Source: Bacteroidota bacterium (GTDB lineage: Bacteria; Bacteroidota; Bacteroidia; 2-12-FULL-35-15). Taken from it: a stretch of 64,000 nt of DNA. Of this stretch, positions 1 through 64,000 are shown one piece after another. The translations under genes and the position numbers were made by a program. Location of the stretch: contig JAOQAE010000007.1 of the NCBI GenBank assembly GCA_025963725.1, positions 248,001 through 312,000 of the forward strand, read 5' to 3'. The notes under the pieces were generated by a model. The model was given only the letters and a program-made list of their open reading frames with translations. It did no database searches and was not told the origin of the DNA. Each line of letters begins with the position of its first letter. Within the stretch, counting starts at the first letter, position 1.

Positions 1-12
1 CAACAGCAGCAC

Positions 13-43
13 TTTCAGAATTCCCTTAGTAGCTTTACATTTG
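13..43 (+). promoter_or_regulatory. Promoter of the HAMP-array kinase
   Basis: TACATTTG at 36-43 matches the Bacteroidota -7 consensus TAnnTTTG, and TTTC at 13-16 stands 19 bp upstream in the place of the -33 element. The start codon follows 17 bp after the -7 element. No Shine-Dalgarno sequence is visible. Confidence 0.6.
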
Positions 44-60
44 TAAAAAAATAAACGCAA

Positions 61-6519
<6,459 letters not shown>

Positions 6520-6525
6520 ACACTT

Positions 6526-7818
6526 ATGAAAAAGCCCTTCAAGGTTAAAATACTTTTGGTCGACGATAATGAGAACAACCTCATGTCGATGAAGAGTATT
6601 TTTTCGGAAGACAATTACACGATCGAGACGGCAAATTCCGGAAAGCAGGCCCTTAAGATCCTGCTGAAGGAATTTGACTTCGCGATCATCCTGATGGATG
6701 TGGAGATGCCCAATCTCAATGGCTTTGAAACGGCTACGATGATCTATGAGCGGGAGAAGCTGAAGCACATCCCGATCATTTTCATCACCGCCCACGGGCA
6801 TGGCGATGAGAACATCTTCAAAGGCTACAGGGCAGGCGCCGTGGATTACATCTACAAGCCCATCCGCCCCGAGCTGCTCCGCGCCAAGGTGCAGGTGTTT
6901 GTTGAGCTGTACAGGAAAAATTACCTGCTGCTCCAGCAGGAGAAGAAGCTGCTCGACATCAACCGCAACCTCGAGCTGGAGATCAACGAACGCATCATCT
7001 CCGAAGAGAAAGTGCTGAAGCTGAACAAGCAGCTGCTCGAGAACATCGACCAGCTGGAAGCGAAGAACAAGGAGCTGGATACATTTGCGTATATGGCTTC
7101 ACATGACCTGCAGGAGCCGCTGAGGAAGATAAGGATCTTCAGCGACCGCGTGAGCTCCAAGTACGGGCATGAGCTGGATGGCGAAAGCAAGGTGTATATC
7201 GACAAGATCCAGTCGGCATGCGCGCGCATGCAGAGCCTGATCAACGATATTTTTACGCTGAGCAAGATCTCCACCACGAAGGAAGCCATGACGCCTACCA
7301 ACATGAACGAGCTGCTGGAGGAAGTGATCGGCGAAATGGATTTCCAGATCCATGAAAGCAATGCGAAGATCATCATCGACAAGCTTCCCGAGCTGCAGGT
7401 GAACAAAAGCCTGGTGAAGCGCCTGTTCCAGAACCTCATCTCCAATTCAATTAAATATGCGCAGAAAAATGTTCCGCCTGTGGTAAAAATTTCCGCTAAA
7501 ATGGAAAGCATTCAGCTGGGGAATAAAACACTTTCAACACGGTTTTGCAGGATCTACCTGCAGGATAACGGGATCGGCTTCGACCAGCAATATGCTGAGC
7601 AGATCTTCGCCATGTTCAAGCGCCTGCATGCAAACACCGAGTACGAAGGCACCGGGATCGGGCTGGCCATCTGCAAAAGGATCGTGGAAGAGCACGAAGG
7701 ATTTATAAGTGCCAAAAGCGAGATCGGAGTTGGCACAACATTTACGATCAGCTTACCTGTGGAAGTAAATTCCCCCTTTTCGTCTAAAACCATAAAGGAG
7801 GATAAGGCCACCACGTAA
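6526..7818 (+). CDS. Receiver-histidine kinase (response regulator fused to kinase)
   Basis: A 430-residue cytoplasmic protein that starts 6 bp after the stop of the HAMP-array kinase, so the two are surely co-transcribed. The N-terminal receiver (about 5-125) has phospho-acceptor Asp58 in LMDVEMPN. A coiled coil follows, then a HisKA domain of the phytochrome-like type with His193 in SHDLQEPLRKI, and a HATPase domain with DNGIGF and GTGIGLAI. Family knowledge suggests it receives phosphate from a partner kinase, perhaps the last receiver of its neighbour, and changes its own kinase activity in turn. It has no output domain, so the target is unknown. Confidence 0.93.
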   Translation: MKKPFKVKILLVDDNENNLMSMKSIFSEDNYTIETANSGKQALKILLKEFDFAIILMDVEMPNLNGFETATMIYEREKLKHIPIIFITAHGHGDENIFKGYRAGAVDYIYKPIRPELLRAKVQVFVELYRKNYLLLQQEKKLLDINRNLELEINERIISEEKVLKLNKQLLENIDQLEAKNKELDTFAYMASHDLQEPLRKIRIFSDRVSSKYGHELDGESKVYIDKIQSACARMQSLINDIFTLSKISTTKEAMTPTNMNELLEEVIGEMDFQIHESNAKIIIDKLPELQVNKSLVKRLFQNLISNSIKYAQKNVPPVVKISAKMESIQLGNKTLSTRFCRIYLQDNGIGFDQQYAEQIFAMFKRLHANTEYEGTGIGLAICKRIVEEHEGFISAKSEIGVGTTFTISLPVEVNSPFSSKTIKEDKATT

Positions 7819-7853
7819 ACCGCAGCCATGGCCATTGCAATATTTAAATTTAT

Positions 7854-10800
7854 ATGATAGTAAAAAGAACCGCGCCCGGTAAAGCAACAAAAGAAAAAAT
7901 GTTTGTTGTGGGAATAGGGGCTTCTGCAGGTGGATTGGAAGCGATCCACGAATTATTTGATAACATGCCTGATGATACAGGCTACTGCTTTGTTATCGTA
8001 CAGCATCTCTCCCCCGATTATAAAAGCCTCATGCCCGAGCTCCTGGCCAAGCACTCACAGATGCAGATCTATGAGGCGGAGGACGATATGAAGCTTCAGA
8101 AGAACTGCATTTACGTGATCCCGAGCAAATACATCATGACCCTGAACGGGGAAAAGATCCAGCTCACCCATAAGGACCGCAAGGGCGCTCCCAATACTGC
8201 CATTGATTCATTCCTCACTTCACTCGCCCAGGAAAAAGGAAAGGATGCTATCGCCGTGATCCTTTCGGGAACAGGAAGCGATGGCACCAACGGCATTGAA
8301 GCCATTAAAGCGAACGGCGGCATTGTGATCGTGCAGGACCCTATCTCTGCAAAATTCGACGGCATGCCGAACAGCGCCATCAACACCGGCTTTGCCGACC
8401 TCATCCTCTCGCCCGATATGATCGCCGGAGAGCTGCTCGAATACCTGAGCGAACACCAGACGCCGCTGCAACGAACATTTCATGACATGACGCAGAAGGA
8501 TGAATACCTGCTGCGCGAGATCCTTGAAAACGTATACAAAGCCACTTCCCACGACTTCAGCCATTACAAGCGGCCAACCATTCACAGGCGGCTTGCAAAG
8601 CGCATGGCGCTGAAAAACATCAAGAGCCTGAAGGATTACCTCGACTATATGCTCAGCCATAAGGATGAGGCAAAGGACCTGTCGAAAGAGTTCCTGATCA
8701 ACGTCACCAAATTTTTCCGCGATACGGAAGCCTTTGATGAGCTGCGCACACTGGTATTGCCGCCGCTTCTCGCCGAGAAAAAAAGCGGTGATTCGCTGAA
8801 GCTCTGGATCATTGCCTGCAGCACCGGGGAGGAGCCCTATTCCATCGCCATGCTGATCCATGAATACATGTCCCAACTGAAGCAGCCCGAAGAGATCCCG
8901 GTTAAGATCTTTGCGACCGACATTGACGATGCGGCCCTGGAGATCGCATCCAAAGGCGTGTATCCGAATACCATCGCGAATGATATTCCGAAGGCACGAC
9001 TCGAAAAATATTTTATCAAGGAAGGCAATACCTACCGCATCACTCCCATCATCCGCAAGATGGTGGTGTTTGCCAATCATAATGTGCTGAAGGACCCGCC
9101 GTTCAGCAAGGTGGACCTGCTCAGCTGCAGGAACATGCTCATTTACATGAGCACCGAGCTGCAGAAGAACATTTTACGCACCATCCATTTTGCGCTCAAG
9201 CCGGGAGCGTACCTGTTCATGGGGCCGAGCGAGAATATCGGAGCGCTCAAGGACAGCATGAAGGAGCTTAGCAGAAAATGGAAGCTGTACAAGAACATTG
9301 CGAGGCCGGTAATGGTCTCACACGAGCAATATGTTCCGCTGGTGGAAAGCAAGTTTAACAACCCCTACTCCAGCACCATTAAATCGAGGAATGCCCTCAA
9401 TCACCTTCCCGACATCTTTAAGGATACGGTGATGGACGAATACAAATATGCAGGCATCCTCATTGACCGTGAATTTGAAGTGAAGCAGGCGATCGGGAAT
9501 TTCAAGGGTTACCTTACATTCCCGGATGGCAACTTTAACCTTAACATCCTGAAGCTGGTGCCGCAGGACCTTTCCATTGCCATCAACAGCGGAGTGCGCA
9601 AGGCGATCAAGGAATCGGCGAAGGTGGTGCTCAAAAAAATAAAGCTGGAGAGCAACAATGAGAAGAAGCTGGTGAACCTGATCATCAAGCCTTACCTCGA
9701 CCAGGGGGAATACATTCAGCCTTTTATCTTTATTGCGATCCACGAGGAAGAGCATAAGGGCATCAGGGAAAAGGCCAGGGCCATTTCACATGATAAGACT
9801 GAACTGCTGCTCGAATTGGAGCAGGAGCTGAAGGAGACAAAGGAGAACCTGCAGGCGGTGATCGAAGAGCTGGAAACGGCGAACGAAGAGCTGCAGTCGA
9901 GCAACGAGGAAATGATCTCCGCCAATGAGGAGCTGCAAAGCACCAACGAGGAGCTGCAGTCGCTCAACGAGGAGCTGCACACAGTAAACGCCGAGCACCA
10001 GATGAAGATCAAGGAGCTGGTGGAGCTGAACGAAGACCTCAACAATTATTTCAGCGGCACGGAGATCGGGCAGCTGCTCATTGACAAGAAGCTGATCATC
10101 CGCCGCTTTTCACCAGCCATTAAGAGCCAGATCAACCTGATTGAAACGGATATCGGAAGAAGCATTCTCGATATTTCCAACAACTTCCAGAGCCTCGATT
10201 TTATCAATGACCTGAAGCATGTAATGAAAGGCGGCAATGTCATTGAAAAGGAAGCGGTGCTGAAAAACAAGCGCACTTACCTGATGCGCATCAGCCCCTA
10301 TATAAAATTGAACAACGCGATAGATGGCGTGGTGGTTACCTTTATCGACATATCGGAAACCAAGCAGCTGAGCAGCATCATCGACAGCGTATTCAACAGC
10401 TCCATAAGCGGCATCACCGCCAAAAAGGCCATCCGGAACAGGAACAACGAGATCATTGATTTTGAATACATCGCAGCAAATGATGCAGCGGCGCGCATGT
10501 TCGGCACCACCAAGGAAGAGCTGATCGGAAAAAAAGTATTTGAAGCAAACGGCGAGAGCGATAAGTCGTATTTTGAAAGATACAAGAAAGTAGTTGAGGA
10601 TTGCACCACGGAGCATTTCGAGTTCTTCGACGCTAAACAGGGCCGTTGGTACGATATCATTGCATTGAAAATGATGGATGGATTAGTGACCACCTTCACC
10701 GAGATCACCGAAAAGAAAAAAGCGGCGGAAGAGCTGGCAAAGCATTACTCCGAGCTGAAGCGCACCACAAAAAAATTAACCTACACCAATGTAGCGCTGG

Positions 10801-11549
10801 AGCAGAGCAATTACGACCTGCTGCAGTTTGCATCCGTTGTTTCGCACGATCTGAAAGAGCCGCTCCGGAAGATCATGACCTTCGGGAACCTGCTGCAGAG
10901 CATCGATCCCGGGAAGCGCAGCGAAAAGGAGAAAGCCTATCTTGACAAAATGCTCAAGTCGTCGGAGCGCATGAAAAACCTCATCGACGACCTGCTTTCC
11001 TTTTCAAAGCTTTCGAACAAGAATGTTAAATACAACCAGGTACAGCTCGATGAGGTTGTAAAAGCCATCATCGACGACCTCGAGATCCAGATCAGGGAGC
11101 AGGATGCCGACATCAGCATTGGCACGCTTCCGAAGGTGGAAGCCCTTACCGGACAAATGAACCAGTTGTTCCAGAACCTGATCAGCAATTCGCTCAAATT
11201 CTCAAAAGGAAAAAAGCCAAAGATCGTGATCAGCGCGGTGCCTTTAAAAAGCGAATTTGCAGAGGAGCATAAGATCGGGAAACCGGAAGAGTATGTATGC
11301 ATCTCTGTGGAAGACAACGGGATCGGCTTTGAAGAGGAATACAGGGAAAAGATCTTCGGGCTGTTCCAGCGGCTTACCACTGCGGATAAGGTTCCGGGAA
11401 CAGGCATCGGCCTTGCCATTTGCAGGAAGATCACTGAAAACCACAACGGGTTTATTTCCGCAAGGAGCGAACCGGGGAAAGGCTCTACCTTCTACGTGAT
11501 CCTGCCTCTGAAGCAGAAGCAGCCGGCCAACCCGGCACTCGAAAATTAG
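7854..11549 (+). CDS. CheB-CheR-PAS-histidine kinase fusion
   Basis: A 1231-residue fusion. The CheB methylesterase domain (about 16-195) keeps the catalytic triad Ser24 (GASAGG), His51 (QHLSP) and Asp143 (GTGSDG) but lacks its own receiver. A CheR methyltransferase domain (about 215-480) contains KFFRD and a SAM-binding [10 protein letters not shown] motif. A long Glu-rich coiled coil with repeated ANEELQS-type heptads (about 640-730) leads into two PAS domains, then HisKA (His998 in [11 protein letters not shown]) and HATPase (GTGIGLAIC). It lies 36 bp after the receiver-kinase. No chemoreceptor gene is present in the window, so the methylation target is unknown; such fusions are known in non-chemotactic bacteria. 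Confidence 0.93.
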
Positions 11550-11555
11550 CATGCT

Positions 11556-11894
11556 TTACATTTCGAGCTCCTTCAGGGGATCCCAGAAATGCTTGTCGAA
11601 ATTTTTGATCTTATCCTTCACAACCTTTACGCCTTCTTTCTCCAGCAGCTCCTGCATGAGAAATGGCGTTTCAAAATGATGCTTGCCAGTAAGCTCACCA
11701 TTCCTGTTCACCACGCGGTGGGCAGGAACTTTTTTCTTTTGGGCATGTGCCGCATTCATCGCCCAGCCGACCATCCGCGACGACCGTGCAGCCCCGAGGT
11801 ATTTTGCAATGGCGCCGTAATTCGTTACCCTTCCTTTCGGAATAAGCCGTACCACCTGGAATACAAGCTGAAAAAAGTCGTTGTGCTTTTCCAT
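11556..11894 (-). CDS. Alkyltransferase-like (ATL) DNA-binding protein
   Basis: A 112-residue protein equal to the C-terminal DNA-binding domain of O6-methylguanine-DNA methyltransferase: PKGRVTNYGAIA helix-turn-helix region, the SSRMVGWAM segment, and the active-site motif. The catalytic Cys of PCHRV is replaced by Ala (PAHRVV), so it cannot accept an alkyl group. Known ATL proteins (E. coli YbaZ, fission yeast Atl1) bind O6-alkylguanine and direct it to nucleotide excision repair, and that is the likely role here. It is convergent with the CheB-CheR kinase and ends 6 bp from it. Confidence 0.85.
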   Translation of the reverse strand: MEKHNDFFQLVFQVVRLIPKGRVTNYGAIAKYLGAARSSRMVGWAMNAAHAQKKKVPAHRVVNRNGELTGKHHFETPFLMQELLEKEGVKVVKDKIKNFDKHFWDPLKELEM

Positions 11895-11912
11895 TCTGTT
11901 ATGATTTTTTGT

Positions 11913-12031
11913 ACCACCCCAGCCCTCCTAAGAGGAGGGAGCGCATACTGCTAACTATATCGTTATTCTTTGCCAGTATATTCTCGCTTGCACCATGCAT
12001 TCCCCTCCTCCCAGGAGGGGTCAGGGGTGGT
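11913..12031. repeat. MITE-like 119-bp element with palindromic GC-rich ends
   Basis: The ends form an inverted repeat (ACCACCCC...CCCTCCT against AGGAGGGGTCAGGGGTGGT), and each end is itself a small hairpin (CCCTCC/GGAGGG). The AT-richer core shares a block (TTATTCTTT...TCTCGCTTGCAC) with the element at 47248-47447. It has no coding capacity. It fills the gap between the ATL gene and trmB. Confidence 0.75.
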
Positions 12032-12045
12032 CCGCAGTTATTATT

Positions 12046-12717
12046 CTACAGCCTAAACTTCACATAACAGATCTTAAACCCCTTATCCGAAAACTTCTTC
12101 TCATAATACGTCTTGATCTCCGTTAGCACTGCATCCCTTTTTTCAGGCGCTGCATACAGGTCGTTCGTGGCATCCAGCTCCTGTAAATTATTTTCCTTAA
12201 TTACTTCGCGGGTATAATCGTAGAAGAATTCGCTGTCGGTTTTGAGGTGTACAACTCCATCCTCCACAAGAATGTGCTTATACCTGTTCAGGAAGATCAT
12301 GTTGGTAAGCCGCTGCCTGATGGTTGTTTTCAGGGGCTGCGGATCGGGGAAGGTGATCCAGATCTCGTTCACTTCATGCTGCTCAAAGCAGGCCTCTATA
12401 AAATCGATGCGGGTGCGGATGAAAGCTACATTGCCCATCTTCTCCTCCAGCGCTGCTTTTGCGCCGGTCCAGATCCGGTTGCCTTTTACATCCACGCCGA
12501 TAAAGTTCTTCTCCGGGAAGCGCTTTGCAAGCCCAACCGTGTATTCGCCTTTTCCGCATCCAAGCTCCAGCACTATCGGGTTGTTGTTCTTAAAATATTC
12601 GCTGCGCCATTTGCCTTTAACCGGCAGGCCGCCTTCACGCGATTGCTCGAAGGATAAAAAAAAACAGTTCTCAAAAGCGGAGACCTGTGCAAACTTCATT
12701 AATTTTCTTTTTGCCAT
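12046..12717 (-). CDS. trmB: tRNA (guanine-N7-)-methyltransferase
   Basis: A 223-residue SAM-dependent enzyme that makes m7G46 in the variable loop of tRNAs. The SAM site is seen in ELGCGKGEYTVGLA and the GVDVKGNR segment, and the substrate motif in ITFPDPQPLK. Length and domain order match bacterial TrmB. It is transcribed away from the following glycosyltransferase. The start ATG is the first one in frame upstream of the conserved core, with no clear ribosome-binding site. Confidence 0.93.
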   Translation of the reverse strand: MAKRKLMKFAQVSAFENCFFLSFEQSREGGLPVKGKWRSEYFKNNNPIVLELGCGKGEYTVGLAKRFPEKNFIGVDVKGNRIWTGAKAALEEKMGNVAFIRTRIDFIEACFEQHEVNEIWITFPDPQPLKTTIRQRLTNMIFLNRYKHILVEDGVVHLKTDSEFFYDYTREVIKENNLQELDATNDLYAAPEKRDAVLTEIKTYYEKKFSDKGFKICYVKFRL

Positions 12718-12730
12718 ACATTCTGTTACT

Positions 12731-12770
12731 TAACCGCAAAGAGCGCAAAGGAGACGCAAAGATCGCAGAG
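12731..12770. repeat. GCAAAG-rich interspersed repeat
   Basis: A short stretch with four spaced copies of GCAAAG or GCAGAG (CCGCAAAGAGCGCAAAGG and onward) just upstream of trmB. From memory, this type of sequence recurs between genes in many bacterial genomes; no function is known. Confidence 0.45.
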
Positions 12771-12819
12771 AAGAATAAATACATTTAAATTTAAAGTACT
12801 TTTACAAAAATAAGCATTA

Positions 12820-13893
12820 ATGCAGCAACCGCAACGCATATTAATTTGTCCGCTCGACTGGGGCCTCGGGCATGCCACGCGCTGCATCCCCGTGATCCGG
12901 GCTTTCCTGGAGCAACAGGCGGAAGTGCTGATAGCTGCAGATGGCCGTCCTTATGAGCTGCTGAAGCAGGAATTCCCTGCACTGCAATTCGTCCGCTTCA
13001 AAGGTTATGATATTCGTTATCCTTCGTCGGGCAGCATGGCCATCAGCATGCTGCTTTCCATTCCGAAGATCCTTGCGGGAATAAAGCGGGAACAGCGCGA
13101 GCTTGAAAAAATAATCCAGGAGCATAAGATCGATACCGTGATCTCCGATAACCGTTACGGCTGCTGGAATAAAAATGTGAGAAGCATTTTCATCACGCAT
13201 CAGCTCATGGTAAAATCCCCTTTCGGCGAAGCCCTGCTGCACCGCATCATTCTCTCGTATATAAAAAAATATGATGAATGCTGGATTCCCGATCATGCTT
13301 CAGAAAATAATCTATCCGGCGACCTCTCCCATAAATATCCGCTGCCCGGAAATGCTTTTTTTATCGGCCCGCTCTCAAGATTCGGCGCGGCTGCCAAAAT
13401 TGAACAACCTGCACAGTATGATGTGATGGCGATCATCTCCGGACCTGAGCCACAAAGGAGCATTTTCGAAAAAACGGTTTCGGAGCAGCTTTTTCAAAGC
13501 AATTTAAAGGCGCTGATCGTATTTGGCATCCCGGAAGGAAAAGCGGGGCGCGAGAAAAAAGGCAGGCTGGAAATGGCTTCGCACTTAAGCGCTGGAGAGA
13601 TGGAGAAGGCCATTCTTTCTTCTTCTCTCATTATTTCAAGAAGCGGCTATTCCACCATCATGGACCTTGCAGCGCTTTCTAAAAAGGCGGTCTTTATTCC
13701 CACACCCGGACAAACAGAACAGGAATATCTTGCAGGTTATTTTTCAGAAAAGAAGGTTGCATATTTCCAGGAGCAGCGGGAATTCAACCTGGATAAGGCA
13801 TTGAAAGAAGCGGAAAAGTTCTCGGGATTTAAGAATGTTGAAGCGGGTGATCTGTTGCGAAAAAGGATCATTGCGGGACGTCAGTCGCGGTGA
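12820..13893 (+). CDS. Glycosyltransferase of MurG-like (GT28-type) fold
   Basis: A 357-residue protein with the two-domain GT-B pattern: an N-terminal half beginning RILICPLDWGLGHATRC (nucleotide-sugar transferase loop, residues 6-22) and a C-terminal half with the SRSGYSTIMDLAAL and PTPGQTEQEYLA segments that in MurG-type enzymes contact the UDP-sugar. The acceptor cannot be told from sequence. TACTTTTA at 12797-12804 is a near-consensus -7 element. The last residues (GRQSR) and the stop codon are encoded by the edge of a repeated sequence (see 13876-14024), so the C-terminus may have been remodelled. Confidence 0.75.
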   Translation: MQQPQRILICPLDWGLGHATRCIPVIRAFLEQQAEVLIAADGRPYELLKQEFPALQFVRFKGYDIRYPSSGSMAISMLLSIPKILAGIKREQRELEKIIQEHKIDTVISDNRYGCWNKNVRSIFITHQLMVKSPFGEALLHRIILSYIKKYDECWIPDHASENNLSGDLSHKYPLPGNAFFIGPLSRFGAAAKIEQPAQYDVMAIISGPEPQRSIFEKTVSEQLFQSNLKALIVFGIPEGKAGREKKGRLEMASHLSAGEMEKAILSSSLIISRSGYSTIMDLAALSKKAVFIPTPGQTEQEYLAGYFSEKKVAYFQEQREFNLDKALKEAEKFSGFKNVEAGDLLRKRIIAGRQSR

Positions 13894-14024
13894 TGGAGAA
13901 CGTGTGTGCGGGCCGTCAGTTCGAGTGATTTCGCTTTTCAGCGAAATTGTATCGAGAACGTGTGTAAGCTTTTTCATCCTCCGCGCTTTCTCGATACGCT
14001 CCCTTCGGTCGCACTCGAAATGAC
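13876..14024. repeat. Interspersed repeat, GTCAGTTCGAG family, copy 1
   Basis: The complete copy spans 13915-14024. Ends GTCAGTTCGAGTG and CACTCGAAATGAC are inverted repeats, with inner TATCGAGAA/TTCTCGATA arms. A partial direct copy of the left half (13879 onward) overlaps the stop codon of the upstream glycosyltransferase. Other copies lie at 21650-21727 and 43401-43503. Confidence 0.75.
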
Positions 14025-14044
14025 CGCCCACGGAAATCGTAATG

Positions 14045-15085
14045 CTATCCCTTCTTCAGGGTAAATGAGAAAACCGTCCCAACACCTTCCGTGCTCATTA
14101 CGTTGATCGACTGATTATGTCCTTCGAGGATATGCTTAACGATGGCCAGCCCAAGGCCGGTGCCGCCCATTTCCCGCGAACGGCTTTTATCAACACGGTA
14201 AAAGCGCTCGAACAATCGCGGCAGGTGCTCCTTCCCTATTCCCAGCCCGTTATCCGCCACTTCAATGGAAATATTATCGCCCGCATCGTAAAAGCGGATC
14301 TTTGTTTCGCCGTATTCTTTGCCGTACTTAATGGAGTTCACCACAAGATTGGTAAGCACCTGGCGCACGCGGAACCTGTCGGCATACACGTAGTGCGGCT
14401 TTGAATCGCCGGGCAACGTAAGTATGATGCCTTTGCCTGTCGCCTTCATCTCCTGCGATTCGCACACATCCCTTGCAAGGGCAACCACATCAAACCTTTC
14501 AGGCTCTATCTGCAGCTCTCCCGTTTCCAGTTGGGAGATCGCCTCGAGGTCGTCGATGATCGTGATCATCCGGTCGATGCTGCGCTCGGCACGCATCAGG
14601 TAATCCCTGTTGATGGTTTCATCCTCCAGTCCGCCATCCAGCAACGTAAGCACATAACCCTGGATATTGAAGATCGGCGTTTTTAATTCATGCGAAACAT
14701 TGCCGAGAAATTCCTTGCGGTACACTTCCAGCTTCTTAAGCCGCTCGATCTCATTCTTGCGGTCATCGGCCCATGCGGAGATCTCGTTGTTCAGCCGGTC
14801 GATCTCGTTGCCGTCGAATCCCGCGTGGCTCAGCGGCTTATCGCTTTGTGAGCGGAAGCCTTTCACCGTATCCAGCAAGCCCTGGATCTTTTTGAAAACC
14901 AGCAGCTGTATGACATATAAAAGCACAATGGAAGAAATGAAAGAGATGCAAAAGAAGGTAGCAGCGATCCTCCACTTCATATTCCCATAAGTCACATTGC
15001 TGAAAGCCAGGACAACTGCCGATACCGCCGCAGCGATGATTGCGGCAATGGCCAGCAGAACAGCTTTCAGGGAATACTTCTTCAT
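14045..15085 (-). CDS. phoR: Phosphate-regulon sensor histidine kinase
   Basis: A 346-residue membrane kinase with two N-terminal transmembrane segments (about 7-28 and 38-64) and almost no periplasmic loop, a short linker, HisKA with His132 in NVSHELKTPIFN, and HATPase with NSIKYGK, DNGLGIG and GTGLGLAIVKHIL. The tiny sensor loop is typical of PhoR, which reads phosphate status through the Pst complex and PhoU rather than by binding a ligand outside. It starts 2 bp after the stop of phoB and so is co-transcribed with it. The nearby pst genes support the assignment. Confidence 0.88.
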   Translation of the reverse strand: MKKYSLKAVLLAIAAIIAAAVSAVVLAFSNVTYGNMKWRIAATFFCISFISSIVLLYVIQLLVFKKIQGLLDTVKGFRSQSDKPLSHAGFDGNEIDRLNNEISAWADDRKNEIERLKKLEVYRKEFLGNVSHELKTPIFNIQGYVLTLLDGGLEDETINRDYLMRAERSIDRMITIIDDLEAISQLETGELQIEPERFDVVALARDVCESQEMKATGKGIILTLPGDSKPHYVYADRFRVRQVLTNLVVNSIKYGKEYGETKIRFYDAGDNISIEVADNGLGIGKEHLPRLFERFYRVDKSRSREMGGTGLGLAIVKHILEGHNQSINVMSTEGVGTVFSFTLKKG

Positions 15086-15087
15086 TT

Positions 15088-15768
15088 TTAAAATTCGAAT
15101 TTATAGCCGATGCCCTTCACCGTACGGATGAAATCTTCGCCCAGCTTTTCGCGCAGCTTGCGCACGTGCACGTCGATGGTGCGGTCGCCCACCACCACTT
15201 CTCCACCCCATACCTGATCGAGGATAGCTTCACGCGTAAATACCTTTCCGGGCTTTGAAGCAAGCAGTGCAAGCAGCTCGAATTCTTTTTTCGGAAGGTT
15301 GATCTCTTTCCCATCCTGCACCACCACATAACGTTCACGGTCGATCCGGATGCCGCCAAGGTCCATCTTCTGATTCACTTCAGCGGTGCTTTTTCCTCTT
15401 CGCAGCAGTGCGGTAATGCGGCTGATGAGCACACGCGGCTTGATCGGCTTGTTGATATAATCATCTGCCCCCACTTCAAATCCCGCTATCTGCGAGTAAT
15501 CTTCGCTGCGTGCTGTCAGGAATGCGATCATCACATCCTTCAGCCCCGGCAGCGCCCGGAGCTCGCGGCAGGTCTCTATTCCATCCATATCGGGCATCAT
15601 CACATCCAGTATGATCAGGTGCGGGTTTTCCCGCTTTGCCACCACTATCGCCTCTTTCCCGTTATTAGCCGTACATACCGCATATCCTTCCTTCTTCAGG
15701 TTATAGCTCAGGAACTCAAGAATGTCGGGCTCATCATCCACCAATAAAATTTTATAATCGCTGTTCAT
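15088..15768 (-). CDS. phoB: Phosphate-regulon response regulator
   Basis: An OmpR/PhoB-class regulator of 226 residues from the ATG at 15768 (another in-frame ATG lies at 15786). The receiver has Asp11-Asp12 and phospho-acceptor Asp55 (ILDVMMPDMDG), then Thr and Lys switch residues (LTAR, NKPIKPR). The C-terminal winged helix carries LPKKEFELLALLASKPGKV and the terminal VRKLREKLG...RTVKGIGYKFE recognition region. It forms an operon with phoR. TTAACA repeats upstream suggest autoregulation. The start at 15768 is preferred because a possible -7 element lies just upstream of 15786. Confidence 0.9.
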   Translation of the reverse strand: MNSDYKILLVDDEPDILEFLSYNLKKEGYAVCTANNGKEAIVVAKRENPHLIILDVMMPDMDGIETCRELRALPGLKDVMIAFLTARSEDYSQIAGFEVGADDYINKPIKPRVLISRITALLRRGKSTAEVNQKMDLGGIRIDRERYVVVQDGKEINLPKKEFELLALLASKPGKVFTREAILDQVWGGEVVVGDRTIDVHVRKLREKLGEDFIRTVKGIGYKFEF

Positions 15769-15816
15769 AGATTCTTTTTTTTCCATTGTAAAGATGGCCT
15801 TCCGTCGTAAACGCAA

Positions 15817-15846
15817 TGTTAATTCAATATTAACATAAGATTAACA
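15817..15846 (-). promoter_or_regulatory. Candidate PHO boxes upstream of phoB
   Basis: On the minus strand GTTAATC, GTTAATA and ATTAACA recur at 11-bp steps (15845, 15834 and 15823, running down). On the plus strand ATTAACA-N4-ATTAACA occupies 15829-15846. A weak -7-like CATCTTTA (15796-15789, minus) lies 20 bp beyond the last repeat. An alternative perfect -7 element, TACCTTTG, lies further upstream at 15886-15879. Which promoter is used is unclear. Confidence 0.5.
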
Positions 15847-15928
15847 ACCCGGAATATCAACTATTATCCCTGCTTTAACAAAGGTAGCAATTTCCAAAAC
15901 ATGCCCCGAAGCATCGTCCGGGGAGCAT

Positions 15929-15985
15929 CTTAACAGTTGCTTAACATCCGCTACATATTTACATAGCATTGCCAAAGTAACTTTA
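15929..15985 (+). promoter_or_regulatory. PHO box and promoter of the solo receiver gene
   Basis: CTTAACA at 15929-15935 and again at 15940-15946 gives an exact 11-bp direct repeat. TAACTTTA at 15978-15985 is a near-consensus -7 element 31 bp downstream, and the gene starts 13 bp after it. Confidence 0.65.
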
Positions 15986-15998
15986 CAATAAAAACACT

Positions 15999-16379
15999 AT
16001 GAAAGCTTTAAAGAAAATACTCATCATTGATGATGAACCGGACATCCTCGAATTCTTATCATATAATTTCAGGAAAAATAAATTCAACGTAAGCATCGCC
16101 AATAATGGCAGCGAAGGCCTGGCAAAGATCAGGGCCGAAAAACCGGAAGTGATCATTTCAGACATCCTGATGCCTGAGATGGACGGAATTGAAATGTGCA
16201 GGGAGCTCCGGAAGGATACCGGCATGGCGGCAATTCCATTCATATTTCTTACGGCAGTGAACGACGATTACAAAGTACTGTATGCAATGACCTCGGGTGC
16301 CGACCAGTTCGCCTCCAAGCCTATCCGTTTTGAATACCTGCTGAAAATGGTGAATAACCTGCTTGAAGAAAATGAATAA
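15999..16379 (+). CDS. Solo receiver domain, paralogue of the PhoB receiver
   Basis: A 126-residue single-domain response regulator with Asp11-Asp12, phospho-acceptor Asp55 (ISDILMPEMDG), the switch Thr in FLTAV and Lys in ASKPIRF. It has no output domain. The segment DDEPDILEFLSYN is identical to the start of PhoB, and IANNG is close to its TANNG, so it probably arose by duplication of the PhoB receiver. It is transcribed away from phoB and has its own PHO box. It may act as a phosphate sink or a competitor for PhoR, which would damp the response; this is inference. Confidence 0.85.
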   Translation: MKALKKILIIDDEPDILEFLSYNFRKNKFNVSIANNGSEGLAKIRAEKPEVIISDILMPEMDGIEMCRELRKDTGMAAIPFIFLTAVNDDYKVLYAMTSGADQFASKPIRFEYLLKMVNNLLEENE

Positions 16380-16424
16380 CAATGCATTTTAATTTTTTTT
16401 AACATTTACGGTTAAATTAATACT

Positions 16425-16432
16425 TAACTTTG
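16425..16432 (+). promoter_or_regulatory. -7 element of the small membrane-anchored protein
   Basis: TAACTTTG matches TAnnTTTG exactly and ends 8 bp before the ATG, so the transcript would have almost no leader. Confidence 0.55.
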
Positions 16433-16440
16433 CAGCCCTT

Positions 16441-16767
16441 ATGCAGCTTACGATTGCCAAATACATACTTTTTTTCTTCTTCGGTGTCCTCGTTGCCAAC
16501 GCCGTGGTATCGGTTGCGCTGAAAAACAGCGATGACAGCGCACTTTGCATGGAGCTGGAAGATGACTGCGAAAAGGAATCAGAAAAAAAGGAAAACACAA
16601 AAAAGCTCAGCTTCTCCCCGAACACGATGCCATTTGATGATGACATCTGCCACGAATTTCATTTCGATTATTATTTTGTAACGATAAAGCATCTCAGGTA
16701 CGGGTCGCCCGACCCATCACTGCTTGACGCATCCCTGCTCAAGCTCTATTCACCTCCAAAAGCATAA
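16441..16767 (+). CDS. Small membrane-anchored acidic protein, unknown function
   Basis: 108 residues, not recognised. Residues 5-27 form one hydrophobic segment (a signal anchor or uncleaved signal), followed by a charged stretch rich in Asp, Glu and Lys with two Cys (CMELEDDCEKE) and a His/Phe/Tyr-rich part (CHEFHFDYYF). The Cys and His residues could bind metal, but no known motif is complete. The ATG is fixed by a -7 element 8 bp upstream. Its stop codon lies inside the left arm of an inverted repeat that ends just before the SulP gene. Confidence 0.6.
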   Translation: MQLTIAKYILFFFFGVLVANAVVSVALKNSDDSALCMELEDDCEKESEKKENTKKLSFSPNTMPFDDDICHEFHFDYYFVTIKHLRYGSPDPSLLDASLLKLYSPPKA

Positions 16768-16874
16768 GGATCAATTATTCATTCGCGGCGTTCCTTTTCC
16801 AGGAACCGCTTCACTGTTTGTTTAACCCTTGTTATGCGCTACTGCGTGGGCATGACATGTAATTCCTTATGCTT
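16760..16874 (+). promoter_or_regulatory. Possible structured leader of the SulP-carbonic anhydrase pair
   Basis: An 11-bp inverted repeat (AAGCATAAGGA at 16760-16770, TCCTTATGCTT at 16864-16874) closes a 93-base loop. Inside is a strong hairpin (GCGGCGTTCCT...AGGAACCGC, 16785-16809) without a T-run. The right arm ends 2 bp before the SulP start codon, so pairing could hide the start. It matches no riboswitch class that I know. Confidence 0.35.
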
Positions 16875-16876
16875 AT

Positions 16877-18448
16877 ATGAAAACACCAATTAAAAGATCA
16901 CTTGATTTTAAGTACCTTAACTATGACCTGCCCGCCGGGCTTGTTGTATTCTTAGTTGCGCTCCCGCTTTGCCTCGGGATCGCGCTGGCCTCCGGGGCTC
17001 CTTTGTTCTCTGGCATCATTGCCGGTATTGTAGGCGGCATTGTAGTTGGCTCTCTCAGCGGCTCCCCGCTTGGCGTGAGCGGCCCTGCCGCCGGGCTCAC
17101 CGTGATCGTGCTTACCGCGATCAGCAGCCTCGGCAGCTATGAAGTGTTCCTGCTCGCGGTAATGGTCGCCGGCATCATCCAGATCATTCTCGGGATCGCA
17201 AAAGCCGGCATCATCGGCTATTATTTCCCTTCCTCGGTGATCAAGGGAATGCTCGCGGCCATCGGACTCATCCTTATTCTGAAGCAGATCCCGCATGCGC
17301 TTGGCTTCGACAAGGACCTCCTGGAAGACGATACGCTCATGAGGGCGAAGAAAAATTCCTTCACCGAAATATGGTATGCGCTCAGGTATAACAGCATTGG
17401 CGCCGTGATCATCAGCATTGTCTCCATAGGCATCCTGCTGCTGTTCGACCGCCCCTTCATGAAGAAGATCAAACTGTTCAACTTTGTTCCCGGGGCGCTG
17501 ATCGCAGTAGTGGCCGGGGTGCTGCTCAATTACGCTTTCTCCTTCCTTAACCCTGCATGGGCGCTGAAGGATGAGCACCTTGTGCTATTGCCGGTGGCCG
17601 ACAGCGCCCGCGGGTTTCTTGGCTTTTTCACCATGCCCGACTGGAGCGCGGCCACAAACCCGAAAGTGTACATTACCGCCGCAACCATTGCCATAGTGGC
17701 CAGCCTTGAAACACTGCTCTGCGTGGAAGCAACCGACAAGCTCGATCCTGAAAAAAGAAGCACGCCCACCAACAGGGAGCTGCTTGCACAAGGCACGGGA
17801 AATATCATTTCCGGGCTGCTCGGCGGGCTGCCGCTTACGCAGGTGATCGTGCGGAGCTCCGCTAACATCAACTCAGGCGGCAAAACAAAAGTATCCACTG
17901 TGTTTCACGGGCTGCTGTTCATTGGCTGCGCCATGCTCATTCCGCGGATGCTTAACCTCATCCCTCTGGCATGCCTTGCCGCCGTGCTGCTCATGGTGGG
18001 CTACAAGCTTGCAAAAATTGCGCTCTTCAAAGAGATGTACAAGCTGGGCTGGGAACAGTTCATTCCCTTTATCGTTACGGTGATCGCGATCCTTACCACC
18101 GACCTTTTGAAAGGGATCAGCATCGGGATGCTTGTAGCGGTATTTTACATCCTCCGCAGAAATTACAGGACCTCCTACTTCTTTCATAAGGAAGATGTAA
18201 GGGATGGGAAGCAGATAAAGATCGAGCTCTCGGAAGAGGTTACATTCCTCAACAAGGCCAGCATTCAGCTGATGCTGGAAGAGCTCCCTGCAAACCATAA
18301 AGTGCTGATCGACGGATCCCGCTCTGTGAACATCGATCATGATGTGCTCGAGATCATACAGGATTTTAAGGAGCATGGGGCTAAAATGAAAAAGATCGTG
18401 CTCGAGCTGGTGAACATTCCTGAGTTCAAAGGCACAACCGGACATTAA
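16877..18448 (+). CDS. SulP (SLC26) family anion transporter, probable bicarbonate importer
   Basis: 523 residues with about 10-14 hydrophobic segments up to residue 435, then a short STAS-like tail. The SulP signature is seen in DLPAGLVVFLVALPLCLGIALASGAP (first 20 residues of it given: DLPAGLVVFLVALPLCLGIA) and GSPLGVSGPAAGLTV. A carbonic anhydrase gene follows 60 bp downstream. In cyanobacteria and marine bacteria such pairs take up bicarbonate (BicA type), so this is the favoured substrate; sulfate remains possible. The STAS-like tail (from about 445) is shorter than in many members. Confidence 0.85.
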   Translation: MKTPIKRSLDFKYLNYDLPAGLVVFLVALPLCLGIALASGAPLFSGIIAGIVGGIVVGSLSGSPLGVSGPAAGLTVIVLTAISSLGSYEVFLLAVMVAGIIQIILGIAKAGIIGYYFPSSVIKGMLAAIGLILILKQIPHALGFDKDLLEDDTLMRAKKNSFTEIWYALRYNSIGAVIISIVSIGILLLFDRPFMKKIKLFNFVPGALIAVVAGVLLNYAFSFLNPAWALKDEHLVLLPVADSARGFLGFFTMPDWSAATNPKVYITAATIAIVASLETLLCVEATDKLDPEKRSTPTNRELLAQGTGNIISGLLGGLPLTQVIVRSSANINSGGKTKVSTVFHGLLFIGCAMLIPRMLNLIPLACLAAVLLMVGYKLAKIALFKEMYKLGWEQFIPFIVTVIAILTTDLLKGISIGMLVAVFYILRRNYRTSYFFHKEDVRDGKQIKIELSEEVTFLNKASIQLMLEELPANHKVLIDGSRSVNIDHDVLEIIQDFKEHGAKMKKIVLELVNIPEFKGTTGH

Positions 18449-18508
18449 CAGTAAAATTTAGACAAAAACATTTATTTATTTATCTTCACATCATTAATTA
18501 AGAACAAC

Positions 18509-19141
18509 ATGAAAGCAAGTTATGACCGCCTGTTTGCAGGCAATCAGAAATGGGCTGCGGAAAAGCTGCAGCAGGATCCTAATTATTTTAAAGACCTGTC
18601 GCTGGGACAGAGCCCCGAATACCTTTGGATCGGATGCTCCGACAGCCGGGTGCCGGCCAACGAGATCACCGGGACAAAATCCGGGGAGATCTTCGTTCAC
18701 CGCAACATCGCCAACGTGGTGGTGCATACCGATATGAACCTGCTGAGCGTGCTCTATTACGCAGTGGAAGTGCTGCACGTGAAGCATGTGATCGTATGCG
18801 GGCATTACGGCTGCGGCGGCGTGATCGCGGCAATGAGCAATAAGGACAACGGCTTTGTGAACAACTGGCTGCGGAATATCAAGGAAGTGTATCTCAAGCA
18901 CAGCAAGGAGCTCGATGCCATTGCCGACCCGAAGGAGCGCGAGAACCGCCTCGTGGAGCTGAACGTAGTAGAGCAGGTACATAACCTCGCCAAGACAAGG
19001 ATCGTTCAGCAGGCTTGGAAACGCAGGGAACTGCAGGTGCACGGCTGGGTATACGGCCTCAGCAACGGCCTCATCAAGGACCTCAATGTAATGGTGGATG
19101 AGATCAGCGATCTCGAGCCGATCTTCAGGTACGACCTCTAA
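18509..19141 (+). CDS. can: Beta-class carbonic anhydrase
   Basis: A 210-residue zinc enzyme that interconverts CO2 and bicarbonate. The zinc ligands are Cys43, His99 and Cys102 (CSDSR and CGHYGCGG), with the Asp45-Arg47 dyad. Length and motifs match the E. coli Can type. It lies directly after the SulP transporter and shares its orientation, so the pair may supply and hold bicarbonate for biotin-dependent carboxylases. A clear terminator follows. Confidence 0.93.
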   Translation: MKASYDRLFAGNQKWAAEKLQQDPNYFKDLSLGQSPEYLWIGCSDSRVPANEITGTKSGEIFVHRNIANVVVHTDMNLLSVLYYAVEVLHVKHVIVCGHYGCGGVIAAMSNKDNGFVNNWLRNIKEVYLKHSKELDAIADPKERENRLVELNVVEQVHNLAKTRIVQQAWKRRELQVHGWVYGLSNGLIKDLNVMVDEISDLEPIFRYDL

Positions 19142-19147
19142 AAACAA

Positions 19148-19176
19148 AAGCCCTTCTTCCCGGAGGGCTTTTTTCT
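19148..19176 (+). terminator. Rho-independent terminator after carbonic anhydrase
   Basis: The stem AAGCCCTTC pairs with GGAGGGCTT (one G-T pair) around a short loop, followed by a T-run. It separates the SulP-can unit from the phosphate porin. Confidence 0.85.
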
Positions 19177-19257
19177 TTCCCTTCCCCTACTGGCATAAAG
19201 ATTTAGCCGGTCCAGTGCTGATTTTTTTGTGCCGGCCTTTCAATTACTTCATGTACA

Positions 19258-19303
19258 ATTAACATATCCTTAACATATTTCAAAGGGCAGCGGGATACAT
19301 TTG
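19258..19303 (+). promoter_or_regulatory. PHO box and promoter of the porin gene
   Basis: ATTAACA (19258-19264) and CTTAACA (19269-19275) are 11 bp apart. The perfect -7 element TACATTTG lies at 19296-19303, 20 bp after the box. No -33 element is seen, as expected for an activator-dependent promoter. Confidence 0.7.
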
Positions 19304-19343
19304 CAGCAGTTAAAACCAAATTTATTAAACAGAAATAAGCAAA

Positions 19344-20657
19344 ATGAAACTTACCAAAAACATTATTTTAACGCTGATGCTCACCGCCACATCATGGCTG
19401 ATTAACATAACCCGCGCTGCCGCCCAGGAGCCGCAGGAAACCCCAACGGATACGCTCACACGTGCTGTGAACCAGATCAGGGACGAGCTCGCCATCCTGA
19501 AAAGGATAAAGATCTCCGGCTACATCCAGCCTCAATGGCAATATGTTGATTCGGCCGGTGCGCCATCGGTTGCCGGCGGCGATTTCCTGAACGGAAGCAA
19601 CAAAGTGCAAAGCCGCTTCATGATGCGCAGGGGACGCATCAAATTCGTATACGAGCATGGCATTGCCACCTACCTCCTGAACATCGATGCAACGGAGAAC
19701 GGCGTGTTCATGCGTGAAGCGTTTGCAAAGGTTACCGATCCATGGACAAAAAGCTTCAGCCTTACAGCCGGTATGCTTCAGGTACAGTTTGGCTTTGAGC
19801 TCAATCAATCATCGAGCGTGCGTGAAACGCCGGAGCGCGCCCGCGTGAACCAAACGCTGTTCCCTACCGAAAGGGACATGGGAGCATTCGCTTCCTACCA
19901 GGCGCCGAAAACATCGAAGGTGGCGGGCCTGAAGATCGACCTCGCCGTGATGAACGGAAGCCCGAGAGTTACAAAAGAGTTCGACAGCTACAAGGATGTA
20001 ACGGCACGACTGTCGTTCGGAAAAACAACGAAGAATGAAAAGATCAGCTACTCTGTTGGCGCATCCTACTATAACGGCGGATACCAGCAGGGCGTGAAAA
20101 CAGAATACAACATGGCCACCCTCGCGAATGGCGATATAGGCTTTGAAGCAAAAACCGACACCACCAACTTTAAGAAAAAAGCGATTCGCGAATACATGGG
20201 CGGCGACATCCAGCTTTCCTTCGACTGGAAGCCGGGCATCACTACAGTGAGGGCTGAATACATGATGGGCTCACAACCGGGTGTGGGCTCCACTTCTGCA
20301 AGTGCAAGCGCGCCTTTGAAATGGAGCGACAAAGTATATCACCGTAATTTTGATGCTGCCTATTTTTATCTTGTTCAGAACATCGGGCAAACGAGATTCC
20401 AGGCAGTTGCGAAATACGACTGGTACGATCCGAACGTGAAGATCGCCGGCCGCCAGGTTGGAAAGGCCGGAACAAACACCAATGCGGGTGATGTGCGGTT
20501 CGACACCTATGGCTTCGGGCTTACCTGCAGGCTCAGCACCAACCTCAAGGTCATGGCTTATTATGACCTTGTGCAGAACGAAAAAACTGCGCTTGCACAA
20601 TACGGAACCGATATCAAGGACAATGTGCTGACCATCCGCATGCAATGCAGGTTCTGA
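19344..20657 (+). CDS. Phosphate-selective porin O/P-like outer membrane protein
   Basis: 437 residues with an N-terminal signal peptide (cleavage near AAAQ, residue 28), a short coiled coil (TRAVNQIRDELAILK), and then alternating beta-strands. Segments such as KISGYIQPQWQYVDSAG, RRGRIKFVYEHG and the closing strand ending MQCRF fit the Porin_O_P family, whose members form anion-selective trimers in the outer membrane. A PHO box upstream and pstS downstream indicate a phosphate uptake role. Substrate choice cannot be read directly from the sequence. Confidence 0.85.
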   Translation: MKLTKNIILTLMLTATSWLINITRAAAQEPQETPTDTLTRAVNQIRDELAILKRIKISGYIQPQWQYVDSAGAPSVAGGDFLNGSNKVQSRFMMRRGRIKFVYEHGIATYLLNIDATENGVFMREAFAKVTDPWTKSFSLTAGMLQVQFGFELNQSSSVRETPERARVNQTLFPTERDMGAFASYQAPKTSKVAGLKIDLAVMNGSPRVTKEFDSYKDVTARLSFGKTTKNEKISYSVGASYYNGGYQQGVKTEYNMATLANGDIGFEAKTDTTNFKKKAIREYMGGDIQLSFDWKPGITTVRAEYMMGSQPGVGSTSASASAPLKWSDKVYHRNFDAAYFYLVQNIGQTRFQAVAKYDWYDPNVKIAGRQVGKAGTNTNAGDVRFDTYGFGLTCRLSTNLKVMAYYDLVQNEKTALAQYGTDIKDNVLTIRMQCRF

Positions 20658-20665
20658 TAATTAAG

Positions 20666-20722
20666 ATTAACATCATCACAACCATCGCTTAACATTCACT
20701 TAATAGGCTCCAGGTAAATTTG
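20666..20722 (+). promoter_or_regulatory. PHO box array and promoter of pstS
   Basis: Four phased positions at 11-bp steps: ATTAACA (20666), a degenerate CACAACC (20677), CTTAACA (20688) and CTTAATA (20699-20705). The perfect -7 element TAAATTTG is at 20715-20722, only 9 bp after the last repeat, so the box covers the -33 position. Confidence 0.7.
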
Positions 20723-20763
20723 CATTGTATAAAAAAAGAATACTAAATTTTAAAAAAAATACA

Positions 20764-21579
20764 ATGAAAAAGAAACTGATAGTGCTTGCAGTCGCATTAT
20801 ATACAACTGCAGGATTTGCCCAGAAGCTGAAAGGAAGCGATACCGTATTGCCGCTGGCACAGAAAGAAGCGGAGAGCTACATGAAGCAGAATAAATCTGC
20901 AAAGATCACGGTAACAGGAGGCGGAAGCGGTGTTGGGCTGGCTGCCCTGGTTGACGGAACAACCGATATTGCCATGGCTTCAAGGAAGATCAAAATGGCG
21001 GAGAAGATGAAGCTGCAGGATGCAGGCAAAGCGGTGAAGGAAGCCGTGATCGCTTACGATGCGCTTGCCGTGATAGTTAACCCAAGCAACAAAGTATCGC
21101 AGCTTACACGCGAGCAGCTGGAAGGCATCTTCACCGGGAAGATCAGGAACTGGAAGGAAGTGGGAGGCGAAGACCTGCAGATCACCGTGTATTCACGCGA
21201 AACAAGCTCAGGCACCTACGAGTTCTTTAAAGAGCATGTGCTGAACAATAAAAACTATGCATCCACCGTACTGAGCATGCCTGCAACAGGCGCTATCGTG
21301 CAGTCGGTAAGCCAGACCAAAGGCGCCATCGGTTACGTCGGACTGGCATATATAGAGAAAGACGTTAAAGCAATTAAGGTATCTTATGACAAAGGGAAAA
21401 CATACACAGCTCCATCAATGGCAACTGCGAAGGATAAAACATATCCCGTTATAAGGCCTTTATACTATTATTACCTGGCCACCGTTGAAAAAACAGTGAA
21501 GCCTTTTATCGACTACATGCTTTCAGCAGAAGGACAAAAGATCGTGGAGGAAGTAGGCTACGTGCCCTTGTCGAAATAA
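20764..21579 (+). CDS. pstS: Phosphate ABC transporter substrate-binding protein
   Basis: 271 residues from the ATG at 20764, which follows the promoter and begins a clean signal peptide (ending GFAQ). The phosphate-binding fold is shown by KGSDTVLPLAQKEAESY, TGGGSGVGLAAL and TDIAMASRKI, and by SRETSSGTYEFFKEHVL, whose Ser, Arg and Thr residues bind phosphate in PstS. It captures phosphate in the periplasm for PstCAB. It has its own promoter and terminator, so it can be made in excess over the membrane parts, as is usual for binding proteins. Confidence 0.93.
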   Translation: MKKKLIVLAVALYTTAGFAQKLKGSDTVLPLAQKEAESYMKQNKSAKITVTGGGSGVGLAALVDGTTDIAMASRKIKMAEKMKLQDAGKAVKEAVIAYDALAVIVNPSNKVSQLTREQLEGIFTGKIRNWKEVGGEDLQITVYSRETSSGTYEFFKEHVLNNKNYASTVLSMPATGAIVQSVSQTKGAIGYVGLAYIEKDVKAIKVSYDKGKTYTAPSMATAKDKTYPVIRPLYYYYLATVEKTVKPFIDYMLSAEGQKIVEEVGYVPLSK

Positions 21580-21598
21580 ATTATTTAGTTTGTGAAAG

Positions 21599-21631
21599 AA
21601 TGCCTGCCGGAAACGCGCAGGCATTTTTTTT
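21599..21631 (+). terminator. Rho-independent terminator after pstS
   Basis: AATGCCTGC pairs with GCAGGCATT and is followed by a run of eight T. It splits pstS from pstCAB-phoU. Confidence 0.88.
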
Positions 21632-21649
21632 CATCGGGCTCCAATCCCG

Positions 21650-21727
21650 ATACTCTCCTTTCGGTCAAACTCAAGTTACATTAGCGTCAGTTCGAGTGCG
21701 AGGTACGAGCGTATCGAGAACAAGCTG
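21650..21727. repeat. Interspersed repeat, GTCAGTTCGAG family, copy 2 (rearranged)
   Basis: The right half of the element (CGATACTCTCCTTTCGGTC...) comes first and the left half (GTCAGTTCGAGTGCGAGG...TATCGAGAAC) second, the reverse of the order at 43401-43503. The repeat ends within a few bases of the pstC PHO box. Confidence 0.65.
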
Positions 21728-21729
21728 CG

Positions 21730-21797
21730 CGTAACATTAAATTAACGCAAGCATAACTATTAGTAAACCGCCCGGGAAGCCCGTCATCATAACTTTG
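21730..21797 (+). promoter_or_regulatory. PHO box and promoter of pstCAB-phoU
   Basis: CGTAACA (21730), ATTAACG (21741) and CATAACT (21752-21758) repeat at 11-bp steps. The perfect -7 element TAACTTTG is at 21790-21797, 31 bp after the third repeat. The start of transcription would then be near 21804, which argues for translation from TTG at 21822. Confidence 0.65.
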
Positions 21798-21821
21798 CAG
21801 CAGCTTAGAAAACAAAAGAGA

Positions 21822-23030
21822 TTGAAACCATTTTATAAAAAATTCTCAGAAAAATTTATTGAAGGCCTGCTGATGATCAGCGGAACCGTTACCAGCTTAA
21901 CAGTTGTGCTCATCGTGTTCTTCCTGTTTAAGGAAGGCATCGGGGTATTCGATCAAAAGCCCACAGAGAACGGCTATGTGATCGCCGTCAGCAAAACCAA
22001 CCCCTTGAGCAAAGTAGCTCCCGAAGACATCAAAAATATTTACGACCAGAAAATAACGCACTGGAATGAAGTGGGCGGAAAGCCTGATTCCATTATACTT
22101 TTCCGGCTCGAAGACATTTCCAATTATTACAGCGACGAAGCGATCGGTGAGAATTTTGAAGGGCTCGCAGGCTGCATCAGCAGGCTCACCGACAGCCTCC
22201 CGGGTATCATCGCTTTCTTCCCTGAAAAATATCTTGATAAGGATTTTAAAGGAAAGGTGCTCGACGTTGATAAAGTATCCCTCTCCGGATTCTTCATGGG
22301 CAAAGAATGGTTCCCGACTGCGCAGCCATCTGCACAGCTCGGCGTAATGCCGCTCGTGCTCGGCACATTGTGGGTAAGCCTCGGCGCTATTCTTCTCGCA
22401 CTGCCGCTCGGGCTGGCCGCTTCCGTGTACATGAGCGAGATCGCGAACGAGCGTGTACGGCGCATCATGAAGCCGCTCATCGAGCTGCTTGCCGGCATTC
22501 CGTCGGTGGTATACGGCTTCTTTGGGCTGGTGATCATCGTTCCGCTGATCCAGGAAACATTCAACCTCCCGGTTGGTGAAACAGGCCTTGCAGGAAGCAT
22601 CGTATTAGGCATTATGGCGCTGCCAACCATCATCACCATCTCCGAAGATGCTATGCGGAATACACCGCGTGCCATGAAAGAAGCCAGCCTTGCACTCGGC
22701 GCGAGCAAGTGGCAAACGATCTACAAAGTGGTGGTTCCATATTCCATTTCAGGGATCACCGCAGGAGCTATCCTCGGCATCGGCAGGGCGATCGGCGAAA
22801 CTATGGCCGTGCTCATGGTAACGGGCAATGCTGCCGTGATCCCGCATTCCATTCTCGAGCCTGTAAGAACCATTCCAGCAACAATTGCAGCGGAGCTTGG
22901 CGAAGCGCCTTCGGGCGGCCTGCATTACAAAGCGTTGTTCGCACTGGGATGCATCCTCTTCCTTATCACACTCTTCATCAACCTTTCGGTAGAATTCATC
23001 ACCGGCAGAAAGAAATACAATAAGCATTAA
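21822..23030 (+). CDS. pstC: Phosphate ABC transporter permease with PstS-like periplasmic segment
   Basis: 402 residues if begun at TTG 21822; an ATG at 21873 would cut into the first membrane segment, and an earlier TTG lies inside the -7 element. After the first membrane segment comes a periplasmic loop of roughly 130 residues (about 21960-22330). It contains KTNPLSKVAPEDIKNIYDQ and KITHWNEVGG, which closely resemble NPSNKVSQLTREQLEGIF and KIRNWKEVGG of the neighbouring PstS. The permease core follows, with the EAA-type loop EASLALGASKWQT. It pairs with PstA in the inner membrane. pstA begins directly at its stop codon. Confidence 0.92.
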   Translation: MKPFYKKFSEKFIEGLLMISGTVTSLTVVLIVFFLFKEGIGVFDQKPTENGYVIAVSKTNPLSKVAPEDIKNIYDQKITHWNEVGGKPDSIILFRLEDISNYYSDEAIGENFEGLAGCISRLTDSLPGIIAFFPEKYLDKDFKGKVLDVDKVSLSGFFMGKEWFPTAQPSAQLGVMPLVLGTLWVSLGAILLALPLGLAASVYMSEIANERVRRIMKPLIELLAGIPSVVYGFFGLVIIVPLIQETFNLPVGETGLAGSIVLGIMALPTIITISEDAMRNTPRAMKEASLALGASKWQTIYKVVVPYSISGITAGAILGIGRAIGETMAVLMVTGNAAVIPHSILEPVRTIPATIAAELGEAPSGGLHYKALFALGCILFLITLFINLSVEFITGRKKYNKH

Positions 23031-23915
23031 ATGAAATTACCTGACGAACATAAGCTGGCGAAACGGAAAATGCGCGGACAGGCAATTGCCTTCTGGATCT
23101 TCAGGATCCTCAGCTATGCCATCATCGCCATCCTCTTCAGCATTCTCTCTTTCATTATTTACAAAGGCGCTTCCTCGATCAGCTGGGGCTTCATCACCAA
23201 AATGCCGGAAGAAGGAATGACCAAAGGCGGCATCTACCCCGCGATCATCGGTACGCTTTGCCTCGTGGCCGGAAGCATGATCTTTGCTTTCCCGGTTGGC
23301 GTGCTGGCAGCCATTTACATGAATGAATATGTGAAGGATGGCATCATTAAAAAGATCATCAAGCAGATGACCAATAACCTTGCAGGCATCCCTTCCATTG
23401 TATTCGGCCTGTTCGGGATGTCGCTCTTCGTGAACAAGCTTGGCTTCGGCGATTCCATCCTTGCAGGATCGCTCACGCTCGGCTTGCTCGCACTGCCAGT
23501 TGTGATCCGCACTACGGAGGAGGTATTGAAAGCAGTGGATAATACATTCCGTCATGCAAGCCTTGGCCTCGGCGCCAGCAAATGGGAGACCACCAGCAAG
23601 GTGGTATTGCCGATCGCATTCCCGAACATCATCACCGGGCTGATCCTTTCCATTGGGCGTGTATCCGGGGAAACAGCGCCGATCCTGTTTACCGTTGCCG
23701 CCTACTTTTTACCGAAGCTGCCAACCAGCGTCTTCGACCAGGCAATGGCGCTTCCCTATCATTTGTATGTGCTCTCCACCAGCGGGACAAACATAGAGGA
23801 ATCGCGGCCGGTTGCTTACGGAACAGCCTTAGTGCTCATCATCATCGTGCTGATCGCGAACCTGCTCGCGAACGGCTTACGGAAATATTTCGGCAGGAAA
23901 GTGAAAATGAATTAG
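23031..23915 (+). CDS. pstA: Phosphate ABC transporter permease
   Basis: 294 residues with about six transmembrane segments and the ABC permease loop [19 protein letters not shown]. It starts on the base after the pstC stop codon and lies 4 bp before pstB, so translation is probably coupled. It forms the inner-membrane channel with PstC. The N-terminus is rich in Lys and Arg (cytoplasmic), consistent with the family. Confidence 0.93.
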
Positions 23916-23919
23916 AATC

Positions 23920-24672
23920 ATGTATAAAATAGAATCAAAGAACGTTGACTTTTTTTACGGGCCTTCACAGGCGCTGAAGAACATCAACATTGCGATCAAG
24001 CCGAACACCGTAACAGCATTGATCGGCCCCTCGGGATGCGGAAAATCCACCTACCTGCGCCTTTTCAACCGCATGAACGACCTGATAGACAACACAAGGA
24101 TCTCCGGGCAGGTGCTGATCGATAACGAAGACATCTACGCAAAAGGGATCAATGTCGACAGCCTGCGAAAGAAGGTGGGAATGGTGTTCCAGAAGCCGAA
24201 TCCATTTCCTAAAACAATTTTCGAGAATGTTGCATACGGATTGCGAGTGAACGGCATCTCCGATAAAAAGTTCATTGAAGAGCGCGTTGAAACATCCATC
24301 AAACAGGTGGCCCTCTGGGAGGAAGTGAAGGACAAGCTGAAGAAGCCTGCATTCGAGCTTTCGGGCGGACAGCAGCAGCGCCTCTGCATTGCACGCGCAC
24401 TGGCGATCCAGCCTTCGATCATTTTAATGGATGAGCCCACATCGGCGCTCGACCCTATTTCAACCGCGAAAATTGAAGCGCTGATCTATGAGCTGAAATC
24501 GAAATACACGATCGTGATCGTTACACATAACATGCAGCAGGCCGGCCGCGTGAGCGATACCACCGCCTTCTTTTACATGGGCGAGCTGATCGAGCACGGA
24601 AATACCAAAACGATCTTCACCAACCCGAAGATCGAGCGCACGCAGAACTATATCACCGGACGGTTTGGTTAA
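23920..24672 (+). CDS. pstB: Phosphate ABC transporter ATPase
   Basis: 250 residues, the usual length for PstB. Walker [10 protein letters not shown] lies at residues 36-44, the ABC signature is [15 protein letters not shown], and Walker B with the D-loop is [13 protein letters not shown]; the H-loop His is in VTHNMQQA. It powers phosphate import through PstCA. The gene order pstC-pstA-pstB-phoU is the standard one. Confidence 0.95.
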
Positions 24673-24687
24673 ATCTTGCTACCTCAA

Positions 24688-24719
24688 AATCAACAATTCT
24701 ACAAATCAACAATTCTACA
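24688..24719. repeat. Perfect 16-bp tandem duplication before phoU
   Basis: AATCAACAATTCTACA occurs twice in direct succession (24688-24703 and 24704-24719) between pstB and phoU. It leaves a 56-bp gap in an otherwise tight operon. No promoter is evident here. Confidence 0.7.
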
Positions 24720-24728
24720 ATTAAAAAC

Positions 24729-25409
24729 ATGTCACACTTAGACAGTGAATTACAGCAGCTGAAAGCCGAAACCATTAAAATGTGGACGCTCGTGAACAAC
24801 CAGCTGCGCAAGGGAAAAGAGGCGCTTATCAATCTCGATAAGGACCTCGCACGTGAAGTGATCCTCAGCGAAAGGCGCGTGAATGCGTACGAGCTGAAGC
24901 TCGACCGCGACTGCGAAAATATCTTTGCGCTTTTCAACCCGGTGGCGGTGGACCTGCGCTGCGTGCTGGCCGTGCTCAAGATCAACAACAACCTCGAGCG
25001 CACCGGCGACATTGTGGAAGGCATCGCTAAATTTGTGACCAACGTCGACCACAATTTCGATAAGCAGGTGCTGGAGATCACGCGTGCGGTGGAAATGTAC
25101 GAAGCGGCCATCAACATGATGGACGATGTGCTGGACGCATTCGATAAGGAGAACACCGCCATTGCAAGAAAAGTGTTCCTTCAGGATGAGCTTCTCGACG
25201 ATATCAACTTAAAGGCAAATGCCGCTATCGCAGGATACATCCGCAGTAATCCCGAGAACATTGAATCGGCATTGTACCTTTTATCCATCATCCGCAAGCT
25301 GGAACGTGTGGGCGACCAGGCAAAGAACATGGCGGAAGAGATCATTTTTTACATCGAGGCGAAAGTGCTGAAGCATAGGTCGAAGGTAGAGAAGCAGAAA
25401 AACAATTAG
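24729..25409 (+). CDS. phoU: Phosphate signalling complex protein PhoU
   Basis: 226 residues in two similar three-helix halves; each has the acidic metal-binding pattern of PhoU (ERTGDIVEGIAKF in the first half, ERVGDQAKNMAEEI in the second). PhoU links the Pst transporter to PhoR and silences the regulon when phosphate is plentiful. It follows pstB in the same direction and closes the operon. Confidence 0.93.
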   Translation: MSHLDSELQQLKAETIKMWTLVNNQLRKGKEALINLDKDLAREVILSERRVNAYELKLDRDCENIFALFNPVAVDLRCVLAVLKINNNLERTGDIVEGIAKFVTNVDHNFDKQVLEITRAVEMYEAAINMMDDVLDAFDKENTAIARKVFLQDELLDDINLKANAAIAGYIRSNPENIESALYLLSIIRKLERVGDQAKNMAEEIIFYIEAKVLKHRSKVEKQKNN

Positions 25410-25436
25410 TTGTACTTCAATTAGTTACTCTATCTT

Positions 25437-25505
25437 CTTAACATTCCCTTAACATTGGGGTAATGGAAAATTAATACCGCGCTCATCATTTGGAGTTTAC
25501 CTTTG
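25437..25505 (+). promoter_or_regulatory. PHO box and promoter of the DUF47-Pit pair
   Basis: CTTAACA at 25437-25443 and 25448-25454 is an exact 11-bp direct repeat. The perfect -7 element TACCTTTG is at 25498-25505, 43 bp after the box (or 32 bp after a degenerate third repeat at 25459). This suggests that the Pit system here belongs to the Pho regulon. Confidence 0.65.
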
Positions 25506-25550
25506 CAGGCAGATAATTTTACTGATTGTAATCAAAAAAACTTATATACG

Positions 25551-26195
25551 ATGAGCCTTAACATTTTCCAATATTTCACACCAAAAGATAAAAAGTTCTT
25601 CCCCCTCTTCGAAAAGGCTGCTGCCAACGTAACAGCGACGTCCAGGGTACTCGTGGAACTTGTGAATACCACCAGTCCCGACAAGCGCAGGGAGCTGTTC
25701 CGCGAGATCGAGCGCCTGGAGCATGTTGGGGATAATATTACCCACGAAACCTTCAATGAGCTGAGCGCGAACTTCATCACTCCCTTCGACCGCGAAGATA
25801 TTCACAGCCTTGTTTCCGCTATCGACGACATCGTGGATTACATCCATGGCGCCTCCAAGCGGATGGAGCTGTACAAGGTAGAGCAAATGACGCCCGCCAT
25901 TATTAAAATTTCGGAGCTCATCCAGAACGGCGCACAGGAGCTGGAAGTTGCCGTGTCGGAATTGAGGAACCTCAAGAACATCACCAAGATCAAGGAAGCA
26001 ACCGTAAGGATCAACAGCATCGAGAACCATGCTGATGATATTTTTGATATTGCCATTGCCAAGCTCTTTGAAGAAGAAAAGAATGCGGTGGAAGTAATCA
26101 AGATGAAAGATGTTCTTTCCATGCTTGAAACAGCTACCGATAAATGTGAAGATGCAGCGAATGTGATCAACACCATCCTGATCAAAAATGCATAA
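25551..26195 (+). CDS. DUF47 (PhoU-like) protein, partner of the Pit transporter
   Basis: 214 residues from ATG 25551, placed downstream of the -7 element. It is an all-helical PhoU-like protein with EIERLEHVGDNITHETF and AIDDIVDYIHGASKRMELY, hallmarks of DUF47 (Pfam PhoU_div). Such proteins are regularly encoded beside PiT transporters and are thought to modulate them. The Pit gene follows after 37 bp. Confidence 0.9.
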   Translation: MSLNIFQYFTPKDKKFFPLFEKAAANVTATSRVLVELVNTTSPDKRRELFREIERLEHVGDNITHETFNELSANFITPFDREDIHSLVSAIDDIVDYIHGASKRMELYKVEQMTPAIIKISELIQNGAQELEVAVSELRNLKNITKIKEATVRINSIENHADDIFDIAIAKLFEEEKNAVEVIKMKDVLSMLETATDKCEDAANVINTILIKNA

Positions 26196-26232
26196 CTATT
26201 TTTTGATCGACATTCTTTAAAACCAAATCACA

Positions 26233-27891
26233 ATGAGCAGCTTACTTATTATCGTTATCATACTTGCCCTCATCTTCGATTTCATCAACGGATTTCATGA
26301 TGCGGCCAACTCCATTGCCACCATTGTTTCCACAAAGGTGCTTACGCCTTTCCAGGCTGTGCTCTGGGCGGCATTCTTCAACTGTGTGGCTTTCATGATC
26401 TTCAAGGATCACGCCGTTGCAAACACCATCGGAAAAACGGTGTACTCCGATTTCATTACCATTCCCGTGATCTTCAGCGGGCTCATCGCCGCCATCATCT
26501 GGAACCTGCTTACCTGGTGGTACGGCATCCCTTCCTCCTCCTCGCATACGCTTATCGGCGGATTTGCAGGCTCGGCAGTAGCTTACGCATTTCTCAGCAA
26601 AGGCATGATGCCGATCAACGAGATCATCGATGGCGACAAGATCGGGAAAACATTATTGTTCATCCTGCTCGCACCGGTGATCGGTATGGTCATCTCCATC
26701 ATTTATACGCTCATCTTCATACAGCGCCGCACCTGGATAAAAGTGGGCATCCTCGCGGGTTCTGCCGTAGGGCTGTATTTCCTGTTCATCGGCTTCCAGG
26801 AAAATAAAATGAAGGAGAACATGGAAAAGTTCTTCAAAGTGGATAAATATTCCATTGAAGTGAATGTGAAGCACGACACCACAAAATTCCAGAAGCTTGA
26901 AAGGGCGCGGAAAAATGCCGAGGCATGCGAGCCCTATCTTTCCGCGTATGAACTGCATGGGGCCGACGGGGTTGCGGAGAACATCGTGAAAAATGTCGAC
27001 CTGAGGGAGATCACTATCACACGGCTGGGAGATAAGCTCAATACTTTTTACAAGATCGACCAGCTCAGGAACAAATCAAAGCTCGATCCTACCGTGAAGG
27101 ATGAATATATAGCAACACAGCGGATCGTGGACAGCCTGAAGCCTATCACTAAAAAATATTTTGAGCTGGGCCCCGAAGGCATGGTCAGCGCGATGAATGC
27201 CAAATACCCGCTGAGCCCCGATAAGATCGGAGACTTTACAACATCAATGTCGATCGACATCAAGGCGGAATTGAAGAAAGAGATCGAGAAAGCCGATAAC
27301 AGGATCCTCCGCTGGTGCCTCGTAGGTGCCTTGCTGATCTTCTGCCTTATGTTCATTTACAACGAAAAGATCAAGGAGCCTACAGCCAAACGCTCGGCCC
27401 ACATGTTCAAGCGGGCGCAGCTGCTTTCGTCGGCAGCATTCAGCATCGGCCACGGCGGTAACGATGCTCAGAAAGTAATGGGGATCATTGCCGCAGCGCT
27501 TGTTGCGAACGGCTCCATTGTCGACATTAAATCGATGCCCGACTGGGTGCCTCTCTCCTGTTACCTTGCAATCGGTATCGGTACGCTGAGCGGCGGATGG
27601 AAGATCGTGAAAACAATGGGAACCAAGATCACAAAAGTAACTCCACTGGAAGGTGTTTGCGCTGAAACAGCAGGTGCCACAACATTGTTCTTAACGGAGC
27701 AGATGGGGATCCCGGTTTCCACCACACATACCATTACCGGTGCCATCATCGGCGTGGGTGCAACCAAACGACTGAGCGCCGTGCGTTGGGGAGTTACGGT
27801 GAGCCTGCTCTGGGCATGGATCCTTACCATTCCTATCAGCGCGATACTGGGTGCCACTGTGTACTGGATCTGTTCGTTGTTTGGGGCTTGA
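26233..27891 (+). CDS. pit: PiT family inorganic phosphate transporter
   Basis: 552 residues. The duplicated PiT signatures are visible: GFHDAANSIATIV near the N-terminus and GHGGNDAQKVMGI in the second half, each followed by a Ser/Thr-rich motif (SSSHTLIGG and STTHTITGAIIG). The two halves are split by an unusually long soluble region of about 170 residues (about 200-370) rich in Lys and Glu. PiT carriers import metal-phosphate with protons or sodium. The preceding DUF47 gene and the PHO box tie it to phosphate starvation, whereas E. coli PitA is largely constitutive. Confidence 0.92.
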   Translation: MSSLLIIVIILALIFDFINGFHDAANSIATIVSTKVLTPFQAVLWAAFFNCVAFMIFKDHAVANTIGKTVYSDFITIPVIFSGLIAAIIWNLLTWWYGIPSSSSHTLIGGFAGSAVAYAFLSKGMMPINEIIDGDKIGKTLLFILLAPVIGMVISIIYTLIFIQRRTWIKVGILAGSAVGLYFLFIGFQENKMKENMEKFFKVDKYSIEVNVKHDTTKFQKLERARKNAEACEPYLSAYELHGADGVAENIVKNVDLREITITRLGDKLNTFYKIDQLRNKSKLDPTVKDEYIATQRIVDSLKPITKKYFELGPEGMVSAMNAKYPLSPDKIGDFTTSMSIDIKAELKKEIEKADNRILRWCLVGALLIFCLMFIYNEKIKEPTAKRSAHMFKRAQLLSSAAFSIGHGGNDAQKVMGIIAAALVANGSIVDIKSMPDWVPLSCYLAIGIGTLSGGWKIVKTMGTKITKVTPLEGVCAETAGATTLFLTEQMGIPVSTTHTITGAIIGVGATKRLSAVRWGVTVSLLWAWILTIPISAILGATVYWICSLFGA

Positions 27892-27910
27892 TGAGTAGAT
27901 AAGTGACCCT

Positions 27911-28014
27911 GTCATCCCGTGCCCCGACACGGGATCTCACTATAATCATAAGGTGAAGAGAATCCTGCACACCGCAACATTGCGTAGAGATGCCGTGTCG
28001 CAGCACGGCATGAC
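27911..28014. repeat. Palindromic repeat, GTCATCCCGTG family
   Basis: Outer arms GTCATCCCGTGCC... and ...AGCACGGCATGAC face each other. Each half folds on itself (CCCGTG/CACGGG and GCCGTG/CACGGC). From memory, this type of palindrome is found scattered in many bacterial genomes. It lies between convergent pit and the next gene and could also serve as a transcription barrier. Confidence 0.65.
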
Positions 28015-28040
28015 GAAACATTCGGGAAAGAAAAAGAAAT

Positions 28041-28475
28041 TTACTTCAGCTCCGGAGCTTTCACAACAGCAGAATCAACCTGTGTAGCTGCTTTGTTATG
28101 ATTGCCTTTATAATCCCAGGCGCCATAAGCATACGCCCCGCCAAGCCGGCGTGAACGACATCCCGCAAGAAACAAGAAGAGTGTAACAAACAGCAATGCC
28201 ATTCTTTTTGAGGATCTGTTCCTGACAAGGTTCTGGTAGTATTCAATGAGCTTATCGCGCCAGTCGCCGAACGGCTTGTGAAGCTGGCTTGCATAAAAAC
28301 TTCCGCATTCGTATTTCGGGGTTTCGGGGTCCGAGCAGATCTGCTCCACCGATTGCTTTGTAAAATCCTTCACAGGCTTACTGCAGGAAGAACAATAACG
28401 GCCGGCCTTATCCGGGCTCATGCTGTCCCATTTTACGGGGCAGGTAAACGTTAGTTCGATCCTGTTCTCTTTCAT
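28041..28475 (-). CDS. Putative membrane protein with Cys-rich N-terminus
   Basis: 144 residues from the ATG at 28475 (MKENRIELTF). The start of the protein has a zinc-ribbon-like pattern: TCPVKWDSMSPDKAGRYCSSC followed by SKPVKDFT (Cys, then Cys-x-x-Cys). A single hydrophobic segment lies near residues 90-105 (ALLFVTLFLFLAG) and is followed by a Cys. The C-terminus is short and polar. I recall similar N-termini in many unnamed Bacteroidota proteins; the function is not known. Confidence 0.6.
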   Translation of the reverse strand: MKENRIELTFTCPVKWDSMSPDKAGRYCSSCSKPVKDFTKQSVEQICSDPETPKYECGSFYASQLHKPFGDWRDKLIEYYQNLVRNRSSKRMALLFVTLFLFLAGCRSRRLGGAYAYGAWDYKGNHNKAATQVDSAVVKAPELK

Positions 28476-28492
28476 GAAAAAAAGGTTTTTAA

Positions 28493-28984
28493 TTAAGGTA
28501 TGATCTCGCTGGAAGTGGCGATGTTGCTCCAATGCCCGGCCCTGTCGCGCAGCCTGATCTCAAACTTCACGGAAGTGTGGCTTGGAAAATAAAGCGGGTG
28601 CGAGCGAAGCTTTGCCTTGATCTCGCCTTCAAGCGCCTTGTATTGTCCTTCCGGTGTAATGTCGGGAACGCGGTAGCTGTAAAACAAAGTATCCATAGCC
28701 GCCGTGGAATCGATCGCATCAAAAGGCTTGTAGGTTCCATCAGTATCCTTGTACAGGTATTTCATCTGGAAATCGTTGGCTGAAACGGTATCGCCCTCCA
28801 CAAGGCCGATGTCGCCATCGCCATCCCTGAACGCGATCACGCAGTCGGCCGAATCCGAACCGTATTTCTGGTAGCGCAGGAATTCTATCTGCGGCTCAGG
28901 CGGAAAGTTTTTTTCTTTCACGCAGGCGGTAAGCATCAGGCTGCCTGCGAAGGCTAAAATGAGAATATATTTATAAAGCTTCAT
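28493..28984 (-). CDS. Putative lipoprotein, unknown function
   Basis: 163 residues with a lipoprotein signal peptide ending in the lipobox LTAC (Cys21). The mature part holds an acidic motif, RDGDGDIGLVEGD, which resembles a calcium-binding loop, and then beta-rich sequence (FEIRLRDRAGHWSN). It probably sits in the outer membrane or periplasm. It lies 17 bp upstream of the Cys-rich membrane protein gene in the same direction, so they may be co-transcribed. Confidence 0.7.
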   Translation of the reverse strand: MKLYKYILILAFAGSLMLTACVKEKNFPPEPQIEFLRYQKYGSDSADCVIAFRDGDGDIGLVEGDTVSANDFQMKYLYKDTDGTYKPFDAIDSTAAMDTLFYSYRVPDITPEGQYKALEGEIKAKLRSHPLYFPSHTSVKFEIRLRDRAGHWSNIATSSEIIP

Positions 28985-29061
28985 GACCGGATCAATGTAA
29001 ACATAAAATTAATAATTAATTTTGGGCAAAGCAATACTAAACGCATTTAAATCCCCGATTA

Positions 29062-30081
29062 TTGCCTCAGCCATTGAAACCAACCAGCAGCGACATTTTC
29101 AGCATCAACTCCCCTACCCGCTTCCAGGAGCTGGCGCTTGCCGTTTTCCGCTGGCAGGCAGATGCAAACCCCGTTTATAAAAAGTACATCGCCAGCCTCG
29201 GCATTGAGCCGGCAGCGGTGGAAAGCCCTGAAGGCATCCCTTTCATGCCCGTGGAGTTCTTTAAGAATTTCGAGATCGTAAGCGGGGCCAGGAAACCGGA
29301 TGCTACTATATTTACAAGCAGCGGCACCACGGGGATGACAACCAGCAGGCATATCGTAACTGATATTTCACTGTATGAAGACAGCTTCCGCAAAGGCTTC
29401 GAGCTGTTTTACGGCAATATTGAGGATTATGCCATTTTTGCACTATTGCCTTCCTACCTCGAGCGGGAAGGCTCTTCGCTCATCTATATGGTGAACGACC
29501 TCCTGAAGCGATCCAACAATGAATACAGCAGGTTCTACCTGCATGAGCATAAGGAGCTGCTAAGCGCCCTGCGCCTGCGCGAATCCATTTTAAAACGCCC
29601 GGAAAACAGCGGCAAAAAAAACCTGCTGCTGGGTGTTACCTATGCGCTTCTCGACCTCATCGAAATCGAAACGTTGCAGCTTGAAAACACGATCATCATG
29701 GAAACCGGCGGCATGAAAGGCAAGCGCCGGGAGATGGTAAGAGAGGAGCTGCATGAAGCTCTCTGCAAAGGATTTGGCGTGGATGCCATTCACAGCGAAT
29801 ACGGGATGACGGAACTATTATCGCAAGGCTATTCCAAAGGCAATGGCATTTTTGATTGTCCGCCCTGGATGCAGGTACTCATCCGCGATACCAACGATCC
29901 TTTCAGCTTTCTTCCGAACGGCCGTACCGGCGGCATCAACGTGATCGACCTTGCGAATCTTAATTCCTGCTCCTTCATTGCCACACAGGACCTCGGCAAA
30001 AAATATTCCGACAATTCTTTTGAAGTGCTCGGACGGTTTGATAACAGCGACATCCGCGGTTGCAACCTTCTTGTTCAATAA
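29062..30081 (+). CDS. LuxE-like acyl-protein synthetase family protein
   Basis: 339 residues from TTG 29062 (TTG 29074 is also possible; no ATG is available near the N-terminus). It has the adenylate-forming family P-loop TIFTSSGTTGMTTSRH near residue 75, and the later segments TGGMKGKRREM and SEYGMTELLSQGY, typical of LuxE-type proteins that activate fatty acids with ATP. No luciferase gene is present, and in Bacteroidota such genes are found in other settings. The acyl substrate is unknown. Confidence 0.75.
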   Translation: MPQPLKPTSSDIFSINSPTRFQELALAVFRWQADANPVYKKYIASLGIEPAAVESPEGIPFMPVEFFKNFEIVSGARKPDATIFTSSGTTGMTTSRHIVTDISLYEDSFRKGFELFYGNIEDYAIFALLPSYLEREGSSLIYMVNDLLKRSNNEYSRFYLHEHKELLSALRLRESILKRPENSGKKNLLLGVTYALLDLIEIETLQLENTIIMETGGMKGKRREMVREELHEALCKGFGVDAIHSEYGMTELLSQGYSKGNGIFDCPPWMQVLIRDTNDPFSFLPNGRTGGINVIDLANLNSCSFIATQDLGKKYSDNSFEVLGRFDNSDIRGCNLLVQ

Positions 30082-30176
30082 GCCTTTCTCTCCCCTGAAA
30101 AAAAACGCCGGGCAATAAACTTCCGGCAAGGCCGTTGTTTTAAACATTCTTTGCAAATCTTCAAAATCACATCCCC

Positions 30177-30947
30177 ATGAACTACAGAAGATTCTCCACT
30201 CCCGCATTCCTGAGCTGCGCCATCACGTTCCTGTGCAGCTATGTTCATCCGCATGACAAACAAAAAGAAAAAAAGGAAAAAGAAAACGACACTTATGATG
30301 TGATCATTGTTCCCGGCGTGCCGTATGAAGATCCCGCCATGAAGCTCATCCTGAAATCCCGCATCCTGTGGGCGAAATACCTGTATGAGACAAAGACTGC
30401 AAGGAATATAATTTTCTCGGGATCATCGGTATACACGCCTTATGTGGAAGGCCACATCATGCGCATCTACGCCGATTCGCTGAGGATCCCCTCAAAGCAT
30501 ACCTTCTCTGAAACACAGGCGGAGCACAGCACCGAGAACATTTATTATTCGGTGCTGATGGCAAGAAGATTAGGGTTTAAAAAAATTGCGGTGGCAACGG
30601 ACCAGTACCAGGCTGTGATCCTGAACTTATACATCCGTAAAAATTTCCCTGAGGTAGAGATCCTTCCGATCGATTATGAAAAGATCAATCTCTTTACGGC
30701 ATACTGGCCGGAGATCGATGAAACACCCGCCTTTGTTGAAAATTTTGTATCGCTGGTAAAAAGGGAGAACCAGGGCAAACGCTTTAAAGGTACCCTCGGA
30801 AGAAATGTGAATGATCCGGCAAACGACTCAACGTATGAGAACACGCGAACGCCCCTGATCAGCGGACTGCTGCGAATGGTGAAGCCTGCAATGTCCACTT
30901 CGCCCTTTCTGTCGGTGATCTATCATACCGCGACTAAACAACCCTGA
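30177..30947 (+). CDS. DUF218 (YdcF/SanA-like) protein
   Basis: 256 residues. After an N-terminal hydrophobic stretch (about 8-22) comes the DUF218 core: [25 protein letters not shown], an E-x-x-A-x-x-S-T-x-E-N motif ([14 protein letters not shown]), and [12 protein letters not shown]. The family is linked to envelope integrity (SanA, ElyC) but has no defined reaction. Its last 14 bases overlap the 3' end of tyrS, which is convergent. Confidence 0.8.
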
Positions 30948-32214
30948 GCAAAAAATAATTGTTCCTGCCTTTTTGCGCGAGAATATATTTATTGTTGATC
31001 AGTGAAGATGCATTCAGCACCAGCTCGGGATCGCTCACTTTCGCTTTATTGATGGATACGCCGCCGCCCTGGATCATTTTGCGCGCTTCTCCCCTTGAAG
31101 GGAAGATCTGCGTTTTATCCACCAGCAGGTCGATCACATTAATGCCGGTGCCGATATCGGCAAGCGAGATCTCACGCTGCGGCACACCTTCAAAAATATC
31201 ATTGAACAATCCTGCATCAAGGTTTCCAAGATCCTCTATTGTGCCTTTAAACAGAATACCTGAAGCTTTTACTGCGGCCTCGTAATCTTCCGCCGAGTGA
31301 ACACGCGTAGTTATATCCTTCGCAAGGGCTTTCTGAAGCACGCGCAGGCCGGGATCTTTGGCATGCTCCGCCTCCAGCGCTTCTATTTCTTCCTTTGTGA
31401 ACAGCGTAAAGATGCGGATGTAATTCTTCACATCCACATCGCTTGCATTGAACCAGAACTGGTAAAATTTATACGCCGATGTTTTGCTTTTATCCAGCCA
31501 TACATTTCCGCTTTCCGACTTTCCGAACTTTGTTCCATCCGCTTTTTTGATCAGCGGCGTGGTGATCGCAAATGCTTCGCCCTGCCCTTTTCTCCTGATG
31601 AGCTCGGTGCCGGTAACAATGTTCCCCCACTGGTCGGAACCGCCCATCTGCAGCCTGATGCCGCGGTTCTTCCATAAATAATAAAAATCGTATCCTTGCA
31701 CCAGCTGGTAGCTGAACTCCGTAAAGCTCATCCCGTTCTCCAGCCTGTTCTTCACAGAATCCTTCGCCAGCATGTAGTTCACGCTGATGTGCTTCCCTAC
31801 ATCACGGATGAATTCAAGAAATGAAAAGCTCTTGAACCAATCGTAATTATTAACGATCTCGGCAGAGTTGGCGCCGCAGTTAAAATCTAAGAATTTTTCA
31901 AGCTGCCTGCGCTGACTGCTGAGGTTATGGTTCAGCGTAGCTTCATCGAGCAGGTTCCGTTCCGATGATTTGCCGGAAGGGTCGCCCACCATGCCGGTGG
32001 CACCGCCAACAAGCGCAACAGGCTTATGGCCCGCCTGTTGGAAATGCAGCAGCGTCATGATCTGCACCATGTTCCCCACGCCAAGCGAATCGGAAGTCGG
32101 ATCAAAGCCGATGTATCCTGTCACCATTTCCCTGTTCAGCAATTCTTCCGTTCCGGGCATGATGTCGTGCAGCATGCCTCTCCATTTTAATTCTTCTACG
32201 AAGCTGGTTTTCAT
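30934..32214 (-). CDS. tyrS: Tyrosyl-tRNA synthetase
   Basis: 426 residues from the ATG at 32214. It is a class I synthetase that charges tRNA-Tyr. The HIGH-like motif is in [11 protein letters not shown], the tyrosine pocket in [13 protein letters not shown] and [11 protein letters not shown], and the KMSKS-like loop is [11 protein letters not shown]-terminal S4-type RNA-binding domain is visible ([18 protein letters not shown]). A perfect -7 element (TATCTTTG, minus strand) lies 17 bp upstream. Confidence 0.95.
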
Positions 32215-32231
32215 TTTTTGTTCCTTTGCGG

Positions 32232-32239
32232 CAAAGATA
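32232..32239 (-). promoter_or_regulatory. -7 element of tyrS
   Basis: Read on the minus strand the sequence is TATCTTTG, a perfect TAnnTTTG, 17 bp before the start codon. Confidence 0.6.
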
Positions 32240-32294
32240 AAGATTTTCGGCCGTAACATTCGGTAAGATTCGCAATCCGTACTTCAATTAATCG

Positions 32295-32302
32295 TAAATT
32301 TG
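32295..32302 (+). promoter_or_regulatory. -7 element of the NAD-dependent epimerase-like gene
   Basis: TAAATTTG matches TAnnTTTG. It overlaps a TTG at 32300, so that codon cannot be the start; TTG 32321 lies at a workable distance. Confidence 0.6.
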
Positions 32303-32320
32303 CATTCTAAAACTTTCACA

Positions 32321-33334
32321 TTGATATTAGTTACAGGCGGTACAGGATTGGTGGGAAGCCACTTGCTTTATGAGCTCTGCAGCTCCGGCAGGCTGGTGAG
32401 TGTGCTGAAGCGCAGCAACAGCAATATCGCCAATGTGCGGAAAGTATTTTCCTATTACACTTCCGATCCCGATACGCTTTTAAAGAACATCGAATGGCGC
32501 GATGCCTCGCTGCTGGATGTGTATTCGCTGCTGGATGCGATGGAAGGCATCACCGAGATCTACCACTGCGCTGCAATGGTTTCCTTTGAAGCGGCGCACC
32601 AGGATGAAATGATGCGCACCAACATTGAAGGGACTGCCAACCTTGTGAATGCCGCATTGGAAAAGGGCATCCGCAAATTCTGCCACGTATCTTCCATCTC
32701 CGCTTTGGGAAGGGCTGAGAACGGCGAACTTACAAATGAAGACACATTCTGGAAATCCTCGCCCGACAATTCAAATTATTCCATCAGCAAATACGGCGCG
32801 GAGCGTGAAGTATGGCGCGCTTCCGAAGAAGGCCTGAACGTGGTGATCGTTAATCCTTCGCTCATCGTTGGCCCCGGAAACTGGGAACAAAGCAGTCCGA
32901 ACATGTTCAGCAAAGGCTACAAAGGAATTAAATTTTACAGCTCCGGCATCAATGGCTTTGTGGATGTGAGGGATGTGGCAAGGCTGATGATCCGGCTTAT
33001 GGAAAGTCCGCTCAGCAACCAGCGCTTCCTGCTTAATGCGGAGAATGCGAGCTTCCGGCATTTCTTCGACCTGATCCACAAAGGCTTCAGCAAGACGCCA
33101 TCAACGATCAAAGCAGGTAAATTCCTGAGCTCGCTTGCATGGCGCGCCGATAAATTCAGGAGCCTGCTCACCGGCTCTGCACCTCTGATCACGAGGGAAA
33201 CAGCACGTTCGGCACACCGCATCAGCCGTTTCTCCAATCAAAAGATCCTTGATGCTTTTCCCGGTTATGAATTTATTTCGTTAGAGCAATCGGTGAGCGA
33301 TACCTGCAAATTGTTTTTAAAAGACCTCCAATAG
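32321..33334 (+). CDS. NAD-dependent epimerase/dehydratase family (extended SDR)
   Basis: 337 residues from TTG 32321, chosen because the promoter overlaps the only earlier in-frame start. The Rossmann motif VTGGTGLVGSHL is at the very N-terminus, followed by the active-site residues SSISALG and YSISKYGAE (Tyr-x-x-x-Lys) and NPSLIVGPGNW. These fit extended SDRs acting on nucleotide sugars, sterols or dihydroflavonol-like substrates. The substrate is not evident. It is divergent from tyrS. Confidence 0.85.
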   Translation: MILVTGGTGLVGSHLLYELCSSGRLVSVLKRSNSNIANVRKVFSYYTSDPDTLLKNIEWRDASLLDVYSLLDAMEGITEIYHCAAMVSFEAAHQDEMMRTNIEGTANLVNAALEKGIRKFCHVSSISALGRAENGELTNEDTFWKSSPDNSNYSISKYGAEREVWRASEEGLNVVIVNPSLIVGPGNWEQSSPNMFSKGYKGIKFYSSGINGFVDVRDVARLMIRLMESPLSNQRFLLNAENASFRHFFDLIHKGFSKTPSTIKAGKFLSSLAWRADKFRSLLTGSAPLITRETARSAHRISRFSNQKILDAFPGYEFISLEQSVSDTCKLFLKDLQ

Positions 33335-33335
33335 C

Positions 33336-34889
33336 TTACCAGCGGGCCACTTCATCGGCGATCACGTTCACCCATTTTTTTGCATCATTCACGGAAATAA
33401 CCTTGTGAACAAGTATGAGCCTGTCGACAAACGCGCTGACCTTGCGGCAGGGATCGGGTTCGCCCTTATAATTTGTCCTTGCGAAATTCAGCTCGTCGCG
33501 TTCAAGAAAATCGATCGTGCGCTTTTTATCGTAATTGTTCATGTACTCTTTCAGGTACACCGCGATCTCCTTGTACGCTTTTTGGTGGAAGGGATGGATG
33601 CTTTGAAAACATTTTTTATAATACGGCAGCATCCATTCAATCGCCGTCTTCCGGAGCTTTTCAGAGGCAATTATTTTAAACAGGCTTTCTTTCCTGAACT
33701 GCAGCCATCCTTCATAGGTATATTGAAAACTTGTGAAGCCCGCACCGCCGATCAGCAACCCCAATGAAATGCACACCTGCTTCAGGTTGCCTACTTCGCC
33801 AAACTGCCGGGGTTGTTCACGGAATGTCTGAAGCGCATTTTCCAGCAGGCTTTCCATTGTCCAGCTGATCGATCTTTTATCATCATGATAACTTAGCAGG
33901 GAAGTGTGATCAGGCAACACGGCCGGCGCTTTCGCGATAATGCCCCAGGGCGCATGGTCCTTGTCATAGTCTTCCATAAAGTATTCCGTTCCGGCTGTGT
34001 CAATGTATCCGAACTTTTTTCCGCGGATCGCAGTGGCGTATCCGTTCATAAAGGGGCCGAGGCAATTGTACTGCAGCGGGATCACCTTTTCGTTCTTCTT
34101 ATTGATATAGCCTTCGAGGCTGGGCGATGCCTGCACCCTTACTTTGGCGATCCCGTTTTGAAAAATGCCGTCGGGATACAGGTAACTGCAACAAGAGGAA
34201 TTCTCATACCCGTAGGGGATCACGAGATGGTTCTGCTTATCGATGTAGCCCCAGCGGCCATAATTCAGGGCAACCATGCACAAACCTTCCGAAAAGCTTT
34301 CCACGTCTGTATACATGAAGGGGATCATCAGCTTGCCGCTTCTGTCAATAAAGCCCCATTTGCCGTTTTTCTTCGCGCCGATAAGCCCATCGGAAAATCC
34401 AAACGTTGCAAAATACTCATATTCCAGCGGGATCACCACCTTACCCGTAGTATCAATATATCCCCAGTGGCCTGCCTGCGAAACTTGGCAGAGGCCATCG
34501 CTAAAGCTCCATGCTGCATCATAAATGAATGGGATCACTTCTTTTCCTGCGGCATTGATAAATCCGTTGCGACGGCCCTTTTGCGACCCAAAAAGGCCGT
34601 TGTTGCATTCGTCCGAAAGCGCGTCGTAACTGAACGCTGTGATCAGCGTTCCATTTCCATCCGCCAGTGCAGCCTTATGGTCTTTGCACAGCACGAGCCT
34701 GTTTTTCGCATTCGAATGAGCGATGTACTGGTACTCCGCCTTCAGCAGGATCTTTCCTTCCAGGTTCTTCAAACCGAATTTTCCGTTCTCATAAAAAGTG
34801 AAGGTAGCCTGGCTGTATGCGCCGCCAATAAAAAGCAGGAAGAATAATAAGATCAGTCCGGGTGAATGTTTGTTGGAAGGTCGCAGCAT
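33336..34889 (-). CDS. WG-repeat protein, exported
   Basis: 517 residues from ATG 34889, which begins a signal peptide (LILLFFLLFIGGAYSQ). About seven WG (beta-type) repeats follow, with forms such as GHWGYIDTTGKVVIPLEYE, GKWGFIDRSGKLMIPF and GRWGYIDKQNHLVIPYGYE. The C-terminal third (from about residue 330) is helical and unlike the repeats. WG repeats are thought to bind other molecules; no reaction is known. It ends 1 bp from the 3' end of the epimerase-like gene. Confidence 0.82.
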   Translation of the reverse strand: MLRPSNKHSPGLILLFFLLFIGGAYSQATFTFYENGKFGLKNLEGKILLKAEYQYIAHSNAKNRLVLCKDHKAALADGNGTLITAFSYDALSDECNNGLFGSQKGRRNGFINAAGKEVIPFIYDAAWSFSDGLCQVSQAGHWGYIDTTGKVVIPLEYEYFATFGFSDGLIGAKKNGKWGFIDRSGKLMIPFMYTDVESFSEGLCMVALNYGRWGYIDKQNHLVIPYGYENSSCCSYLYPDGIFQNGIAKVRVQASPSLEGYINKKNEKVIPLQYNCLGPFMNGYATAIRGKKFGYIDTAGTEYFMEDYDKDHAPWGIIAKAPAVLPDHTSLLSYHDDKRSISWTMESLLENALQTFREQPRQFGEVGNLKQVCISLGLLIGGAGFTSFQYTYEGWLQFRKESLFKIIASEKLRKTAIEWMLPYYKKCFQSIHPFHQKAYKEIAVYLKEYMNNYDKKRTIDFLERDELNFARTNYKGEPDPCRKVSAFVDRLILVHKVISVNDAKKWVNVIADEVARW

Positions 34890-34923
34890 CGAGGATATAA
34901 CCCTGAAAGAAAAAAAAGATACG

Positions 34924-35274
34924 TTATTTTGCATTCACCTCAGCCTGCATCCTGCTCAGGTTGTTCAGCACAAGCTGGTAGATCTCGGCAAGCCGCTCGG
35001 GATTTTCGGTGTAGAACTTATAGCTTTCATCAAACTGCTCTTTGCTTACCTGGTGCTTCTTATAGATATTCATCGCGATGGGCGTGCCGCCAGGCCCCAT
35101 CTTGCCTACAGAGCCTGCATGAATGTTCATCGTAGCTTCCAGCAAATGCACATCCACCATGATGTCGGCCATCTTTTCTTCCGGCAGCACGTTGTCCGGA
35201 ATAGGGATATCGTTAATATCGGTACAGGCAAAAAGGAAAACGGAAAAAAAAGCGAGCAGAAATTTCTTGTACAT
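34924..35274 (-). CDS. DUF4296 domain lipoprotein
   Basis: 116 residues with a short lipoprotein signal (FLFAC, Cys17). The body carries the DUF4296 pattern PDNVLPEEKMADIMVDVHLLEA and a Y(K)KHQVSKEQFDESYKFY-like helix pair ending near the C-terminus. The family is typical of Bacteroidota and has no known role. It lies 34 bp upstream of the WG-repeat gene in the same direction. Confidence 0.82.
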   Translation of the reverse strand: MYKKFLLAFFSVFLFACTDINDIPIPDNVLPEEKMADIMVDVHLLEATMNIHAGSVGKMGPGGTPIAMNIYKKHQVSKEQFDESYKFYTENPERLAEIYQLVLNNLSRMQAEVNAK

Positions 35275-35359
35275 CCCGGTGCCGGTTTTAGTGCTTTAAA
35301 TGGCGCTCTCACGAAGATCAGCGCCTGAACTTTCACAAAGTTAGTATAAAAAATTAAGC

Positions 35360-35367
35360 TATTTTTG
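35360..35367 (+). promoter_or_regulatory. -7 element of the SDR gene
   Basis: TATTTTTG matches TAnnTTTG and stands only 5 bp before the ATG, pointing to a leaderless message. Confidence 0.5.
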
Positions 35368-35372
35368 CAGCA

Positions 35373-36170
35373 ATGGGTACTTTTAACAATAAAGTGGTGT
35401 GGATCACCGGAGCCTCTTCCGGCATTGGCGAAGCGCTCGTAAAGGCATTTGCCGCCGAAGGCGCTAAAGTGGTGCTTTCCGCACGCAGGGCTGAGGAGCT
35501 GGAGCGGGTGAGGAAGTCGGCCGGACTGAATGATTCAAATTCGCTTATCCTTCCCTTAGACCTTGCCAACACCTCTGCTGCCGATAAGCTTACCAGCCAG
35601 GTGATCTCAACGTTCGGCCGCATCGATATCCTTGTGAACAATGGCGGCATCAGTCAGCGGGCGCTTACAAAGGACACTTCCATTGAAACCGACAGGCAGA
35701 TCATGGAAGTGAATTTTTTCGGCACTGTTGCGCTCACGAAAAGCGTGCTTCCTCACATGCTGAAGCAGCAAAGCGGGCATATCATTGCCATGAGCAGCAT
35801 TGCCGGCAAATTCGGATTTTATTTCCGCTCCGCCTATTCCGCATCCAAGCACGCGCTGCACGGTTTTTTTGAATCGCTGCGGATGGAAATATACAGGGAC
35901 AATGTGAAGGTGCTGATCGTTTGCCCGGGCAAAATAAAAACAAGCATCTCGCTGAATGCTGTTACCGGCAGCGGGGGCAGGTTCAACAAAATGGATGAGA
36001 GCACGGAGAAAGGATTAAGCGCGGAAGAATGCGCAAAGCAGATCCGGGATGCGATCATCACCAATAAGGAAGAAGTGCTGATCGGCGGGAAAGAGCTGAA
36101 AGCGGTATGGGTAAAGCGGTTTTTTCCGAAGCTGTTCTCGAAAATGATAAGGAAGCAGAAACCGGAGTAG
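35373..36170 (+). CDS. Short-chain dehydrogenase/reductase (classical SDR)
   Basis: 265 residues. The NAD(P)-binding motif TGASSGIG is at residues 12-19, NNGG (NAG-type) near 89, the catalytic Ser is in IAMSSIAGKFG and the Tyr-Lys pair in YSASKHALHGF. The C-terminal region (KAVWVKRFFPKLFSKMIRK) is basic and hydrophobic and may touch membranes, as in DHRS7-like enzymes. The substrate is unknown. The -7 element is 5 bp before the start, so the mRNA is probably leaderless. Confidence 0.88.
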   Translation: MGTFNNKVVWITGASSGIGEALVKAFAAEGAKVVLSARRAEELERVRKSAGLNDSNSLILPLDLANTSAADKLTSQVISTFGRIDILVNNGGISQRALTKDTSIETDRQIMEVNFFGTVALTKSVLPHMLKQQSGHIIAMSSIAGKFGFYFRSAYSASKHALHGFFESLRMEIYRDNVKVLIVCPGKIKTSISLNAVTGSGGRFNKMDESTEKGLSAEECAKQIRDAIITNKEEVLIGGKELKAVWVKRFFPKLFSKMIRKQKPE

Positions 36171-36239
36171 GTTGGAGGTTGGAGGCTGGAGGCTGGAGGC
36201 TGGAGGCTGGAGGTTGGAGGTTGGAGGTTGGAGGTTGGA
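36170..36239. repeat. Heptamer tandem repeat (ten units)
   Basis: Ten head-to-tail 7-bp units: two GGTTGGA, four GGCTGGA and four GGTTGGA. The tract starts on the last base of the SDR stop codon, so length changes would not affect the protein. Confidence 0.9.
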
Positions 36240-36495
36240 GAACTTAGAGCTTAGTTCGTAGACGGTTAAGCTTATGACGGAGGTCCTAAATTAAAAACTG
36301 AAATCACTAATTTGCGCAGGAACAATTCCCCTCTTGAGAGGGGTTAGGGGTGTGTTCAAAATAGTATTGATAGTATTATTGGAATAAGATCTCTCGGCTG
36401 CGCTCGGGATGACAAATTCGTACTTCGTACTATTCGTAAAAATTCGTAATTCGCAGAAAACACAGATTCGTAAATTCGTATAAAATTCGTTATCA
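36240..36495. other. Gene-free stretch with repeat fragments
   Basis: It holds three recognisable pieces. A solo palindromic end of the GC-rich family lies at 36328-36356 (CCCCTCTTGAGAGGGG then TTAGGGGTG). A fragment of the ...GCTCGGGATGACAAA repeat lies at 36388-36417. Imperfect ATTCGTA repeats run from 36413 to 36490, up to the start of the VOC gene. No gene or clear promoter is seen. Confidence 0.6.
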
Positions 36496-37557
36496 ATGAG
36501 CAAACCAACAATCGCGGGCATCCAGCAGGTAGGCATCGGCATCCCGAATGTGCATGAAGCATTTAACTGGTACCGCAGGCATTTCGGGATGGACATCCCA
36601 ATCTTTGAAGAAGCGGCAGAAGCAAACTTAATGCTGCCCTACACCGGCGGACAGCCGCACATGCGCCATGCCATCCTTGCCATCAACATGAAAGGCGGAG
36701 GCGGCTTCGAGATCTGGCAATACACCAGCCGCAAGCCCGAGCCTGTTGCATTTGAGATCCAGCTGGGCGACCTTGGATTTTATTGCGCACGCATCAAGAC
36801 AAGCAATGTAAAAGGCTCCTATGATTTCCTGAATGCAAAAAATGTAAACCTCGTAAGCGGCATCGTGAAAGATCCTTCAGGAAATGAAACGTTCTATCTC
36901 CGCGACCCATGGAACAACCTGTTCCAGGTAGTGTACAGCGATTCCTGGTTCGGCAGCGGGATGCAGCTTACCGGCGGCCCTTCCGGAATGATGATCGGGG
37001 TGAGCGACATAGAGCGCTCTAAAAAGTTCTATTCGGATATTTTAGGCTACGACCTTGTGGTGTACGATACCGAAGGAACTTTTGATGACCTGAAGAATCT
37101 TCCTTCGGGAACACACCGCGTGCGCAGGGTGCTGCTAAGGCACAGCAAGCCACGCGTTGGTGCATTTTCCAAATTGCTGGGCGAAAGCGAGATCGAATTA
37201 ATAAAAGTATACGACCGCACACCACGTAAAATATTCGAGAACCGGTTCTGGGGCGACCAGGGATTCATTCACCTCTGCTTCGATATTACCAATCAAAAAG
37301 CGATGAAGGAACTCTGCGCTGCAAAAGGATTTCCGTTTACCGTCGACAGCGGCGAGAAGTTCGATATGGGAGAAGCGGCAGGACATTTCTCATACATCGA
37401 GGACCCTGACGGAGCGCTGATCGAATTCGTGGAAACGAAAAAAATTCCGATCATGAAAAAACTGGGCTGGTACCTCGACCTCAGGAAGCGCGATGCCCTC
37501 AAACCTTTGCCGGACTGGATGCTGAAAGCATTAAAATTCAACAGGGTAAAAGACTAA
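36496..37557 (+). CDS. Two-domain VOC (glyoxalase/dioxygenase) family protein
   Basis: 353 residues with two vicinal oxygen chelate modules (about 5-135 and 155-315). Each has the beta-alpha-beta-beta-beta pattern: GIQQVGIGIPNVHEAFNWY and MIGVSDIERSKKFYSDILGY. Probable metal ligands include His in FIHLCFDI and Glu in ALIEFVETK. The arrangement recalls 4-hydroxyphenylpyruvate dioxygenase and catechol extradiol enzymes, but key C-terminal HPPD motifs are not seen, so the substrate is open. The following membrane gene overlaps its stop by 1 bp. Confidence 0.78.
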   Translation: MSKPTIAGIQQVGIGIPNVHEAFNWYRRHFGMDIPIFEEAAEANLMLPYTGGQPHMRHAILAINMKGGGGFEIWQYTSRKPEPVAFEIQLGDLGFYCARIKTSNVKGSYDFLNAKNVNLVSGIVKDPSGNETFYLRDPWNNLFQVVYSDSWFGSGMQLTGGPSGMMIGVSDIERSKKFYSDILGYDLVVYDTEGTFDDLKNLPSGTHRVRRVLLRHSKPRVGAFSKLLGESEIELIKVYDRTPRKIFENRFWGDQGFIHLCFDITNQKAMKELCAAKGFPFTVDSGEKFDMGEAAGHFSYIEDPDGALIEFVETKKIPIMKKLGWYLDLRKRDALKPLPDWMLKALKFNRVKD

Positions 37558-37961
37558 TGAAAACGGAAGGAGAGTTCCGGGGTGTGAGAATCGCCGTGAC
37601 AATTATTGCCGTGCTGGTGTACTTCTTCGTTTCTCTCGCGGCTTTCGTTATTGCCAGCAGCCCACATAATGTTGCACGCCCCACCGGAAAGATCTCGCAT
37701 ATCTTTTTTGTTGCGGCAGAACTGATCATTTATTATTTGGCCTTTGCGCTTACGAAGAAAACAAAGACTCCGCTGAGGATCGCCCTCATCGTAGTGTTTG
37801 CCTTGATGTTCAGCCTGGATTGTTCATGGAGGATGCTTACTTTCAGCTATCATTTTATCGCTGTCAGCCTCGACCTGCTCCCGCATTTTCTCCTGATCGA
37901 CTATATCCCCCTGTATATCCTGCTTTTCATTACATGGGCTGCCGGTAAAAAAGAAGAGTAA
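37557..37961 (+). CDS. Four-helix membrane protein, unknown function
   Basis: 134 residues with four hydrophobic segments (about 14-34, 45-66, 72-90 and 100-128) and a short charged N-terminus. The start codon overlaps the stop of the VOC gene (TAATG), which indicates translational coupling and maybe a shared task. I do not recognise a family. Confidence 0.7.
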   Translation: MKTEGEFRGVRIAVTIIAVLVYFFVSLAAFVIASSPHNVARPTGKISHIFFVAAELIIYYLAFALTKKTKTPLRIALIVVFALMFSLDCSWRMLTFSYHFIAVSLDLLPHFLLIDYIPLYILLFITWAAGKKEE

Positions 37962-37966
37962 GAGTT

Positions 37967-38887
37967 TTAGTTCTTTACAAAGGAACGAACCGTCTGGCCC
38001 TGGCTGTTGCTGATCTTCAGCAGGTACATACCACTTTCAAGAGCAGAGACATCGATCTTACCCGGTGCCGACCATCGTGTGATCGAGATCATCTCCCGTC
38101 CAAGCATATCTATCACTGTTAGCTGCACATCAGACATCGGGTATTTACTATCGAGCATCAGCTCATTCTCTGCGGGGTTGGGATAAAGCACCAGGCCGGA
38201 AATTTTCGTATGCTCGGTTATTCCTACGGGTGCATGTACAGTTCTCAGGCTTAGTACTCCGTTTCCCGCCTGGCTCATGTCCAGGAATGCAGTATCACAA
38301 TAAGTGTCGGTACAGGTCCCGCCTGAAACCGTAAGACAGACCATACGATTTCCTATGGAACTGTACAGATGTGTTGGATTTGCAAGCGTGGAAGTATCAC
38401 CGTCCCCAAAATCCCAGTAATAGCTCAGCGTACTGCTTCCCGTGGAAAAATCATTGAGCACCCACCCGTTAGGAACCGCAGGATCCGGAACAAGGAAAAA
38501 AGAAGCATGACAATCTGTTGGCGTTGACGGAATGCTGTCACCATAAATACCGTGGCAATACCCATAAAGGCCGGGAACACTTCCGGCTGTATTGATATGC
38601 TGAAACACGGCATAATCCCCTGCATAGGGCAGCGTATAAATGAAATAGAAAGCATTGCTGCTGTAAATGCCTGCTGCAGGCCCCAAACTGCTCATGGTAC
38701 AATTAAGCCCGGTGTCTACCACCACCTCACAAATGCTCATGGAATCCGCACAGTAAGCATAACTTGAAACACCGTATGTTAAACCCGTTAGCCACTGTTC
38801 GCGCAAGCCACGGACAGGTGACGACTGTGAGCGCATGGCTGTTGTAAAGGCCATTAAAACCAGGATGAAGAGAACTTTCTTTTTCAT
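37967..38887 (-). CDS. Secreted PKD-domain protein with T9SS type A sorting signal
   Basis: 306 residues: signal peptide (about 1-20), a Cys-containing beta-rich region, a PKD domain (YYWDFGDGDTSTLANPTHLY, about 165-210), and a C-terminal T9SS type A sorting domain (about 230-306) with LYPNPAENELML, DMLGREM and ESGMYLLKI. The signal and sorting domain route it through the type IX system to the surface or medium. Its binding partner is unknown. It converges on the four-helix membrane protein. Confidence 0.85.
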   Translation of the reverse strand: MKKKVLFILVLMAFTTAMRSQSSPVRGLREQWLTGLTYGVSSYAYCADSMSICEVVVDTGLNCTMSSLGPAAGIYSSNAFYFIYTLPYAGDYAVFQHINTAGSVPGLYGYCHGIYGDSIPSTPTDCHASFFLVPDPAVPNGWVLNDFSTGSSTLSYYWDFGDGDTSTLANPTHLYSSIGNRMVCLTVSGGTCTDTYCDTAFLDMSQAGNGVLSLRTVHAPVGITEHTKISGLVLYPNPAENELMLDSKYPMSDVQLTVIDMLGREMISITRWSAPGKIDVSALESGMYLLKISNSQGQTVRSFVKN

Positions 38888-39012
38888 ATAGAAGAGAATT
38901 AGATCAGGGATATTGGCAAATATAATTAATATATAATAAGCCCTCTGCTGACAATGGGTGAATGGCAGGAATATTTATTAAACGGCAGGAAAAGCGGTGA
39001 AGATTATTACAG

Positions 39013-39020
39013 TAACTTTG
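39013..39020 (+). promoter_or_regulatory. -7 element of the ferritin-like gene
   Basis: TAACTTTG matches TAnnTTTG and ends 4 bp before the ATG, pointing to a leaderless message. Confidence 0.5.
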
Positions 39021-39024
39021 CACA

Positions 39025-39591
39025 ATGCAACTTGATCACCCGAAGCTCGCCGATCTCCTGAAAATGGCTTACTCTGCCGAAAAGGCCGCAGCCTTCGCTT
39101 ACCAGGGACATGCGGGCGCGGTGAAAAAGCCGGAAGAGAAAAAAGCGATCCGGCAGATCGAGGAGGATGAATGGAACCACCGCCGGGAAGTGCTTCAGCT
39201 GATGCAGCAATACAATGTTCCGGTTTCGAAGTATTATGAATTCCGCTTTCATGTGATCGGCAAGATCATTTCCGGCAGCTGCTATGTGATCGGCTGGTTC
39301 ATGCCTTTTTATTTTGCCGGACGGCTTGAAAGCGGCAACGTATGCGAATACTTCCGCATGAAGCAATACTTCAATTCGCTGGGCATTACGGAGCATGATA
39401 AGCTCCTCTACGAAATGGGGATCAAGGAAAAAGAACACGAGGTGTATTTCCTGGAGCAGATCAAAACAAATAAAATGCTGCCTTTCTTCGAATGGCTGTT
39501 CTCCTGGGGAAATAAGAAAGGCTTCAACAACATCGACCTCGATAAAAAATACCCGGTGGAAGAATCCGATCAATACTGCCAAAAGAAATAA
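39025..39591 (+). CDS. Ferritin-like di-iron protein (COQ7/MiaE-like fold)
   Basis: 188 residues, mostly helical. Two E-x-x-H motifs (Glu49-His52 in EEDEWNHR, and one in KEKEHEVYF) plus Glu19 and a Glu in NVCEYFRMKQ give the ligand set of a carboxylate-bridged di-iron site. A hydrophobic patch (about 77-100) could rest on the membrane, as in COQ7-type hydroxylases. It may be a hydroxylase, but its substrate is unknown. The gene stands alone, with a -7 element right before the start codon. Confidence 0.7.
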   Translation: MQLDHPKLADLLKMAYSAEKAAAFAYQGHAGAVKKPEEKKAIRQIEEDEWNHRREVLQLMQQYNVPVSKYYEFRFHVIGKIISGSCYVIGWFMPFYFAGRLESGNVCEYFRMKQYFNSLGITEHDKLLYEMGIKEKEHEVYFLEQIKTNKMLPFFEWLFSWGNKKGFNNIDLDKKYPVEESDQYCQKK

Positions 39592-39644
39592 GCCTTTAAC
39601 TTATTTTAACACTTTCCGGCCTTCCCCGGAAACATCCGATTGAC

Positions 39645-39652
39645 TAACTTTA
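39645..39652 (+). promoter_or_regulatory. -7-like element of the thioredoxin gene
   Basis: TAACTTTA differs from TAnnTTTG only in its last base and lies 21 bp before the ATG. Confidence 0.4.
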
Positions 39653-39673
39653 ACCAACGCTAACTGAATTTAC

Positions 39674-41119
39674 ATGAGAACGCTTTACTGCAGATTATTC
39701 GCACTTGCACTGATCGTATGTTCCTCTTCCGCCTTCGCGGGAGATGCAAAAGGATACGACCTGAAATTCACCGTGAAAGGATTAAAGGAAGGAAGCAACT
39801 GCATCCTTGCGCATTACCATTATAATTTCCAGCTGAAGAAGGATTCCGTTAAGTCGAACGCGAAAGGCGAATTCGAATTCAAAGGAGAGGAAAAATACCC
39901 GGAAGGAATGTACCTCATTATTTTCCCGGATGCATCCCCTAACAAAAAGTATTTCGATTTTGTGATGGATGATGTACAGAACTTTTCGATGGAAACGGAT
40001 ACCACGGACTACATCAAAGACATGAAGGTGAAAGGCTCGGAACAGAACCGCCTCTTTTTCGATTACCAGCATTTCATTTCAAAGCAGCAAAAGCTGATCG
40101 AGCCGCTGCGCGAGCAATTCAAGAAAATACAGAACAACAAGGACTCTTCAAAGCTGCTGCAGGATAAAATGTCGGCGATCGACAAGGAAGTAAGGGCCTA
40201 TAAGGCTGAGCTCCTGAAAACCAACAGCCAGTTATTCATTGCAAAGCTCCTGAAGGCTACGGACGAGCCGGAGATCCCGGAAGCGCCCGTACAGGCCGAC
40301 GGAAAGAAAGATACATTATTCGCCTATCATTATTACAAAACGCATTTCTGGGATAATTTCGATTTCAGCGACGAGCGCATGCTCCGCACTCCTATCTTCC
40401 ATCCCAAGATCAAGCAGTACCTCGACAAGCTTACGCCGCAGATCCCCGACTCCATCAACATTGGCGTGGATTACCTCATCGAAAGGGGCAAAGCGAATCC
40501 GGAAGTGTTCAAATACCTTGTGAACCTGCTGGTGTACGATTATGAAAGCTCGAAGCGCATGGGCTTTGATGCCGTGTTCGTGCACATCGTTGATAAATAC
40601 TACATGACCAACCAGGTGAACTGGCTCGATTCCACACGCATGTACAAGGTGAAGGAGCGGGCATTCATTCTCAAGCCCTTGCTGCTCGGCAAAAAAGCGC
40701 AGAACATTTCCATGCAGGATACCACCGGAAAAACGGTCTCACTCTGGGATGTAAAAGCGAAATACACTATCGTGATCTTTTGGGATTATGCCTGCGGGCA
40801 TTGCAAAAAGGATGTCCCCGCACTTTCCGAACTGTACAAGAGCAAGCTGAAAAAAATGGGTGTGGAAGTGTTTGCGGTTGAGACCGACGACGGCGTTAAG
40901 GAATGGAAAAAATTCATTAAGGAGCATAACCTTAACTGGGTGAATGTGATCGAGCAGGATGATTACAAAAGGGCTGTCACCAAAAAGTTATGGGACATCT
41001 ATAAAACCCCGATCGTGTACCTGCTGGATGAGAACAAGATCATTAAAGCGAAGCATCTCGACAATGAGCAATTAGAGAGTTTCATCGAGATGCTGGAGAA
41101 GGAGAAAAATAAAAAATGA
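39674..41119 (+). CDS. TlpA-like thioredoxin with DUF4369/DUF5106-type N-terminus
   Basis: 481 residues, exported by a signal peptide ending SAFA. The N-terminal beta-rich part (about 25-125) fits DUF4369, the helical middle (about 130-330) fits DUF5106, and the C-terminal thioredoxin domain (about 335-481) has the active-site Cys374-Gly-His-Cys377 in WDYACGHCKKD and the cis-Pro in YKTPIVYLLD. It probably acts in periplasmic disulfide exchange. The next gene overlaps its stop by 4 bp. Confidence 0.88.
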   Translation: MRTLYCRLFALALIVCSSSAFAGDAKGYDLKFTVKGLKEGSNCILAHYHYNFQLKKDSVKSNAKGEFEFKGEEKYPEGMYLIIFPDASPNKKYFDFVMDDVQNFSMETDTTDYIKDMKVKGSEQNRLFFDYQHFISKQQKLIEPLREQFKKIQNNKDSSKLLQDKMSAIDKEVRAYKAELLKTNSQLFIAKLLKATDEPEIPEAPVQADGKKDTLFAYHYYKTHFWDNFDFSDERMLRTPIFHPKIKQYLDKLTPQIPDSINIGVDYLIERGKANPEVFKYLVNLLVYDYESSKRMGFDAVFVHIVDKYYMTNQVNWLDSTRMYKVKERAFILKPLLLGKKAQNISMQDTTGKTVSLWDVKAKYTIVIFWDYACGHCKKDVPALSELYKSKLKKMGVEVFAVETDDGVKEWKKFIKEHNLNWVNVIEQDDYKRAVTKKLWDIYKTPIVYLLDENKIIKAKHLDNEQLESFIEMLEKEKNKK

Positions 41120-41493
41120 AATTAGATTTTGTTGATGAAGTAAACGAGTACAGCGACCAGGTGATCCGCCTGTACGATTTTGATAAAGGGGAAGCGGAGC
41201 GGCTGAGAAAGGCCATACAGGAACATCTTGTTGAGAAGCGGATCTCGCTCGACCTCAGCACGCTTGATTTTATCGAGCCTGTGAACTGCCGGCTGATCCT
41301 GCACCTTGCGGAAGAAGATGAAGGCATCCTTACCATGGACAATAAGCTCTTCTTTTGTGACCTTACCCTGGAAGGCTACAGGAACATGGTGCGCCTGATC
41401 GAACCATACTCCCTGAAGAACATGCGAAGTTTCCAGGCGCTGTACGACCTCGATACACACATCGATTTTTTGCTTGCCCCTTTCGGAAGCTAA
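41116..41493 (+). CDS. Small soluble protein coupled to the thioredoxin gene, unknown function
   Basis: 125 residues without signal peptide or membrane segment; acidic and predicted alpha/beta. It begins inside the end of the thioredoxin gene (ATGA overlap), so translation is coupled. Motifs such as ISLDLSTLDFIEPVNCRLILHL recall the spacing of STAS-like folds, but the match is too weak to name. It would stay in the cytoplasm while its partner is exported. Confidence 0.65.
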   Translation: MKLDFVDEVNEYSDQVIRLYDFDKGEAERLRKAIQEHLVEKRISLDLSTLDFIEPVNCRLILHLAEEDEGILTMDNKLFFCDLTLEGYRNMVRLIEPYSLKNMRSFQALYDLDTHIDFLLAPFGS

Positions 41494-41523
41494 GCTCCGA
41501 TTTCGTGATTCTTTAAATTGGTT

Positions 41524-41531
41524 TATATTTG
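41524..41531 (+). promoter_or_regulatory. -7 element of the DNRLRE-domain gene
   Basis: TATATTTG matches TAnnTTTG, with TTTC 19 bp upstream (41501-41504) as a -33 element. It fixes the start at ATG 41556. Confidence 0.6.
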
Positions 41532-41555
41532 CACGAACAGTACAATTATAAAACC

Positions 41556-43367
41556 ATGAAGAAACTGATACTCTCCCTTGCGCTCCTGGCAGGCACTTGC
41601 ATGTACACACAGGCGCAGACTACCGTAAACCTCGTTCCTGAAAAAGACAACACCCTTTATGAAAATGCGTCAGGCAGCCTTTCCAACGGCGCCGGCGATC
41701 ATTTTTTTGTGGGCACTACCGGATCGAACCGCATCCGCAGGTCGGTCATTAAATTTGATGTGGCAGGCAGCATCCCTGCAGGCGCAACTATCACAAGCGT
41801 AACGCTTACACTCAGCATGGACCAGACGATCTCCGGGCCTAACAGCATTGGCTTGTATACTTTAAGCACCAACTGGGGCGAAGGAAGCTCTTTTGCAGGC
41901 GGCGGAGGCGGGGGCGGAGCAGCGTCCGCAACCAACGATGCCACCTGGATCCATACATTTTATCCCGGCTCGATGTGGACAAACCCGGGTGGAGACTATA
42001 ACGCTTCCGCTTCAGCCACTACAGCAGTGAATGGTGTCGGAGCATACACCTGGAATTCCTCACAAATGGCAAGCGATGTACAAGCCTGGCTGGATGCGGG
42101 AGCAACCAACTTCGGATGGGAGCTCATCGGCGATGAGTCCGTTTCCAGCACTGCCAAGCGCTTTGCAAGCAGGGAGTTCTCTTCCGCTACGGAGCAGCCT
42201 ATGCTTGCGGTGACTTATACAGTACCCTGCAATGATCCTGTGCTCACGGCGGTTACAGCTTCACCGGCTTCGGTTTGCAGCGGCGGCAGCTCTACGATCA
42301 CAGTAAACGGCAGCCTCAACGATGCCACCGCATGGCATTTATATTCCGGCAGCTGCGGAGGGACAGCCGTTACATCAAATACCAGCGGGGTGTTCAGCGT
42401 ATCGCCTGCAGCCACCACCAATTATTTTGTGCGCGCTGAAGGCGGATGCGTTACGGCATCCACCTGCGACAGTGCGCTGGTGACCGTGATCCCTGCAAAC
42501 GATCCGGCCTTCTCCTACTCCTCTTCTTCCTTTTGCGCAAATGATACCGATCCTGCTGCGACCATAACAGGTACAAGCGGGGGAACATTCTCTGCCGCAC
42601 CGGCCGGAATTATCATCAACCCTTCAACAGGAAGCATCGACCTTGCAGCAAGCACCCCGGGAACATACAGCGTAACCTATGATCCGGGCGGAAGCTGCCC
42701 CGTTAGCGCCAGCCATGTGATCACGATCAATAATGTGTACAGCACCACCGATACGCAAAGCATCTGCAGCGGGCTCAGCTATTCGTTCGGGACACAAACG
42801 CTCAGCAGCGCGGGGATCTACACAGAAACATTTACCTCCGTTACCGGCTGCGACTCCACCGTAACGCTTACATTCAGCGTAGCCACGGTCGACACATCCG
42901 TAACTGTAAGCGGCAACGGGATCACGGCCAACTCTTCCGCCGGCACATTCCAGTGGTTCGATTGCGGCCTTAATGCTCCAATAGCAGGAGAAACAGATTC
43001 CCTGTTTATGGCGATGGCGGATGGAAACTACAGTGTGATCGTAACCGAAAATGGCTGTATTGATACGTCGGACTGTGTGAACATCATCATCCTTTGCACC
43101 TGCCCCGTAAACAGCAGCGCCTTTACATTAAGCAAGATCAAAGCCTTCCCGAACCCCTCAACGGAGAAGCTGAGCATCGACCTTGGGAAATCGTATGAGG
43201 CTGCCATCGTGGAGCTGCTGGATGCCCATGGCAAGCTGATCTTTACGCGCTCATCTGAAGGAAAGCAATTGCTGGAACTGGAAACAGAAAATCTTAAAAC
43301 AGGAATTTATTTTCTAAAGGTGAATTCACCGGAAGGTGTATCGGTTTCGAAGATCATTAAGGAATAG
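41556..43367 (+). CDS. Secreted DNRLRE-domain protein with T9SS type A sorting signal
   Basis: 603 residues from ATG 41556, which begins the signal peptide (ending TQAQ). A DNRLRE-type beta domain follows (about 22-220; KDNTLYENASGSLSNGAGDH, RRSVIKFDV), with a run of seven Gly near residue 120. Several Cys-rich Ig-like repeats come next (about 225-510). The C-terminal sorting domain (about 530-603) has KAFPNPSTEKLSIDL and KTGIYFLKV. It is therefore a type IX cargo, likely an adhesin-like or cell-surface protein. Confidence 0.87.
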   Translation: MKKLILSLALLAGTCMYTQAQTTVNLVPEKDNTLYENASGSLSNGAGDHFFVGTTGSNRIRRSVIKFDVAGSIPAGATITSVTLTLSMDQTISGPNSIGLYTLSTNWGEGSSFAGGGGGGGAASATNDATWIHTFYPGSMWTNPGGDYNASASATTAVNGVGAYTWNSSQMASDVQAWLDAGATNFGWELIGDESVSSTAKRFASREFSSATEQPMLAVTYTVPCNDPVLTAVTASPASVCSGGSSTITVNGSLNDATAWHLYSGSCGGTAVTSNTSGVFSVSPAATTNYFVRAEGGCVTASTCDSALVTVIPANDPAFSYSSSSFCANDTDPAATITGTSGGTFSAAPAGIIINPSTGSIDLAASTPGTYSVTYDPGGSCPVSASHVITINNVYSTTDTQSICSGLSYSFGTQTLSSAGIYTETFTSVTGCDSTVTLTFSVATVDTSVTVSGNGITANSSAGTFQWFDCGLNAPIAGETDSLFMAMADGNYSVIVTENGCIDTSDCVNIIILCTCPVNSSAFTLSKIKAFPNPSTEKLSIDLGKSYEAAIVELLDAHGKLIFTRSSEGKQLLELETENLKTGIYFLKVNSPEGVSVSKIIKE

Positions 43368-43400
43368 AGAATACACTTTAATCAACACCTTTTTACTGGC

Positions 43401-43503
43401 GTCAGTTCGAGTAGCGAGGCACGAGCGTATCGAGAACAAGCGAGCGGGATCATTCTGCAAGCAACACTTCTCGATACTCTCCCTTCGGTCGAACTCGATT
43501 GAC
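43401..43503. repeat. Interspersed repeat, GTCAGTTCGAG family, copy 3
   Basis: A 103-bp copy bounded by GTCAGTTCGAGT and ACTCGATTGAC in inverted orientation. Inner arms TATCGAGAA and TTCTCGATA face each other. It sits between two convergent genes, so it could also act as a terminator. Confidence 0.75.
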
Positions 43504-43512
43504 ATTTGAGGG

Positions 43513-44433
43513 CTATTCGAATAATTTGGTTTGCTTCTTCTTCGCAGCGGCCTTTGGCTTCGGCGGCTCCGGCTTTTCGGGGACATGCAGCTTCACACCT
43601 AACTTCTTGTTCAGCTTCTCAATAAAATATGCGGAGAGCAGCGGCGATTCCTTTTCAAGGTTCTGGTGCACAAAAAAGTAAAGCTCTTTCAATCCTTCTT
43701 TTTTCCATTTGGCAATGCGCGTGATCCACGGATCAAGCCTGTCGTAATCGCTCGGATCATTGGCGCCCACATAGCGGATGAACGCTACCGGCGAAGTGAG
43801 GCGCATGTGCATGATGTCGCGCCGGCCGGCAGTATCCACCAGCACATTCGTAACTTTATGCTTTTTAAACAGCTCGCATACCCTTTCAAAATCGGCCTTT
43901 ACATTAAACCATTCTGCATTCCTTAGCTCGATAGCAAGCGGAACGCCTTTCGGGAATTCAGTGACAAACTTTTCGAGCCGCTCAAAATCCTTCGGCTTGA
44001 AATTATCATGCATCTGCAAAAAGATCATTCCGAGCTTTTCTTCGAGGCCGCTTACCGAATTGCAAAATTCATCTGTTAACGACTTTACCGCATTGAGGCG
44101 CTTTAAATGGCTGATCGTTTGCGGGATCTTCGGGAAGAACTTAAAGCCTTCCGGAGTTTTCTCCTTCCACTTCTGGAACTGGTCCTTGCCATACGGCTGA
44201 TAGAATGTAGCATTCAGCTCGATGCTGTTGAACTGCGTTGAATAATACGCCAGCTCATCCTTTGTTCCTTTCGGATAAAAATTCTTGAGGTCGGTGCGGT
44301 TCCACTTGGCGCAGCCTACCGAGATGTTCAGCTTTTTCGCTTCTTTTCCGCCCAGCACTTTTTTAGTATCGGGATGATCGGCCGGCAGCGAAAGGTCCAG
44401 CCCTTCAACAGATTCTACACTTCCGAATTTCAT
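43513..44433 (-). CDS. DUF72 family protein
   Basis: 306 residues with a TIM-barrel pattern typical of DUF72 (YecE-like): ISVGCAKWNRTD, FNSIELNATFYQ, FKFFPKIPQTISH and MRLTSPVAFIRYVG. The C-terminal tail is rich in Lys and Pro (PEPPKPKAAAKKKQTK), which may be disordered. The reaction is unknown. Its start codon overlaps the stop of the acyltransferase gene by 4 bp, so they are translated together. Confidence 0.85.
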   Translation of the reverse strand: MKFGSVESVEGLDLSLPADHPDTKKVLGGKEAKKLNISVGCAKWNRTDLKNFYPKGTKDELAYYSTQFNSIELNATFYQPYGKDQFQKWKEKTPEGFKFFPKIPQTISHLKRLNAVKSLTDEFCNSVSGLEEKLGMIFLQMHDNFKPKDFERLEKFVTEFPKGVPLAIELRNAEWFNVKADFERVCELFKKHKVTNVLVDTAGRRDIMHMRLTSPVAFIRYVGANDPSDYDRLDPWITRIAKWKKEGLKELYFFVHQNLEKESPLLSAYFIEKLNKKLGVKLHVPEKPEPPKPKAAAKKKQTKLFE

Positions 44434-45797
44434 AGTTGGGGTTTTGTTTTTAAGTAATTGTCGAACTCACGCTTGCAGTTCTCTATTTCAGAGATGATCG
44501 TAAAGCGCTCCCTCACCAGCTCTTCCACCACGCTTCTCTCTTTACGCACCATGCGCAGGAGGCGCCAGCGGCCAAAGATCTTTTCCTTCACGGGATAATA
44601 CCAGAGCGTAAAGAAGCCTGTTAAAGGAAGCACCATTACAGTATAGAGGCTCAGCAGCATCCAGTCGCGCAGGGCAAGCCCCACAGCCACTATCTGTATG
44701 GATGCATAAATGCCCCAGAGGACCATTGCAAGATTTGCATATACTGATGCGAAGAACTCGATGTTCTTTATTTTTTTGTCGCAGATCTTTTTCGACAGGA
44801 AGTAAGGAGGATAATGCAGCACAAGCCCGATCAAATAAAGAGGCATTCCGAGCCAGATGATAAGGTAATCGCGGATGAAGGTACCGATGGAAATATTCTC
44901 AATATTCTCGGGACGGAGCAGGTGATCGCGCAATCCGTTCCCTCTTATTTTGCGGATGTATGCCGTTGACTTATCGCGCAGTGAAACAGTAAGCTCCGGC
45001 TTGTGCTCGTCGAGGTAATTGATGAACAGGGCCAGTTCACGGCTGCCATGGTAGCTGTGATTAAGGTCGTTGGTATTCTGCCCTTTGTTCTTCAGCCACT
45101 GGTACATGTAGATCTCTTCCAGGTTCAGGAACAGCTGGTCATTGTCTGTATTTTTCAACACCACCATGTGCTCTGCCATTTTCTGCTCGAGCATTTTTGT
45201 GAACTCGTTAATGGCGCGCACCTTGTCCTGCTTAAAGCGCGCTTCGTATTCCTTTACGGATACCGGCTTCCCGATGTCGATGAACAGCTTGCTCCTGAAT
45301 TTATATGCGGCAGTATAGTTGAGCCCTACGGGGATCACCATGATGTCCTTCTTAAAATCCATCAGCTCTTCCGTTTGAAACACGATGCGTGCAAGGCCTT
45401 TTTTCAGGGGCCTCAACCTCCGTTCCTGCACGCAGATGCCTTCGGGGAACAACAGGATGATCTTCCCCGCGCTGAGCAGGCTCCTGCACTCTTCAAATGT
45501 TTTATCGTTCTTCTTCAGCTCGGTATAGCCTTCCTGGATCCTGTACATAGGGCTTACACCCATGCTGTTCAGCGTTTTCCTTGCAAGCCAGCCTTTGAAT
45601 ACATCGCCGCGGGCAAAAAAGCGGATCTTCCGGTCGCACAGCATTCCCAGGGCAACCGGGTCGATGAACGCATTCACATGGTTCGGCGCAAACACCACGG
45701 GATGATCCAGGGGTATGTTATTCCTCCCCTGGTAGTCGTACTGATAGAAAACCCGGAAGAATACTGTAACGAATGGTCTTATGATCCAGTAAAGCAC
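44430..45797 (-). CDS. PlsC-like glycerophospholipid acyltransferase
   Basis: 455 residues. The acyltransferase core has NHVNAFIDP in block I, with His and Asp spaced by five residues rather than the classical four, and the block III motif FPEGICVQERRLRPLKKG. Three or more membrane segments follow (about 300-420), and the C-terminus is helical. Such proteins acylate lysophosphatidate or related lipids at the inner membrane; the long C-terminal half goes beyond minimal PlsC (about 240 residues). I recall the H-x5-D form from other Bacteroidota enzymes. Confidence 0.82.
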   Translation of the reverse strand: MLYWIIRPFVTVFFRVFYQYDYQGRNNIPLDHPVVFAPNHVNAFIDPVALGMLCDRKIRFFARGDVFKGWLARKTLNSMGVSPMYRIQEGYTELKKNDKTFEECRSLLSAGKIILLFPEGICVQERRLRPLKKGLARIVFQTEELMDFKKDIMVIPVGLNYTAAYKFRSKLFIDIGKPVSVKEYEARFKQDKVRAINEFTKMLEQKMAEHMVVLKNTDNDQLFLNLEEIYMYQWLKNKGQNTNDLNHSYHGSRELALFINYLDEHKPELTVSLRDKSTAYIRKIRGNGLRDHLLRPENIENISIGTFIRDYLIIWLGMPLYLIGLVLHYPPYFLSKKICDKKIKNIEFFASVYANLAMVLWGIYASIQIVAVGLALRDWMLLSLYTVMVLPLTGFFTLWYYPVKEKIFGRWRLLRMVRKERSVVEELVRERFTIISEIENCKREFDNYLKTKPQL

Positions 45798-45825
45798 GTG
45801 TAAATTATAATTTTATGATGATGAA

Positions 45826-47163
45826 TTAATAGCCTTCAAACAGCAAACGCTCGCCTTTTTTTGTCTCGTCAAATGTTCCGTTATCGTAACAAAGGTGTCC
45901 GCTCACAAATGTATGGCTTACCTTCGAATGAAATGTAACTCCCTCAAACGGGCTCCAGCCGCATTTGTACAGGATGTTCGATGCGTCTACCGTATATGCA
46001 TCATCGAGGTCAACCAGCACAAGGTCGGCGAAATAGCCTTCACGGATGTATCCGCGCTTCTCCATGCGGAAGCAATCGGCCACGGCATGCGACATTTTCT
46101 CCGCGATCTTTTCAAGGGAGATCTTTCCGCTCTTATAAAATTCAAGCATTGCATTGAGCGAATGCTGCACCAGCGGCCCGCCGGAAGGCGCCTTAAAATA
46201 CGGCTGCGCCTTTTCTTCCTTCGTATGCGGCGCATGGTCGGTCGCGATCACATCGATCCTGTTATCGAGCACCGCCTGCAGGATCGCATCACGGTCCCGC
46301 GCTGTTTTCACAGCAGGGTTCCATTTAATGAGCGAGCCTTTTGTTTTATAATCTGCATCGGAGAACCAAAGGTGGTGAACGCATGCTTCGGCAGTGATCC
46401 GCTTTTCCTTCAGCGGCAGCGTATTATCGAAGAGGCTGAGCTCCCTTGCCGTTGAAATATGCAGGATGTGTAAACGCGTATTGTATTTCTTTGCAAGCTC
46501 CACCGCAAGCGAGGATGACTTGTAGCAGGCTTCTTCGCTGCGGATCAGCGGGTGGCATTCCATCGGAACATCCTCGCCGTATTTTTCGCGGTACGCTTCC
46601 ATGTTATGCTTCACAGTAGCTTCATCCTCGCAATGTGTTGCGATCAGCATCTTGCATTTTGAGAACAGCGCTTCGAGGGTTTCTTTTTTATCCACCAGCA
46701 TATTGCCGGTGGAAGAGCCCATGAATACTTTTACTCCGCAAACCTTCTTCGGATCGGTTTTCAGCACCTCCTCGATGTTATCATTGGATGCGCCCATGAA
46801 GAATGAATAATTCGCGAGCGACACTTCCGATGCGCGCTTGTATTTTTCTTCCAGCAATTCCTGCGTGAATGTATTGGGTACCGTGTTCGGCATTTCCATG
46901 AAGGAAGTAACGCCGCCTGCAACGGCAGCTTTGGCTTCGGTGTAGATCTCGCCTTTGTGCGTGAGCCCGGGCTCCCGGAAATGCACCTGGTCGTCGATGC
47001 AGCCCGGGAATAAATATTTTCCCGCAGCATCGATCACCTTATCGGCTTTATCGCTGATCTCCTGTCCTGAAATTTTTGTGATGAATTGTCCGCTGATCAG
47101 CACATTGCCGGTGATGATCTTTCCTTCGTTGACGATGCGGGCGTTTTTTATTAGTGTGATCAT
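45826..47163 (-). CDS. pyrC: Dihydroorotase, Bacteroidota type
   Basis: 445 residues of the amidohydrolase superfamily. The usual metal-binding His-x-His reads Gln59-Val-His61 (DDQVHFREPG), so the first His is missing. Other elements remain: Lys in GVKVFMGSS (candidate carboxylated Lys), His in ATHCEDE and LHILHIST, and Asp in ATDHAPH. It should close carbamoyl-aspartate to dihydroorotate in pyrimidine synthesis. The altered site leaves some doubt whether it is the main enzyme or a non-catalytic relative. Confidence 0.85.
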   Translation of the reverse strand: MITLIKNARIVNEGKIITGNVLISGQFITKISGQEISDKADKVIDAAGKYLFPGCIDDQVHFREPGLTHKGEIYTEAKAAVAGGVTSFMEMPNTVPNTFTQELLEEKYKRASEVSLANYSFFMGASNDNIEEVLKTDPKKVCGVKVFMGSSTGNMLVDKKETLEALFSKCKMLIATHCEDEATVKHNMEAYREKYGEDVPMECHPLIRSEEACYKSSSLAVELAKKYNTRLHILHISTARELSLFDNTLPLKEKRITAEACVHHLWFSDADYKTKGSLIKWNPAVKTARDRDAILQAVLDNRIDVIATDHAPHTKEEKAQPYFKAPSGGPLVQHSLNAMLEFYKSGKISLEKIAEKMSHAVADCFRMEKRGYIREGYFADLVLVDLDDAYTVDASNILYKCGWSPFEGVTFHSKVSHTFVSGHLCYDNGTFDETKKGERLLFEGY

Positions 47164-47205
47164 CTGTTCTGTTAAATTCTATTGCTTAGCTTTTTTCGGA
47201 GCGCT
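47164..47205. other. Short spacer with no feature
   Basis: The 42 bp between the dihydroorotase start and the first palindrome show no clear promoter. Together with the repeats that follow they make up the 317-bp gene-free stretch ahead of the DUF559 gene. Confidence 0.4.
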
Positions 47206-47447
47206 CCCCCTCCTTCCAGGAGGGGGCAGGGGTGGTAGCTGCTCTGTACCACCCCGACCCTCCTAAAAGGAGGGAGCACATCCTGCTATACTAAATCATT
47301 ATTCTTTACCAATATGTTCTCGCTTGCACGATCTATTCCCCTCCTAAAAGGAGGAAGCACATCCTGCTATACTAAATCATTATTCTTTACCAATATGTCT
47401 CGCTTGCACAATGCGTTCCCCTCCTCCCAGGAGGGGTTAGGGGTGGT
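47206..47447. repeat. Cluster of GC-rich palindromic elements
   Basis: A solo end lies at 47206-47236 (CCCCCTCC...AGGGGTGGT). A longer element spans 47248-47447 with ends ACCACCCC and GGGGTGGT. It contains an 81-bp direct duplication (units begin 47258 and 47339), each unit carrying a CCTCCTAAAAGGAGG hairpin and the core also found at 11913-12031. It ends 33 bp from the DUF559 gene. Confidence 0.8.
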
Positions 47448-47480
47448 GGCGCTGTACCTACTGCAAAAATCATGATTATC

Positions 47481-47849
47481 TTATTTATTAAACTCTTTCC
47501 TGATCAGATTCAAAACTCTTTCAATATCCTCAAACACTTCTGCATTTTTGAATCTTAAAACCTTCACGCCTTTGCTTTCCAAATACCTCTCACGCCTCGC
47601 ATCGTGCTTCAGCATTTCCTCCTCTTCATGTATCTCTCCATCCACCTCTACCGCTAAATTATATTGATAAGTATAAAAGTCTACAATGTATGGGCCGATA
47701 CTTTGCTGTCTTCTGAATTTAACTCCATCAAGCTGGCTCTTCTGCAGGAACTTCCACAAATGAACTTCTGTACGCGTAGCATTATTACGAAGTTTTTTCC
47801 TGTAATACTTTAAAGAAGGCAGATTATTTATATTCTCTACTGCTGTCAT
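47481..47849 (-). CDS. DUF559 family endonuclease-like protein
   Basis: 122 residues, a complete DUF559 (PD-(D/E)XK nuclease-like) domain. The order is LRNNATRTEVHLWKFLQ, then KFRRQQSIGPYIVDFY, then AVEVDGEIHEE and VKVLRFKNAEV; the candidate catalytic residues are the Asp of IVDF and the Glu and Asp of VEVDG. The family is related to Vsr-type repair nucleases. The start overlaps the stop of the GT2 gene (ATGA). It sits beside a palindromic cluster and resembles the domain inserted into acs. Confidence 0.85.
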   Translation of the reverse strand: MTAVENINNLPSLKYYRKKLRNNATRTEVHLWKFLQKSQLDGVKFRRQQSIGPYIVDFYTYQYNLAVEVDGEIHEEEEMLKHDARRERYLESKGVKVLRFKNAEVFEDIERVLNLIRKEFNK

Positions 47850-48559
47850 TTTATATTCATGAACCGCATTTTCAGCACGCCGAGAATGGCTTCCTTGAAA
47901 ATACCCTTGCTCATCTTTGAAGCGCCCTCTACCCTGTCGGTAAAGGTGATCGGCACTTCCACCACCTTAAAGCCAAGCTTGTAGGCAATGTACTTCATTT
48001 CGATCTGGAAGGCATAGCCGATGAACTTGATCTCATCAAAATGTATGCGCTCCAATACTTTTTTCCGGTAGCATTTAAAGCCGGCTGTTGTATCCTTGAA
48101 CGGCACCCAGAGGATCATACGCACATACACCGAGGCGAAGTACGACATCATTACGCGGCCCACCGGCCAGTTCTCGATCTTCCCGCCGCCGGTATAGCGT
48201 GAGCCGATAGCAACATCGCCGCCGTTCACACAGGCATCGCGCAGGCGAATGAGGTCGTCGGGGTTATGCGAAAAATCGCAGTCCATCTCGAAAATGTATT
48301 CGTAATCCCTTGCCAGCGCCCACTTGAAACCGTGGATATACGCCGTTCCCAGGCCGAGCTTGCCTGTGCGCTGCTCTAAAAATAATTTTCCGGGATATTC
48401 GGTGATCAGCTGCTTTACGATCGCGGCAGTTCCGTCGGGGGAACCATCATCGATGATGAGCAGGTGAAACTGGAAAGGCAACGAAAACACTTTGCGGATC
48501 ATTCGCTCCACATTTTCTTTTTCGTTGTAAGTAGGTATGATGACTAAGCTATCGGACAC
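47846..48559 (-). CDS. Polyprenol-phosphate mannosyltransferase-like GT2 enzyme
   Basis: 237 residues, a GT-A fold enzyme close to dolichol-phosphate mannose synthase in length and motifs: VIIPTYNEKENVERMI at the N-terminus, the DDGSPDGTA metal site, EMDCDFSHNPDDL with the DxD-like acidic pair, and GSRYTGGGKIENW. It has no C-terminal membrane anchor. It is expected to move a sugar from a nucleotide donor to polyprenol phosphate at the membrane. Confidence 0.87.
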   Translation of the reverse strand: MSDSLVIIPTYNEKENVERMIRKVFSLPFQFHLLIIDDGSPDGTAAIVKQLITEYPGKLFLEQRTGKLGLGTAYIHGFKWALARDYEYIFEMDCDFSHNPDDLIRLRDACVNGGDVAIGSRYTGGGKIENWPVGRVMMSYFASVYVRMILWVPFKDTTAGFKCYRKKVLERIHFDEIKFIGYAFQIEMKYIAYKLGFKVVEVPITFTDRVEGASKMSKGIFKEAILGVLKMRFMNIK

Positions 48560-48679
48560 TGCCTGTGATTTACCCTACGAAGATAACTTTCTGAGGTATA
48601 ATTACCAAAGTTTTAGGGTTTTTTGGCAACATTTCAGGGCAAATGGGAGTTATACGGCTAAACACGCAACTTCCGAACT

Positions 48680-49090
48680 ATGAAACAGCTGATCTTTCTC
48701 TTCCTGATCTTTCTTTCCACGGGAGATTCTTCACTTCGCTCTGCTCCGTTCAGAATGACAAAATCATCCTCATTCCCGGAGATGGTGGTGCTCCGCGATT
48801 CCACCCAGACCGGCAAGGCCAGCTTTTATGCGAAGAAATTCGAAGGAAGAAAAACTGCCAGCGGGCAAAAGTTCAGCAACAAGAAGCTGACCGCGGCCCA
48901 CAAAACATTGCCTTTCGGCACGAAGGTGAGGGTCACTAACGTAAAGAATAATAAAACTGTAGTAGTTACCATCAATGACCGGCTTCCGAAAAAATCCTCG
49001 CGCATCATCGACCTCAGCCAGGCCGCTGCGAAAGAGCTGGATTTTATCCGCGCAGGCACGGCAAAAGTGACTGTTGTAATAGTGAAATAG
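48680..49090 (+). CDS. rlpA: RlpA-like double-psi beta-barrel protein
   Basis: 136 residues. A short hydrophobic start (1-13) leads to the RlpA barrel (about 43-136): [50 protein letters not shown]. RlpA proteins are lytic transglycosylases or septal-ring proteins in the envelope; this one has no SPOR domain and reads NDRLP where NDRGP is usual. Residues 15-28 ([14 protein letters not shown]) are encoded by an interspersed repeat that lies in frame just after the signal sequence. Confidence 0.82.
48721..48762. repeat. Interspersed repeat read in frame in rlpA
   Basis: A stretch of the form GGGAGATTCTTC...TTCAGAATGACAAA. Its end resembles the repeat fragment at 36388-36417. It codes for residues 15-28 of the RlpA-like protein, between the signal and the barrel. 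Confidence 0.6.
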
Positions 49091-51355
49091 CTATGGACGG
49101 ATCATCAGCACTGAAATATTTTCCCTTGCCTTCAGGCCTTCTTCCCTTTCCAGCTCCTTCCATCCTTCAAAGCTGAGGATCATCAGGCAGGGTTCGGTGA
49201 TCGTGTCAAGGTTCGCATCCTTCTTGCTTTTCAGCGAGATCATATTCGGCGAGAAGTTGCCGATCGCTGTGATCTCTTCCTTCAGCTCCGAATTGGAGTT
49301 GATCACATTGGTGTAATCAATGATCACGATATGGCAATCGCTGTTCTTCAGGATCTTCTTTGCGTAGAACAGCAGGAAAATATCGCTGATCGAGAACACG
49401 GGCATCAGGATGGTGTTTACATCGCTGAAATCATTGTCGATAAAGATCGCAACAGGAATATGGCTCTGCGTGATAAAATTCTTCACCCGCTCATCGATCA
49501 CGCTTTGCGGCTCGAGGAGGCTGTCCTTACCGGCAATGGTGTTGATCAGCCTTTCGGGGTTCAGGGCATTTGCAGTGATGCCGATGAGCTTGCCGAGAAA
49601 AGATCCCTGGAAAAGCGATTGCCCCGCTCCCACGATGAGCAGGCTAAACTCGCCGCTGTTGGCGGAGGACAGGATCTCCTCGCTTACATCATTCGATGCT
49701 TTGTACAAGGTCTGGATCTCCAGCCCGAGCTTGTTCGCTTCCGACTTCACAGGCCTGAAGCTTTCCTTTTCATATTCGGCAGCATCAAATTTATTGATGT
49801 CGGCGCTTGGCGTAACGTGCAATGCAGTGATCTCCGCATTTGAATTTCCCGACAGCAAGCCGGAGAGCTTCACCATCTTTTTTCCTGTCTGCGGATTTGC
49901 AAAGGAGATGAGGATCTTGAATTTCTGCCTCATGGATTTCGGCTTTCCATAAGGCGTTTCCTTTGAGAACCTGTTGATAAGGTCGAGCGCAGGGCCGGTC
50001 ATGAACGTGGTGATGAGCGCCATGAGCACCATCATCGCAAATACCTGCGGCGTGAGCACGCCGAGGTCGTAACCGATGTTCAGCACGATCAGCTCCATTA
50101 AGCCTCTTGTATTCATCAGCGCACCGATGGCAATGCTATCCTTCCAGCTCTGCCCTACAAAACGCGCGGCAAACATGCTTCCGCCGAACTTGCCTACTAC
50201 GGCAACCAGCACTACCAGCCCGCAGATCAGCCATGAATGTGAATCGTTCAGCAAGCCCACCTGTGTTCTTAACCCCGAGAAGGCGAAGAACAAAGGCAGC
50301 AATAAACCCAGCGCCACATATTCCACCTTTTCGATCAGGATCCTGCGGAAGCTGAACTTCGGCGGCATGATCACGCCTGCCATGAAAGCGCCGAACAATG
50401 CATGGATGCCAATCACTTCCGTAACATAGGAAGAGATGAGCAGCACGCCGAAAATAATTGCCACGATGTTGAGGCTTAACGTTTCCCTGCTTGAATACAC
50501 TTCGCCTAATTTGTTAAGGAAAGGCTTGATCAGCTTGAGCATCACCAGCAAATAAATAATGGCGAGCGCGATGGTGAACAATGCGCTCAGGGAGGAACCT
50601 GCCTTTACGATCGCAATAACGGCAGCCAGGATACACCAGGCGGTAATATCATCGGCGGCAGCGCAGGTGATCGCGATAGCGCCAAGCTTTGTTTTGGTCA
50701 TCCCGCGCTCCTGCATGATCCTTGCCAGCACCGGGAATGCGGTGATGCTTACTGCAATTCCCATAAACAGGCTGAAAGATAAAAAATTAATATTCGCCGG
50801 CGCGTATTCGGTATACAGGAAGTACGCGAGGCCCATCCCCAGCGCATACGGCACAATGATGCTTGCATGGCTGATCACGATGGCATCCTTCGCTTTTGTT
50901 TTCAGCACTTTGAGATCGAGCTCCATGCCGATCACGAACATGAACAGGATGAGGCCTACCTGGCTGAGGAACTGCAGGTTGGAAAGCGATGTTTTCGGAA
51001 AAAGGAAGGCGGTGTATTCCGGGAACCAGAAACCAAGGCTGGAAGGCCCGAGAAAGATCCCCGCCACCACTTCACCTATTACTGTAGGCTGCCCGATCTT
51101 GTTAAATAAAAACCCAAAGGTCCTTGCCGTGATAATAATGGTGATAATCTGCAGCAGCAGGATCGCCAGCGGGTGTGTCACATTGTGGTTGATGGTATCG
51201 CGGAAGATCTGGAGAATGCTTGTGCTGCCCGTACTCGGAAGCGCTGTTACCTTGCCTGCCTCCAAAGGTTTTCCCGATTGCACTACCCAGTACATCAGCG
51301 CAAGGAAGCCGCCGATCACGATCACGTAAAAGAAAATATTCTTATATTTTTTCAT
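49091..51355 (-). CDS. CPA2 family cation:proton antiporter with universal-stress-like tail
   Basis: 754 residues from ATG 51355 (the upstream in-frame part lacks features of the family). After one extra N-terminal membrane segment, about 12 segments form the Na+/H+ exchanger fold (about 60-460) with GEVVAGIFLGPSSLG, AITCAAADDITAWCIL and NTRGLMELIVLNIG. The cytoplasmic C-terminal half (about 490-750) resembles universal stress protein modules (ILISFANPQTGKKM, LLIVGAGQSLF). It probably exchanges K+ or Na+ for protons. It is convergent with the rlpA-like gene, directly abutting it. Confidence 0.88.
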   Translation of the reverse strand: MKKYKNIFFYVIVIGGFLALMYWVVQSGKPLEAGKVTALPSTGSTSILQIFRDTINHNVTHPLAILLLQIITIIITARTFGFLFNKIGQPTVIGEVVAGIFLGPSSLGFWFPEYTAFLFPKTSLSNLQFLSQVGLILFMFVIGMELDLKVLKTKAKDAIVISHASIIVPYALGMGLAYFLYTEYAPANINFLSFSLFMGIAVSITAFPVLARIMQERGMTKTKLGAIAITCAAADDITAWCILAAVIAIVKAGSSLSALFTIALAIIYLLVMLKLIKPFLNKLGEVYSSRETLSLNIVAIIFGVLLISSYVTEVIGIHALFGAFMAGVIMPPKFSFRRILIEKVEYVALGLLLPLFFAFSGLRTQVGLLNDSHSWLICGLVVLVAVVGKFGGSMFAARFVGQSWKDSIAIGALMNTRGLMELIVLNIGYDLGVLTPQVFAMMVLMALITTFMTGPALDLINRFSKETPYGKPKSMRQKFKILISFANPQTGKKMVKLSGLLSGNSNAEITALHVTPSADINKFDAAEYEKESFRPVKSEANKLGLEIQTLYKASNDVSEEILSSANSGEFSLLIVGAGQSLFQGSFLGKLIGITANALNPERLINTIAGKDSLLEPQSVIDERVKNFITQSHIPVAIFIDNDFSDVNTILMPVFSISDIFLLFYAKKILKNSDCHIVIIDYTNVINSNSELKEEITAIGNFSPNMISLKSKKDANLDTITEPCLMILSFEGWKELEREEGLKARENISVLMIRP

Positions 51356-51467
51356 TGCTTTTGATAGTTCTGTTGGAGATGGAATTCTGCGCACGAAAGT
51401 ATCATCGCAATTGAATTAAACCAACACTAAAAAAAAGGAATGTAATGAAAGGGAAAAAATATGCCCC

Positions 51468-52166
51468 TTAGCCGATCCAGTCGAGGAATTGTTTCCGGTA
51501 AGCTTCCCCAAGAAGGATATTTTGCTTTGGTGCATGCCTCAGCGTGAGCTCAGCTGCGGTATGCGCCTGGATGGACTTCCGGGAAACGATCTCAGCTTTG
51601 TTCACCTGCATGAACTGCTGTGCAGGCAATAGTGATAAGAGCTTATCGATGGTGATGTTTTTGAGGAGCAGCGGCCTGCCGTCGTTCAGGTAAGCCACCT
51701 TGTCGCGCTTGTCAACGCCGGAAGTGCCGATGCAGCTGATCTCATCAAAAACGATAATGGTCCTGCCCAGGCTGGTGTTCCAGCTGAAGTGCTCGCTTCC
51801 CGCCTCATTGCCCACCAGCTTCTGTGCTTTCAGCAATGCTTTTTCAAGGCGGTCTTTTGTAACAGGCTTCTTAATAAAATCGATCGCCTCGAGCTCGTAA
51901 GCATCCACAGCGAATTCGGGGTGTGCGGAAACGAAGATCACGTATTTATTTTTGAGCGCAGCAGCCACTTCGAGCCCCGACATTCCCGGCATGTTAATAT
52001 CGAGCAGGCATACATTGAAATCGATGTTGTCCGCTTCAGCGATCAGCTGCTGCGGTGAAACAAAACATTTCTGCACTTCCACGAAAGGGAACTGCTCACA
52101 CAGCATGCGCAGGTACGTAAGCCCGGGCAATTCATCATCCAGCAGAAGGCACCTTATTTTTGACAT
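51468..52166 (-). CDS. LytTR-type response regulator
   Basis: 232 residues. The receiver (1-120) has Asp10-Asp11 and phospho-acceptor Asp56 (CLLDINMPG). The C-terminal LytTR DNA-binding domain (about 135-232) holds FMQVNKAEIVSRKSIQAH. It overlaps the 3' end of the sensor kinase gene by 32 bp and forms an operon with it and with acs upstream. A role in acetate or pyruvate response is inferred only from this order. Confidence 0.9.
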   Translation of the reverse strand: MSKIRCLLLDDELPGLTYLRMLCEQFPFVEVQKCFVSPQQLIAEADNIDFNVCLLDINMPGMSGLEVAAALKNKYVIFVSAHPEFAVDAYELEAIDFIKKPVTKDRLEKALLKAQKLVGNEAGSEHFSWNTSLGRTIIVFDEISCIGTSGVDKRDKVAYLNDGRPLLLKNITIDKLLSLLPAQQFMQVNKAEIVSRKSIQAHTAAELTLRHAPKQNILLGEAYRKQFLDWIG

Positions 52167-52887
52167 CGCGCAGTTTTATTTTTAAGTGTGCAGTATATAC
52201 ATCATCCTCCGTTGTATAATTGATCCTGCAGGCGGGGCCATACAGCAATTCCAGCCGCTTCGCAATGTTATCCTTCCCGATGCCGCCTCTCGAGCCAAAC
52301 ACGGGCGTTTTGTTTACCTTGTTCGACACGCTCAGCTCAAACTCATCATCGCTCAGCTCAAACACAATGGAAATAAATGCATCGGGGCTTTGCAGGTCGG
52401 CATGCTTAAATGCATTCTCAATGAAATAAGCCGAGATCAACGGCGCAAGGATCGGCTCATTGTAAAAGGGGTTGGCTTCATTCACCCGCAGCCGGAACCG
52501 CAGGTCGAACAGCGGGCTCAGCTTGATCTTGTTCAGCTCGATGAAATTGCCGGCGAACTGTAATTCTTCCCTGATGGTGATGTAAGAAACATTGCTGTCG
52601 TATAAAATATAATCGAGCACACCGCCCAGCTTCTCAAGCGCCTGGTGTGTCCTGAAAGCATAGCCCTGTATGGAGTTCAGCGTGTTCTTGAACAGGTGCG
52701 GGTTTAAGTTGAAGCGCGAGTTCTCCAGCTCCAGCGAATGGATTCTGTTCAGGAATTCCTTGTTCTGCTTTTCAAGCAGCAGGTTGTTTTCCCGGATCTC
52801 TTTTTCATTTGCATAGAAACGATAGGCCAGCAGTCCGCAAAGACAAAGCCCAATACTCAATATGATACAAACAACAGGTAAAAGCAT
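52135..52887 (-). CDS. LytS-family sensor histidine kinase
   Basis: 250 residues from ATG 52887 (a start at 52905 is also possible). One membrane segment (about 1-22), a coiled coil, then the His_kinase domain with phospho-acceptor His64 in FNLNPHLFKNTLNS, and the ATPase part with NAFKH and GGIGKDNIAKRLELLYG. With its short membrane anchor and no sensor domain it may rely on a partner. The start overlaps or closely follows the acs stop, and its end overlaps the regulator gene. Confidence 0.87.
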   Translation of the reverse strand: MLLPVVCIILSIGLCLCGLLAYRFYANEKEIRENNLLLEKQNKEFLNRIHSLELENSRFNLNPHLFKNTLNSIQGYAFRTHQALEKLGGVLDYILYDSNVSYITIREELQFAGNFIELNKIKLSPLFDLRFRLRVNEANPFYNEPILAPLISAYFIENAFKHADLQSPDAFISIVFELSDDEFELSVSNKVNKTPVFGSRGGIGKDNIAKRLELLYGPACRINYTTEDDVYTAHLKIKLRDVKNKVPSAG

Positions 52888-52894
52888 TTCACAA

Positions 52895-55231
52895 TTATAA
52901 GGCACCGTTCTTAATATCCTCTACCACTCCCGGATCAAGCAATGTAGAGGTATCGCCCAAATTATTCATATCGCCTTCGGCAACTTTCCGCAGGATCCTC
53001 CGCATGATCTTTCCGCTGCGTGTTTTCGGCAGGCCGCTTACCACCTGGATCTTATCGGGCTTCGCAATTGGCCCGATCAGCTTTACCACCTCTGCAAGGA
53101 TCTCTTTTCGCAGCATCTCCACATCCTTGTTCTTATTGGTGGAGATCACATACGCATAAATGCCTTGTCCTTTTATATCATGCGGATATCCGACCACTGC
53201 CGACTCCACAATGTCAATATGCATGTTGATCGCGCTTTCCACTTCCGCTGTCCCGATGCGATGCCCGCTTACGTTCATCACATCATCGACACGGCCGGTG
53301 ATGCGGTAATAGCCGTCCTCATCGCGCTTGCATCCGTCCCCTGTAAAATACAACCCGGGATAAGTGGCAAAATAATTTTGCTTGCAGCGCTCGTGATCGC
53401 CATACGTGGTACGGATGATCGAAGGCCATGGAAATTTAATGCAGAGGTTTCCTTCCACTCCGTTTCCCGTGATCTCCTTTCCTTTGTCATCCACCAGTAA
53501 GGGCTGAATCCCGGGCAGCGGAAGTGTTGCGAAGCTTGGTTTTGTTTTGGTGATCCCCGCAAGTGGTGAAATTAAGATCCCGCCTGTTTCGGTCTGCCAC
53601 CAGGTATCCACGATCGGGCATTTTCCTTTACCGATATTTTCGTTGTACCAGTTCCATGCTTCTTCGTTGATAGGCTCGCCCACGCTTCCGAGCACCTTCA
53701 GCGAATCCAGCTTGTATGGCTTTACGAAATCCAGCCCTGCGGCTTCAAGCGCACGGATCGCGGTAGGCGCCGTGTAAAAGGTATTCACTTTATATTTATC
53801 GATCACCTGCCAGAAACGGCCTGCATCGGGGAATGTAGGCACACCTTCGAACAATACCGATGTGGCGCCCGCAAGAAGCGGCGCATATACAATGTAGGAA
53901 TGGCCGGTGATCCAGCCGATATCCGCCGTGCACCAATAGACCCCTCCCCGACCCTCCCCAGAGGGGAGGGAGGTGTTGCGATCAATTATCTTTGGCTTTC
54001 CATCTAATTTGGTTGTGATTTTTTTTATAACCGCGTCTATATCACCAATTACTTCTTCATTCCTAAATCTGATAACTTCGAAACCCTGCTCCTCAAGAAA
54101 TGTTGTTCTTAAGTCATCTTCCTCAATTTGATGATCGTGTATATCTCCGTCAACCTCGATTACCAGCATCTTATCAAGGCAAACGAAATCCACGATAAAT
54201 TGACCTATAATATGTTGCCTTCTAATGTGATATCCCGCATTATGTCTCCGAACCGATTGCCACAATGCATCTTCTGCACGCGTAGGATTTTGTCGCATGC
54301 GTTTAGCCTTTTCTTTCAATACCTTAAATATCATTGCATTTTTTGCAGTATGATATTGGGGAGCAGCTCCCTCCCCTCTGGGGAGGGTCAGGGAGGGGTA
54401 CTGGAAGACATTCTCGAAGCTGTAATGCATAAACACCATGTACCCGCCGCAGGTATGCACCACGCCTTTGGGCTTGCCGGTGGAGCCGGAAGTGTAAAGG
54501 ATGAACAGCATGTCCTCCGCATCCATTATTTCTGCCGGGCAATCCGCCGATGCTTTTTCCATCTCTTCCTTCCATAGCACATCTCTTCCATCGGCCATCT
54601 GAACGGCTGTGTTTGTTCGTGTTAGCACTATCACCTTTTTCACCGAAGGACAAACCTCCAGCGCTTCATCCACTACTGCCTTCATCGGGATCACCTTGGC
54701 AGCGCGGTATGCGCCATCGCTGGTGATCACTATATTGCAGCCGCAATCCTGGATGCGGCCTGATAACGCCGTGGCGGAAAAGCCGCCGAACACCACCGAA
54801 TGCACCGCGCCGATGCGCGCGCAGGCAAGCACCGCAATTGCCAGCTCAGGCACCATTGGCATATAGATGCAGATGCGGTCGCCTTTTTTTGCGCCGTTGC
54901 TTTTTAATACATTCGCGAATTTGCAAACCTCTTCATGCAATTGCTGGTAGGTGAGCTGTACGCCTTTTTCAGCCGGATCATTCGGTTCCCAGTGATATGC
55001 AACCTGGTCGCCGCGCTCCGCGAGATGCCTGTCGAGACAATTCTCTGTTATATTGAGCTGTCCGCCTTCGAACCATCTGATCTCCGGCTTTTCAAAATTC
55101 CATTGCAGCACGCTGTCCCATTTTTTCTTCCAGCTGAACTGCTCTGCCTGCTCAGCCCAGAATGCTTCGGGGTTTTCTACGCTTCTCTTGTATTCCCGCT
55201 CGTATTGCTCAAAGGAGGTGATTCTTGCCAT
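52895..55231 (-). CDS. acs: Acetyl-CoA synthetase carrying an in-frame DUF559 nuclease insertion
   Basis: 778 residues from ATG 55231; a -7 element only 2 bp ahead of the earlier ATG (55252) rules that one out. Without residues 279-430 the protein has about 626 residues and fits acetyl-CoA synthetase, which makes acetyl-CoA from acetate, ATP and CoA: YTSGSTGKPKG (246-256), YWCTADIGWITGHSY, DTWWQTETGG, and the C-terminal PKTRSGKIMRR whose Lys is acetylation-regulated. The insertion lies between NVFQY and VYWCTADIGW, where homologues have about four residues (E/K-P-G-D). It holds a complete DUF559 domain with Asp348, Glu359 and Asp361. No stop or frameshift occurs. Whether the enzyme still works is unknown. 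Confidence 0.9.
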   Translation of the reverse strand: MARITSFEQYEREYKRSVENPEAFWAEQAEQFSWKKKWDSVLQWNFEKPEIRWFEGGQLNITENCLDRHLAERGDQVAYHWEPNDPAEKGVQLTYQQLHEEVCKFANVLKSNGAKKGDRICIYMPMVPELAIAVLACARIGAVHSVVFGGFSATALSGRIQDCGCNIVITSDGAYRAAKVIPMKAVVDEALEVCPSVKKVIVLTRTNTAVQMADGRDVLWKEEMEKASADCPAEIMDAEDMLFILYTSGSTGKPKGVVHTCGGYMVFMHYSFENVFQYPSLTLPRGEGAAPQYHTAKNAMIFKVLKEKAKRMRQNPTRAEDALWQSVRRHNAGYHIRRQHIIGQFIVDFVCLDKMLVIEVDGDIHDHQIEEDDLRTTFLEEQGFEVIRFRNEEVIGDIDAVIKKITTKLDGKPKIIDRNTSLPSGEGRGGVYWCTADIGWITGHSYIVYAPLLAGATSVLFEGVPTFPDAGRFWQVIDKYKVNTFYTAPTAIRALEAAGLDFVKPYKLDSLKVLGSVGEPINEEAWNWYNENIGKGKCPIVDTWWQTETGGILISPLAGITKTKPSFATLPLPGIQPLLVDDKGKEITGNGVEGNLCIKFPWPSIIRTTYGDHERCKQNYFATYPGLYFTGDGCKRDEDGYYRITGRVDDVMNVSGHRIGTAEVESAINMHIDIVESAVVGYPHDIKGQGIYAYVISTNKNKDVEMLRKEILAEVVKLIGPIAKPDKIQVVSGLPKTRSGKIMRRILRKVAEGDMNNLGDTSTLLDPGVVEDIKNGAL
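53940..54399 (-). mobile_element. DUF559-bearing palindromic insertion inside acs
   Basis: A 460-bp element bounded by 33-bp inverted repeats (53940-53972 and 54367-54399) with one mismatch. Each repeat folds on itself through CCCTCCCC-AGA-GGGGAGGG. Read on the minus strand it is open throughout; the ends code for PSLTLPRGEG and SLPSGEGRGG and the centre for a DUF559 domain. The flanks show no clear target duplication, and about 12 bp of the ancestral acs sequence seem to be missing. Confidence 0.85.
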
Positions 55232-55253
55232 GGCTGTGATGTTGAATTGCATT

Positions 55254-55261
55254 CAAATTTA
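55254..55261 (-). promoter_or_regulatory. -7 element of acs
   Basis: On the minus strand TAAATTTG matches TAnnTTTG. It supports ATG 55231 as the start of acs and a single acs-lytS-lytR transcript. Confidence 0.6.
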
Positions 55262-55330
55262 TCGAAATTTTCACTACATTTATTAAATTAAACAGAACAG
55301 GCTTTCAAACGCATCCTTTACTCCAACATC

Positions 55331-56422
55331 ATGAAAAACTATTCAGGGCTTTTATTCGCTGTGTTCCTTGCGGTAATGATCACTTCGCCTTCCTGCAAAT
55401 GCAAAAAGGACAAGCCGGAAGAAAATGCGCCGACGGCAACCGACCCGGGAACGATCAACTCTTCCACCAACGTAATGGGATACGGCATCCTTAACCGCCT
55501 GCCGGCTATCTGGAACGGCCCTGTTGCCTCTTCCACCATGCTGGGAAGCTATCCCGAATGGATCGTGGATCTCCGTCCTGTTTCAGCGGCGCAGGTATGT
55601 GCAAAGAATGAGCTGGACTCGCTGAACAATATCCTGATGAGCTTTTTCATCGTGAAGCATAACAATGCATACAAGATGGCATTCCGCAACGGCGGCGGCT
55701 TTGCAGGCTCCAACCGGATCGCGTATGCGGTGATCGACAGTGTTTCGGAAACCAGCAATAATTATTTCTACCGCTTCTCCGATTTCCGCGCAGGCAAGAA
55801 CCGGGTGTATACCAATGTGCTCTTCAAGGACGACAGCCTCATCGTTCACGTGTACACCAATGTGTACAACACGCAGGCGACAACTACCAGCCACATGCTC
55901 TGGAGGGCAAAACGCCAGGATGCTACTTCCGCATCGAATGCCATTGCGCATTTCTCCTTTCCGCAGAAGCAGATGGTGAAAGATTTTTCAACGACCTTTG
56001 ATTCAAAGCCGGAAGCGATCTATTATGACTCCGACCTTGCCAATGATCCTTACAATGCCGCTGCACAGCCGTACCTTGGAAAAACCATTGTGAACATCAG
56101 CTATAACGCAACGCATACTCCCGACCCTTCCAAAAAAGCATTCCTGATGATCACCACGCAGCCATTGTTCAGCGGCTTCACGTACATTCCCGCCAACCTG
56201 AAATACCGCTCGCGCTATGTGTTTCTTTCGGCGGATGATACGCAGTTCACGTTCGACTACATGCATCCGGGAACGTATTATATCTATTCGCTGTACGATA
56301 CCAATGGCGACGGAACGTTCTCTTCCGGCGACTGGATCGCGTCGAACCTGACGAACACATTTACGCTGGCCGATCATGGCACGCAGACGGTGAATACGAT
56401 GATCGATTTTACAATCCCTTAA
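55331..56422 (+). CDS. Putative lipoprotein with calcium-loop-like motif
   Basis: 363 residues with a lipoprotein signal peptide (SPSC, Cys22) followed by a second Cys and a Lys-rich linker. The mature part is beta-rich. Near the C-terminus, YDTNGDGTFSSGDW has the spacing of an EF-hand-like or dockerin-like calcium loop, inside a segment similar to Ig-like domains (HPGTYYIYSLYDTNGDG). I do not recognise a family. It stands alone, divergent from acs. Confidence 0.7.
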   Translation: MKNYSGLLFAVFLAVMITSPSCKCKKDKPEENAPTATDPGTINSSTNVMGYGILNRLPAIWNGPVASSTMLGSYPEWIVDLRPVSAAQVCAKNELDSLNNILMSFFIVKHNNAYKMAFRNGGGFAGSNRIAYAVIDSVSETSNNYFYRFSDFRAGKNRVYTNVLFKDDSLIVHVYTNVYNTQATTTSHMLWRAKRQDATSASNAIAHFSFPQKQMVKDFSTTFDSKPEAIYYDSDLANDPYNAAAQPYLGKTIVNISYNATHTPDPSKKAFLMITTQPLFSGFTYIPANLKYRSRYVFLSADDTQFTFDYMHPGTYYIYSLYDTNGDGTFSSGDWIASNLTNTFTLADHGTQTVNTMIDFTIP

Positions 56423-56436
56423 AATAAGTTTATACG

Positions 56437-57171
56437 ATGCTCGTATTCGGTATACTCCTCCTTCTTGTTGTTGCAATAAGAGTTATAATGCTTATTTACA
56501 GGCTACGCAAAGCCAAAAGCTCTTCTCCGCGTCAGAAAGTTTTTTCAGCAGCTGAACAAACCACTCCGGATCTGCCACAGGGCTTCGGCTATAAATGCAC
56601 CTGGATAGCGGTCAAAGCAAACGACCCGCAGAAGGTTGCGGAATGCTTAAAGCTCAGGAATATTTCGGCGTGCAACTGGGCAGCCGGGATCAGCAAAGCG
56701 TACGATGATTCGGTTTTTATTTCACCTCCTCTTGGCGGGTGGATCATTGCAGCGGGCGTAAATCTTCCGGCTCCCGAAAGCACGAACGACATCCATGAAG
56801 TTAAAAAAATGCTGGCTGCACTCAGCTTGGTATTCGGTGAAGCACAGCTGTTCAGCACACACAGGGTGGTGGAATATCATTGCTGGATAAAAGCGGCCGC
56901 AGGTGCAGTAACACGCATATATGCCTTTTCGGGTGAAGCGGGAGAGAACATTGCTATTGAAGGAAGACCGACACGTATTGAAAATCAATACCAGCTTGTT
57001 AATACATTTTCTGAGGAATCAGACCAGGATAATTATTTTGACCGCGATGACCTTACATGGCCTGATGAAGAGCTGGTCATGAAAATCGCTGCAGACTGGA
57101 GCATCGACCCGACCAAGCTGGACGAGCTTAAAGACATGCAGCCCACGCTTGGCTTGGTGGGGCAGCTTTAA
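56437..57171 (+). CDS. Membrane-anchored protein of unknown function
   Basis: 244 residues. One N-terminal membrane segment (1-22, LLLLVVAIRVIMLIYRL) anchors a soluble alpha/beta part. Recognisable stretches are KCTWIAVKANDPQKVAECL and the RPTRIENQY segment, none of which point to a named domain. It may be co-transcribed with the lipoprotein 14 bp upstream. Its last 4 bases overlap proC, which is convergent. Confidence 0.65.
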   Translation: MLVFGILLLLVVAIRVIMLIYRLRKAKSSSPRQKVFSAAEQTTPDLPQGFGYKCTWIAVKANDPQKVAECLKLRNISACNWAAGISKAYDDSVFISPPLGGWIIAAGVNLPAPESTNDIHEVKKMLAALSLVFGEAQLFSTHRVVEYHCWIKAAAGAVTRIYAFSGEAGENIAIEGRPTRIENQYQLVNTFSEESDQDNYFDRDDLTWPDEELVMKIAADWSIDPTKLDELKDMQPTLGLVGQL

Positions 57172-57974
57172 ACAAAGGATGACAGCTCCCTCGCCCGGTC
57201 CCTCGCCTTTACAATTCCTTTCTGCAAGCCTTCGCCAACGCCATCACTTTCAAATGTTGAAAGCGCCGCTTCGGTAGTACCGCCTTTTGATGCGACCGCT
57301 TTGATCAATTCATCAAGGGATTTGTCGGCGGTGTTCAGCAGGTGAAAGGAGCCGAGCATGGTTTGCTTCACGAGCATAGAAGAAGTTGCTTCATCAAAGC
57401 CCATTTGCTTCCCGGCTTCCACCATCTGCTTTACGATGTAAAAGAAATAGGCAGGGCCGCTGCCGCTCAGGGCAGTCACAGCATCCAGCAGGTCTTCATT
57501 CTCAAAGAAAACCGTACGGCCGGTTGTTCCGAGTAAGTTCTCTGCCTTCCTCAATTGCTCCATGCTGAGCGATCTCCCCGCCGTAAAAGCGGTCATTCCC
57601 ATTCCCAGCTCGGCCGGTGAATTCGGCATGGCACGGATAATATTCTTTTGCTGTAATACATCCTCTATCCGCGCGATCTTCATTCCCGCCATAATGGAGA
57701 TAATGACATTGCCAGGGCTCAGCACCTGCCTCAGCTCTCTGCCAAGCTCATTGAAATCCTGCGGCTTCACGGCTAAAATAATAATATCGCTTTGGGAGAT
57801 GCGCGCATCATTCACCACACAAACCTGCCCGATATTGAGCTTCAGCAGCTCCTGTTTTCTCGCCTCATTCTTTTCCGCGAGCAGCAGGTTCTCCTTTGAA
57901 ACAATGTTATATTTTAAAAATGCGCGGGCATAAATGAGGCCCATGTTGCCGCAGCCGATGATCGTTATTTTCAT
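57168..57974 (-). CDS. proC: Pyrroline-5-carboxylate reductase
   Basis: 268 residues. The Rossmann motif GCGNMG is at residues 6-11, followed by LAVKPQDF and SIMAGMKI. The C-terminal dimer domain has the family signature: ALSGSGPAYFFYIVKQMVEAG and VASKGGTTEAAL. It catalyses the last step of proline synthesis with NAD(P)H. Length and motifs are standard. Confidence 0.95.
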   Translation of the reverse strand: MKITIIGCGNMGLIYARAFLKYNIVSKENLLLAEKNEARKQELLKLNIGQVCVVNDARISQSDIIILAVKPQDFNELGRELRQVLSPGNVIISIMAGMKIARIEDVLQQKNIIRAMPNSPAELGMGMTAFTAGRSLSMEQLRKAENLLGTTGRTVFFENEDLLDAVTALSGSGPAYFFYIVKQMVEAGKQMGFDEATSSMLVKQTMLGSFHLLNTADKSLDELIKAVASKGGTTEAALSTFESDGVGEGLQKGIVKARDRARELSSFV

Positions 57975-58067
57975 AAGATGAGTTTATGGAGCAAAATTAG
58001 GACAAAATAACATGAATTGTTTTTAATTGGTGATCTTTGTGAAAGGCTGATCCATCCGCTGAACACA

Positions 58068-58511
58068 ATGAAAAGGGCTTTTAAAATTTTTCTCTTCGGT
58101 TTTTCCGGTATTGCATTTATTGCTTTCCTTTGCTACGACAGGGAACTTGACCCTTCATTGATCAATGATATAGGAAACAAAATAACCATTGATACAGCTG
58201 CGTTAAACAGCCGCTATAATGACACTATTCTCGTTACATTCCTGACAAGCCAGGAGTGCGGAAATGATCCGAATGTATACTACTATCAAGACAGCTGGAA
58301 AGAGAAAATAAAGCAACAGCTTTCCGCCTCAGGGTATAAAACAATATTGTTCAACAACGGGGACATCGGCAATCCCGATAATATCACTACGGTGTTGATC
58401 AGGTGCTACCTGCTCAGCAATGATGTTTTCTCCACTGAGGTAAACGTGCATTGCTCTTATATTCATTCAGGCGAAAATATACAGGAAGAAGATCTCGTAA
58501 TCCGGCTTTAA
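58068..58511 (+). CDS. Small membrane-anchored protein, unknown function
   Basis: 147 residues from ATG 58068, the start that gives a clean N-terminal membrane segment or signal (about 5-24, ending near CYDRELDP). The rest is soluble alpha/beta. I recognise no family. It is followed by a strong bidirectional terminator. Confidence 0.6.
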   Translation: MKRAFKIFLFGFSGIAFIAFLCYDRELDPSLINDIGNKITIDTAALNSRYNDTILVTFLTSQECGNDPNVYYYQDSWKEKIKQQLSASGYKTILFNNGDIGNPDNITTVLIRCYLLSNDVFSTEVNVHCSYIHSGENIQEEDLVIRL

Positions 58512-58531
58512 AGAAGGCCACAGCACGAACC

Positions 58532-58572
58532 AAAAAAAATGCCTTCCCGAACGAGAAGGCATTTTTTTTTAA
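58532..58572. terminator. Bidirectional terminator between convergent genes
   Basis: GCCTTC (58541-58546) pairs with GAAGGC (58555-58560); the stem is extended by an A-run on the left and a T-run on the right. It can therefore end transcripts from both the membrane-anchored gene on the plus strand and susD on the minus strand. Confidence 0.85.
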
Positions 58573-58587
58573 TTCAATAATATGCAA

Positions 58588-59961
58588 CTATTGCGCATAC
58601 CATACCGGTGTGCTTGTGTCCGGTGTAGGTGCGTTAGGGTTGGAGGTACGTTCCGTTTGCGCTGTTGGCAGTCGCATCGGGATGCTTGGCCTCAATGCCG
58701 AAGGATTAGGCGTAAGCGCCGGGAATCCTGTGATCCTGTAGCCTGCATACGATTCAACAGGCTGTGCGAACATCGCTTTCCATTTCTCGAGCATTACTGT
58801 ATGAACGTTTGTATTTGCCACTGTGTATGTTGCGATGGTGCTTCCGTTGTCAGCTCCTTCGGTCACTTCCGAAACAGAAGCCTGGATCGCCTCGTTCAAT
58901 GCAGTGAATGCGGTAACATCACCCATTCTTACCTTCGCCTCTGCTTCGAGGAATTTTGCTTCCGCATAGGATACAAGCGGGATATGCTTATCCGGCCCGG
59001 AAGCTAAATAAGGCCCCCAGTAGGAAACGTTCGGATCGAAGCTGCCAAGAGGATTTCCAACGGCAGAGCCTACGCCGGTAGTATCAAAATAATAAGGCGT
59101 GCGGGGATCCGACATGTTTCCCATCGAATCGATCAGGACCTGTGAAGCTACCATGTAAGCCCTGTCGTTCAGGAAGGCATACCACTGGTTGAACTCTGTA
59201 CCGCCTGATCCGTGAATGCTGTACATGTTTTCCGAATTGTCGGAGATCCCGTTTGTAAGATACGTGAGCATGGTTGCAGGATCGAATCCGGGCTTCTTGC
59301 TCAGCCTTGAATAATAACGCGCTTTTAACGTATACGCGGCTTTTGTCCATTTCGACACATCGCCTCCGTAGATAAAATCATCGGTTCCCGGCAAGGCATG
59401 GTTCTCTCCATCCGACAATGCAAATGCTGCGATGGCATCGCTCAGCATCGACTGGATCGAATTCAGCACCGACTGCTGCGGATCAAAATGCGGAGTGAAA
59501 TTTCCGTCTTTTTCCGCTCCCTGGAAAGCTTCCGAATAAGGCACATCGCCCCACATATCGGTGGCAAGGCCAAGGTTCATCGCCATGAGCACCTCTGCCA
59601 TCCCTTTATAGTAAGGGCTTTCAGCGCCGTACTTATCCTTCAGGAGCTTGCAGTTGAACATGTTTGTATATAACCCGTTCCAGTAATTATCCATGTCGCT
59701 TTCCGTAGGGTTGTATTGCTCATAAGAGATCGCCTGTCCGTCGACACCCGAATTATACTGCATGAACACCGATGCGATCCGCACACCGCCGCCCTCGAGG
59801 TTATTGAAGGTGCCCACTTCTATCGCCGACAGCAGTGTTTGCGGTGTGGCGGTGGAAGGCGAGTTGGGCGACACGTACAGGTCATCGCCTTTCCGGCAGG
59901 AAGAAAACCCTGTAACTAAGAACGCAAAGGCTGTTATGATATATGACTTTTTATTTTTCAT
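58588..59961 (-). CDS. SusD/RagB-like outer membrane lipoprotein
   Basis: 457 residues with lipobox FSSC (Cys22). The body has the helical TPR-rich pattern of SusD-like proteins (SusD-like_2 type): an N-terminal SPNSPSTATPQTLLSAIE, ATDMWGDVPYSEAF, and FLEAEAKVRMGD. It lies 41 bp downstream of susC and forms with it an outer-membrane uptake complex, SusD serving as the lid over the SusC pore. No polysaccharide lyase or glycosidase genes lie nearby in the window, so the nutrient is not evident. Confidence 0.9.
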   Translation of the reverse strand: MKNKKSYIITAFAFLVTGFSSCRKGDDLYVSPNSPSTATPQTLLSAIEVGTFNNLEGGGVRIASVFMQYNSGVDGQAISYEQYNPTESDMDNYWNGLYTNMFNCKLLKDKYGAESPYYKGMAEVLMAMNLGLATDMWGDVPYSEAFQGAEKDGNFTPHFDPQQSVLNSIQSMLSDAIAAFALSDGENHALPGTDDFIYGGDVSKWTKAAYTLKARYYSRLSKKPGFDPATMLTYLTNGISDNSENMYSIHGSGGTEFNQWYAFLNDRAYMVASQVLIDSMGNMSDPRTPYYFDTTGVGSAVGNPLGSFDPNVSYWGPYLASGPDKHIPLVSYAEAKFLEAEAKVRMGDVTAFTALNEAIQASVSEVTEGADNGSTIATYTVANTNVHTVMLEKWKAMFAQPVESYAGYRITGFPALTPNPSALRPSIPMRLPTAQTERTSNPNAPTPDTSTPVWYAQ

Positions 59962-60002
59962 GTTGAATGTTTTTATTTAGTGACCGGGATTCTATCCGAA
60001 GA

Positions 60003-63000
60003 TTAGATCCCAACTCTCAGGTTAAAGAAAAATGATTTGGTTCCCGGGTTATTGAAATAATCGTAACCGATGATGTTGGAACCTGCACCCGTTAAGCTGG
60101 TTTCAGGATCAACACCGTGATACTTGGTGAACAGCAGCAGGTTTCTTGCGCTTACTCCAAGCTCCACATATTTGAATGTGTTTTTCTTTTCCTTTTTTGT
60201 TAAGTCGAAGCGATAGCTAAGCCCTACCGAACGCAGCCTGATCCAGGACCCATCCTCGATAGAGTTCTCTGCAGCTCCCAGCTGGCCTTTGTAATATGCG
60301 TAATATGTGAATGCATCAATGGAAGCGGTGGATGCCTGTCCTGCGTTCGGAGTGCCTTCATCATAAACACCTTCGATGGTGAAAGTGCCTTCACGGTCTT
60401 CCGACTCTGCTGTTTTTCCCCTGTAGTTCAGGCTGGAGCGTGTACCGTTCCAGATGTCGCCACCCTTGCGGATGTCCCATAAGAAGTTAAAGCTCCATGC
60501 TTTGTAAGTAAATGCATTGTTAATGTTCATCAGCCAGTCCGGATTCGGGTTCCCGATCTTTTGCGCAATGGTCTCGATCTGCGGAAGCCCGTCTGCATCC
60601 AGCAGCAGGTCGCCGTTTCCATTACGCTTCCACACTGTTCCGTAGAACACGCCGAACGGCTCGCCTACGATCGCATAGGATCCGATGTCGCTGAAGCCTG
60701 TTTCGAGGTTGAACTGCTCAACGCCATTGGTAAGCTTGGTTACTTTGGAAACATTCTTCGACCAGCCCACTGTAATGTTCCAGTTAAAGTTATTTTTCCG
60801 CACCACATCCGCGCCTACGGCGATCTCAACTCCTTTGTTCACCATCTCTCCGGCATTCACCGAACGGTACATGTATCCTGAAGATGCCGCCACCGGCTGC
60901 GTGATCAGGAGGTCTTTCGAGGTTTGGTTATAAACGGTGAGGTCGAGTGTTAAGCGTCCTGTAAAGAAACGCAGGTCCAATCCTCCTTCGATACCAACAA
61001 CGCGCTCAGGCTTCAGGTCGCCGTTACCCAATGTATTGGAGATCGCGAGGCCCGACTGGCCGAGATATGGAAGTGAATTTCCGTTTGTGAATCCATCCGT
61101 GTAAAACGGAACAGAGTAATAGGTCCTGTCGGAATAAAGCGCAGGTGCAATACCTACATTCGAATAAGCCACCCGTGCCTTACCGAAGCTTAACCATGCC
61201 GGCGCTTTGAATGCTTCCGTAAACACCCAGGAGATATCCGCTTTCGGGTAAAAGAAGCTCTTGCCGTTTTTGCCGAAGGCCGTGTTCCATTCATTCCTTC
61301 CTGTAAGCGTTAAATAAAGCATGCGCCTGAAGCTGAAGGTTAAATCGGCGAATACCGAGCTGTTCTTCTGGTAGTATGCAGAGTTGCTGCTGTACAGCTC
61401 GGAAGCATTGTTCAGGTTATAATAATCGGGTACCTGCAGCTGGCGGCCCCTTGCAAATAAAAATTCGCTTTCATCGTACACAAAGTTGTACCCGATCAAG
61501 GCATCAAAGCCGAAATCCTTGTTGATCTCCCTTGTTACTTTCGCAATGATATCGGTATACAGGTTGCGCACGGAAGTAGAGCTCATGTTGATCTGTCCGC
61601 TGCCATCTGCATTATCATTCCCGAGCGAGTTGATCGCGTAGATCTGGCGTGTGTTGGTATTGTACACATCGGTTCCCACCTTCCATGTAAATGTCAGGAA
61701 ATCCAAAGGCTTGTAATCAAGGTATACATTGCCCTGTACGCGGTTGGTCTGATCGGTGTACGGATTTTTATACGCAGAGAACAACGGATTATCATACGCT
61801 GCATAATACTGGTTCTGCGTTCCGTCGCCATTGATATAATCACGCATATCGAAGCTCACAGGCGTACGTGTAAGCGCAAGCATTACACCGGCAAGGTTAG
61901 AGCCGTTCTGCGCACGCTTCACCTGCGTGTTGGTATAATCTATCGTACCGCCGGCCGTGATCCGCGGTGCGAGCTTGCTGTCGGTAGTAAGGCGCACACT
62001 TGTTCTTTTGAGGCCAGTGTTCGGCACAATACCTGTCTGGTTCGTATTTCCCACGCCAAGGCGCAGCGATGTGGTTTCATTTCCGCCATACACGGCAACA
62101 TCATTATTATAAGTATATCCTGTTTTGAAAAAATCATCATAAGGATTGCGCGCTTCAAGGCCAAGGCTGGAAACTGTCGGCCCCCAGCTGCTCGGGGTCG
62201 CCTGGGAATAATTCCCTCCGCTGCCCTGCGCATACGTCATCTGCAGTTCAGGCAGGCGGCTTACTTTTGCGATCTCTAAGGAAGTGCTGTAGGTTGCGCC
62301 GATTCCTTTGCCTGCCTTACCTCTTTTGGTGGTGTAGATAATGGCACCGTTCCCGGCACGTGATCCGTACAATGCAGCTGCGGAAGGCCCTTTCAGGATC
62401 GTCACCGACTCGATATCTTCAGGGTTGATGTCGATCGCACGGTTGGATTCATTCACACCCTGCAGGTTTACATTGAATGGCGCATCGCCCGGGGTTACTG
62501 AATTGGTTGAATTATCAATAGGAACACCATCCACAACAATGAGCGGCTGGTTGTCTCCCGAAAAGTGGCTGTTACCCCTTAACGTTATTTTCGAGGAAGC
62601 GCCCGGCGTACCACCGGAGCCTGTAACATTCACTCCGGGTGCCTTCGCAGCGAGCCCTTCGATCACGTTGGTCTCACCCGACCTGCGGACCTCATCCCCG
62701 CTCACGGAAGAAACCGAGTAGCCCAGCGACTTTGTTTCCTTTGAAACACCAAGCGCCGTTACTACTGTTTCTTTTAATAAAGTGGTATTAGGCTCAAAAG
62801 CCACATCGATCACATCCTGGTTGGCAGGAACCACCTTAGTGATATAACCTACCGAAGAGAAGATGAGCTTTTTGTCTTCCCCTTCAACATTAATGGTAAA
62901 ATTTCCTTTTTCATTGGTCACCGTGGCGGTAGTGGTGCCTTCCACCACAATGGTGACCCCGGGAAGTGTTTCATTGGTTTTGGAATCCTTAACGGTTCCG

Positions 63001-63080
63001 GTGATCACCCTGCCCTGCGCGAATATGACCGCCTGCAAAAGCAAGAGTACTGCTGAAAACAGTAATTTTTTTCTTTTCAT
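60003..63080 (-). CDS. SusC/RagA TonB-linked outer membrane receptor
   Basis: 1025 residues from ATG 63080, which begins the signal peptide (ending IFAQ). A carboxypeptidase-regulatory-like domain (about 22-105) comes first, with GTVKDSKTNETLPGVTIVVEG. A TonB plug (about 110-230) and a 22-strand-type barrel follow, ending with FFFNLRVGI and a terminal aromatic-type strand. It takes up a nutrient bound by SusD with energy from TonB. The substrate is unknown. Confidence 0.94.
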   Translation of the reverse strand: MKRKKLLFSAVLLLLQAVIFAQGRVITGTVKDSKTNETLPGVTIVVEGTTTATVTNEKGNFTINVEGEDKKLIFSSVGYITKVVPANQDVIDVAFEPNTTLLKETVVTALGVSKETKSLGYSVSSVSGDEVRRSGETNVIEGLAAKAPGVNVTGSGGTPGASSKITLRGNSHFSGDNQPLIVVDGVPIDNSTNSVTPGDAPFNVNLQGVNESNRAIDINPEDIESVTILKGPSAAALYGSRAGNGAIIYTTKRGKAGKGIGATYSTSLEIAKVSRLPELQMTYAQGSGGNYSQATPSSWGPTVSSLGLEARNPYDDFFKTGYTYNNDVAVYGGNETTSLRLGVGNTNQTGIVPNTGLKRTSVRLTTDSKLAPRITAGGTIDYTNTQVKRAQNGSNLAGVMLALTRTPVSFDMRDYINGDGTQNQYYAAYDNPLFSAYKNPYTDQTNRVQGNVYLDYKPLDFLTFTWKVGTDVYNTNTRQIYAINSLGNDNADGSGQINMSSTSVRNLYTDIIAKVTREINKDFGFDALIGYNFVYDESEFLFARGRQLQVPDYYNLNNASELYSSNSAYYQKNSSVFADLTFSFRRMLYLTLTGRNEWNTAFGKNGKSFFYPKADISWVFTEAFKAPAWLSFGKARVAYSNVGIAPALYSDRTYYSVPFYTDGFTNGNSLPYLGQSGLAISNTLGNGDLKPERVVGIEGGLDLRFFTGRLTLDLTVYNQTSKDLLITQPVAASSGYMYRSVNAGEMVNKGVEIAVGADVVRKNNFNWNITVGWSKNVSKVTKLTNGVEQFNLETGFSDIGSYAIVGEPFGVFYGTVWKRNGNGDLLLDADGLPQIETIAQKIGNPNPDWLMNINNAFTYKAWSFNFLWDIRKGGDIWNGTRSSLNYRGKTAESEDREGTFTIEGVYDEGTPNAGQASTASIDAFTYYAYYKGQLGAAENSIEDGSWIRLRSVGLSYRFDLTKKEKKNTFKYVELGVSARNLLLFTKYHGVDPETSLTGAGSNIIGYDYFNNPGTKSFFFNLRVGI

Positions 63081-63343
63081 AATGTGTAGCATTTAAATTT
63101 GTGGGTGAAAATAGAGCGTCTACCCGAATATAACAAATAAAAAAACAATCATTTCTAAGCAGTCGCTCCCGTTTGTAAAACTTAAAGCGAGCAAAAAGAA
63201 AAATACATGCCACCGGGAGAAAACCGGCGACTGGCTATTCAAAATGCCTCATTAACGTATATTTAGATGGAAGAAAGGGCGCATGCATTATATTTATCCC
63301 TTTATCCAATGTGGAAATACATCCACAAAAGGAGACAAAAAAA
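63081..63343. other. Upstream region of susC, no gene seen
   Basis: This AT-rich stretch has no credible reading frame. On the minus strand TATATTCG (63132-63125) resembles a -7 element with one mismatch and could serve susC. No sigma/anti-sigma pair or repeat is present. Confidence 0.4.
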
Positions 63344-63366
63344 GGAGCCGGCTTTCGCGCGGCTCC
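63337..63366 (-). terminator. Terminator of the T9SS cargo gene
   Basis: On the minus strand GGAGCCG pairs with CGGCTCC around a loop, and a T-run follows. It lies 28 bp after the stop of the gene at 63394. Confidence 0.8.
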
Positions 63367-63393
63367 CCCAATGATAAAAAATTTTAAGGCCTC

Positions 63394-64000
63394 TCAGGAT
63401 CTAACGATCCTTTTTACCTGCATTCCTTTCGCCGTAGATACCCGTATGAAATAAACCCCGGGAGCAATTGCTAGGGCGTTAACATCAACCACATGCTTTC
63501 CCTGCGAGAGCTCTTTTGCAGCCAGCATTCCCAAGTCCCTTCCTGCAACATCAAACAAGCGAACCTCTACCGCTGCATCCGAAGGCAATGTGAACTCAAC
63601 AGAAAATGCATCTCCCACAGGATTCGGGGAAATGTTCATTCCGAGATCCATCTGCGTTGCTTCGGCAATGCCGGTATTGATCGCTGCTGTTTTTAATATG
63701 GTACCGTTCAGTCCGCATGTGTAACCGGCATTTACGCTTGGGAAAGATGCGCCGAACTGCCTGCTCGAACTGGAAGGTTGCACCAGCCAGTTTGCTCCCG
63801 CATCGGTTGTTTTAAGGATCGTGCTTGTATTGCCGGTGATGCTTCCGCCGGAAATAAACCCAGTGCTGGAGCCGATGAATTTTACGGTACCGAAATAGTT
63901 ATCCGGAACTGTTTGCGAGGTCCATGTAAGGCCGGCATCCGTGGTTTTTAAAATGATCCCGGTGTTCGTCGGAATATCCCCGCCTACAACATAGCCGTTG
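63394..64000 (-). CDS. C-terminal part of a YCF48-like repeat protein with T9SS sorting signal (partial)
   Basis: The reading frame stays open to the window edge at 64000, so the start lies outside; a GTG at 63783 is internal. The visible 202 codons contain two beta-propeller-like repeats, TGIILKTTDAGLTWTSQ and TSTILKTTDAGANWLVQ, of the YCF48/BNR kind, and a third beginning NGTILKT. The sorting domain follows (ISPNPVGDAFSVEF, DVAGRDLG, PGVYFIRVS). The protein is expected to be secreted by the type IX system. Confidence 0.85.
   Translation of the reverse strand, partial: NGYVVGGDIPTNTGIILKTTDAGLTWTSQTVPDNYFGTVKFIGSSTGFISGGSITGNTSTILKTTDAGANWLVQPSSSSRQFGASFPSVNAGYTCGLNGTILKTAAINTGIAEATQMDLGMNISPNPVGDAFSVEFTLPSDAAVEVRLFDVAGRDLGMLAAKELSQGKHVVDVNALAIAPGVYFIRVSTAKGMQVKRIVRS

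Follow-up and report, generated by a model that had tools for sequence, protein, structure and literature searches.

DUF559 nucleases and pyrimidine-arm palindromes as probable partners in one bacterial mobile system

DUF559 nucleases and palindromes with pyrimidine 5' arms very probably constitute one mobile system. The two are associated across phyla, the hairpins form paired inverted ends, hairpin sequence is coupled to nuclease sequence, and the genes co-occur with dispersed copies of the palindromes. Insertion sites are found both filled and empty, and near relatives carry different elements at one and the same site. The first-pass annotation of the window (the whole 64-kb stretch of DNA analysed) had suggested that the nuclease and the palindromes form one system, a suggestion that is supported by the near/far hairpin density around DUF559 genes, the lack of such hairpins at Y1 loci and a copy number that follows the nuclease subtype.

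The DUF559 gene and its palindromes at 47.2 kb

We counted 10 occurrences of the pattern CCTCCN2-10GGAGG in the window, where 0.34 would be expected, and 0 of 100 shuffles reached that number. A free-standing DUF559 gene beside a cluster of palindromes had been reported, and the match to PF04480 and the palindromes located at 47206-47436 establish both as real (Table 1); the spacing claimed between the DUF559 stop codon and the repeat terminus also holds (about 33 bp). The cluster itself is better described as halves of inverted-repeat mini-elements than as lone hairpins. The ATG of the DUF559 gene overlaps the stop codon of an upstream glycosyltransferase gene (237 aa), and four GC-rich hairpins (47206-47448) lie between the DUF559 gene and a downstream dihydroorotase gene (445 aa, NCBIfam PRK09236). 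The unit at 47247-47274 is the far end of the mini-element adjoining the DUF559 gene, while the hairpin at 47339-47355 sits within a tandem duplication of about 80 bp of the mini-element body. The gap from the glycosyltransferase stop to the dihydroorotase start is 683 bp long in this genome and 517 bp long in G009, where it contains a frameshifted DUF559 gene and one mini-element, and it is 22-47 bp in ten sister genomes, including the near relative G028 (35 bp).

Table 1. Coordinates of DUF559 genes, hairpins and elements in the window
Feature	Position	Strand	Evidence
Free-standing DUF559 nuclease gene, 122 aa	47481..47849	-	PF04480 E=5e-33
Hairpin CCCCCTCC-TTCCA-GGAGGGGG, then terminus CAGGGGTGGTA	47206..47226	none	
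Terminus TACCACCCC and hairpin CCCTCC-TAAAA-GGAGGG (hairpin 47258-47274)	47247..47274	none	
Hairpin CCCTCC-TAAAA-GGAGGA, one imperfect outer pair	47339..47355	none	
Hairpin CCCCTCC-TCCCA-GGAGGGG (47418-47436) and terminus GTTAGGGGTGGT, facing the DUF559 gene	47418..47448	none	
Whole filled site, dihydroorotase to glycosyltransferase	47164..47849	none	gap comparison with sister genomes
In-frame DUF559 element within acs	53940..54399	none	empty sites in most sister genomes
Parts of the acs element: terminus ACCCCTCCCC, hairpin, coding part, hairpin, terminus AGGGAGGGGT	hairpins 53952-53970 and 54369-54387		
DUF559 domain of the acs insert, in the acs frame	54005..54319	-	E=3.9e-33
Hairpins of the type-F mini-element 11914-12030	about 11923-11939 and 12003-12019		

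An AlphaFold2 model of the protein encoded at 47481-47849 (pLDDT 89.5) matched 3hrl (NGO0050 of N. gonorrhoeae) with a Z score of 16.6, the homing endonuclease I-Bth0305I (3r3p) with Z 12.9 over 92 residues, and Vsr with Z 10.6. DUF559 and I-Bth0305I are also related at the level of sequence profiles (E 6.6e-6). Across 80 DUF559 sequences, the positions T, E, W, R-Q, D-F, E-x-D-G..H, D and R-F show little or no variation. The likeness to TnsA and Holliday-junction resolvases (Z 6-7) was too weak for use, and the PADLOC matches, all weak (mREase_II, DpdF and a homing endonuclease model), made no case for a defence system.

Hairpins around DUF559 genes within and beyond the genus

Each of the three DUF559 places in this genome (4.79 Mb) has hairpins no more than about 200 bp away, so independent placement of genes and palindromes, for which the first-pass annotation had set a genome-wide neighbour count as the test, failed. 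We extended the comparison to 82 loci (62 from the genus and 20 from the class), 47 loci from other Bacteroidota and 33 from other phyla, comprising Cyanobacteria, Chloroflexota, Nitrospirota, Patescibacteria, Proteobacteria, Acidobacteria and others. Around the 82 loci, the density of GC-rich hairpins per kb fell in successive 200-bp steps from the domain from 3.33 to 0.32 and 0.06 upstream and from 3.20 to 0.39 and 0.27 downstream. When a pyrimidine 5' arm was required, the densities per kb near the domain (within 200 bp) and far from it (beyond 600 bp) were 4.76 and 0.041 for the genus (a ratio of about 116), 3.97 and 0.061 for the class, 4.18 and 0.084 for other Bacteroidota, and 4.59 and 0.131 for other phyla (about 35). 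Such hairpins stand on both sides of DUF559 at 43 of the 62 genus loci and 20 of the 33 loci from other phyla. At 18 of 58 two-sided loci the two flanking hairpins are exact reverse complements of each other, loop included, compared with 1.3% of cross-locus pairs. The more alike two DUF559 sequences are, the more alike are their hairpins (Mantel r=0.56, 0/2000 permutations), and this also holds for pairs at non-homologous sites (r=0.46, 0/2000 permutations).

These flanks bear on another idea, in which DUF559 would act in very-short-patch repair as Vsr does and the hairpins would serve as its terminators or as regulatory stem-loops of another kind. The Vsr fold match speaks for it, as do DUF559 proteins that genetics has identified as Vsr-like repair enzymes, e.g., Caulobacter VsrA (PMC12907096). 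Yet the hairpins lie on both sides as inverted copies of each other, they make up mini-elements that have long terminal repeats and are dispersed over the genome, and they are also found within coding genes where the nuclease is in frame, all of which makes this explanation highly improbable. Vsr, NGO0050, E. coli YcjD and Caulobacter VsrA share the family or the fold of the window protein but have been studied or annotated as repair enzymes or enzymes of unknown role, with no link to repeats described. Our literature search, which covered few subscription papers and preprints, returned no paper linking DUF559 with palindromes.

Two distant loci deserve mention. In N. gonorrhoeae, long direct repeats with CTCTCTCCC-TGT-GGGAGAGAG hairpins lie on both sides of a DUF559 gene (locus L379, 1380-2300), and a homologue of its protein is the one crystallised as 3hrl. 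In E. coli K-12 (locus L383, NC_000913.3 1350500-1356500), the GC-rich palindrome CCCTAACCCTCTCCCCAGAGGGGCGAGGGG at 700-745 is 170 bp from ycjD, which encodes a DUF559 protein. E. coli genomes contain it at a median of 19 places. Its size and copy number are like those of BoxC, a repeat of 50-56 bp with 22-32 copies (PMC2267715), and the palindrome is probably the orphan repeat BoxC. Strains without ycjD were considered as clean empty sites, but the one strain examined has an efflux operon at that position, and we therefore make no claim of insertion for E. coli.

The palindromes could also be classical REPs moved by a RAYT (an HUH Y1 transposase), with DUF559 as a bystander. Their general appearance is REP-like, with dispersed hairpins in inverted pairs, and Y1_Tnp genes exist in most genomes of the genus. 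However, we found no pyrimidine-arm hairpin in the 9.2 kb within 200 bp of 23 Y1_Tnp loci, a control that contradicts a RAYT origin. The Y1_Tnp loci of the same genomes carry different palindromes (CGACTCC and CGTAGGGC types), and no Y1_Tnp was detected in G006, G010 and G031, which have full DUF559 elements. We consider a RAYT origin very unlikely. L231, L232, L233 and other Y1_Tnp loci have palindromes of their own, of the TTGCCCC, CGACTCC and CGTAGGGC types, and the genus thus seems to have genuine REP/RAYT systems side by side with that of DUF559.

Dispersed mini-elements and in-frame elements

The genome contains 124 CCCTCCN2-10GGAGGG sites and none of the reversed control pattern. The sites are mainly CCCTCCTNNNAGGAGGG and mainly paired, about 47-90 bp apart, and the dispersed inverted-repeat mini-elements measure 100-180 bp. 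Type F has the layout TACCACCCC-nn-hairpin-AGCTGATCCTGC, followed by a short spacer and an inverted copy. In type G, another family of the genus, the order is ACACACCCCTnn-CCCCTCTCAAGAGGGG-AATTTGnTCCTGC and then inverted, with the outer hairpin edges 118-150 bp apart. A complete type-F mini-element at 11914-12030 of the window adjoins no DUF559 gene, as expected of a dispersed copy.

Among 36 genomes of the genus, type F is found in 119 copies in G000, 25 in G018 and 15 in G009, with 0 in the other 33, and the type-F DUF559 locus is present in exactly these three genomes. Eight genomes have a type-G gene, broken in one and decayed in another, and they contain 12-106 type-G copies; of the genomes in which no type-G gene was detected, G028, G003 and G016 hold 12-17 type-G hairpins and the rest 0-3 (median 0). 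The copy number of type E behaves much as those of F and G do across the 36 genomes. Fisher tests of DUF559 subtype against dispersed copies gave 1.4e-4, 5.5e-6 and 6.4e-4 for types F, G and E, respectively, in tests that ignore relatedness and with counts that also take in the few copies adjoining the gene. In independent contrasts on the species tree, all differing pairs point in the expected direction and none in the opposite one, though they are too few for significance. Type B, known from in-frame metH inserts alone, is hardly dispersed (at most 8 copies), and in-frame forms may therefore not feed mini-elements. A broken third DUF559 gene lies beside type-G hairpins on contig 3 of G000 (71615-71934, L080); this genome retains 72 type-G hairpins alongside the broken gene, so that its type-G family has apparently lost its enzyme.

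The association could instead reflect target choice, DUF559 being a parasite that homes into palindromes already in place and mobilised by another agent. DUF559 shares its fold with a homing endonuclease, and the same codon sites hold single-hairpin or full elements in different genomes. Against this, genomes that lack the matching DUF559 have few dispersed copies or none, which would not be expected of independent repeats, and we judge this explanation unlikely.

The second DUF559 domain of the window lies in acs, and the palindromes at 47.2 kb had been described as mirroring the ends of this insert. The architecture is indeed alike, but the hairpins in acs are of another type, CCCTCCCC-AGA-GGGGAGGG, and the hairpin terminus points away from the nuclease in acs whereas it faces the nuclease at 47.2 kb. 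The two DUF559 domains are about 40% identical and thus belong to separate subfamilies. Shared codon sites of MetH, LeuS, Acs and other genes carry in-frame DUF559 insertions with hairpin ends. The sites are filled in ten of 34 genomes for MetH, in 4 for Acs and in 5 for LeuS, and are empty or nearly so in the others. A single hairpin occupies the shared site by itself in LeuS of G010, G030 and G002 and in MetH of G030, G012, G004 and G034, and remnants are found at shared sites as well, giving full, single-hairpin, remnant and empty states. The MetH site is used by two element types, A and B. At this site G006 (type B) and G031 (type A) have flanks that are 93% identical and inserts with 61% DNA identity, and metH of G015 contains an A element adjoined by an apparent remnant of type B.

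The motif P-G/K-Y-x-T-A precedes the domain in 18 of 32 in-frame inserts under the strict pattern and in none of 48 free-standing genes. We found neither a Hint domain, as an intein would contain, in the Acs insert nor an Rfam intron, as expected of self-splicing, in the window. The AlphaFold2 model of Acs with the insert had a mean pLDDT of 55, too low for interpretation. The acs site of G010 is compatible with a 3-bp GAC duplication, and across sites no consistent target-site duplication could be made out. Further short in-frame hairpin insertions were seen elsewhere in MetH, LeuS and IleRS (L050, L064 and L062, respectively), with peptides like SPSPKERG, PLLWRGARGE and SPTLSQGE.

Proposed mechanism and relation to known systems

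We propose that the DUF559 nuclease would be the trans-acting partner and the palindromes the cis-acting ends of the system, with the mini-elements of 100-180 bp as putative non-autonomous derivatives and the composite elements, in which the gene lies between two hairpin ends as in acs, as putative self-contained forms inserting in-frame. The nuclease may recognise its own hairpin type, as a cruciform or as single strand, and cut or nick at the hairpin or element or at the target, and the break would then be repaired by copying an element, by gene conversion as in homing rather than by cut-and-paste transposition. We give such a mechanism of recognition, cutting and copy repair roughly even chances of being correct. 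Homing-like copying would explain why the same codon sites are used recurrently and why full and single-hairpin versions occur at one site, and it would also explain subtype matching and the dispersed short derivatives. The termini face a free-standing gene but enclose an in-frame one, and no one simple model covers both arrangements.

The comparison with REP sequences and RAYTs drawn in the first-pass annotation stands in its logic and fails for the enzyme, which is not a RAYT, the RAYT-type genes of the same genomes carrying different palindromes. As in REP/RAYT systems, a single-copy enzyme gene is flanked by palindromes in the free-standing case, and many dispersed, often inverted-paired palindrome copies follow the presence of the enzyme in number. 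Unlike a RAYT, DUF559 is a PD-(D/E)XK Vsr-like nuclease and not an HUH Y1 tyrosine transposase; the hairpin arms of its system are pyrimidine/purine, and composite in-frame copies reside inside essential genes. By inspection, GTAG/CGTC is absent from the foot of the hairpins, the units being TACCACCCCnn-hairpin-AGCTGATCC and ACACACCCCTnn-hairpin-AATTTG.

With I-Bth0305I, one of the Vsr-like EDxHD homing endonucleases, the DUF559 elements share fold, sequence similarity and recurrent conserved coding sites, as well as the E, D, H and R core and occupied and empty alleles (metH, acs, leuS and the glycosyltransferase-dihydroorotase gap). They differ in having no intron or intein and in possessing palindromic ends and dispersed non-autonomous derivatives. 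Bacterial MITEs, which are normally assigned to DDE transposases, and BoxC, for which we know of no assigned enzyme, resemble the mini-elements as short inverted-repeat elements in tens of copies, and the mini-elements do have the terminal inverted repeats of DDE-type MITEs. Rickettsia palindromic elements (RPEs) are palindromic repeats located in-frame in protein-coding genes (PMC3733652). Compared by description, they are like the DUF559 elements in their in-frame palindromic insertion. RPEs are not known to carry an enzyme or to have a link to DUF559.

A broader reading, whose parts taken jointly may hold or fail with equal probability, is that these are pan-bacterial mobile elements whose sole driver is a Vsr-like DUF559 nuclease acting on pyrimidine/purine hairpins. 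Free-standing genes would feed REPIN-like populations of mini-elements and composites would home in-frame into conserved codons of essential genes, where the insert would be translated as an extra domain without splicing; the class would include well-known orphan repeats, E. coli BoxC among them. On our best reading, the new element is an enzyme type previously not known for REP/RAYT-like or homing-like mobile systems. We do not rank the system as categorically new because its mechanism is inferred and both halves of its logic have known parallels. The DUF559 family is common and lacks a settled general role, and hairpin repeats with no known mover are found in many bacterial genomes. A tight one-to-one link, if true, would provide a function for both, extend REP-like systems to a second type of enzyme and account for the odd additional domains that lie in-frame within core enzymes such as MetH, LeuS and Acs.
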